Made by a program: the position numbers and the translations under genes
The notes under the pieces: model-generated
Databases searched by the model: none
The model's input: the letters and a program-made list of their open reading frames with translations, nothing else
What the model was told of the DNA's origin: nothing
From: Desulfobacteraceae bacterium CG2_30_51_40
Lineage (GTDB): Bacteria; Desulfobacterota; DSM-4660; Desulfatiglandales; Desulfatiglandaceae
Reading direction: 5' to 3'
DNA: 38,319 nucleotides
NCBI GenBank assembly: GCA_001874005.1
Contig: MNYJ01000053.1
Span: 1 to 38,319 of the forward strand
In this document: in pieces, positions 1 to 38,319 of the stretch
How positions within the stretch are numbered: position 1 is the first letter of the stretch
Layout of the letters: every line of letters begins with the position of its first letter

Positions 1-65
1 ATAATGCGAACCAGCGGCACTGCGAAGATGGTAGTCTCTCTTGTTTGGACAAGGTGAGGAGGCAT
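1..65 (-). CDS. Possible N-terminus of a gene downstream of moxR (DUF58-like?), cut by window edge
   Basis: On the minus strand an ATG at 65 opens a frame that stays open to the window edge (about 21 codons). It starts 10 bases after the moxR stop, so it could be the next gene of the operon. MoxR ATPases are usually followed by a DUF58 protein carrying a von Willebrand-like fold, which makes that the first guess. The visible residues contain no diagnostic motif, and I see no strong ribosome binding site. Identity is inferred from position only. Confidence 0.3.
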   Translation of the reverse strand, partial: MPPHLVQTRETTIFAVPLVRI

Positions 66-75
66 GTTTTCCGGC

Positions 76-1008
76 TTATTTCAAAGGCACGGGCACGAGG
101 TCCAGCAATTGCCTGATAAACTCATCCGAGGTGAGTCCCTTCACCTGTTCCTGCTCCTTGAGGATAAGCCTGTGAGAAAGAACATGCGGGGCAAGGAGCT
201 TTATGTCGTCCGGAAGGACATAGTCTCTTCCTCTCAAGGCTGCCAGGGCCTGGCCTGAGCGCATAAGACCCAGTGACCCTCTTGGGCTTATCCCGAAACG
301 CACGCTTGCGTGCGACCTTGTTTTAGCCGCTAGAGAGGCTATGTATTCCTTAACCGGGCGGGATACGGCTATAGCCCTTCTCTGATCCTGCAAGAGAGCT
401 ATTTCTTCAGGCTTGGCTACAGGCATAAGTTCGGTGAGCGGGTCCCTTTCCCGAAAACGCTCAAGTATCTCCACCTCTTCACCGGAGTCGGGATAGCCAA
501 GCTTCACCCTCAGGAGAAACCTGTCAAGCTGTGCCTCAGGAAGGGGGAATGTGCCCTCAAGCTCAATGGGGTTCTGTGTCGCTATGACGAAAAAAGGCCT
601 GGGCAGATTGTATGTGCGGCTGTCCACCGTCACCTGACGCTCCTCCATGCTTTCCAGAAGGCTTGACTGAGTGCGGGGGATGGTGCGGTTTATCTCGTCT
701 GCGAGGAGCACGTTTGTCATGACCGGGCCAGCCTGAAAATCGAACTGCCCAGTCTTCTGGCTGTAGATGTTAAAGCCGGTGATGTCCGACGGGAGAAGAT
801 CAGGTGTAAACTGGACTCGCTTGAATGAGCCTCCTATGCTCCTTGCAAGGGCCTTGGCAAGCAAGGTCTTCCCAAGACCTGGCACGTCTTCTATAAGCAC
901 GTGGCCGTCTGCCAGAAGGGCTACCATCAGAAGTTCCAGTGCCTCGGTCTTGCCCACCAGAACTGAAGAGACGTTGTCCATGATCCTTGTACAAAGGGAA
1001 AATTCCAT
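76..1008 (-). CDS. MoxR-family AAA+ ATPase
   Basis: A 310-aa MoxR-type AAA+ ATPase (AAA_3 class). MoxR proteins act as chaperone-like ATPases that help mature or activate partner protein complexes, often with a DUF58/VWA protein. Walker A (DVPGLGKT) is at residues 41-48, Walker B (LLADEINR) near 104-111, and the sensor segment ATQNPIELEGTFPLPEAQ is followed by the LDRF arginine-finger region. Length is normal for the family. Two starts are possible: ATG at 1008, with a weak purine-rich leader, or ATG at 981 (MDNVSS), which has an AAGGA in front of it. The longer form keeps the usual short helix before the conserved core. The next gene on the same strand begins 10 bases downstream. The family call is firm, but the specific partner is not visible here. 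Confidence 0.93.
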   Translation of the reverse strand: MEFSLCTRIMDNVSSVLVGKTEALELLMVALLADGHVLIEDVPGLGKTLLAKALARSIGGSFKRVQFTPDLLPSDITGFNIYSQKTGQFDFQAGPVMTNVLLADEINRTIPRTQSSLLESMEERQVTVDSRTYNLPRPFFVIATQNPIELEGTFPLPEAQLDRFLLRVKLGYPDSGEEVEILERFRERDPLTELMPVAKPEEIALLQDQRRAIAVSRPVKEYIASLAAKTRSHASVRFGISPRGSLGLMRSGQALAALRGRDYVLPDDIKLLAPHVLSHRLILKEQEQVKGLTSDEFIRQLLDLVPVPLK

Positions 1009-1023
1009 CTTTTTTCTTTCTGG

Positions 1024-1187
1024 TATTGACAGACTCGTAAAAAGCCGCTTGGAGCGTCAGCCCGGCAAAAGCCTGGGTCCAGAACTACTTATATTCAAGG
1101 ATTCAGGCTCCCGGATCGGGTTACGGGACATGTTTTGCCGGAATGACTAAAATAGGCAATTTTGGACTTTTTACGATACCATCAGTA
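1024..1187. repeat. MITE-like element, family C (single copy in window)
   Basis: A roughly 160-bp unit lies between moxR and tRNA-Leu. A 10-bp core TCGTAAAAAG (1035-1044) is repeated in inverted orientation at 1167-1176, and the outer flanks (ATTGACAGAC versus the complement of GATACCATCAGT) match partly. The interior has no coding frame with a credible start. No second copy is seen in the window. A small non-autonomous element is inferred from the terminal inverted repeats. Confidence 0.5.
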
Positions 1188-1190
1188 TTG

Positions 1191-1276
1191 TGGTGCGAGA
1201 GGGGGGATTTGAACCCCCACAGCTTTAGGCCACTGGATCCTAAGTCCAGCGCGTCTACCAGTTCCGCCACTCTCGC
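1191..1276 (-). tRNA. tRNA-Leu (anticodon UAG)
   Basis: Read on the minus strand, this is a complete class II tRNA. The acceptor stem is GCGAGAG / CTCTCGC, followed by an encoded CCA. The D-loop (TGGTAGACGC), the anticodon stem CTGGA/TCCAG around loop CTTAGGA, a variable arm and a T-arm with GTTCAAATC are all present. The anticodon TAG reads CUN leucine codons, mainly CUA. The long variable arm agrees with leucine identity. It sits between a MITE-like repeat and the transketolase gene. Confidence 0.96.
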
Positions 1277-1415
1277 AAGCTCTCTTTTTTGATTATAAAC
1301 TAAATAAATTAGAGATGTTATAATTGTTGCCTTTTTGAGGAAGCCTTGCTTTTTCCCTTTTGGTCAACAGTTGGTCAAGAGTTAACAGAAATGACCTCAT
1401 AGTTGCAACTGCAAT

Positions 1416-3425
1416 CTATTTCCGTTGCAGAATACCAAGAGCCCTTCTTACCACTTCATCTGCGGTTATTGAGAATTTCTCATAAAGAGTCTTGTAGGGC
1501 GCAGATGCCCCAAAATGATCCAGTCCCACGAAGGCGCCTTCATCTCCGATAAAGCGATGCCATCCGATGGAGCGGCCTGCTTCGACGGCTATCCTGCATT
1601 TTACCTCTTTAGGGATCACCTTATTTCTGTATGAATCGTCTTGTCTTTCAAAAAGCTCCCATGAAGGCATGCTGACAACGCGTGCCCTTATTCCCTTGGC
1701 CGTCAGCTTGGCTGCCGCGTCAAGCGCTATGTGTACCTCCGAACCTGTGCCTATAATTACGGCCTCAGGTGTACCCTCGCAGTCTTTAAGTATATAGGCC
1801 CCTCTGTGAAGTCCGTCAGCTCTTCCGAAAATGGTTCTATCAAGCACGGGAAGCCCCTGCCTTGTCAAAGCAAGTGCAACCGGGCCGTTTTTCGACTCCA
1901 GCGCTTCCTTCCATGCCTCGGATGTCTCATTTGCGTCTGCGGGCCTCAGGACGACGAGGTTGGGGATGGAGCGAAGGGCTGCGAGCTGCTCAACCGGCTG
2001 GTGCGTAGGACCGTCTTCTCCAAGACCGATGCTGTCGTGCGTAAATACATATATAACGTTAAGCCCGATCAGGGCCGCAAGGCGTATGGCCGGTCTCATA
2101 TAATCTGAAAAAATAAGGAACGTCCCCCCGTACGGACGTATCCCGCCGTGAAGGGCCATCCCGTTCATGATCGCCCCCATGCCGTGTTCCCTTACACCGA
2201 AGCGGATGTTTCTGCCCTCAGGGCTTTGCGCCTGAAATTCCTTTGCGCCCTTGATAAAAGTCTTGTTCGATGGCGCAAGGTCGGCAGAGCCCCCCATGAG
2301 GTTTGGGATTACTGACGCGAGGGCATTCAGGACGGCACCGGACGCAGCCCTTGTTGCAGTCCCCTTATTGTCCGAAGGAAAGACCGGCAGGGATTTCTGC
2401 CAGTCCTGGGGAAGCTCTCCATCAATCCAGGCATCAAAGGCCGAGGCCAGGTCAGGATGTTCTCTGCGATAATTATCAAAACCGGTAATCCAGTCTTTTT
2501 CAAGTGATCCGCCTTTTGAAACCGCCTCTCTGAAGCGGGAGAGGGCCTCTTTGGGTACGTAAAAGGCCGGTTCATTGGGCCAGCCTAGCTTCTCCTTTGT
2601 GAGCCGGGCCTCATTTGGGCCAAGCGGCTCACCATGGGCCGATGCGGTATTTTCCTTATTGGGGCTGCCGAAGCCGATTCTTGTTCTTACAGCTATGAAG
2701 GAGGGCCTTTTAGTCTCGTTTCTGGCCTTAGCTATGGCCTTCTCAATTGCTGAAAGATCATTTCCGTCTTCCACTGTCTGCACATGCCAGCCGTAAGCGG
2801 CGAAACGTCCAATCCGGTCGTCTCGGTAGGTAATATCTGTGGGGCCTTCAATGGATATGCGATTGTCATCATAGAGGCAGATAAGCTTTCCAAGGTCAAG
2901 ATGTCCTGCCAGGGAAGCTGCTTCGTGGGAGATACCCTCCATCAGGTCTCCGTCGCTTGCAAGCACATAGGTGAAGTGATCAACGACATTATGACCGGGA
3001 CGATTGAAATTTGCGGACATAAAACGCTCTGCCATGGCCATGCCGACGGCATTTGAAAATCCCTGCCCTAGAGGGCCTGTAGTGGTCTCAACGCCCGGGG
3101 TCATTCCGTGTTCGGGATGTCCGGGGGTCTTACTTTCCCATTGACGGAAGTTTTTTAAGTCATCAATCGTAAGACCGTAGCCCGTCAGATGAAGAAGGCT
3201 ATAGAGAAGCATCGAACCATGCCCTGCCGACAGGATGAATCGGTCTCGGTCGGGCCAGGCCGGATTTGCAGGGTTGTGGCGGAGAAACTTAGTCCACAGC
3301 ACATAGGCCGTGGCGGCCGCGCCCATAGGAAGCCCCGGATGACCCGAGTTGGCCTTTTCCACCGCATCTACTGAAAGCATCCTGATAGTATTCACGCAGA
3401 TATCGTCAATATTTTGCTCTTTCAA
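1416..3425 (-). CDS. tkt: Transketolase
   Basis: A 669-aa thiamine-diphosphate enzyme that moves two-carbon ketol units between sugar phosphates in the non-oxidative pentose phosphate pathway (and the Calvin cycle where present). It acts in the cytoplasm. The N-terminal SGHPGLPMG (about 27-35) and GHGSMLLY segments, the ThDP/metal motif SDGDLMEG (about 156-163) ending in a DDNRISIEG stretch, the pyrimidine domain with [13 protein letters not shown], and the C-terminal transketolase domain are all present at normal length. The start codon is TTG at 3425, chosen because AAAGGAG lies 7 bases upstream and no ATG is close by. It is monocistronic as far as can be seen. Fructose-1,6-bisphosphatase, encoded about 9 kb away, works in the same carbon network. 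Confidence 0.97.
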
Positions 3426-3636
3426 ATTAAGACTCCTTTATTGGGGGGACGCCCTTTACATTTACACATTTCACAGCCTGTCATCGGTAGTTGAGTTCAG
3501 GCCTATAACGCCTGCTTAATCAATTATGCGGCATTTTTCGCAACGCAAGCAAAGGTCATTAAGATCAAAGGTCTTGCCGATAAAATGTTGGGCCGTGCTA
3601 CTTAATAGCATGGCACCCGTGTTATAATGCGCTCAA
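3426..3636. other. Intergenic region upstream of tkt
   Basis: There is no gene here. The 5' leader of tkt with its AAAGGAG site is on the minus strand. I looked for a -35/-10 pair for tkt and found only weak matches. A perfect TATAAT hexamer occurs on the plus strand at 3623-3628 but lacks a -35 at the right distance. The remaining sequence runs into a family A repeat. Confidence 0.4.
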
Positions 3637-3740
3637 ACCGCCATGCCCTGTTGGGGCAAAACGAAGCATGAAAATGCCGCATGTCATTGCCTACTCGATC
3701 CGGAATCCAGGTCGTCATTCCGGCGAAGGCCGGAACACGG
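3637..3740 (+). repeat. Family A interspersed repeat, copy A1
   Basis: It starts ACCGCCATGCCCTG, continues with the conserved segment GAAGCATGAAAATGCCGCAT, and ends in CCGGAATCCAGG and a GGCGAAGGCCGG hairpin. The same blocks recur at 10629, 23672, 34057, 35642 and 36148. It lies between tkt and glnD, which are both on the minus strand. From about 3741 to 3879 I see nothing recognisable. Confidence 0.8.
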
Positions 3741-3879
3741 TAACGAGATTAACCTGCAAGAAAACATCGGTATCAAGCTTGATAGTTATTACATTTAACG
3801 CCATGAATTGCAAGGTAAAGCTTGCGCAGGCAGGCTTTAGATCAACTGCCGCCGTCAGGGGATACTGCCGCTTCGCGGT

Positions 3880-8121
<4,242 letters not shown>

Positions 8122-8161
8122 ATCCTTTTCCCCCTATAAAAGAATTGTTTCAGGAAGCAAA

Positions 8162-8177
8162 AGCAACCTTTGTGCCA
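8162..8177 (-). promoter_or_regulatory. Sigma-54 (RpoN) -24/-12 promoter of amt-glnB-glnD
   Basis: On the minus strand the sequence reads TGGCAC-N5-TTGCT, with the invariant GG and GC exactly 10 bases apart, matching the RpoN consensus. The predicted start site is near 8151, leaving a leader of about 30 bases before the amt ATG. Nitrogen-assimilation operons of this type are classically driven by RpoN with the enhancer-binding protein NtrC. Confidence 0.85.
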
Positions 8178-8237
8178 TTATCGCTCAAGAAATAATTAAA
8201 ACGTAAGATCAATAGGTTAAAAAGGAAGGGCAATAGA

Positions 8238-8282
8238 TACCGATCGGTAACTCAGACTTTTGTGTGAAAAGCGGCGCAAAAA
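8238..8282 (-). promoter_or_regulatory. Candidate activator-binding dyads upstream of the sigma-54 promoter
   Basis: Two symmetric sequences lie 60-105 bases upstream of the -24 element, where enhancer sites are expected. One is TACCGATCGGTA, a perfect 12-bp palindrome at 8238-8249. The other is an imperfect dyad, CTTTTGTG followed after ten bases by CGCAAAA (8257-8281). Neither matches the textbook NtrC site closely, so assignment to NtrC is an inference from position. Confidence 0.35.
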
Positions 8283-8338
8283 AAGACAGTTTTGTATGTA
8301 TCAAGGATGGGCTTTTACGCCGGGCCTGAAGAAAGGAG

Positions 8339-8363
8339 CGGGGCGTGTGACCGGACCGCCCCG
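8339..8363 (-). terminator. Possible terminator of the PilB-receiver gene
   Basis: A GC-rich hairpin with a 7-bp stem CGGGGCG/CGCCCCG and an 11-base loop begins 12 bases beyond the stop of the minus-strand ATPase gene. The sequence after it is pyrimidine-rich (CTCCTTTCTTC on the minus strand) but has no clean T run, so termination efficiency is uncertain. Confidence 0.4.
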
Positions 8364-8374
8364 GCCCCGTATGG

Positions 8375-10594
8375 CTAGATTTGCGCTATGGCCGGTCTTG
8401 CTATGAGCCTTCTGATCCTGGCCATGAGTCTTTTTGGATTCACAGGTTTAGTGATATAATCATCTGCCCCTGCTTCAATTCCTGCCACTTCTGAGTCAAC
8501 TTCGTCCTTGGAGGTAAGTATGATTACCGGAATATAACGGGTTGTAAGGTTGGATTTGAGTTTTTTGGTGAGAGAAATGCCATCCATGATCGGCATCATC
8601 ACGTCGGTTACTATAAGATCCGGCTTTTCCTTTACAGCGATCTTGAGGGCTTCTTCTCCGTTTACTGCCGTAAGGACAAGGTATCCCTCCGTCTCAAGTA
8701 TGTTTCTCATCAGCCTTAAGACCAGCTCACTGTCGTCTGTCACAAGTACCTTCGTAGGCCTTACAGACCCAACGGAAGGCCTTGACTCGGTCTCCGGCAA
8801 TGTCTCTTGAAGCGTTTCATCCTCCTTTGAAAAGGTCTGGGATGAAGAAAAAGGCTCCTCCTCAGGCGGGGCAACCCTAAAGACTTCTTCGATGGTAGTG
8901 ATTCCCGTGAGCGCCTTGTCTATCCCGTCGAGGCTTAGAGGTCTGTAACCCTCGCGTGCCGCGCCCTTGGCAATGGTCTGGGAGGCAACGCCGGGCACCA
9001 GAAGGTCCTTCAAGTATGTCGTCATGTTCATTATTTCATAGATTCCGATCCTTCCTGTATAACCGGTATACTGACAGGACTCGCATCCCTTTCCCTTCCA
9101 TGGAGTGATCTTTCGATCTCTGGTTATATAAGATGGAAGCTTATCTACTAATGCAGCAGCCGACGGGTCCTCGGCCTTGCAGTTTGTGCAGATCTTTCTC
9201 ACGAGACGCTGTCCTACGACTGCCAGGAGGGCGGAGGAAATCAGGAAAGGCTGGACACCCAAATCCATCAACCGTGTTACGGCTGAAGGGGCGTCATTTG
9301 TGTGAAGAGTGGACAGTACGAGGTGGCCGGTCTGTGCAGCCTGAAAAGCTATCTCGGCGGTCTCGGAGTCTCTTATCTCTCCCACCATCACTATGTCGGG
9401 GTCCTGCCTTAATATGGACCTCAGGCCTGAAGCAAAGGTAATTCCTGCCGCCGGATGAATCTGTACCTGGTTGATACCTTGAATCTCATATTCAACAGGG
9501 TCTTCCACCGTTATTATGTTTACTTCGTGGGAATTCAACTTCTTGAGGCAGGCATACAGTGTGGAGGACTTGCCGCTTCCGGTCGGCCCCGTAACTAGTA
9601 CTATGCCCTGGGGCCTGGTGATCGCGCTCAGGAGCCGACTCAGCTCCTGGGGAGAGAATCCGAGGGCATCAAGCGTCATTCCGCCGCTGTTCTGATCCAG
9701 AATTCTGATGGTCACCTTCTCGCCGTATGACGTGGGTATTGTGGAAACCCTCAGATCGTAGGCCCGTCCCTCGTACCTCACCTGAGACCTGCCGTCCTGC
9801 GGTTTTCTCCTTACCGAGATATCCATATTCGAGATGATTTTTATTCTGGACACAACCGAGGCGTGGACATGTTTGTCTGTCTCCATAACCTCCCGCATTA
9901 TTCCGTCTATGCGGTAGCGTAGGACGGTATTGTTTTTCTGCGGCTCTATATGAATATCGCTTGCCTTCAGTTTTATTGCGTCTGCCAGAACGGAGTTAGT
10001 AAAGCGCACTATCGGAGGAAGGGAAGTCATTTTCGTGAGGTCATGGATCTCCTGCTCCTCTTCCTCATGTGTTTGAATTATCTCGATCCCCTCATCCAGC
10101 CCGGGCCTCATGGCAAAATCAACTTCAAGATCGTTCTTGGGATAGTATTTGTTTATGGCCCCAAGGATATCCCCCTGGGGAGAGACAACTATGCTTATGG
10201 GCATCCTGGTTATGAACCGCAGATCATCGATCGCATAAATCTCAAGCGGATTAGCCATGGCAACAACCAGGTTCTTGTTTATCTCTCTTATCGGCATGAG
10301 AAGATAATTCTCGGCTACTTCAGCGGGAACAAGAGAGATTATCTCTTGAGGTATCTGCACGTCCTTTAGCCGGACGAAGGGTATCTTGAGTTGCTGAGCA
10401 AGGGCCTTCGCGATGTCCGCATCGGCCGCAGCGCCCATGTCAATTAGAATCTGCCCTATCCGCTTTTTTTGAACTTTCTGGATTTCAAGGGCGTTGGCAA
10501 GGGTCTTCTCATCTATCAGACCGGACTTCATAAGATAGTCTCCCAGTCTGAGCCTTCTTTTTGAAATGGTGCCGGGATTATCAGGCTTTTCCAT
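8375..10594 (-). CDS. PilB/GspE-type secretion ATPase fused to a C-terminal response-regulator receiver domain
   Basis: A 739-aa two-part protein. Residues 20-150 are a GspE/PilB N-terminal (MshEN-like) domain. Residues 190-575 are the hexameric AAA-type motor, with Walker A GPTGSGKS (336-343), Asp box ITVEDPVEY, Walker B DIVMVGEIRD (400-409), the His box TGHLVLSTLHTNDA and a zinc tetracysteine at C469, C472, C504 and C507. Such motors power type IV pilus extension or type II secretion at the inner membrane. An acidic linker (575-612) leads to a full receiver domain (614-735) with acidic pair D620/D621, phospho-acceptor D664, T694 and K716. The start is ATG 10594 with AAGGAAA upstream. No other pilus gene is adjacent. 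The receiver suggests that phosphorylation controls motor activity, which is inference. Confidence 0.92.
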   Translation of the reverse strand: MEKPDNPGTISKRRLRLGDYLMKSGLIDEKTLANALEIQKVQKKRIGQILIDMGAAADADIAKALAQQLKIPFVRLKDVQIPQEIISLVPAEVAENYLLMPIREINKNLVVAMANPLEIYAIDDLRFITRMPISIVVSPQGDILGAINKYYPKNDLEVDFAMRPGLDEGIEIIQTHEEEEQEIHDLTKMTSLPPIVRFTNSVLADAIKLKASDIHIEPQKNNTVLRYRIDGIMREVMETDKHVHASVVSRIKIISNMDISVRRKPQDGRSQVRYEGRAYDLRVSTIPTSYGEKVTIRILDQNSGGMTLDALGFSPQELSRLLSAITRPQGIVLVTGPTGSGKSSTLYACLKKLNSHEVNIITVEDPVEYEIQGINQVQIHPAAGITFASGLRSILRQDPDIVMVGEIRDSETAEIAFQAAQTGHLVLSTLHTNDAPSAVTRLMDLGVQPFLISSALLAVVGQRLVRKICTNCKAEDPSAAALVDKLPSYITRDRKITPWKGKGCESCQYTGYTGRIGIYEIMNMTTYLKDLLVPGVASQTIAKGAAREGYRPLSLDGIDKALTGITTIEEVFRVAPPEEEPFSSSQTFSKEDETLQETLPETESRPSVGSVRPTKVLVTDDSELVLRLMRNILETEGYLVLTAVNGEEALKIAVKEKPDLIVTDVMMPIMDGISLTKKLKSNLTTRYIPVIILTSKDEVDSEVAGIEAGADDYITKPVNPKRLMARIRRLIARPAIAQI

Positions 10595-10628
10595 TTTGCA
10601 ATTTCCTTAAGATTCTCTTTTACGGGCT

Positions 10629-10776
10629 AACCGCCATGCCCTGCTGGGGCACAGCGAAGCATGAAAATACCGCATGTCAAAAGCCGACTCGATCCGGAAT
10701 CCAAGTCGTCATTCCGGCGAAGCCTGTCCCAAACCCCGATCCGGGAGCCGGAACAATGCCTGGATAGCGGCGGGAG
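10629..10776 (+). repeat. Family A interspersed repeat, copy A2
   Basis: It has the same blocks as A1: ACCGCCATGCCCTG, CGAAGCATGAAAATACCGCA, GACTCGATCCGGAATCCA, then CCTGGATAGCGGC at the far end. It lies just upstream of the minus-strand pilB-type gene. Short frames running through it are repeat-derived and are not called as genes. Confidence 0.8.
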
Positions 10777-10975
10777 CCGAAATAAACAGGACGCTTTGGT
10801 TACAGGCCTTCCACTATACAAAAAATTTGCCTTCATTAAAAGAAAGCATTTTTGTGTATCCCAAAAATTCGGGGCAGGTGCGGCTTTCTGTTCTGCTTGT
10901 CCTGATCAGCGCAAAGTCATCCCCCGATTTATTGAGGTGATACGCATTTCCTCGCTTAGACAACTCCTTTATAGT
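10777..10975. other. Intergenic, nothing recognised
   Basis: About 200 bases between repeat copies A2 and B1. I see no gene, RNA, terminator or convincing promoter. Confidence 0.4.
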
Positions 10976-11121
10976 TAGTGCCCATCCTTAAATGAGATAG
11001 TTTTGTCTAGTTCAAGGCAGGCTATAATTTTAACCGCAGGAATACATGGAGGTATCTCCAGGATTAAAATTTGAGCCCAACGCCGAAATAGGTGAAAATA
11101 GCTATTTACGGATGGACACTA
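10976..11121 (+). repeat. Family B palindromic repeat, copy B1
   Basis: A 146-bp unit bounded by TAGTGCCCATCC and the inverted GGATGGACACTA. Inside, AATTTTAACC and GGATTAAAATT form a second inverted pair, so the whole unit can fold into one long imperfect hairpin. It matches the copies at 21065, 32858, 33911, 36002 and 38154. It lies upstream of the LysM gene. Confidence 0.88.
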
Positions 11122-11259
11122 GTTACTTGCCTCTTAGAGTTTTCTTGTATATCCTATTCGATATGGATCAGCAAGTGGGCAGATTTCTCTGGTTGGAGGG
11201 AGTCGCGTTTTTCGCATTCCGCCTGGGTTAGCAGTATCAGGGCTTTTTTGGGAGGTAAT

Positions 11260-12027
11260 ATGGTAGGCAGAAAATCCGATGAAAATGGAGTATCCAGGAA
11301 AGATGAATCGGAGATGGGGAGCTTTGTTGAGGACATGGCGGAATCTCTGGTTGAGATTGACGGATCAAATGAAGAGGAGGAGAGAGATACTCGAGGTTAC
11401 AATATAAAGAAGATTTACTATGTCGTATTTGGAGCCGCTGCTCTGGCCGCAGTAATATTGGTCGTCTTCAGTCTGGCGGGGCGAAAAAGTGTGCCCAAGG
11501 ACCCCGGCATATCGGCTTTTCTTCAAAGAATACAGCATCTGGAAGAGTCTCTCTTACGATTGCAGGGTGTTGAAGGTCGAATTACATCAATAGAGAAGGA
11601 ACAAAAGCAGGTCCGTCAGGCGTTGGGCGAAGCGCAACAGTCAGGACTTCTTCTTAAACAGCAAATGGAGAAGATGTCGGATGAGCTTAAGCAGGTTTCA
11701 GAGGAGACAAGCAGGCAAATTAATGCCGCATCGCAGAATAAGGCTTCTGAAGCTGAAAAAAGGGTATCCGCTGAGCCTTCCCCGGCGGTTTTGAAGGCGG
11801 ACGCTAAGGCGCAACCGGATGATATGCAGGGAAAAACAACCGGAAATGAGAAAAAGAAAACAGGGGATGTCAAGTCAGATGGTTTATATCATGTCGTGAA
11901 GAAAGGAGAGACCCTTTACCGCGTCTCCTTAAAATACGGCCTTTCGGTTGAGGAACTTTGCAGAATTAATAAAATAACCCCAGTTACGGTCATAGTTCCA
12001 GGAAGGAAACTGCTGGTCAAACCGTAA
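11260..12027 (+). CDS. Membrane-anchored coiled-coil protein with C-terminal LysM domain
   Basis: A 255-aa protein starting at ATG 11260 behind GGGAGG. An upstream GTG (11092) in the same frame would run through the end of repeat B1 and is rejected. Residues 1-50 are acidic and hydrophilic, 52-74 form one transmembrane helix, about 84-157 are a likely coiled coil rich in E, Q, K and L, 160-205 are low-complexity and charged, and 209-253 form a LysM domain (YHVVKKGETLYRVSLKYG...VPGRKLLV). LysM binds N-acetylglucosamine-containing glycans such as peptidoglycan. The layout implies an inner-membrane protein with its LysM in the periplasm touching the cell wall. The gene appears to be single. Its exact function is unknown. 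Confidence 0.85.
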   Translation: MVGRKSDENGVSRKDESEMGSFVEDMAESLVEIDGSNEEEERDTRGYNIKKIYYVVFGAAALAAVILVVFSLAGRKSVPKDPGISAFLQRIQHLEESLLRLQGVEGRITSIEKEQKQVRQALGEAQQSGLLLKQQMEKMSDELKQVSEETSRQINAASQNKASEAEKRVSAEPSPAVLKADAKAQPDDMQGKTTGNEKKKTGDVKSDGLYHVVKKGETLYRVSLKYGLSVEELCRINKITPVTVIVPGRKLLVKP

Positions 12028-12061
12028 GCAGCCTGTTATAAGCACCAGGGATTGAGAAACC

Positions 12062-12106
12062 CTGCCACCCGGGCATTTGTCCTCGTCCGGGCAGCAGCGG
12101 TTTTTT
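12062..12106 (+). terminator. Possible terminator between the convergent LysM gene and fbp
   Basis: A stem CTG..CCCGG / CCGGGCAG (12062-12094) with a small bulge is followed by CAGCGG and six T (12101-12106). It lies between two convergent genes and could serve the plus-strand gene. The spacer between stem and T run makes it imperfect. Confidence 0.35.
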
Positions 12107-12115
12107 AATGCGACG

Positions 12116-13156
12116 TTAAGGAATTGTCTCGCCTTTGATTACTGATTCAGCGAATTCCACGTCTTTTTTGCTGCCGATGAAAAGCGGGGTTCTCTGGTGC
12201 AGTTCGGTAGGGTCGATGTCCAGGATCGGTCCAGCGCCGTTACTAGCGTATCCTCCCGCCTCTTTAACCACAAGGGCGAGAGGATTTGCCTCTACCATAA
12301 GCCTCAGCTTGCCTCCGGGTTTCGCAGGATCCTTGCCGTCGGCCGGATATAGAAAGATTCCACCTTTTAGTAGATTTCTGTGAAAGTCCGCGACCAGGCT
12401 TCCCACATATCTAGATGTGTATGGTCTTCCGGTCTCCTTGTCTCTGGCCTTGAAAAAATCTATCAATGCCTTTGTCTTCTCATCCCAATAAAAGTAGTTT
12501 CCTTCGTTTACGCTGTAAGTCTTAGCCTTCTCCGGTATCTTTAAAAATTCGTGTGAAAGGAGAAACTCACCGAGGCTCGGATAGAGAGTGAATCCATGAA
12601 CGCCTGTTCCGTTTCCGGTCGTATAGACCATCATGGTGCTTGAGCCGTATAGGAAATATCCGGCTGCGACCTGATTTCTCCCGGGCTGCAGGACATCGCT
12701 TAAAGGCACTTCTGACTCTGTCAGAGGACTCTTTCTCCTATAAATGCTGAAAATGGTCCCGATGCTGACGTTGACGTCAATATTGCTTGATCCGTCAAGT
12801 GGATCGAAGAGAAGCACATAGTTACCCTTTGGGAATCTGGAAGGGATATCTATAATATCGGCGTTTTCCTCTGACACCATGCAGCAGAGCTGCCCGATGT
12901 GCTGCATCCGTTCGATGATGATCTGATTGGCGAATACATCCAGTTTTTGCACTCGTTCATTCTGGACGTTGATCCTTCCCGTGGAGCCCAGTATGTCCAC
13001 CAGGCCCGCCTTGTTGACTTCTCTTGAGATAACCTTGGCCGCGACTATAAGTTCGTTGAGCAATGTGGTGAATGCTCCGGTGGCATCGGGATTATCTCTC
13101 TGCTGATTCAGTATATGCTGTGTGATTGTTATTCCGACACCTTGCTTTGCTTTCAT
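12116..13156 (-). CDS. fbp: Fructose-1,6-bisphosphatase, class I
   Basis: A 346-aa class I FBPase. It hydrolyses fructose-1,6-bisphosphate to fructose-6-phosphate and phosphate, the irreversible step of gluconeogenesis, in the cytoplasm with Mg2+. The metal/substrate loop [12 protein letters not shown] (about 118-129) follows the acidic VSEEN motif. The C-terminal [21 protein letters not shown] and [12 protein letters not shown] segments bind the sugar phosphate. The ATG at 13156 is preferred because GGAGG lies 8 bases upstream; the GTG at 13165 would overlap that site. The gene follows the AI-2E-family permease by 25 bases on the same strand, so they are probably co-transcribed. With transketolase nearby it supports gluconeogenic or pentose-cycle carbon flow. 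Confidence 0.96.
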
Positions 13157-13181
13157 TTCCAACACCTCCTGCCTGAAAAAA

Positions 13182-14270
13182 TCAAATGGGACGTGATATT
13201 ACTTCGCTCAGTTCCTCCTTCGGTCTGTATTCAAGTCTGTATATCTCAGCCATAGTCAGGAATACTGTTATGATGAGCGGGCCGTAAATGATTCCTATCA
13301 CTCCGAAAAGTTTCATGCCGCCCAAAATTCCTAAAAAAACAAGCAAGGGATTCATGCTCATTCCCTTGCCGATAAACCGTGGCTTAAATAAATACTCCGT
13401 AGCCGCGCTGTAGATAATATTGTAAATCAGATAACCCAATGCGATTCCTGTGTTGCCCTGAATGAGGAGAATAAGACCGGCGGGGATAAACACAATGCCG
13501 GCGCCGATAATAGGCAAGAATGCAGTCACTGCTATGACTGTGCCCCAAAGAAAAGGTGAAGGCATGCCGAACAGGAAAAAGCCTAAGCCTCCCATGATCC
13601 CCTGAATGATTCCTGAGAGGCCGTTTCCTATGATGATGGCCCTTGCCATCTCATGGAACTTCCCTGCAACTTTTTCCACCTGTGGCCCCGGCATCGGCAG
13701 AAGCTGTATGATGTAACCCTGAAGCTTCTCTCCATCTCTAAAAAGAAAATAGATAGTAGTCATCATGAGGAAGAAATGGACGAGGAAGCTTACTAAGTTT
13801 GAAGCCACAGATGAAAGCTGCTTGTAAACGAAGAGTCCGACGTCCTTTCCAAGAAAAGTCGCCAACTGGTTCAACATCTCATGGTTGATTTGAAAACCCA
13901 TGCTGTTGACTGCCTTTCTGAGTCTCGCAGCCCAGGGATTGTCGCTTTCAATAAACTGCTGTATCTCCATTTTGGATACGGCGGTTTTTGTCCGATTGTA
14001 GAAGTCAAACGCCTCTCTTGAAAGCGTGTCCACGAACCACCCAACAGGGATCACAAGGATGAAAAGGATGAAGAAAGTCATTAATGCTGCTGCGATCCTG
14101 CTTTTGTTTCGAAGTGTCTTCTTCAGGAACTGATGCAAAGGATATGAAACGCTGGCAATAAGCATCCCCAGAATAATAGCGGACAGGTAGGTCGAAAAAA
14201 TGAGCAGCAACATGCACAGAGAGCAAAGAAGAAGTAAAATAAAAAGCCTTGGACCAGTTTGACGATCCAT
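13182..14270 (-). CDS. AI-2E transporter family (PerM/YdiK-type) membrane permease
   Basis: A 362-aa polytopic inner-membrane protein of the AI-2E exporter superfamily (PF01594). It has two N-terminal transmembrane helices ([19 protein letters not shown] and following), a soluble helical insert (about 90-180) and a block of five or six C-terminal helices with the typical [36 protein letters not shown] and IIGPL-like (IIYGPLIIT) motifs. Members export varied small molecules or ions, including Na+(Li+)/H+ antiport in some; the substrate here is unknown. The start is ATG 14270 with GGAGG upstream. A TTG at 14324 coincides with the -35 box of the predicted promoter, so it is rejected. It is the first gene of an operon with fbp. 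Confidence 0.88.
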
Positions 14271-14295
14271 GTCTGATATCCTCCGTAGAGGCTTT

Positions 14296-14324
14296 ATAGT
14301 ATTGTAGGAGTGCCGGAAAGTCAA
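14296..14324 (-). promoter_or_regulatory. Sigma-70-type promoter for the permease-fbp operon
   Basis: On the minus strand TTGACT (14324-14319) and TACTAT (14301-14296) are separated by 17 bases, 25 bases before the chosen ATG. The -35 matches 5 of 6 and the -10 matches 4 of 6. Confidence 0.5.
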
Positions 14325-14406
14325 ATGCTCAACGCTGGCAAAAGACCCACTATTCCATTCTTATCCTCATGGAGATCGCATAAGGAGGTCGTGAGCGATA
14401 ATTATC

Positions 14407-14434
14407 TTGACAAAGAAAAGACTAGCAATATACT
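14407..14434 (+). promoter_or_regulatory. Strong sigma-70-type promoter for yceD-rpmF-fab operon
   Basis: TTGACA (14407-14412), a 16-base spacer, then TATACT (14429-14434). These match 6/6 and 5/6 of the consensus. The expected start site near 14441 gives a leader of about 55 bases before the yceD ATG. Confidence 0.75.
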
Positions 14435-14495
14435 CAAGTTTTACCATTTTGTCGGGGGAGTGGAACGTCTGCTTTTATGCAGGAGATGAAATCAA

Positions 14496-15026
14496 ATGAT
14501 TATAGATCTCAGGCCTATAACAGACATACCTCGGCATTTCGAGCTGAGACTTGGTGCTGATTGGTGGGAGTCCTCTGATGTACTGTGCCAATTGCCGAGC
14601 CTCGACGGACCACTTAGTGCCAAGATATCCATACACAGAGCCGGAAGCAAGTTCATACTCGAAGGCTCGTTTTCCGGCAGACTGATTATGACATGCGACA
14701 GGTGCCTTGAGCCTTATGAGATTGATATAAATGAGGAGTTTAAGGTATTTGTTAGCCGGAGGCCTCATCCGAACCAGGAGGAGGAGTTGGACGTTGAGGA
14801 TCTGGAGGATCACTTTGTCAAGGAAGATGAGATAGACCTTGCCGAGACGATTCGGGAGCAGGTATTTCTAGCCCTTCCGATTAAATCCCTCTGCACTGAG
14901 AACTGTCTTGGACTGTGCTCCGCTTGCGGAGGCAACCTCAACCACGAAAAATGCGGTTGTGCAGGCAGCATCGAAGACAGAGCTTTTTCCATGCTTAAGA
15001 ACTTAAAAACAAAACAAGGAGAATAA
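14496..15026 (+). CDS. yceD: YceD/DUF177 family metal-binding protein
   Basis: A 176-aa DUF177 protein. The family sits almost always directly before rpmF and has been linked to ribosomal RNA processing/accumulation; its exact biochemistry is unsettled. The N-terminal beta-rich half has the TCDRCLEPYE cysteine pair, and the C-terminal half has the CxxxCxGLCxxCG-type cluster (CTENCLGLCSACGGNLNHEKCGC region), probably binding zinc. The ATG at 14496 follows AGGAGATG. The gene ends 1 base before rpmF starts, so the two are co-transcribed from the strong promoter at 14407. Confidence 0.9.
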   Translation: MIIDLRPITDIPRHFELRLGADWWESSDVLCQLPSLDGPLSAKISIHRAGSKFILEGSFSGRLIMTCDRCLEPYEIDINEEFKVFVSRRPHPNQEEELDVEDLEDHFVKEDEIDLAETIREQVFLALPIKSLCTENCLGLCSACGGNLNHEKCGCAGSIEDRAFSMLKNLKTKQGE

Positions 15027-15027
15027 C

Positions 15028-15213
15028 ATGGCTGTTCCAAAAAAAAAGACATCCCGATCAAGGAGGGATACACGCAGAAGTCATGACAGGGCCAAGATGC
15101 CTAACGTGGTCATGTGCCCTCAGTGCCACGAACCCACATTAACTCACAGGGTTTGTGCGAAATGCGGCACTTACAGGGGAAAGACTATCATCAATACCGA
15201 AGAAGTCGAATGA
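15028..15213 (+). CDS. rpmF: Large ribosomal subunit protein bL32
   Basis: A 61-aa bL32 with the classic basic start MAVPKKKTSRSRRD and a zinc ribbon formed by C30, C33, C43 and C46 (the C+ form). It is part of the 50S subunit near the peptidyl-transferase region. The start ATG follows AAGGAG (in ACAAGGAGAATAAC). It is placed directly after yceD. In most bacteria with this arrangement the next gene is plsX; here it is fabG, only 37 bases away. Confidence 0.97.
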   Translation: MAVPKKKTSRSRRDTRRSHDRAKMPNVVMCPQCHEPTLTHRVCAKCGTYRGKTIINTEEVE

Positions 15214-15250
15214 TGCATAGAAGTAGTCAATCCAGGAAAGGGGCGCTGTT

Positions 15251-16000
15251 ATGACCGATAACTTTTCAAGGGTAGTTGTAGTAACCGGAGGATCAAAGGG
15301 AATTGGCAGGGCAGTGGCCAGGAAATTTGCGAAGGATAAATGCCTGATTGTCATTGCTCACTTTGATCCGGATGAAGACGCCGCCATAAAAACCCTTAAA
15401 ATGATTGAACTTGAAGGGGCGGGCGGCGAGGTACATAAGCTTGATGTTTCATCCTTCTCCAAGGTTGATGAATTTTTTCGCGATCTCATAGATCGTCGTA
15501 AGCGGGTTGACGTCCTTGTCAATAACGCGGGTATAACCCGTGATAAACTGCTTATGAGAATGGGGGAGGCGGATTGGGACGCCGTTCTGGCCGTAAACCT
15601 CAAGAGTGTTTTTAATTGTACTCAGGCCGTGGTAAGGGAGATGGTTAAGCAGAGATCAGGCAGGATTGTCAATATTGCATCCGTAAGCGGACAGATCGGG
15701 AATATAGGCCAGGCGAATTATGCCGCATCCAAGGCAGGTATCATGGGATTCACCAAGACCGTGGCCAGGGAAATTGCGGCCCGCGGCATCACTGCAAATG
15801 CGGTGGCGCCTGGTTTTATTGATACGGATATGACTTCGGGCCTGCCTGAGAAGGTAAAGGAGAAATTCATAGAGCAGATACCGCTCGGGAGGATGGGAAC
15901 CCCGGAAGATGTTGCCGAAGCGGTATATTGGCTGTGCTCCGATGCCGCGAGTTATTTGACTGGCCAGGTACTGCACGTGAATGGCGGCATGTATATGTAA
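15251..16000 (+). CDS. fabG: 3-oxoacyl-[acyl-carrier-protein] reductase
   Basis: A 249-aa short-chain dehydrogenase that reduces 3-ketoacyl-ACP with NADPH in type II fatty acid synthesis. The cofactor motif TGGSKGIGRAV (about 12-22), the NNAG motif at about 90-93, the catalytic Ser in the VNIASVSG segment, the YAASK catalytic pair (Tyr/Lys near 157-161) and the C-terminal GQVLHVNGGMYM are all present. The ATG at 15251 follows a GGAAAGG. It lies between rpmF and acpP, as in classic fab clusters. The position favours FabG over other SDR reductases such as PhaB. Confidence 0.95.
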   Translation: MTDNFSRVVVVTGGSKGIGRAVARKFAKDKCLIVIAHFDPDEDAAIKTLKMIELEGAGGEVHKLDVSSFSKVDEFFRDLIDRRKRVDVLVNNAGITRDKLLMRMGEADWDAVLAVNLKSVFNCTQAVVREMVKQRSGRIVNIASVSGQIGNIGQANYAASKAGIMGFTKTVAREIAARGITANAVAPGFIDTDMTSGLPEKVKEKFIEQIPLGRMGTPEDVAEAVYWLCSDAASYLTGQVLHVNGGMYM

Positions 16001-16077
16001 AACCAGGTTTAAAAATTCTTGAAAATTTCATAGGCCCTTATAAATAGGGCTAAAAAAGTTTAGGGAGGTTAATATAA

Positions 16078-16320
16078 ATGGCATCCATAGAGGAGAGGGT
16101 TAAGAAGATAATCTGTGAGCAGTTGGACGTCGAGGAAAAGGATGTGGTATTAAAGGCGTCTTTTGTGGATGATCTTGGCGCTGATTCCCTTGATCAGGTG
16201 GAACTCATAATGGCCATGGAAGAGGAGTTCGGAATCTCAATACCTGACGAAGATGCTGAGAAGATAGGTACAGTGCAGGATGCAATGGACTATGTAGCAA
16301 AGGCGATGGCCGGTAAGTGA
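16078..16320 (+). CDS. acpP: Acyl carrier protein
   Basis: An 80-aa acidic four-helix carrier protein. The 4'-phosphopantetheine attachment serine is S37 in GADSLD, followed by the recognition helix [13 protein letters not shown]. It carries growing acyl chains for FabG, FabF and lipid synthesis. The ATG at 16078 has a good GGGAGG upstream. A short hairpin GCCCT/AGGGC at 16034-16050 precedes it, but no T run follows, so it is probably not a terminator. It is co-directional with fabG and fabF. Confidence 0.97.
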
Positions 16321-16381
16321 TATCAGAGCTGTCGTTAATCGGAACGGCTGCGTTAACAAAATTAGGAAGAGGAGCACTGCG

Positions 16382-17623
16382 ATGACCAGAAGGGTTGTAG
16401 TAACCGGGATGGGAATGGTTTCCCCTCTGGGTACCGGAGTGGAAAACAACTGGAAGGCGTTGTGTGAAGGGGTCTCCGGTATCGGGCCGATTACCAAGTT
16501 TGATGTCTCTGATTTCCCCACACGGATCGGAGGCGAAGTAAGGGGTTTTAAGGCGGAGGATTATGTTGACAAACAGCAGCTCAGGCGTCTTGATATATTT
16601 ATTCATTTCGCCCTTGCCTCCGCCAGGATGGCCTTTGAGGATTCACGGCTGAAGATAGATCCTTCGGACGGAGACAGGGTGGGGTGTATCACTGGTTCCG
16701 GCCTTGGAGGCCTAACCATGCTGGAGCAATACCATAGCGTGCTCATCGAAAGAGGCCCCAGCAGGGTGAGCCCTTTTTTTATTCCCGGAATAATCGCGAA
16801 TATGGCACCCGGTATGATCGCTATTGAATTCGGGATCAGGGGGCCCAATCTTTCGATTGAAACGGCCTGCGCCGCAAGCTCCCATGCTATTGGTGAGGCC
16901 TACAGATATATAAAGGAAGGAAGGGCCGACGTAATGGTAACCGGAGGGGCTGAGGCGGTGATTACGCCTCTGGCCTTGGGCGGCTTTTGCAGCATGAGGG
17001 CGCTTTCCACCAGGAACGATGAACCTGAAAAGGCATCCAGGCCCTTTGAATTAAACCGGGACGGCTTTGTAATTGGTGAGGGATCAGGTATTCTGATACT
17101 CGAGGAACTTGAGCGTGCAATTCAGAGAAACGCACCCATCTATGCTGAGCTGATAGGATACGGTTCAAGTGCCGATGCCTACCATATATCGGCGCCTGAT
17201 CCTGATGGAAGGGGAGCTGCCACCTGCATGAAGGCGGCCTTGGCTGACGCTGGAATAAGACCTGAGAATGTTGATTATATTAATGCCCACGGTACATCAA
17301 CCAAGCTGAATGATCTGGCTGAGAACAAGGCTATAAAGGCTGTTTTCGGGGAACATGCCTACAAACTGGCGGTAAGTTCCACCAAGTCTATGACCGGGCA
17401 CCTACTTGGAGGGGCCGGCGGAGTCGAGGCTATCTATACGGTGCTTTCTTTGAAGAACGGGATACTTCCTCCTACAATAAATTACGAAAACCAGGACCCT
17501 GAGTGTGACCTCGATTATGTCCCGAACAAGGCCAGGAAAAAGGCGATAAGTTATGCCATTTCTAATTCATTCGGTTTCGGAGGCACTAACGCTACCCTGG
17601 TCTTCAAGCCCTATGAAGCATAA
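16382..17623 (+). CDS. fabF: 3-oxoacyl-[acyl-carrier-protein] synthase II
   Basis: A 413-aa ketosynthase that condenses malonyl-ACP with acyl-ACP to extend fatty acids. The active-site Cys163 lies in ETACAASSHA. The two catalytic histidines are in NAHGTSTKLND (about 305) and SMTGHLLGGAGG (about 342). The conserved SNSFGFGGTNATLV near the C-terminus is intact. The start ATG 16382 follows AGGAAGAGGAG. It is 61 bases after acpP and follows the usual acpP-fabF order. Confidence 0.97.
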   Translation: MTRRVVVTGMGMVSPLGTGVENNWKALCEGVSGIGPITKFDVSDFPTRIGGEVRGFKAEDYVDKQQLRRLDIFIHFALASARMAFEDSRLKIDPSDGDRVGCITGSGLGGLTMLEQYHSVLIERGPSRVSPFFIPGIIANMAPGMIAIEFGIRGPNLSIETACAASSHAIGEAYRYIKEGRADVMVTGGAEAVITPLALGGFCSMRALSTRNDEPEKASRPFELNRDGFVIGEGSGILILEELERAIQRNAPIYAELIGYGSSADAYHISAPDPDGRGAATCMKAALADAGIRPENVDYINAHGTSTKLNDLAENKAIKAVFGEHAYKLAVSSTKSMTGHLLGGAGGVEAIYTVLSLKNGILPPTINYENQDPECDLDYVPNKARKKAISYAISNSFGFGGTNATLVFKPYEA

Positions 17624-17731
17624 GGCTTGACCGGAGCCCGGAGCATGAGGCCGCTGAAGTCTTAAGCCCCTCGATCTTTACAGGACCCTCGGAGCGGGCC
17701 TTAATCTTTGATCTTTGAATGAAGAGAGGAC

Positions 17732-18997
17732 ATGGAAGATATTAACAGGCCGTTGAAGGCGTCAGATCCGGAGGTTTACGGGGCAATAGGGGCAGAGGTT
17801 TCAAGAGAAAGGGATAACCTTGTACTTATTGCGTCGGAGAACTACGCAAGCCGGGCCGTTATGGAGGCACAGGCGAGCGTCATGACTAATAAGTATGCGG
17901 AAGGCTATCCCGGTTCACGCTATTACGGCGGATGTGAGTTTGTTGACCGAATCGAGAGGCTTGCAATAGAAAGGGGAAGGCAGCTCTTTCGAGCGGAATA
18001 TATAAATGTTCAACCGCACTCAGGCTCCCAGGCCAATATGGCCGTCTATCTGACATTTTTAAAACCGGGCGACCTCATCATGGGCATGGATCTTGCCCAG
18101 GGCGGGCATTTGACACACGGCAGTCCGGTAAGTTTTTCAGGTTCTCTCTTCAGATCAGTATCCTACGGCGTGGACAGAAAAACGCATCTCATTGATTACG
18201 ATAAGCTCTCGGAGCTTGCTTCCAGGGAGAAGCCGAGGATCATTATAGCCGGGGCAAGTGCTTATCCTCGGACTATTGATTTTTATAGGTTTAGGGAGAT
18301 AGCGGATTCGTGCGGCGCTTTTCTGATGGCCGACATGGCGCATATTGCAGGTCTGGTTGCCGTCGGCCTCCATCCCACGCCGGTGGGGTGTGCGGACTTT
18401 ATCACCACCACTACACACAAAACCCTCAGAGGCCCAAGGGGCGGGCTTATTCTTGGACGGGGCGAGTATGGTGCCCGTCTTGACAAGGGGGTCTTTCCGG
18501 GGGTTCAGGGAGGGCCGCTGATGCATGTCATAGCTGCAAAGGCAGTAGCTTTGGGGGAGGCCCTTGAACCGGGCTTTCTGGAATATCAGAGAAGAATCCT
18601 CCTCAATGCGGGCGAACTTGCCCGCGCACTCAATGAAAAGGGTTTTGATCTTGTTTCAGGCGGCAGCGACAATCATCTGATCCTGGTGGACCTGACCGGA
18701 AAGAATATAACCGGAGCGGATGCCGAATCGGCCCTCGGCCGCGCGGGGATCGTGGTCAACAAGAACGCTATCCCCTTCGATTCGAGGGGACCGCGTATCA
18801 CAAGCGGCATTAGGCTGGGCACACCCGCCCTGACAACACGAGGTATGGGAAAGACCGAAATGACTTTGATCGCTGAGCTGATCGCCAAGGTTATTGAACG
18901 ACCCCTATCCGAGGAAACCGCGTCTTCGGTAAGGCGGGAGGTATCGGAGCTGTGCTCGCGTTTCCCGATCTATTCCTACCTGGAAGGTAATTTCTAA
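17732..18997 (+). CDS. glyA: Serine hydroxymethyltransferase
   Basis: A 421-aa PLP enzyme that interconverts serine and glycine while loading one-carbon units on tetrahydrofolate. The PLP lysine K230 is in [20 protein letters not shown] near 35-40, YPGSRYYGG (59-67) and the [10 protein letters not shown] motif (201-210) are typical. The ATG at 17732 follows GAGAGGAC. The 108 bases upstream, after fabF, contain no clear terminator, so read-through from the fab genes is possible. The next gene starts directly after its stop codon. Confidence 0.97.
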
Positions 18998-19444
18998 GTG
19001 GCCCGTCCGGACTGGCACCAATACTTCCTTTCCATAACCTCAATGGTCGCCATGCGCTCCACCTGTCTCAGAAGGCATGTGGGGGCAATTATAGTAAAGG
19101 ACAAAAGGATACTCGCAACCGGATACAACGGAGCCCCTGCCGGATTGAGGCACTGCGAGGAGGTAGGGTGTGTAAGAGACAATATTTCAGTTCCGTCAGG
19201 AATGAGGCATGAGTTATGCCGGGGGCTTCATGCGGAGCAAAACGCCATCATACAGGCCGCCTATCACGGGATATCCATAGCAGGAGCGACCCTTTACTGC
19301 ACCAATAAGCCTTGTGTAATATGCTCCAAGATGCTCATTAATGCGGGGATAAGGACTATCTACTACCAGGATGGTTACAGCGACGATCTCGCTGACCAGA
19401 TTCTTGAAGAGGCCGGCATCCAATTAGTCAGGTTGCAGCCATGA
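18998..19444 (+). CDS. dCMP deaminase (ComEB-type cytidine/deoxycytidylate deaminase)
   Basis: A 148-aa zinc deaminase that converts dCMP to dUMP for thymidylate synthesis. The zinc and proton-shuttle motif is HAEQN (H78, E80) with PCVIC (C106, C109). A second conserved pair, [11 protein letters not shown] and VGC, is typical of dCMP deaminases. The start is GTG, immediately following the glyA TAA, so translation is coupled. Its end overlaps nrdR by 4 bases (ATGA). Products of glyA (methylene-THF) and of this enzyme (dUMP) are the two substrates of thymidylate synthase, which explains the linkage. Confidence 0.93.
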
Positions 19445-19950
19445 AATGCCCCTTCTGCACAAAGATTAATAACAAGGTTATTGACTCGCGGCTCAGCAAG
19501 GATGGAAGGGTGATCAGACGCCGCAGGGAGTGCCTGGAATGCGCGAGACGATTCACTACCTATGAGAGGCTTGAAGAGATGCTGCCGATGGTGGTCAAGA
19601 AGGACGGGCGCCGTGAAGCCTTCGACAGGGAAAAGATTGTTTCCGGAATAAGAAAGGCCTGTCAGAAGAGGCCGGTAGAGAGTTACAGGATTGAGGAGTT
19701 TGTAGAGGGCCTTGAGTCATATTTCCAGGAACTCGGGAAAATGGAGATCGAGAGTTCCGAGATTGGTGAAAAGGTAATGAATGAACTCAGGCAATGGGAT
19801 GAAGTGGCATACGTGAGGTTTGCCTCCGTTTACAGGCAGTTCAGAGACATAAGTGAATTCATGGCCGAGCTTGAAGATATTCTCAAGTCAAAGAGGGAGC
19901 AGCACCCGGCTATTGATTCGGTGCCGTGCCGTGATGAGGAAAAACGCTGA
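19441..19950 (+). CDS. nrdR: Transcriptional repressor NrdR
   Basis: A 169-aa NrdR. It represses ribonucleotide reductase genes when dATP is abundant. The zinc ribbon uses C3, C6, C31 and C34 (CPFC...CLEC), and an ATP-cone nucleotide-sensing domain covers about 49-139. The ATG overlaps the stop of the dCMP deaminase gene (ATGA). It lies between deoxynucleotide and riboflavin genes, the usual place for nrdR. I did not see a clear pair of NrdR boxes in the window. Confidence 0.97.
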
Positions 19951-21067
19951 ACCCCTGGACACGCATTTTATGAAAGAGGTCCTTAAGGAAGCAAGAAAAG
20001 GGCTGGGAAATACTTCGCCCAACCCTATGGTGGGTGCTCTCATTGTAAAAGACGGCAAGATTCTGGCAAGAGGTTACCACAGGCGCGCGGGCGCTCCGCA
20101 CGCCGAGGCGGATGCCCTATCGAAATTGGGCGGAAGAAGCGAAGGTGCCGCTCTTTACGTGAATCTTGAGCCCTGTAACCATTATGGGCGAACCCCTCCC
20201 TGCACAGAGGCGATCCTCGCCGCAGGAATAGCAAGGGTTGTTATCGCAATGAAAGACCCCAATCCCGATGTAAAGGGCGGGGGATGCGCCTATCTGAGAG
20301 CTAAAGGCCTTGATATTACGGAAGGGGTCTTGGAGAAGGAGGCCAGACAACTCAATGAGGTCTTCATAAAGTATTCAAAGACAAAAAGGCCTTTTGTCAC
20401 CCTCAAATCAGCCATTACCCTTGATGGCTGGTGCGCTACTTCAAGCGGCCATTCAAAGTGGGTTACAAATGAAAGATCAAGAGCATACGTACACAGGCTC
20501 AGGGCCTTCTCGGATGCGGTCTTGGTCGGAGTCGGGACGGTCATCGCCGATGATCCCCAGTTGACGGTAAGAGCCGTAAAAGGGAGAAACCCTTTAAGGA
20601 TAGTGGTTGATACCTCTCTAAGAACTCCCTACGACGCCAGGGTGGTGCGGGATATCTCCGATTCCGGAACGTTGATTGCCGTAGGACCTGGAGTCAAGGC
20701 GGAGAGGCTTATAAAAATGACCGGGCGTGGAGTTGAAGTTATCAGGTGCCCCGAAGCGGACGGGCGGATTGATCTGGCAGCCCTTCTTGAGAGGTTGGGG
20801 GAAATGTCGGTTACGAGCCTCCTTGTAGAGGGAGGTGCTGAGATAGCCGGGGCCTTTCTACGGGGAAGGCTAGTGGATAAGTTAGTCGTTTTTCTTGCTG
20901 CAAAACTGCTTGCCGGTGGTGACGGTTTACCTATGGCCGGAGGCCCGGGGGCGTTATCAATGGACCGCTGCCTGAGGGTTGCAGATGTTAGAGTCAAGAA
21001 TATGGGCGGTGATATCATGATTACAGGATATCCTGCCTATGCTGGAATCGCCGGAGAGGATAAATAG
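19934..21067 (+). CDS. ribD: Bifunctional riboflavin biosynthesis protein RibD (deaminase/reductase)
   Basis: A 377-aa protein catalysing two steps: deamination of the pyrimidine from GTP cyclohydrolase II, then NADPH reduction of the ribosyl side chain. The deaminase domain has HAEADAL (H56, E58) and [11 protein letters not shown] (C81, C90). The reductase domain begins near 145 with [14 protein letters not shown] and includes [15 protein letters not shown] and a [10 protein letters not shown] segment. The start ATG 19934 keeps the family-typical [13 protein letters not shown]-terminus and overlaps nrdR by 17 bases. ATG 19970 is an alternative, and neither has a strong ribosome binding site. 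The stop TAG at 21065-21067 is the first three bases of repeat B2, so the original C-terminus may have been altered. Confidence 0.95.
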
Positions 21068-21209
21068 TGTCCATCCGGAAATGGCTATTTTCACCGATTT
21101 CGGCGTTGGGTTAAAATTTAATCCTCGAAATACGATAATGTATTCCTGTGGTTAAAATTATCGCCCGCCTTGAACTCGAAGAAACTATCTCATTTCCGGA
21201 TGGACACTA
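21065..21209 (-). repeat. Family B palindromic repeat, copy B2 (reverse orientation)
   Basis: A 145-bp unit with ends TAGTGTCCATCCGGAAATG and its inverse CATTTCCGGATGGACACTA. It is the only copy in reverse orientation. It sits inside the riboflavin operon between ribD and ribE, and its first bases form the ribD stop codon. If transcribed it should fold into a long hairpin. Confidence 0.9.
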
Positions 21210-21253
21210 AATAATACGGCAATGGGCTTCGGGGGTTGTTACGGGGAGGAGAA

Positions 21254-21913
21254 TTGTTTACAGGGCTTGTAGAAGGAATAGGTAAAATAGGTTGGCTCAG
21301 GGCTACAGGTAAAGATGTGGTCCTTGGGATAGAACCGCCTTTTCCCCCTGATGAGTGCCGCGAGGGAGACAGCGTGGCCGTCAACGGGGTATGCCTTACC
21401 GTGACAGGATTGAATGCCGAGTGTTTTACTGTTGATGTCTCTCAGGAGACACTTTCAATATCTACCATAGGCTCACTCAAGACCGGGGACTCGGTGAATC
21501 TTGAGAGGGCCTTAAGATTGAGCGACCGTTTAGGAGGTCATATAGTCCTAGGCCATGTGGACGGCATTGGAAAAATTGAGAGAATGACTCCTATCGGGAA
21601 GTCCTGGCGGGTCAGGGTAGTGATTGACAGCGCCCTTTCCGGGTATATTATTGAAAAGGGTTCCATCGCTGTGGACGGAGTAAGCCTTACAGTAAATCTT
21701 TGCGGAGCGCGCTTCTTTGAGGTCAATATAATTCCTCAGACAGGCCGGGAAACGGTGCTCTTGAGAAAACGGCCGGGAGACAGTGTTAATATAGAGACGG
21801 ATATGATAGGAAAATACGTGGAGAAGTTCATCGGGAGTTCAGGTAAAACAGCCGAAGGGCAACCCGGAAGAATAGACAGGGATTTTCTCCAACGACATGG
21901 ATACGGTGAATAA
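21254..21913 (+). CDS. ribE: Riboflavin synthase, alpha chain
   Basis: A 219-aa enzyme that dismutates two 6,7-dimethyl-8-ribityllumazine molecules to riboflavin. It has two lumazine-binding beta-barrel repeats, starting MFTGLVEGIG and, near residue 97, LGGHIVLGHVDGIGKI. The start is TTG 21254, because it gives the family-standard MFTG N-terminus and GGGGAGGAG lies just upstream; a TTG at 21236 would include the binding site itself. It is separated from ribD by repeat B2 and overlaps ribBA by 17 bases. No FMN riboswitch motif was recognised before it. Confidence 0.95.
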   Translation: MFTGLVEGIGKIGWLRATGKDVVLGIEPPFPPDECREGDSVAVNGVCLTVTGLNAECFTVDVSQETLSISTIGSLKTGDSVNLERALRLSDRLGGHIVLGHVDGIGKIERMTPIGKSWRVRVVIDSALSGYIIEKGSIAVDGVSLTVNLCGARFFEVNIIPQTGRETVLLRKRPGDSVNIETDMIGKYVEKFIGSSGKTAEGQPGRIDRDFLQRHGYGE

Positions 21914-23117
21914 TATGCCAGTTTCGAGAATAGAAGAAGTTTTGGAAGATCTGCAACAGGGTAAGATGATCATCCTTGTTGATGATGAGAGCAGAGAAAA
22001 TGAAGGTGATTTAACCATAGCGGCGGAGATGGTTACGCCTGAGGCTGTCAATTTTATGGCCATGCATGGAAGGGGACTTATCTGTCTTGCTCTAAGCCCG
22101 GAAATAGTGGAATCCCTGAAGCTCACGCCCATGGTTTATGATAACAAGTCTCCTTTTAAGACCGCATTTACGGTTTCGATAGAGGCCAGGTGCGGTGTTA
22201 CTACCGGTATATCGGCGGCCGATAGGGCGCACACTATACTTACCGCCGTTTCAACAGAGGCCAAGCCTGACGATCTGGTTCAGCCGGGGCATGTCTTTCC
22301 TCTTAGGGCCAGAAGGGGCGGAGTCCTTTTCCGGACCGGGCAGACAGAGGGTTCTGTTGACCTTGCCAGGCTTGCAGGGCTCAGGCCTGCTGCGGTGATC
22401 TGTGAGATCATGAAGGATGACGGCACGATGGCCAGAATGCCTGATCTGGAGAAAATAGCTGACGAATACGGACTAAAGATTGCTACGGTTGCGGACATTA
22501 TAGCCTATCGTATGAAAAACGAGTCCTTTGTCCACAAAGTTGCGGAAACGGTTCTCCCAACGAGATACGGCGAATTCAAGGCAATGGCCTTTATTAACGA
22601 TATAGATGCCTTCGAACATCTTGCCCTCGTAAAGGGCACAATTGATTCGGAGAAGGAGATTCTGGTCAGGGTTCACTCGGAATGTCTTACGGGTGACGTA
22701 TTTGGATCTTACAGGTGTGATTGTGGAGAGCAACTGGATAAGGCCATGGAAATCATCCAGCAAGAGGGACTGGGTGTCCTTCTCTATCTCCAGCAGGAGG
22801 GAAGGGGCATAGGACTCGCCAATAAGCTCAAGGCTTATGCCTTGCAGGATAAGGGCTTCGACACGGTTGAGGCAAACGAGGAACTGGGTTTCGATGCGGA
22901 TTTGAGAAACTATGGGGTGGGGGCCCAGATTTTGGCTACCATAGGGGTTCGCAAGATGAGGCTCATGACAAATAATCCCAAGAAGATAGTTGGTCTTGAA
23001 GGCTATGGACTCCAGGTAACGGACAGGGTTCCAATAGAGATAGAACCCAGACCGGAGAACAAGAGGTACCTCACGACGAAGTGTCAGAAGCTGGGGCACC
23101 TCATGAAGATGAGATAG
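21897..23117 (+). CDS. ribBA: Bifunctional 3,4-dihydroxy-2-butanone-4-phosphate synthase / GTP cyclohydrolase II
   Basis: A 406-aa fusion providing both precursors of riboflavin. Residues 1-200 are the DHBP synthase, with [16 protein letters not shown] near 28-43, RGLICLAL and [12 protein letters not shown]. Residues 205-406 are GTP cyclohydrolase II, with zinc cysteines in [18 protein letters not shown] and the GTP site [14 protein letters not shown]. Both halves look complete. The ATG at 21897 overlaps ribE; ATG 21915 is an alternative, and neither has a clear ribosome binding site, so coupling to ribE translation is likely. It is followed after 31 bases by ribH. Confidence 0.96.
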
Positions 23118-23148
23118 AAAGGCTGTAAATCTTTTGGGGGGTATAAAT

Positions 23149-23616
23149 ATGCTTAAGGTAGTTGAAGGAAAATTTAGGGCTGAGGGGTTCCGCTTTGCAG
23201 TAGTAGTGAGCAGATTCAATGATTTTGTGAGCGCCAAGCTTCTGGAAGGGGCCGTTGATGCTCTGTTAAGACATGGAGCCTCTCAGGATGACCTTACTGT
23301 GGTAAAGGTCCCGGGGGCCTTTGAAATTCCTCTCATTGCCGGAAAACTTGCCAAATCAGGTAAGTATGACGCGGTGATTTGTACCGGCGCTGTCATAAGA
23401 GGCGGTACGCCCCATTTTGACTATGTGGCGGCAGAGGTGTCAAAAGGCATAGCCTCCGTCGGCCTTGAAAGCGGGATCCCTGTGACATTCGGCGTCCTGA
23501 CAACGGATAACCTTGAGCAGGCCATAGAAAGATCAGGCTCCAAGGCCGGCAACAAGGGATCGGAGGCCGCAATGGCAGCAATCGAGATCGTAAACGTTCT
23601 TAAACAGCTTGAATGA
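23149..23616 (+). CDS. ribH: 6,7-dimethyl-8-ribityllumazine synthase
   Basis: A 155-aa lumazine synthase that joins the RibD product and DHBP. Family features are [11 protein letters not shown] near the N-terminus, VPGAFEIP, the active-site segment [10 protein letters not shown] (RGxTxHFDYV) and [17 protein letters not shown]. The ATG at 23149 has GGGGGG 7 bases upstream; an in-frame TTG at 23134 overlaps that site and is rejected. It is the last riboflavin gene before repeat A3 and a clear terminator. Confidence 0.97.
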
Positions 23617-23671
23617 GGACGGTTTTTTTAGGGGTATGGCTGAGGGGTAATACCTCTTCGAAAATTTTACT

Positions 23672-23824
23672 GACCGCCATGCCCTGGTGGGGCACAACGA
23701 AGCATGAAATGTCGCATGTCATTCCGGACTCGATTCGGAATCCAGGTGTAAAGGACTGGATAGCGGCTCCCGAATCGAGGTCCTGGACAGGTTAAGCCGC
23801 TATGACTATCTATTTTCATATAAA
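23672..23824 (+). repeat. Family A interspersed repeat, copy A3
   Basis: The fullest forward copy (about 153 bp). It starts ACCGCCATGCCCTG and ends TATGACTATCTATTTTCATA, the complement of the left end of A5. It lies between ribH and the operon terminator, so it is probably transcribed as part of the riboflavin mRNA 3' end. Confidence 0.85.
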
Positions 23825-23827
23825 TCA

Positions 23828-23892
23828 GACCTGAGAAGTCTTTGTCAGGTCTTCGGATATGCAAAAAGGCCCTCGCGGGCTTTTCTTTTTTA
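23828..23892 (+). terminator. Rho-independent terminator of the riboflavin operon
   Basis: A first hairpin GACCTGA/TCAGGTC (23828-23851) is followed by AAAAAGGCCC-TCGC-GGGCCTTTTCTTTTTT (23863-23892), a strong GC stem ending in a T tract. It lies 36 bases before the nusB ATG. Confidence 0.88.
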
Positions 23893-23928
23893 ACCTCTTT
23901 CCGTACTTAGAGATATTGTTCGTGGGAT

Positions 23929-24387
23929 ATGGGAATAAGAAGAAGGGCTAGAGAACTGGCGGTTCAAGTGCTTTTTCATCTGGAGTTCAGTCCTGATGAG
24001 CCGGATGAGGCTTTCGATCTCGTCTGTGAGAATTTCGATAATACAGGTGAGATAAGACCTTATGCCAAGATACTGGTTACCGGGGTATGCAGCAACAGGG
24101 CTCATATTGACGAGATGATAGGCAGAGCCTCTGAAAACTGGCGGATTGATAGGATGGCCAAGGTGGATAGAACCATACTGAGGCTTGCCGTTTATGAGAT
24201 GCTTTTCGTGGATGAGGTTCCTCTAAAGGTTTCTATAGACGAGGCAGTGGAAATTGGGAAGAAATACGGCGGCGCTGAGTCGAGTAAATTTATAAATGGG
24301 GTACTAGATTTTGTCTACAAGGAGGTGCTCGGGGGCGGGGAATCTGGAGATGTCCTTGAAACAGGAAAGGGTGATGATGCAGTCTAA
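23929..24387 (+). CDS. nusB: Transcription antitermination factor NusB
   Basis: A 152-aa all-helical RNA-binding protein that joins NusA, NusG and S10 in antitermination complexes on rRNA leaders. The N-terminal [17 protein letters not shown] and the C-terminal [31 protein letters not shown] are diagnostic. The ATG at 23929 has only a weak GTGGGA upstream. In this lineage nusB usually follows ribH; here a repeat and terminator separate them, so nusB may have its own promoter, which I could not identify. It overlaps leuS by 14 bases. Confidence 0.96.
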
Positions 24388-26956
24388 GTACGAACCCGAA
24401 GGGGTGGAATCCAAGTGGCAGAGGCGATGGCGGGCGGAGGGCCTTTTCAAGGTCACGGAGGATATGTCAAGGGAGAAGTATTATCTGCTTGAGATGTTCC
24501 CATATCCTTCAGGGAAGATACACATGGGGCATGTGCGCAACTACACGATAGGTGATGTGGTTGCCAGATACAAGAGGATGCAGGGTAAAAACGTAATACA
24601 CCCTATGGGCTGGGATGCCTTCGGCCTGCCTGCTGAAAATGCTGCTATTGAAAACGGCACACATCCTGCTAAATGGACCTATGACAATATATCCGCCATG
24701 AAAAGGCAGCTTGAGCGCATGGGTTTCAGTTATGACTGGGACCGGGAGCTTGCCACCTGTGATCCTTCCTATTACAGATGGGAGCAGCTTTTTTTTCTGG
24801 AAATGTATGAAAGAGGGCTTGCTTATAAAAAACGCACACATGTCAATTGGTGTGAGAAGTGCCAGACCGTGCTGGCAAACGAACAGGTAGAGGAAGGTCG
24901 CTGCTGGAGGCATTCCGATAAGGAAGTGACTATCAAGGAAATGGATAGCTGGTTTCTTAGGATAACCCGCTATGCAGACGAGATGCTGGAATTCTGCGAG
25001 CGCCTACCGGGATGGCCGGAGCGGGTGCTGACCATGCAAAAGAACTGGATAGGCAAAAGCTATGGGGCGCTCATAAGGTTTCCTGTTGCGGGATCGGATG
25101 AAGTAATCGAGGTCTTCACCACTAGGCAGGACACCCTTTTTGGGGCAACGTTCTTGTGCCTTGCGCCGGAGCATCCGCTGGTAAAGGAATTGATCAGGGG
25201 ACTACCGCAGGAAAGAGATGTCTTATCCTTTATAGAGCGTACCCTCAAGATGGACCGCTTCATGAGGACATCAGATTTCACGGAAAAGGAAGGGGTCTTT
25301 TCAGGCAGAAACTGTCTGAATCCGGTTACCGGGGAGAAGATACCAATCTATATAGCAAATTTCGTTCTTTTTGACTATGGAACCGGTGCGATAATGGCGG
25401 TGCCTACACATGATCAGAGGGATTTTGAGTTTGCCCGTAAGTACGGGCTTCCGTTAAGGGTTGTGATACAACCGGAGGGCCGCACACTCCATCCGGAGAA
25501 GATGACGGAAGCCTATGTTGGAGAGGGCGCCCTCATTAATTCCGGTCGTTTTGACGGAATGCGGAACACGGATGCCATGGAGGATATCGCGGATTATCTT
25601 AAGAGCCGGGGTTCGGGGGAAAAGACCGTAAATTACAGACTCCGGGACTGGGGCATATCCAGACAGCGTTACTGGGGCGCCCCGATACCGATAGTCTATT
25701 GCGATAAATGCGGGACAGTGCCTGTTCCAAAAGATCAACTTCCTGTAGTTCTGCCGCTTGAATTGCAGCTCAGGCCAAATGGAGGTTCCCCCCTTCCTTT
25801 TGAGTCATCCTTTTACATGACAAACTGCCCTATATGCGGGGGGCCTGCAAGACGCGAAACCGACACAATGGACACCTTTGTAGAATCTTCCTGGTATTTT
25901 GACAGGTATGCATGCCCTGATTACGATAAAGGGCCGCTGGACCCTGAGAGAGTCAGCTACTGGATGCCTGTGGATCAATACATAGGGGGAATCGAACATG
26001 CGATTCTTCATCTTCTCTATTCGAGGTTTTTTACCAGGGTTTTGAATGATCTGGGCTATCTTAAGGTCAGGGAGCCATTCACTAATCTCCTTACGCAGGG
26101 AATGGTCTGCAAGGAGATAGAGTCCTGTCCTACTCACGGCTATCTTTATCCCCAGGAGTCAACAGGGGGTAAATGCTCCAGATGCGGCTCCGATGTAATA
26201 AGGGGAGCAAGCCTCAAGATGTCAAAATCAAAGAAAAACGTGGTTGATCCACAGGACCTTATAGACAGATACGGTGCTGATACCGTAAGAATGTTCTGTC
26301 TTTTTGCCTCTCCCCCTGAAAGGGATCTTGAATGGAATGATAAAGGAGTGGAAGGCTCTTTCCGATTTCTCCATCGTCTCTGGAGACTTGTTGCGGATAA
26401 CAGAGAGCAGCTTATTTCATCTGTCCCTCTCGACGCAGATAATGCTCATGAATCCCTTTCCGGGCTGCACAGAAAGACACATCAGACAATCAAGAAGGTG
26501 ACGGAGGATATAGAAAATCGCTTTCACTTCAATACCGCCATAGCGGCGGTCATGGAACTTGTAAACGATATAAACAGGGTGATAGAGAAGAAAGACTCAC
26601 TGGAAGCAGGCGACTGGGCTGTTGTAAGAGAAGCGGTTGATGCTTCGGTGACACTCTTATCGCCTGTAGTTCCTCATATCTGTGATGAGCTCTGGGAGGT
26701 GCTTGGCAACCGGGCTTGTCTGCTTTCCGTTCCGTGGCCCTCATACAATGAGGCTGCGCTCAAGGAAGAAAAAAGGCTTGTGGTCCTGCAGGTAAACGGC
26801 AAGGTAAGGAGCAGGATAGAGGTTTCAGCCTCACTCGGGGATGAGGAAATAAAAGAGCTTGCCCTCTCCGATTCAAGATTGAAGCAATTTATCGGGGATA
26901 GACCTGTGAAAAAAACAGTTGTCGTTCAGAAGAAGCTGGTCAATGTGGTGGTTTAG
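24374..26956 (+). CDS. leuS: Leucyl-tRNA synthetase
   Basis: An 860-aa class I synthetase that charges tRNA-Leu. The HIGH motif is HMGH (50-53) within [15 protein letters not shown], and KMSKS is at about 615-619. The CP1 editing domain ([11 protein letters not shown], about 250; [13 protein letters not shown], about 340) that removes mischarged isoleucine/norvaline is intact. Zinc-type cysteine pairs (CDKCG, CPICGG, CSRCG) are visible. The start is ATG 24374 with AGGAAAGG upstream; the tandem ATG at 24377 is equivalent. It overlaps nusB by 14 bases and lptE by 14. A tRNA-Leu substrate is encoded at 1191-1276. Confidence 0.97.
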
Positions 26957-27497
26957 AGCCTTTCTGATACTGACTCCGATATGCCTTCTTATCGGGGTCG
27001 GATGCGGGTACAGCCTTAGGGAAAAAGGCGTGCCGGTGGGAATAACGATTCCGAGTATCGCAATACCCATGATGGAGAGCAAGAGTTCATCACCCGGCTT
27101 TGAGGCCGACTTCACAAGGATGGTGAGACAGGAGTTTGTCAGCCATGCCCGTGTTCCCGTGGTTCCGCAGGAAGAGGCTGCGTTTCTTCTCACTGGGGAG
27201 GTCTTTGATATCACGGCCGAACCTCTTGCCTACAGATCAGCCAAGACGAAGATACAGGGGGAGACCTATTATTATGACACAACCTCCTCAAGAACGCTTC
27301 GCCTTAAACTGAAGGCGAGGCTGGTAGATAGAAAAACGGGAGAGCTAGTGTGGGAAGAAAAAGGCATGGAGGGATACGCCACCTACTCAGTGAGTTCAGA
27401 TCCTATGACAAACAGGTACAATGAGAAGAGGGCCGTTCAGACGATAGCAAAGGATCTGGCTGAGAAGATCTATCTGAAGACGATGGAGCGCTTCTGA
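26943..27497 (+). CDS. lptE: LptE-like LPS assembly lipoprotein
   Basis: A 184-aa secreted lipoprotein. LptE plugs the LptD barrel and helps place lipopolysaccharide in the outer membrane. A hydrophobic signal segment ([14 protein letters not shown]) ends at Cys21 in IGVGCGYSL. The lipobox is weak because Gly rather than Leu is at -3, but the CGYSLR start of the mature protein and the following beta-rich domain fit LptE. The ATG at 26943 overlaps leuS by 14 bases; the TTG at 26919 is not favoured. The stop overlaps the holA ATG by one base (TGATG). The order leuS-lptE-holA is conserved in many proteobacteria and supports the call. Confidence 0.85.
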
Positions 27498-28507
27498 TGG
27501 AGCAGGACCTCAGCCCTGATGTCCTGATGAGGCGTTTGAAGACCGGTTCGGTTTCCCCCATTTATCTTTTCTACGGCCCGGATGAGTTCCAGCTTGAGTT
27601 CGCAATTGCCAGAATTAAGGAGATGCTCATCCCGGAGACCATGAGGGAATTAAACAGCCGCAGCTTTTACTGTGACGATGACCCGGGAAAAGTTGTCTTC
27701 GATGCGCTTGACAGCGCCAGGTCTTTTCCTTTCCTCGCTGATCGGAGGCTGATCCTTCTAAGAAGGCTTGAGAAGCTCTCGGCTGAAAACCTTGAACTTC
27801 TGGCTTCCTATGCCAAGAACCCGGCAGAGTCAACCTGCCTTATATGCATAAGCGCAAGAGCGGATTTCCGAATAGGCTTTTACAAGACAATGCGATCTTT
27901 GGGCGCTGTAGTCTCATTCAGGGAACTGAGAGAAAGAGAGTTGATACCGTGGATCAAAGAGCGGGCGGGCGAATTGGGACTAAGAATGGGAGAGGAGGCA
28001 TGCGAATATCTCTGCCAATTGGTAGGAGTCAGACTGATTGACCTCCATTCGGAACTGGAAAAGCTCTCTTTGAGGTACGGCTCCTCCGCTATAGGGGTGG
28101 AAGAGATAAAGGAATTGGCACTTAACAGCAGGATCTTCAGCGTATTTGAGCTTATGGATGCCTTCTCGATGAGGGATCGTAAAAAAGCGATTCCTGTACT
28201 TGAAAGATATATCGAAGAGGAGAGCGGAAGCAGGGCCTGGGATCTCAAGCTCCTTGGGATGTTCAACCGTCAGGTGAACCTTCTTCTCAAAAGCAGGGCA
28301 TTGATGAGAAAAGGAATGACTGCGCAGGAACTGGCGTCTCGCATGGGGCTTCGTCCTTTCCAGGCGCAGAAGCTCCTCCAGCAGTCAGCCAAGTGGCAGA
28401 TACCAGAACTCATAAGGGCTCTCAAGTTGCTTTACGATGCGGACGGCCTCCTGAAGACAGGAGGCGACCCACCTCTTGTGATGAAATATATCCTGGCTGC
28501 CCTGTGA
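27497..28507 (+). CDS. holA: DNA polymerase III subunit delta
   Basis: A 336-aa clamp-loader delta subunit that opens the beta sliding clamp. The N-terminal YLFYGPDEFQLE replaces a functional Walker A as usual for delta. The DALDSARSFPFLADRRLILLRRLEKLS segment carries the clamp-binding region, and the C-terminal helical collar domain (KLLGMFNRQVNLLLKSR...LGLRPFQAQKLLQQS) is present. Length is normal. The ATG overlaps the lptE stop by one base, so translation is coupled. The gene ends 8 bases from the convergent rpsT. Confidence 0.93.
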   Translation: MEQDLSPDVLMRRLKTGSVSPIYLFYGPDEFQLEFAIARIKEMLIPETMRELNSRSFYCDDDPGKVVFDALDSARSFPFLADRRLILLRRLEKLSAENLELLASYAKNPAESTCLICISARADFRIGFYKTMRSLGAVVSFRELRERELIPWIKERAGELGLRMGEEACEYLCQLVGVRLIDLHSELEKLSLRYGSSAIGVEEIKELALNSRIFSVFELMDAFSMRDRKKAIPVLERYIEEESGSRAWDLKLLGMFNRQVNLLLKSRALMRKGMTAQELASRMGLRPFQAQKLLQQSAKWQIPELIRALKLLYDADGLLKTGGDPPLVMKYILAAL

Positions 28508-28515
28508 GGCACTAT

Positions 28516-28788
28516 CTAGCCCTGAGCGGCCGTTTTGTTGATCATGCGCGCAAGGCGCGAGACCTTCCTGGCGGCGGCCTTTTTGTGAAACGTGCCTTTG
28601 GATGCCATTTTGCCGATTACGGAAACGACCGATGGAAAGGCTTCAACAGCCTTATCCTTCTGGTTTTCCTCTATTGCCGTCCTTATTGCCTTGACGGCGG
28701 ATTTCACTCTGGTCTTATTCGTCTTGTTTATCGTTCTTCTTACTTCGCTTTGACGCGCCCTTTTAAGCGCAGACTTATGGTTTGCCAA
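28516..28788 (-). CDS. rpsT: Small ribosomal subunit protein bS20
   Basis: A 90-aa basic protein of the 30S subunit that binds 16S rRNA early in assembly. The typical ANHKSALKRARQSEVRR start and the C-terminal KGTFHKKAAARKVSRLA are visible. The start codon is TTG at 28788, preferred because AGGAGG lies 6-7 bases upstream and because S20 genes often use TTG for autoregulation. It is convergent with holA and divergent from murJ. Its own promoter at 28824-28852 is nearly perfect. Confidence 0.96.
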   Translation of the reverse strand: MANHKSALKRARQSEVRRTINKTNKTRVKSAVKAIRTAIEENQKDKAVEAFPSVVSVIGKMASKGTFHKKAAARKVSRLARMINKTAAQG

Positions 28789-28823
28789 GGGAGACCTCCT
28801 GTATTTTTTTGGTGTAAACAAGG

Positions 28824-28852
28824 ATTATAAAATATACTTTGAATCTGGTCAA
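28824..28852 (-). promoter_or_regulatory. Strong sigma-70-type promoter of rpsT
   Basis: On the minus strand TTGACC (28852-28847), a 17-base spacer and a perfect TATAAT (28829-28824). The leader to the TTG start is about 30 bases. The -35 lies only 9 bases from the divergent murJ ATG. Confidence 0.78.
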
Positions 28853-28861
28853 GAGTTTTCT

Positions 28862-30466
28862 ATGGGAAGAGACGGCAGATCCGCCGAAGTAAGCAAGGCG
28901 GCAGGTGTTGTAGGTTTTTTTACCTTTTTAAGCCGGATCCTCGGACTTGTAAGGGATATGGTTATTGCCCGTTTCTTCGGCTCAGGAACAGCGGCGGATG
29001 CCTTTTTCGTTGCTTTCAGGATACCTAATCTCCTGAGGCGACTTTTTGCCGAGGGTTCACTTACAATAGCCTTTATTCCTGTTTTTACGGAGTATCTGTC
29101 AGTAAAAGGGAAGAAAGAGGCTATGGAGCTTGCTTCGGTAGTGGCAACGCTTCTTTCCGTGGTACTGGTATTTCTGGTGGCTGCGGGCATCTTGCTTTCC
29201 CCATGGATAGTTCGTCTGCAGGCCTTCGGATTCGGGGGCACCGGCTACAAGTACGAGCTTACCGTTCTTCTGACACGGATGATGTTTCCCTACATATTGC
29301 TGGTAAGCCTTGTAGCCCTTTTCATGGGGGTTCTCAATTCCTTGAGGCATTTTGCCGCCCCCGCTGCCGCTCCAATTCTCCTCAATGTCGCCATAATAGC
29401 AGGGGCGTATCTGTTTTCCCCTATGATGGATGAGCCTGTTCTAGGGCTTGCGCTTGGGGTCATCATAGGCGGTATGCTTCAGGTATCGCTTCAGATTCCA
29501 TGGCTCCAGAGGTGCGGGTTTTCTTTTAGGGCAAGGTGGAGGCCGTCTCACCCGGCTGTGCGAAGGATAGTAACCCTCATGCTGCCCGCGATATATGGTT
29601 CAGCCGTTTATCAGGTGAACCAGTTTATAGGCACACTGCTTGCTTCGATGCTGAAGGAAGGAAGTATCTCCTGGCTTTATTATGCGGATCGTTTGATTCA
29701 GTTCCCTCTGGGGGTCTTTGCGATTGCGATCAGCACCGCGGCGCTTCCATCTTTGGCTACCGACGCCGCGGAGAAAGACATGGACCATTTCAGGTCAACT
29801 TTTTCTCATGCCCTTAGACTCACCTTTTTTATCACTCTTCCCTCCATGGCGGGGCTCATGGTGCTCGGTCATGAACTCATAGCGGTTTTTTTTCAGAGGG
29901 GTGCCTTCGGCGTGGAGGCGACAATCATGACTGCTAAGGCTCTTATCTGCTATGCGGTAGGACTTTGGGCCTTTTCAGGGATCAGGGTTATGGTATCGGC
30001 CTTCTATGCCCTCCAGGATACCAGGACACCGGTCAGGGTTGCCACCCTTGCCCTCTTGATAAATATAACCTTAAGCCTCCTGCTCATGAAGCCTTTCGGG
30101 CACTCAGGGCTTGCCCTTTCCCTCTCACTGGCATCGGGTGTCCAATTTCTGCTCCTTCTGTATTTCTTGAAGGATAAGTTAGGAACTGCCTACCTGAGGA
30201 ATTTAACCGCCTCCCTTGCAAAGGCCTCAGCCGCCTCCCTTATCATGGGCACGATGCTCCTTTCCCTCTCTTCTGTGAATATAGGATCAGGCCTCCAAGC
30301 TTCTTCGCTTTTTGCCGTATTGAGGATTATGTTGCTTGTGGCCGCGGGAGTGATTGTTTTCCTCCTTGCGGCCTATGTTATGAGGAGCCCAGAGCTGTCT
30401 TCGGTAGGTGGAATTTTTAGCTCTATGATGAGTAAGATTTCCGGAGCCAAGCGTTCACATCCCTAG
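28862..30466 (+). CDS. murJ: Lipid II flippase MurJ
   Basis: A 534-aa polytopic membrane protein (about 14 helices) of the MOP superfamily that flips lipid II across the inner membrane for peptidoglycan synthesis. The N-terminal FFTFLSRILGLVRDMVIARFFG, the DAFFVAFRIPNLLRRLFAEGSLTIAFIPVF motif and the YYADRLIQFPLGVFAIAISTAALP segment are family signatures with the key arginines present. The ATG at 28862 has only a weak AAGAG upstream, and its leader overlaps the divergent rpsT promoter. The last 4 bases overlap the convergent small gene at 30463. Confidence 0.95.
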   Translation: MGRDGRSAEVSKAAGVVGFFTFLSRILGLVRDMVIARFFGSGTAADAFFVAFRIPNLLRRLFAEGSLTIAFIPVFTEYLSVKGKKEAMELASVVATLLSVVLVFLVAAGILLSPWIVRLQAFGFGGTGYKYELTVLLTRMMFPYILLVSLVALFMGVLNSLRHFAAPAAAPILLNVAIIAGAYLFSPMMDEPVLGLALGVIIGGMLQVSLQIPWLQRCGFSFRARWRPSHPAVRRIVTLMLPAIYGSAVYQVNQFIGTLLASMLKEGSISWLYYADRLIQFPLGVFAIAISTAALPSLATDAAEKDMDHFRSTFSHALRLTFFITLPSMAGLMVLGHELIAVFFQRGAFGVEATIMTAKALICYAVGLWAFSGIRVMVSAFYALQDTRTPVRVATLALLINITLSLLLMKPFGHSGLALSLSLASGVQFLLLLYFLKDKLGTAYLRNLTASLAKASAASLIMGTMLLSLSSVNIGSGLQASSLFAVLRIMLLVAAGVIVFLLAAYVMRSPELSSVGGIFSSMMSKISGAKRSHP

Positions 30467-30726
30467 CCTCCGCGCATGACAAAGCCATTTTCCCTGTATG
30501 GGGATTTGGCCTGCTCCGCGGTTGTCCGCCTTGCGTCTCTAAGTACTTCATAGGCCAGTTTGATTTGCTCTGACTCATCAGACATGTTGCGCAGTTTCAG
30601 GATATCTTTTGCCTCATTAAAAAGCGGCCGGATTTCCGTAAGCCTTTTGTCTATGGCCTCCCTTGCCATGCTCACCATCCTGGATTTCTTGTCCATGGGA
30701 ATTTCTATAGTTATTATCTCTTGCAT
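30463..30726 (-). CDS. Small helical protein of unknown function
   Basis: An 87-aa protein that I do not recognise. It is rich in charged residues, with helical stretches such as KKSRMVSMAREAIDKRLTEI and EQIKLAYEVLRDARRTTAEQ, no cysteine and no membrane segment. The ATG at 30726 has AGGAG 6 bases upstream, and no other frame in the region has such a site, which supports it being real. It converges on murJ with a 4-base overlap and is divergent from sufC (158 bases between the starts). No functional inference is justified. Confidence 0.65.
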   Translation of the reverse strand: MQEIITIEIPMDKKSRMVSMAREAIDKRLTEIRPLFNEAKDILKLRNMSDESEQIKLAYEVLRDARRTTAEQAKSPYRENGFVMRGG

Positions 30727-30805
30727 AAAGGGCTCCTGTCTAGTTTCAGATCCGGTGGTATCGGCTGAAAGGCTGTCTTTAATTCCTTCAGCTCCAGCAT
30801 AGCTA

Positions 30806-30835
30806 TTGACCTGGTGTCTATTTTTAGCTTACTAT
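30806..30835 (+). promoter_or_regulatory. Candidate promoter of the sufC-sufB operon
   Basis: TTGACC (30806-30811), an 18-base spacer, then TACTAT (30830-30835). These match 5/6 and 4/6 of the sigma-70 consensus, about 50 bases before the sufC ATG. No IscR-type operator was recognised. Confidence 0.4.
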
Positions 30836-30884
30836 CAACGCGAGATATTGGCAAGGGCTTTAGAATTCTGCGAGGAGACAAATC

Positions 30885-31655
30885 ATGTTATTCATAGAAG
30901 ACCTTCAGGTTGAGCTTGGAGGAAAAGTTATTCTGGATCATATCGATCTGGAAATAAAGCCCGGAGAGACCCACGTCCTTTTCGGCCCGAACGGCTCGGG
31001 AAAGACCTCCCTGCTTATGACCATCGTGGGATATCCCCAGTATAAGGTCATTAAGGGAAAGATCATCTTCAAGGGGCAGGATATAACAAACGCTCCAATA
31101 AATGAAAGGGCAAGGCTGGGCATAGGGATGTCCTATCAGAGACCTCCAACGATTCACGGTCTTAAGACGCGTCAAATCGTAGATATTTGTTCCAAAGGAA
31201 AGGCCGATGTAGAGGAGATGGCCGGCAGGGTAAATTTTTCGGACTTTCTTGAGAGGGACGTCAACGCCGGTTTCAGCGGCGGCGAAATCAAAAGGAGCGA
31301 ACTTCTGCAACTTCTCGCCCAGGATCCTGACCTGATGCTCTTTGATGAGCCGGAATCAGGAGTAGATTTAGAGAACATAGCCCTTGTCGGAAGAACGATT
31401 GCCGCGCTTCTTCAAAGGGATCACGAGATATTTCAGGAGGCAAGCAAGACCAAGATGCAGTTGAAGCGGGAAAGGACCAAGATGGGTCTAATAATAACCC
31501 ACACAGGCTACATCCTGGACTATGTGAATGCGGATAAGGGGCAGGTGCTTTTTGACGGGATGCTCAGTTGTGTAAGTAATCCTAGGGAGATACTTACCTG
31601 TATAGGTGAGTCGGGATATGCGGAGTGTGTAAAATGCATAGTTCAGAAGAACTGA
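30885..31655 (+). CDS. sufC: Fe-S cluster assembly ATPase SufC (SmsC-like)
   Basis: A 256-aa ABC-type soluble ATPase that powers SufB-based scaffold assembly of iron-sulfur clusters in the cytoplasm. Walker A GPNGSGKT is at 34-41, the SufC-type signature FSGGEIKRSE at about 129-138, and Walker B LMLFDEPESGVDLENI near 150. The DEPxSGxD context separates SufC from transporter ATPases. The ATG at 30885 follows GAGGAG. It overlaps the next gene, sufB, by 22 bases. No sufD, sufS, sufU or sufE is near, so this matches the minimal two-gene SUF-like (SMS) layout known in archaea and many anaerobes. Confidence 0.92.
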   Translation: MLFIEDLQVELGGKVILDHIDLEIKPGETHVLFGPNGSGKTSLLMTIVGYPQYKVIKGKIIFKGQDITNAPINERARLGIGMSYQRPPTIHGLKTRQIVDICSKGKADVEEMAGRVNFSDFLERDVNAGFSGGEIKRSELLQLLAQDPDLMLFDEPESGVDLENIALVGRTIAALLQRDHEIFQEASKTKMQLKRERTKMGLIITHTGYILDYVNADKGQVLFDGMLSCVSNPREILTCIGESGYAECVKCIVQKN

Positions 31656-32860
31656 GAAAAAGGGCGGCCAAGGTCGCCGACAAGAAGGCGGCCATAGGGC
31701 CGGATGTGGATCTGAGCGCATTTCAAATGGCTCCGGTACCGCATAAGTATCTTGCGGATGAAGAACTCTGCGAACTTCCGGTTGAGGAGCAGAAGCGTCT
31801 TCTCATGGCAGGTCTTGACGTCACTGAGAAGGAAAGAGGCGGGACTTACTTTCAGAAGGACACCTCAGTGATTCACTGCGAGGCCAAGCAGGAAGGGATA
31901 GAGGTGATACCCATCCGCAGGGCACTCGAGCAAAATGACTGGATACGTGATTACTACTGGAAACTTGTTGCGGTTGACACGGACAAATATACGGCGGCCG
32001 CCGAACTCAACCTCCATGACGGCTATGTGATTAGAGCGCTTCCGGGCACAAAAAGCATTTATCCCGTTCAGGCTTGCCTCTATTTGGATAAAGAAAGCCT
32101 TCAGCAAAACGTCCATAACATAATCATAGCCGAGGAGGGAAGCGAACTTCACATAATCACGGGATGCGCTTCCGCCCCGCACCTCAAAAAAGGTGCTCAT
32201 GTAGGCATATCCGAGTTTTACGTCAAGAAGAATGCGAAGCTCAGTTTCACCATGATTCATAATTGGGCGGAGGATATGGTGGTAAGACCGAGATCCGCCG
32301 CAATTGTGGAGGAGGGCGGACTTTTCATCAACAATTATATATGCATGAAACCTGTCAAGACCCTCCAGATGTACCCGTCCACAGATCTTATAGGTGAAGG
32401 AGCGATCGCCAGATTCTACAGCATAATTGTCGGAAGTCCCGGCTCGGAGTATGATGTGGGAGGAAGGATAAGGCTTAAGAAAAAGGGAACCAAAGCAGAG
32501 ATAGTAACGCGAACCATAAGCAACGGGGCAAAGATAATTGCCAGGGGCCATCTCATAGGCGAGGTGGCCGGCATCAAGGCCCATCTCGAGTGCAAGGGTC
32601 TCATCATCAACGGAGGCGTGATGCATGCCATACCTGAGCTTGAGGCACATGCCGAGGGTGTTGAGATGTCCCATGAGGCCGCGGTGGGAAAGATAGCCGA
32701 AGAGGAGATATCTTACCTCATGTCGCGGGGGCTCACATCAGAGGAGGCCACATCAACCATTGTGAGAGGCTTTTTAAACGTGGATATTCCGGGTCTTCCA
32801 CCTCAGCTCAAGGCAGAGATTGACAAGGTGATACAGCAGGGCGACAAGGATACTATGTAG
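31634..32860 (+). CDS. sufB: SufB/SufD-family Fe-S scaffold protein (SmsB-like)
   Basis: A 408-aa beta-helix protein of the SufBD family, the partner of SufC and site of cluster assembly. The core beta-helix with NIIIAEEGSELHIITGC, the VEEGGLFINNYICM region and the C-terminal HEAAVGKIAEEEISYLMSRGL, which carries the conserved interface with SufC, are visible. It is shorter than E. coli SufB and is a single SufB/D-type gene, as in minimal systems. The ATG at 31634 has GGAG upstream (in GCGGAGTGTG). The GTG at 31625 is possible. The stop TAG (32858-32860) is formed by the first bases of repeat B3, so the C-terminal end may have been set by the insertion. Confidence 0.9.
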   Translation: MHSSEELRKRAAKVADKKAAIGPDVDLSAFQMAPVPHKYLADEELCELPVEEQKRLLMAGLDVTEKERGGTYFQKDTSVIHCEAKQEGIEVIPIRRALEQNDWIRDYYWKLVAVDTDKYTAAAELNLHDGYVIRALPGTKSIYPVQACLYLDKESLQQNVHNIIIAEEGSELHIITGCASAPHLKKGAHVGISEFYVKKNAKLSFTMIHNWAEDMVVRPRSAAIVEEGGLFINNYICMKPVKTLQMYPSTDLIGEGAIARFYSIIVGSPGSEYDVGGRIRLKKKGTKAEIVTRTISNGAKIIARGHLIGEVAGIKAHLECKGLIINGGVMHAIPELEAHAEGVEMSHEAAVGKIAEEEISYLMSRGLTSEEATSTIVRGFLNVDIPGLPPQLKAEIDKVIQQGDKDTM

Positions 32861-33003
32861 TGTCCAACCGTAAATGAGATAGTTTCGTCTAGTTCAAGGC
32901 GGGCGATAATTTTAACCATAGGAATACATTGATGTATTTCGAGGATTAAAATTTGAGCCCAACGCCGAAATCGGTGAAAATAGCCATCTACGGATGGGCA
33001 CTA
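32858..33003 (+). repeat. Family B palindromic repeat, copy B3
   Basis: A 146-bp unit with more diverged ends (TAGTGTCCAACCG / CGGATGGGCACTA). ACTATGTAG occurs on both sides of the junctions, partly because the element itself ends in TAG/CTA. It lies between sufB and the Memo-family gene and supplies the sufB stop codon. Confidence 0.85.
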
Positions 33004-33026
33004 TGTAGCCTGAGGAGATATCATAG

Positions 33027-33890
33027 ATGGATATAAGAAGGGCGGATTTTGCAGGTTCCTGGTACCCTGAACTGCGGAGCGACTGCCTGAAGGAGATAGA
33101 GGAACTGGAACATTCCGCCTTTATGTGCCCGGAACTCAAGGGGAGGGCGGTCGGAGGAATAGTTCCGCACGCTGGTTGGTATTACTCCGGTCTCCTTTCC
33201 CTGAGTGTGATCAGGTGCATGAAGATGGGGACGGATGCCGATACATGCATTATCTTCGGCCGCCATCTGCCCATATCAGGCCGCAATTTTATGATGAAGG
33301 GCGGGGCCTGGGCAACGCCCCTCGGGGATCTGGTTATTGATTCCGAGATAGCTGAAAAGCTTTCGAATCGCTTTCCTTTTACTGTGGAGACTGCATCACG
33401 ACATGAGCCTGACAATACAATCGAGCTTCAGCTCCCTTTCTTAAAATATTACTTTCCGCAGATCAGGATACTTCCCCTGGGGCTTCCTCCTGTTGCCGCT
33501 TCGTTCGACATAGCAATAAGCGCTTGTGAAATCTCCCTTGCAATGGGTCGCAAGACGATTGTATTGGGCTCAACTGATTTGACCCACTACGGGCCTAATT
33601 ATGATTTTACTCCTCACGGTACGGGCAATAAGGCAGTGAGCTGGGTAAAGGAGGTCAACGACAGAAGGTCAAGGCATCTAATGGTTTCAATGGATGCGGA
33701 AGCCCTTGTGGCAGAGGCCCTCAGGAGTGCTAGCGCGTGCTGCGGAGGAGCCGCAGGATCGGCTATTGAGGCTGCAAGAACTCTGGGAGCATCCAGGGCT
33801 GAAGAGATAGGCTACTACACAAGCTATGATGTAAGGGCGGACAGCAGTTTTGTAGGTTATAGCGGAATCGTTTTTTACGCGGCCGCCTGA
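33027..33890 (+). CDS. amrB: AmmeMemoRadiSam system protein B (Memo-family)
   Basis: A 287-aa Memo-like protein (PF01875) with an LigB/extradiol-dioxygenase-like fold. The N-terminal RRADFAGSWYP, VPHAGWYYSG (His48), the HEPDNTIELQLPFL segment and STDLTHYG carry the conserved histidines and acidic residues expected for metal binding. In many anaerobes it is encoded with an AMMECR1 protein and a radical SAM enzyme (AmmeMemoRadiSam), a system of unknown reaction. Neither partner is adjacent here. The ATG at 33027 follows GAGGAG. Repeats B3 and B4 flank it on both sides. Confidence 0.9.
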   Translation: MDIRRADFAGSWYPELRSDCLKEIEELEHSAFMCPELKGRAVGGIVPHAGWYYSGLLSLSVIRCMKMGTDADTCIIFGRHLPISGRNFMMKGGAWATPLGDLVIDSEIAEKLSNRFPFTVETASRHEPDNTIELQLPFLKYYFPQIRILPLGLPPVAASFDIAISACEISLAMGRKTIVLGSTDLTHYGPNYDFTPHGTGNKAVSWVKEVNDRRSRHLMVSMDAEALVAEALRSASACCGGAAGSAIEAARTLGASRAEEIGYYTSYDVRADSSFVGYSGIVFYAAA

Positions 33891-33896
33891 TCCTGG

Positions 33897-33910
33897 TTTA
33901 TAAAAATAGT
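33897..33910 (-). repeat. Short left-end remnant of family A copy A4
   Basis: TTTATAAAAATAGT resembles the family A end TTTATATGAAAATAG. B4 follows immediately, and the rest of A4 continues at 34057. Similarity is over few bases, so confidence is limited. Confidence 0.4.
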
Positions 33911-34056
33911 TAGTGCCTATCCGTAAATGAGATAGTTTCGTGGAATTCAAGGCGGGCGATAATTTTAACCGCAGTAATATATTGAGGTATTTCGAGGATT
34001 AAAATTTGCGCCCAACGCCGAAATAGGTGAAAATAGCCATTTATGGATGGACACTG
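33911..34056 (+). repeat. Family B palindromic repeat, copy B4
   Basis: A 146-bp unit from TAGTGCCTATCCG to GGATGGACACTG. The right end has a G instead of the usual A in the terminal CACTA. It directly abuts A4 on the right. Confidence 0.88.
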
Positions 34057-34196
34057 GATAGTAGTCATAGCAGAGTAGGCCGCTATCCAGTCCGTGTTCC
34101 GGCCTTTGCCGGAACGACCACCCGGATTCCGGATCAAGTCCGGAATGACATGCGGCATTTTCATGATTCGCTGTGCCCCAACAGGGCATGAGGGTT
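34057..34196 (-). repeat. Family A interspersed repeat, copy A4 (reverse)
   Basis: The reverse-orientation copy contains GTCATAGC, CCGCTATCCAG, a GGCCTTTGCCGGAA hairpin, CCGGATTCCGG, ATGCGGCATTTTCATG and ends CAGGGCATG. It is joined to B4 without spacer. It lies upstream of the histidine kinase gene. Confidence 0.85.
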
Positions 34197-34221
34197 TGAA
34201 GAGATTGAAAGGGGAGTATTT

Positions 34222-35118
34222 TTGTCCTTTTGGAAAAGGCTCAGATTTAGGGAAAATAAGAAAGCAAGGGACTCCAGCGATTCTGTGCCTTCACCGGACC
34301 GGTCTGAACACAGGGGGATAACAGCTATGGGAAACAATGAAACCCTCGATGGGGAGAAACCAGCATCCGCAAAGGGTGGGATAAAACTTGATCTCTTAGT
34401 ACACGATCTGAAGGTTCCGCTTGCGGTGATAGAGGCCGGAGTGAGTTCGCTCCTCAAGAGACCTGAGAAATATGGAGCAATTACGGAGAGTCAGGAGAGA
34501 GTGCTCCAAAGGGTCCTTAGAAATGCGAAGATAACACAGAGTCTGGTAAACGACGTTCTTGAACTGGGAAGATCCAGAGAGGGCATTGTCAACCTTAATT
34601 GGTTCACGCTGTGTGATTTGGTTGAGGAGGCTCTTGTGGAGATATTCGATTTGACGGATTCCTCTGTCTCAGAGAGGATAAGAGGGTGCAAGGACGCCGC
34701 AATGATTCACGAAGCGGTGATCGGAGCGGGACTATCTATCTCCATTGCAAAGGAACTCTGGTCGAAAAAGGTATGCCTGGATGAGGTGAAGGTGATACAG
34801 ATACTTAGAAACCTTCTCAGCAACGCCTTCAAGTATCGCAAGAAAAAGGTCGAACTCAGCATTACTGAGGACAAGGGGTGCCTCGTGATGAGGGTCGCGG
34901 ACGACGGTGAGGGAATACCTTCGGCATATCACAGCAAGGTACTTGAGTGTTATTACCAGAAGGACCCCTCAGGCATCTGTAGCGTACGAGGACATGGTAT
35001 AGGCTTGGCCGGCGTGGTGGCTCTTTTGGAGGACATGGGAGGACGCCTCTCACTTGACAGTGAAGAGGGGAAAGGGGCCGCCTTCTCAGTCGAGTTGCCG
35101 CTAAATGCCTCTACATGA
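34222..35118 (+). CDS. Sensorless histidine kinase (HisKA-HATPase)
   Basis: A 298-aa soluble kinase with no membrane or PAS segment. Residues 1-50 are polar and probably disordered. A HisKA dimerisation domain (about 55-118) has the phospho-acceptor H61 in VHDLKVPLAVIEAG. The HATPase domain has an N box (QILRNLLSNAFKY), G1 DDGEGIP, and G2 GHGIGLAG. The TTG at 34222 has GGGGAG 7 bases upstream; ATG 34327 with AGGGGG upstream is an alternative that would still keep all domains. It converges on a response regulator with an 8-base overlap (35111-35118), so the two are presumably partners. The input signal is unknown. Confidence 0.88.
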   Translation: MSFWKRLRFRENKKARDSSDSVPSPDRSEHRGITAMGNNETLDGEKPASAKGGIKLDLLVHDLKVPLAVIEAGVSSLLKRPEKYGAITESQERVLQRVLRNAKITQSLVNDVLELGRSREGIVNLNWFTLCDLVEEALVEIFDLTDSSVSERIRGCKDAAMIHEAVIGAGLSISIAKELWSKKVCLDEVKVIQILRNLLSNAFKYRKKKVELSITEDKGCLVMRVADDGEGIPSAYHSKVLECYYQKDPSGICSVRGHGIGLAGVVALLEDMGGRLSLDSEEGKGAAFSVELPLNAST

Positions 35119-35623
35119 TTTTTGAGAGTTCGTCCTTTTCGACACGATAGTTCTTTTCGTATTCATTCCAGAAGTCCTTGTGCTTTTCCTTCCATCCGAT
35201 GCCGAACTTCTTATCGAAGAAGGGCTCGAGCTTTTCAAACCACCGGCCTTTGGGGCCCTTATCACCTATCGCAAGTACTTCCCTGAGATAACTGGCGATA
35301 TCTGCGATTTTATCCTTCGGGACGTAGGCCTGGGCTCCGCCCTTTATTGACTTTACCAGATTGTCGGGGCTAAGAGCATGTGCGGTAAGCATCAGGGCCG
35401 GTATACCACGATGGGATGCGATCTCAAGGAGGTCGTATCCTCTTACACCCATTATATCAAGTATTGCTGCATCGTATCGGTTCTTGGCGAGGAATTTCTG
35501 TGCGGTTTCAAAATCAGGGGCGGAATCAATCAGACACATACCCAGCATTTCTGCTAAGGTGTCAATGATGTCGGGCTCGTCATCAACTATAAGTACTCTC
35601 TTCCCTGCCAGATTATCTTCCAT
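35111..35623 (-). CDS. Response regulator with receiver domain and short C-terminal extension
   Basis: A 170-aa protein. The receiver has the acidic pair in IVDDEPD, phospho-acceptor Asp at about 56 in AILDIMGV, a Thr in MLTAH and Lys in VPKDK. About 50 residues follow (KGRWFEKLEPFF...FGIGWKEKHKDFWNEY) that form no DNA-binding domain I know and are rich in Trp, Phe and Lys. The ATG at 35623 is preferred because GGAGGG lies 6 bases upstream; ATG 35629 would touch that site. It is encoded tail-to-tail with the kinase at 34222, with an 8-base overlap. Its output is probably protein interaction rather than transcription, which is inference. Confidence 0.87.
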   Translation of the reverse strand: MEDNLAGKRVLIVDDEPDIIDTLAEMLGMCLIDSAPDFETAQKFLAKNRYDAAILDIMGVRGYDLLEIASHRGIPALMLTAHALSPDNLVKSIKGGAQAYVPKDKIADIASYLREVLAIGDKGPKGRWFEKLEPFFDKKFGIGWKEKHKDFWNEYEKNYRVEKDELSKIM

Positions 35624-35641
35624 ATCCATCCCTCCAAAAGG

Positions 35642-35793
35642 TTTATATGAAAATAGATAGTCATAGCGGCGTAGTCCGCTATCCGGCCCTTGTTCCGGCC
35701 TTCGCCGGGATGACGACTGGGATTTCGGATCGAGCCAGGAATAACATGCGGCATTTTCATGCTTCGTTGTGCCCCTTTCAGGGCGTGACCGTT
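35642..35793 (-). repeat. Family A interspersed repeat, copy A5 (reverse, uninterrupted)
   Basis: It begins TTTATATGAAAATAGATAG, followed by TCATAGCGGCG, CCGCTATCC, the CCGGCCTTCGCCGG hairpin and ATGCGGCATTTTCATGC, ending GGGCGTGACCG. It lies upstream of the response regulator gene. No B unit is inserted, so it serves as the empty-site reference for A6/B5. Confidence 0.85.
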
Positions 35794-35985
35794 AGTGGAG
35801 AAAACAGCAACAGCGAAAACGCCTCCCCTCCTATTGAACGGGAAACAAGAGCCATCTCAATCGTTGTGGCGATCTTAACCTCGATGGTATCAGGAGTCAA
35901 TATTTATGTGCCCAAATCCAGATGAGATGATGAAGGTGGCAATCAAATCCATTGACACTTGTCTCTGCATTACATAATCTTTTCC
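35794..35985. other. Intergenic, no gene recognised; weak promoter-like pair
   Basis: A frame crossing from A5 into this stretch encodes no recognisable protein and starts in the repeat. TTGACA at 35952-35957 and CATAAT at 35973-35978 are 15 bases apart, short for a sigma-70 promoter. It could in principle serve the small gene at 36283, though two repeats lie between. Confidence 0.35.
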
Positions 35986-36001
35986 TTTATATGAAAATAG
36001 G
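35986..36001 (-). repeat. Left-end piece of family A copy A6, split by B5
   Basis: TTTATATGAAAATAG is identical to the first 15 bases of A5. B5 starts one base later, and the rest of the A unit resumes at 36148. Confidence 0.7.
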
Positions 36002-36147
36002 TAGTGTCTATCCGGAAATGAGATAGTTTCGTCGAGTTCAAGGCGGGCGATAATTTTAACCACAGGAATACATTTACGTATTTCGAGGATTAAAGTTTGA
36101 GCCCAACGCCTAAATCGGTGAAAATAGCCATTTCCGGATGGACACTA
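36002..36147 (+). repeat. Family B palindromic repeat, copy B5
   Basis: A 146-bp unit, TAGTGTCTATCCGGAAATG to CATTTCCGGATGGACACTA. It sits inside family A copy A6, with A sequence on both sides. Confidence 0.9.
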
Positions 36148-36260
36148 GTATTCATAGCCGCGTAGACCGCTATCCAGTCCCTGGTATCTGGATTCCGGCT
36201 TGCGCCGTAATGTCGTGCGGCATTATCATGCTTGGTTGTGTCACAACAGGGCATGAACGC
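36148..36260 (-). repeat. Right part of family A copy A6 (reverse)
   Basis: It continues CATAGCCGCGTAGACCGC, CTATCCAGTCC, GGATTCCGGC, GTGCGGCATTATCATGC and ends CAGGGCATG. It is more diverged than A4 and A5. It ends about 20 bases before the small gene at 36283. Confidence 0.8.
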
Positions 36261-36282
36261 TAATGACAAAAGGGAGGATTTT

Positions 36283-36486
36283 ATGGATTTTAATGAAAAG
36301 GCAAAGATCAGGCTGGGGCACTGGGTAAATCACAGCGAGGAGCATCAGAAGGAATATGAGGGATTTTCAAGAGAGCTTGAAAATGCCGGCAGGGATGTAA
36401 GCGCGGGGTTCATAAGAGAACTGGCGAAATTGACCGAAAAAAGCACGGAATGTCTGAAAAAGGCCTTGCGAGCACTGGATGAATAG
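36283..36486 (+). CDS. Small helical protein with HWxNHxEEH-type motif, function unknown
   Basis: A 67-aa protein starting at ATG 36283, chosen because GGGAGG lies 5 bases upstream; an upstream GTG in frame would begin in repeat A6. The sequence is almost entirely helical and charged. It contains LGHWVNHSEEHQKEYEGF, then two amphipathic helices ending KSTECLKKALRALDE. From memory this resembles the 'HWIEHNEEH' domain of small proteins in anaerobic bacteria and archaea (sometimes with a His-rich N-terminus, absent here). The clustered His/Glu could bind metal, but that is only a suggestion. It is 51 bases before the sirtuin gene and may share its transcript. Confidence 0.7.
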   Translation: MDFNEKAKIRLGHWVNHSEEHQKEYEGFSRELENAGRDVSAGFIRELAKLTEKSTECLKKALRALDE

Positions 36487-36537
36487 ATTGGTGCCTGATA
36501 CCGCAGGAGCCTGACAGGACGTGGGGAGATAAATCTG

Positions 36538-37296
36538 ATGGATCTTGTTGAAAGGGCCGCCGATCTGCTGATGGCATCAAGACTTACCATTGCCCTGACG
36601 GGCGCCGGAATTTCGGTGGAATCAGGTATCCCTGATTTCAGAAGTGCCGGGGGGCTCTGGACAAAGTATGATCCTTCCGAATATGCCACTATCGAAGCTT
36701 TTGTCTCCAATCCGGAGAAGGTCTGGGAGATGCTCAGGGAGATGGGCGAAGTAGTTGGAAACGCGATACCTAATAGGGCGCATATAGGCCTTGGTGAGCT
36801 TGAGCGTCTCGGCTATCTGCACTTCGTGATAACCCAGAACATTGATAACCTCCACCAGGCAGGCGGCTCCAGAAACGTAATCGAATATCACGGTAACGCC
36901 AGCACCCTTTCATGCCTTTCCTGCGGGAGACACTACCGAAGCTCGGACAAGGCCTCGCAATACCCGCCCAGATGCGAATGCGGGAACATACTGAAGCCCG
37001 ACGTCATATTCTTTGGTGAGGCTATTCCATCTGAGGCGCTGAGCCGTTCGTATGAACTTGCCCAAACGGCCCAGGCAGTCTTTGTAGTGGGAACATCCGC
37101 CACTGTCTCTCCGGCCAATACGATACCTTCAACCGCCAAGAGAGGGGGAGCAACTATCATTGAGATCAACAAGGAAAGAACCCATCTTACTGATACCATT
37201 ACTGATATATTCCTTCAGGGGAGCGCTGGGACCATCGTGGATGAAATCCTCAACGCGGTAAAGAGAGAGTCGGCAGGGAGCAATGTCCGCCTCTGA
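36538..37296 (+). CDS. SIR2-family NAD-dependent protein deacylase (sirtuin)
   Basis: A 252-aa sirtuin that removes acyl groups from lysines using NAD+. The NAD motif is GAGISVESGIPDFR (22-35), with TQNIDNLHQ (99-107), catalytic His118 in YHG, zinc cysteines C126, C129, C146 and C148, and KPDVIFFGE (153-161). The C-terminal GTSATVSPA and IIEINKE complete the Rossmann fold. The ATG at 36538 has GGGGAG 7 bases upstream. It follows the 67-aa gene by 51 bases and precedes murI by 43 on the same strand. In bacteria CobB-type sirtuins often regulate acetyl-CoA synthetase; the target here is unknown. Confidence 0.95.
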   Translation: MDLVERAADLLMASRLTIALTGAGISVESGIPDFRSAGGLWTKYDPSEYATIEAFVSNPEKVWEMLREMGEVVGNAIPNRAHIGLGELERLGYLHFVITQNIDNLHQAGGSRNVIEYHGNASTLSCLSCGRHYRSSDKASQYPPRCECGNILKPDVIFFGEAIPSEALSRSYELAQTAQAVFVVGTSATVSPANTIPSTAKRGGATIIEINKERTHLTDTITDIFLQGSAGTIVDEILNAVKRESAGSNVRL

Positions 37297-37339
37297 TTCT
37301 AAGATATCCTTTAAATGAGGCTGAGGAGTTGCAGCGCTG

Positions 37340-38149
37340 ATGATTGGGGTATTTGATTCCGGATTCGGTGGGCTTACCATCTTGAGAGCGTTTCTGAAGG
37401 CGCTTCCGGATATTCGTTATGTCTATCTTGGAGACAACGCCCGCACTCCTTACGGTAACAAGTCCCAGGGTGTCATTTATGAATATACCAGACAAGCGGT
37501 TGAATACCTCTTCGGCCTAGGTTGCGTTCTCGTCATTCTGGCATGCAATACGGCATCTACAAAGGCCCTGAGGAAGATACAGCAGGAGTGGCTCCCGCGC
37601 CGTTACCCTGACAGGAGGGTACTAGGGGTGGTGATACCGCTTGCGGAGGCCGGTGCCGCCGTGACACGCGCAGGCAGGGTAGGAGTAATCGGAACGAGGG
37701 CCACAATCGAATCAGGGGTTTTTGATCAGGAACTCCACAAGATCAGACCGGAGCTGATGGTTTTTGGGAAGGCATGTCCGCTGCTGGTCCCGCTCGTTGA
37801 GGAGGATTGGGTGAGGCGGCCTGAGACGAGCATGATACTAAAGAAATATTTGAGGAGCTTAAAGGATAAAAGAGTTGATACGCTTATCCCGGGCTGTACT
37901 CACTATCCATTTCTCCAGCCACAGATAGAGAGGATCATGGGGAAAAGCTGCGCTGTGGTTAATGGGCCTGAGGTGGTTGCCCGGAAGCTATGCGACTATC
38001 TTAAAAGACACCCTGAGATTGACGGCGCGATAAAAAGGGGAGGGAATAATTCGTATTTCACAACGGATGATCCAGAGAGATTCATGGCCTTCGGCCGGCA
38101 ATTTTTGTGTGATAGGATTAGCGAAGTGAAGGCAGTCGTTTTGGGATAA
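37340..38149 (+). CDS. murI: Glutamate racemase
   Basis: A 269-aa cofactor-independent racemase making D-glutamate for peptidoglycan. The two catalytic cysteines are C69 in ACNTAS and C186 in GCTHYPFL. FDSGFGGLTIL and YLGDNARTPYG near the N-terminus are diagnostic. The ATG at 37340 has GAGG about 13 bases upstream (GAGGAG...GCTG), so the site is only moderate. It is the last gene in the window. Repeat B6 begins 4 bases beyond its stop codon. With murJ it is the second peptidoglycan gene in the window. Confidence 0.96.
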   Translation: MIGVFDSGFGGLTILRAFLKALPDIRYVYLGDNARTPYGNKSQGVIYEYTRQAVEYLFGLGCVLVILACNTASTKALRKIQQEWLPRRYPDRRVLGVVIPLAEAGAAVTRAGRVGVIGTRATIESGVFDQELHKIRPELMVFGKACPLLVPLVEEDWVRRPETSMILKKYLRSLKDKRVDTLIPGCTHYPFLQPQIERIMGKSCAVVNGPEVVARKLCDYLKRHPEIDGAIKRGGNNSYFTTDDPERFMAFGRQFLCDRISEVKAVVLG

Positions 38150-38153
38150 TAGA

Positions 38154-38299
38154 TAGTGTCCATCCGGAAATGAGATAGTTTCGTCGAGTTCAAAGCGGGC
38201 GATAATTTTAACCACAGGAATACATTGACGTATTTCGAGGATTAAAATTTGAGCCCAACGCCGAAATCGGTGAAAATAGCCATTTCCGGATGGACACTA
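38154..38299 (+). repeat. Family B palindromic repeat, copy B6
   Basis: A 146-bp unit, TAGTGTCCATCCGGAAATG to CATTTCCGGATGGACACTA, with perfect 19-bp terminal inverted repeats. It lies 4 bases after murI. Confidence 0.92.
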
Positions 38300-38319
38300 G
38301 TTAGTCATAACGGGGCAGG
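38300..38319 (-). repeat. Start of a family A repeat (A7), cut by window edge
   Basis: GTTAGTCATAACGGGGCAGG resembles the left end of reverse A copies (ATAGTCATAGCGGCGTAG). It directly abuts B6, as at B4/A4 and B5/A6. Confidence 0.5.

Follow-up and report, generated by a model that had tools for sequence, protein, structure and literature searches.

A pilus-type assembly ATPase with a built-in receiver domain and an MshEN c-di-GMP motif: a candidate two-input motor in Desulfobacteraceae

Introduction

Can a pilus-type assembly ATPase come under direct two-component control by carrying its own receiver domain? The question is raised by one gene of the window, by which we mean the whole 38,319-nucleotide stretch analysed here (contig MNYJ01000053.1, assembly GCA_001874005.1, Desulfobacteraceae bacterium CG2_30_51_40). 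A first-pass annotation described this gene as a PilB/GspE motor joined by an acidic linker to a receiver with all the residues needed for phosphorylation, located away from other pilus genes, and proposed that a two-component signal acts directly on the ATPase.

Domain organization of the fused motor

The gene (positions 8375 to 10594, minus strand, as are all features of the protein given below) is a single ATG-started open frame of 739 amino acids with the domain order MshEN-T2SSE-REC. Its central part, the T2SSE assembly-motor ATPase (8876 to 10024, residues 191-573), matches Pfam PF00437 with 455.2 bits and conserves the residues expected of the superfamily, namely the Walker A lysine K342, E406 and the cysteines C469, C472, C504 and C507. 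The name PilB/GspE is correct at this level, but the motor scores below the NCBIfam cut-offs of both families, with 612.8 bits for the type IVa PilB equivalog (TIGR02538, cut-off 675.65) and 576.4 bits for the type II GspE equivalog (TIGR02533, cut-off 630.25). It is a member of the PilB/GspE superfamily (T2SSE) that belongs to neither named equivalog. For residues 14-576, Geobacter PilB chains are the nearest solved structures (E about 1e-148), and the best structural matches of the AlphaFold2 model (mean pLDDT 77.6, pTM 0.52) are PilB and GspE structures; pLDDT falls below 50 in linker residues 580-611 and is also low in the receiver stretch 702-711.

The receiver (8411 to 8749, residues 616-728) matches Pfam Response_reg PF00072 with 103.3 bits (E 1.1e-29). 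D620, D621, D664, T694 and K716 were all confirmed at their reported positions, so that the protein carries the signature of a phosphorylatable receiver: two acids, an acceptor aspartate, a T/S switch and a lysine. The linker between motor and receiver (8756 to 8866, residues 577-613) is indeed acidic by composition, with nine D/E and three K/R.

The first-pass annotation overlooked the N-terminus of the motor, where residues 16-68 (10391 to 10549) fit two 24-residue MshEN c-di-GMP-binding motifs, R16-Q39 and R45-Q68, separated by a 5-residue spacer, in a pattern match to the motif of PMC5013675. They precede an MshEN domain (10139 to 10387, residues 70-152; Pfam PF05157, 77.9 bits). The motifs are imperfect: motif I has M at one of its hydrophobic positions, and motif II has AA as well as I in place of L; judged by eye, these deviations appear to fit the relaxed MshEN motif as given in the consulted part of PMC5013675. 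The NCBIfam profile NF053729 (cut-off 38) scores 57.8 bits in the window protein and is passed by all nine fused N-termini scanned. In the other motors of the window genome, this profile rejects a TfpB-like motor, the sole other motor in that scan, and accepts a GspE with 46.1 bits. Over the 22 fused loci with an N-terminus in the aligned frame, G18 and G47 are kept in 22, Q39 in 21, Q68 and G54 in 20 and G25 in 19, and the first arginine is replaced by K in 10. Because it has an MshEN c-di-GMP motif besides the receiver, we consider the window protein a candidate two-input motor.

Distribution and conservation of the fusion

A search of genomes for T2SSE followed by REC gave 26 fused loci in 26 genomes, that is, the window locus and 25 further homologues; 21 came from genomes of the window's phylum and five were MAGs. 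The receiver site (acid-D-D-T-K) is intact in 26/26, with E as its first acid in two, and the fears that the fusion would be absent or its receiver degenerate in relatives are thus unfounded. The Walker lysine K342 and the catalytic E406 are kept in all 29 alignment rows with letters, three receiver-less motors included. The frame is unbroken from MshEN to receiver in 21 of the fused loci, the other five being cut by contig ends (L046, L047, L114) or having broken frames (L043, L117).

Within the class, the fusion occurs in at least 14 of 85 genomes, a lower bound from the best 13 candidates scored per genome. In the phylum, with the best two candidates scored per genome, at least 55 of 395 genomes matched at a looser limit, mostly with motors ending before the receiver, and the receiver was present in at least 11 of the 395 (in G154 it lies in the next frame). 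A contig profile scan found at least nine fused loci, all MAGs, titled Desulfobacteraceae, Desulfobacterales, Ca. Desulfaltia or Deltaproteobacteria; four of them are contigs already in our set, and the scan reached close relatives only, from which absence of the fusion outside the phylum does not follow.

The nearest fused relative among the matches listed is the same-genus SURF_67, with 77% identity. The comparison of both genes gave an overall pN of 0.14 and a saturated pS of 0.80; by stretch, pN was lowest of the four in the receiver (0.10), followed by the motor (0.12), MshEN (0.13) and the linker (0.30), with pS between 0.75 and 0.82, near or at saturation. The linker also has the lowest identity among the stretches measured (61%). 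Since 26 loci carry the fusion and pN against SURF_67 is low, the fusion is neither a product of chance nor a chimera.

Phylogeny of motors and receivers

In a comparison of 61 receivers, those of the 26 fused motors group as a single clade (SH-aLRT 97), in a tree of just 111 columns whose inner branching is weakly resolved. On a quick motor tree, in which L100 was still labelled as fused, the fused label needs five changes, at least two of which are forced by well-supported branches. Three motors without a receiver, L116, L098 and L099, are placed inside the fused group of the motor tree and were excluded from the fused set; they are best read as probable later losses. The motors of G159 and G085 form a separate long branch. 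A putative single origin of the fusion is supported more plainly by the receiver tree than by the motor tree.

One candidate was rejected. The 1309-aa frame on contig C188 of G159 (L100) was first taken as a fusion but comprises a motor gene and, after it, a distinct gene of REC-HATPase-REC type; neither this motor nor these receivers group with the fused ones in the trees, where they sit on long branches. Its removal reduced the 27 loci of an earlier neighbour count to the final 26.

We also observed that the receiver-less L098 and L099 adjoin a gene matching the HD_5 (HD-GYP-like) profile, as if one control arm had been lost and the c-di-GMP arm kept. At L101 and L102 (G159 and G085), a REC-HATPase kinase of another type lies upstream of the fused motor, as if the partner kinase had been exchanged in that family.

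Signalling genes near the fused motors

Neighbours were typed by Pfam on 20 neighbour proteins and then by profiles made from those domains. Within five genes of the motor, Hpt was found at 13 of the 26 fused loci (12 of these in a same-strand upstream run), a kinase (HATPase) at 12 and any two-component domain at 17; a REC-GGDEF cyclase lay in the upstream run at four. The nine loci without a two-component neighbour in this range include some that stop at contig ends. Non-fused paralogues, used as control loci, had none of these four types within five genes (0/18 each), and background regions gave Hpt in 0/25, HATPase in 3/25, GGDEF in 0/25 and any two-component gene in 7/25. Fisher's test against background gave p = 3e-5 for Hpt and p = 0.013 for HATPase, both inflated by related loci, as several fused loci are close kin with shared synteny and are not independent. 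The background consists of the first 13 kb of low-numbered contigs from eight of these genomes and is not random; 40 regions were fetched and the 25 full-length ones counted, G020 and G387 contributing none. Since 7/25 background regions hold some two-component gene, weight can be given only to the counts of Hpt, kinase and cyclase.

The longest run, in G020, comprises HTH-REC, Hpt, two hybrid kinases, REC-GGDEF, the motor, a B-box protein and a prepilin-like protein. G387 has Hpt, REC-GGDEF, motor, B-box and prepilin, and G021 has Hpt, REC-GGDEF and motor. In Yes71-19 and Ca. Desulfaltia, a HisKA-HATPase-REC-REC-Hpt kinase is located immediately upstream of the motor, and a stand-alone Hpt takes this place in L110, L111, L113, L115 and G078. 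No relay gene was scored at the motor of G036; another of its contigs (L271) carries Hpt, two kinases, REC-GGDEF and then the N-terminal part of an MshEN-T2SSE motor at the contig end. Contig ends may thus hide some linkage, and the two ends in G036 are consistent with a set like those of G020 and G387. A chemotaxis (Che) operon, considered for the long G020 neighbours, was ruled out, as Pfam identifies them as hybrid kinases, Hpt and REC-GGDEF.

A motor with two direct inputs

The domains, the residues, their conservation and the linkage in relatives point to a type IV pilus-type assembly ATPase gated directly by two inputs, a phosphorelay and c-di-GMP, a reading that we favour with moderate confidence. 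A hybrid histidine kinase would pass phosphate through an Hpt domain to D664 of the C-terminal receiver, c-di-GMP would bind the N-terminal MshEN domain, and both termini would act allosterically on the ATPase activity of the central motor, which would polymerise a pilin-like filament. The fusion fixes the ratio of receiver to motor at 1:1. Several relatives encode, as neighbours, a kinase, an Hpt, a receiver-controlled cyclase that would supply the c-di-GMP, the motor and a prepilin. The direct two-component control proposed at first remains the best reading and is partly supported, by the retention of the fusion and of the receiver residues and by the kinase and Hpt linkage in relatives, but it missed the c-di-GMP input. 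We lean towards phosphorylation activating the motor, since a cyclase controlled by that relay would drive an MshE-type motor the same way.

More tentatively, a single phosphorelay may control both ends of the motor, phosphorylating its receiver and also driving the co-encoded REC-GGDEF to make c-di-GMP for MshEN. The motor would then act as a coincidence detector and extend a dedicated filament only on the arrival of both signals. The single-run gene sets of G020 and G387 are the basis for this suggestion, and the two contig ends of G036 would fit it.

The receiver could instead be a localisation or docking module, not an ATPase switch, with phosphorylation recruiting the motor to the pole, to a kinase cluster or to a partner, as PilG does with PilB. 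The linker, which is long and of low confidence in the model, suits tethering, and, according to the consulted part of PMC10519157, PilG of Pseudomonas promotes polar recruitment of both PilB and FimX. We consider docking unlikely in view of the EmvR precedent, in which, according to the sections of PMC11973254 at hand, a receiver can directly alter the ATPase rate of PilB.

Candidate phosphodonors in the window genome

In the window genome, the candidate parts of such a circuit are scattered. Its only Hpt match is a 1523-aa CHASE-PAS-HisKA-HATPase-REC-REC-Hpt kinase on contig C22, unlinked to the motor. Co-occurrence with a specific kinase, which had been suggested as a check, is seen as kinase and Hpt linkage in relatives, but the matching kinase of the window genome stands apart from its motor.

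The C22 kinase matches the motor-linked hybrid kinase of G020 with 532 bits, the next match having 171.5. Its core is 53-54% identical to the motor-linked kinases of G008, G020, Yes71-19 and Desulfaltia, 50% to that of G078 and, over a shorter stretch, 58% to that of G059; the better of two other window-genome kinases compared reaches 35-41% with the same six. The best C22-family kinase score is higher in fused than in non-fused genomes of the class (10 vs 71, Mann-Whitney p = 1.9e-6, the four genomes used for the profile left out; within one family alone 8 vs 35, p = 7e-5), in tests that take no account of kinship, genome size or completeness and for which the class search scored the best 17 candidates per genome. 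A kinase-score threshold of 1e-219 was chosen post hoc from the table; the rank tests were not. The family is common, being found in at least 54 of the 85 class genomes at E 1e-120, with at least 17 copies in G075, and the kinases near the fused motors of G021, G037, G034, G215, G159 and G085, as well as one in G020, do not belong to it. These comparisons suggest that the C22 kinase is the likeliest phosphodonor of the motor receiver in the window genome. The cyclase of the circuit would be a REC-GGDEF protein on C141, the best window-genome match to the G020 cyclase (222 bits, the next having 123); no B-box partner was found.

It is rather improbable that the receiver is controlled by another donor, be it a hybrid kinase on C216, a 298-aa kinase of the window or small phosphodonors. 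The C216 kinase (814 aa, REC-PAS-PAS-HATPase-REC) is 57% and 62% identical to the motor-near kinases of G037 and G021 and 45% to one in G020, but it has no Hpt, and Hpt lies in the upstream run of 12 of the 26 fused loci. The 298-aa histidine kinase (34222 to 35118, plus strand) shares the motor's contig, but it is 24 kb away, is 22-37% identical to the kinases compared and has a receiver gene of its own, which encodes 172 aa (35111 to 35629, minus strand) in convergent orientation with overlapping ends.

Pilus genes around the motor and elsewhere in the genome

The isolation of the motor from pilus genes holds for the window but not for SURF_67, where a prepilin-like gene is found two genes downstream of the motor. 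In a scan of the whole window genome with PF00437 and PF00482, this contig gave the motor alone, and no pilus or secretion family appeared in 23 other window ORFs scanned with Pfam (three, then ten at E 1e-8 and ten at E 1e-5). The remaining neighbours include, by eye, what we take to be transketolase, glnD, glnB and fructose-bisphosphatase genes.

The SURF_67 motor is followed by the B-box gene, the prepilin gene (N_methyl 21.3 bits, cut-off 21.2) and then a gene matching the window's amtB; in the window, amtB directly follows the motor, and the pair is absent, with no remnant of it in the window. The simplest reading is that the pair was probably lost in the window's lineage. The window genome as a whole yielded no B-box homologue (best match at E 0.1), and its best prepilin match had E 2.7e-6 over 71 residues.

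The B-box-like protein has about 200 aa, a zinc finger whose Pfam scores fall on either side near the cut-off and what looks by eye like a single membrane helix; when solved structures were searched with its profile for a pseudopilin relationship, no match came below E 0.15. Next to it, the prepilin-like protein has about 150 aa and a prepilin-like N-terminus, with N_methyl above the cut-off in six of the seven such proteins scanned (L047, L108 barely, L104, L095, L193 and L205; L109 is below, with 12.7 bits). The pair adjoins the motor in 7 of the 26 fused loci and in 17 of the 18 non-fused paralogues. Among the fused loci, it follows on the same strand in G001, G020, G036 and G387 and is divergent in G024, G072 and G075.

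PF00437 has six matches in the window genome. Two are motors that exceed the GspE cut-off, one accompanied by a secretin and GspM and the other by a T2SSF protein; the remaining four are a TfpB-like motor next to PilY1, a motor of GAF-MshEN-T2SSE type, a PilT-like fragment and the fusion motor. Six T2SSF matches, paired on three contigs, represent three platform proteins, none on the motor's contig; the fusion motor would use one of these three. At L051 (G000 contig C58, 6423 to 10614), we observed a further motor fused to a sensor, an 817-aa GAF-MshEN-T2SSE protein whose neighbour combines caspase, PEGA and prokaryotic YEATS domains.

Least probable of the readings is that the gene is an orphan or decaying remnant that has lost its kinase linkage and its B-box/prepilin pair and no longer assembles its own filament, as the poor matches just given and the lack of both pair traces and linked relay genes in the window might suggest, but its frame is open, its catalytic and receiver residues are intact, pN is low in every domain and lowest in the receiver, and in an assembly of 229 contigs (97% complete) the absence of genes is not certain.

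Some features of the window lie apart from the motor. The window amtB is split into overlapping minus-strand frames (6900 to 7748 and 7450 to 8121), which match different parts of the ammonium transporter family; at this position SURF_67 has a single frame of 429 aa, and the split is an assembly error or a frameshift. Just before amtB, positions 8162 to 8177 (minus strand) match without mismatch what we take to be the sigma-54 consensus, of which matches with up to two mismatches number 12 in all, against 17 expected by chance. The presumed glnB- and glnD-like genes that follow this site and amtB are as expected for nitrogen control. A scan for sigma-70 promoters and terminators gave no more than chance.

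Comparison with known systems

The closest precedent is EmvR of Xanthomonas oryzae, which, according to the consulted part of PMC11973254, binds PilB and lowers its ATPase rate in a manner reported as non-competitive, with D15, D59 and T87 needed. As in our proposal, a receiver acts on the PilB motor itself; EmvR is a protein of its own with one domain, whereas the window receiver lies within the motor and is accompanied by a c-di-GMP motif. PATAN-CheY regulators such as PixE, described in the available parts of PMC7690835 and PMC10519157 as contacting PilB1 in Synechocystis, likewise bring CheY-like regulation to a pilus extension motor; they are separate proteins with PATAN, a domain that Pfam does not detect in the window protein at E 0.001. 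PilG and PilH of Pil-Chp are kinase-fed CheY-like proteins that influence PilB (parts of PMC10519157 and PMC11656802). The consulted text of a 2024 review states that no interaction of them with PilB had been reported, whereas the portion of PMC11973254 at hand says that they interact. Pil-Chp is a chemosensory, CheA-type system, and in the window protein the link between receiver and motor is covalent.

MshE and PilB motors with MshEN, as far as covered in PMC5013675, share the N-terminal motif and the ATPase core with the window protein; MshE itself has no receiver. The same source, in the part consulted, names REC, HD-GYP, CheA and others as domains that accompany MshEN, and MshEN-T2SSE-REC may therefore already be listed in its supplement (Supplementary Table 4, Fig. 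3b). Titles and abstract openings of the papers searched announce no motor-receiver fusion, and the words 'receiver' and 'fused' are absent from the consulted text of the 2024 review of PilB control.

The non-fused motors of the same order (L193-L210) have the same MshEN-T2SSE core and, in 17/18, the B-box-like and prepilin-like neighbours. They differ in a zinc-ribbon-like C-terminal tail that replaces the receiver (seen in all 15 C-termini inspected, of the 18 motors; the single tail scanned has 27.1 bits for DZR, cut-off 27.3) and in having no Hpt, kinase or receiver within five genes (0/18). This conserved cassette, which is followed by a PAS protein in 13/18, has the look of a separate pilus-type system.

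The built-in receiver offers one purified protein for the joint measurement of phosphate, c-di-GMP and ATP turnover, and the linked kinase, cyclase and prepilin genes of the relatives supply the remainder of a testable circuit. Response regulators acting on PilB in trans are already known, and the fused receiver is a new variation on such control.

Follow-up and report, generated by a model that had tools for sequence, protein, structure and literature searches.

We identified a recurrent nested insertion in the genome of Desulfobacteraceae bacterium CG2_30_51_40, in which a 142-bp MITE, termed B, lies within units of a second interspersed family, A. The nesting is real, and B represents a known kind of element, a MITE, with a repeat-borne hot spot. 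Our favored reading, to which we assign a probability of about 0.8, is that B, moved in trans with 6-bp cuts at TANNTA, entered the TAGATA site of subtype A1 units repeatedly, in different units and at different times. It is carried by the nesting itself, a 6-bp duplication, restriction of B to a single site of A, a lack of co-descent between the two families, and a lower divergence of B than of the A unit around it. The window, defined as the whole 38,319-nucleotide stretch analyzed, is contig C183 of this genome (G000; 3.44 Mb in 229 contigs), and sequence of the genome was read directly in targeted stretches of ~0.29 Mb.

Empty and filled units of family A

Two A units 344 bp apart, A5 and A6, provide the primary comparison, and B was found beside A sequence at two further positions in the window:

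35642..35800, + strand: A5, an empty A unit of subtype A1, with the target site TAGATA at 35654-35659
35986..36003, + strand: left part of A6, TTTATATGAAAATAGGTA, with the left copy of the target-site duplication, TAGGTA, at 35998-36003
36004..36145, + strand: B5, a 142-bp MITE with terminal repeats GTGTCTATCCGGAAATG / CATTTCCGGATGGACAC and a near-perfect long hairpin
36146..36151, + strand: right 6-bp copy of the duplication at A6, TAGTAT, decayed
36152..36262, + strand: right arm of A6, TCATAGCCGCG...GGGCATGAACGCTA
33895..34191, + strand: filled A unit, with an A left end, B at 33913-34054 and the A right arm from ~34062
38156..38297, + strand: B directly 3' of the murI stop codon, with TAGATA/TAGTTA flanks; an A right arm begins after it and is cut short by the end of the contig

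As the initial annotation had described, A5 (reading TTTATATGAAAATAGATAGTCATAGC from 35642, and 89% identical over its length to a copy at position 2272 of contig C229) is continuous, while A6 is split by B5, its 15 left bases at 35986 being identical to those of A5. The right arm of A6 matches a profile derived from five A units with E = 1.5e-12, so that its continuity with A is not chance similarity; this upholds the nesting of B in A, with the continuous unit as the ancestral form. A does resume to the right of B5, although its arm starts at ~36152, after a 6-bp duplicate, rather than at 36148 as proposed. A5 is a paralogue of A6 and hence a proxy for the empty site, not the same locus. In the same-genus genome, G001, the contig stops 18 bp short of the position orthologous to A6, and the region downstream of murI holds neither A nor B.

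Family A is non-coding and possesses a common left end, TTTATATGAAAAT, and a right end, TTTTCATGCTTCGTTGTGCCCC..GGGCATGACCGTTAG, with three distinct middles defining subtypes A1 (..AATAGATAGTCATAGC), A2 (..AATACATCGTCATACC) and A3 (..AATGCCCCTTCCC). A search with the left end and its site (20 bases, up to three mismatches) yielded 76 matches across the genome, compared to none for a reversed-pattern control. Clear A units were identified in this genome and in the one same-genus genome (74% identity), with other relatives possessing only a short A hairpin module or a right-end fragment. A3 was often arranged head to tail after A1 or A2, the preceding end running into TTTATATGAAAAT (e.g. C120:2111-2400, C213:17189-17500 and C195:9850-10000). 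Also identified were A fragments adjoining truncated B copies (C31:2350-2547, C158:10680-10800 and C100:15367-15434), indicating that some movement or recombination of A-type sequence postdates the arrival of B and that the two families overlapped in time.

Among the 76 A left ends, 11 were found with B, one with a degenerate B, and 15 were empty with TANNTA intact; another 45 lacked TANNTA and were all empty, 30 of them reading TACATC (A2), with three left ends unclassified and one cut by a contig end. Presence of TANNTA and the filled state are thus associated (Fisher p = 3e-6), and the A1 and A2 subtypes form a natural control, filling being confined to units with TANNTA. The addition of units recognized by their right arm brought the total to ~16 filled loci, all at one site, set against the 15 empty units that keep TANNTA. 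These 15 continuous units speak against the idea that the left and right pieces of A are never joined without B. The window itself contains 27 intergenic TANNTA sites; from an estimated ~2,400 such sites genome-wide, ~3 of 240 B copies would be expected in the ~31 A1 sites, compared to the ~16 seen.

A 6-bp duplication at TANNTA

An alignment of copies genome-wide defined B as a non-coding palindrome of 142 bp (GTGTCC...GGACAC) with ends GTGTCCATCCGGAAATG...CATTTCCGGATGGACAC and a near-perfect hairpin fold (z = -9.2). The B end sequence has 485 matches in the 3.44 Mb genome and 2 in the control, corresponding to ~240 copies. B is classified as a MITE from its short length with terminal inverted repeats, its fixed-length duplication, and its high copy number at unrelated sites.

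Outside of A, 47 of 69 B copies genome-wide are flanked by perfect 6-bp duplications, rising to 61 with up to one mismatch. Three such copies with perfect duplications occur in the window:

32860..33001, + strand: B copy outside A, duplication TATGTA
21067..21207, - strand: B copy outside A, duplication TATTTA
10978..11119, + strand: B copy outside A, duplication TAGTTA

For a set of 58 copies including those in A, 31 duplications were perfect and 42 had at most one mismatch, compared to a mean of 15.8 and a maximum of 26 at the latter threshold when the right flanks of the same copies were shuffled. The consensus target is symmetric, TANNTA, preceded by Y and followed by R. Related MITEs in other genomes follow the same pattern, with 17 of 46 showing perfect 6-bp duplicates and 30 of 46 at most one mismatch.

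MITEs derived from IS630/Tc1-mariner elements generate a 2-bp TA duplication, and B resembles them in its short terminal repeats and in the TA at the ends of its insertion sites. The initial annotation, noting TA on both sides of B5, had accordingly taken TA as the duplicated target, and most copies are indeed flanked by TA. Were this the whole duplication, with neighboring matches arising by chance, the two middle bases would not be expected to agree between the two flanks, as they do in the large majority of copies. Furthermore, duplicated ends without a terminal TA occur on six contigs of this genome (C60 TAGTGA, C77 TAGAAA, C108 TATCTC, C39 TGGCTA, C28 GAAGTA and C154 GAGTTA) and in other genomes (including TAACTC, TACCTC and CTGCTT), showing that TA reflects target choice rather than the extent of the duplication. 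We therefore regard a TA-only duplication as refuted, and B, with its 6-bp duplication, falls outside the IS630/Tc1-mariner pattern.

The same distinction explains why excision of B together with one TA, previously suggested as a check, does not restore an A unit. Removal of B with one 6-bp copy does so exactly in C63 and C152, and only approximately at A6, where both copies have decayed. In its clean form a filled unit reads AAAA-TAGATA, then B, then TAGATA-GTCATAGC; in C63 and C45/C152, TAGATA lies on both sides, and subtraction of B and one TAGATA gives AAAATAGATAGTCATAGC, the sequence of A5. The unit at C132:25796 likewise has perfect duplicates, with a left arm short by one A.

Since many contigs end in or beside B, filled sites might be artefacts in which the assembly was joined across the repeated 142 bp, rather than real nests. 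One pair of loci (C209:8790 and C224:29324) has the left flank, the left end of A and B in common but carries different DNA to the right, a pattern that strain variation, recombination among B copies or an assembly join could produce. As a general explanation, however, assembly joins are very improbable: random joins would not be expected to place perfect 6-bp duplicates around most copies, and several filled units (on C132, C158, C180 and C183) are flanked by both A arms well away from contig ends.

A three-level nest was also observed (C137, - strand, 1-300, with C98:1-240), in which A1 holds B and B in turn holds a third element. This element, seen in one instance across the overlap of two contigs, has ends GTAACCGTTCACGGG / GTGAACGCTTAC (GTAACCG / CGCTTAC) and the 8-bp CGGAAATT on both sides. 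Members of the IS66 family have a terminal repeat GTAAGCG... and an 8-bp duplication, and by its ends the third element may be IS66-like. IS66-type accessory genes, as called by eye, apparently lie on contig C119 (L361).

One insertion or many

Filled units all share one site and one orientation, which might mean that B inserted once, in a progenitor of subtype A1, and that the A-B composite then spread beside empty A1 units. Such a founding composite most simply predicts the lack of reversed B, an observation that stands against repeated insertion, and 5 of the 7 members of one older B lineage sit in A. Phylogenetic reconstruction nevertheless makes this scenario unlikely. A single clade for the B copies in A is rejected (AU p = 5.7e-5, identical rows left free; near-identical B copies and gene conversion could blur this tree, in which C45, the left half of the C152 copy, was labelled "other"). 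Most B copies in A have their closest relatives outside A; for example, the sister of B5 is a non-A copy at C74 (support 98/90). One clade is likewise rejected for the filled A units (AU p = 0.008, in a weakly resolved tree), their clustering is that of shuffled labels (186 of 500 shuffles as low), and a filled and an empty unit, C132 and C196, are sisters (94/92). A and B show no correlation in pairwise distance (Mantel r = -0.07, p = 0.60). Across the 11 filled units where both elements could be measured, B invariably lies nearer its consensus than A does; the assembly comprises 229 contigs, and some of the B copies sit at the ends of these. Together, the absence of clades, the lack of co-divergence between A and B, and the lower divergence of B favor repeated insertion into pre-existing A units, and we infer at least several separate insertions. 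The order previously proposed, A first and B later, therefore holds for each filled unit, but describes repeated insertions and not one event.

At A6, B5 lies ~3% from the consensus between decayed flanking duplicates. As part of the repeated-insertion reading, this locus probably pairs a young B with an A unit that is old and decayed; the pattern fits either recent insertion or conversion of a B that arrived earlier. The same-genus genome (66% complete) possesses A, and a search of it allowing one mismatch found no B end, consistent with A being the older family in this lineage.

Repeated insertion would leave the orientation of B to be explained. All 11 filled units defined by their left end carry B in the same direction (binomial p = 0.001, where C209 and C224, with their common left flank, may be one locus), and no reversed B was found among all ~16 filled loci. 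Given a symmetric target, independent insertions should face both ways, and outside of A the target is used in both senses, as TAGATA (4) and TATCTA (6). Spread of a composite would explain the single orientation but conflicts with the trees. We tentatively raise the possibility, on balance doubtful, that the direction of the transposition complex is set by something beyond the duplicated target, e.g. structure or a protein bound at the hairpin of A.

Mobilization and relatives of B

A fixed-length duplication together with terminal inverted repeats is typical of cut-and-paste transposases. From the 6-bp duplication and terminal repeats of B we infer such an enzyme acting in trans, presumably a DDE-type transposase. 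B would then be a non-autonomous, palindromic MITE for which the transposase makes 6-bp staggered cuts at TANNTA; A1 units carry a ready-made target, TAGATA, 12 bases from their left end, into which B would have entered repeatedly, in different units and at different times. No B ends were found around the matches examined for PF01609 (this genome and eight relatives), PF00665 (this genome and six relatives) or PF01797 (this genome). Five loci were considered as autonomous copies and rejected: in L106, L110, L101 and L077, B ends 1-2.3 kb apart enclose ordinary genes and not transposases, and ordinary genes likewise lie between the B ends of L075. As far as these matches extend, B is an orphan MITE.

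B-type ends with a 6-bp duplication were also identified in other Desulfobacterota, gammaproteobacterial MAGs and Calditrichaeota, and an end with up to one mismatch occurs in 21 of 60 relatives, this genome being the 22nd of 61. Lengths of these related elements are 141-145, 152-154, 165 and 177-178 bp; the clusters (loci L069-L164) are spaced by ~12 bp, and subfamilies or helical phasing are possible. At four loci, two B-type terminal repeats stand face to face and make up the whole of an element of only 28-37 bp: L127 (383-419, with a perfect 6-bp duplication, TATCTC), L123 (5478-5514), L131 (6219-6255) and L116 (1274-1301). These are possibly among the smallest mobile-looking units of such kind. 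Searches of plasmids and Rfam gave no match to B, and viral contigs gave one end match. Neither the terminal sequence of B, in this context, nor the term "TANNTA" was found in the literature searched.

Bacterial MITEs such as Chunjie of Geobacter uraniireducens (178-235 bp, 38 full copies; PMC10969869) resemble B in being short, non-coding and mostly intergenic; they too have terminal inverted repeats, are bordered by direct repeats where they insert, and reach tens to hundreds of copies. Compared by description, B differs in its own terminus, GTGTCCATCCGGAAAT, its near-full-length palindrome, its 6-bp TANNTA duplication, and the lack of an identified parent element. Repeated entry at one position of a palindromic interspersed repeat is also known for ISPsy8, ISPpu9, ISPpu10, IS1397 and IS621, which target REP repeats such that joining the flanks rebuilds the repeat (PMC1525189). 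B differs from these repeat-dedicated insertion sequences: it is a MITE, lacks a transposase, and has a general target, TANNTA, which also occurs in A. Similarly, IS1111 inserted into QMITE2 of Coxiella burnetii (PMC10969869) represents a mobile element nested in a high-copy MITE-like repeat; IS1111, in contrast to B, is autonomous and recognizes a REP-like motif.

Relatives of B thus reach Desulfobacterota, gammaproteobacterial and Calditrichaeota MAGs, with no known transposase. Its single orientation at a repeat-borne hot spot poses a testable question on how symmetric elements choose direction. For an uncultured member of the Desulfobacterota, natural pairs of empty and filled sites define the ends, the target and the relative age of a very abundant MITE.
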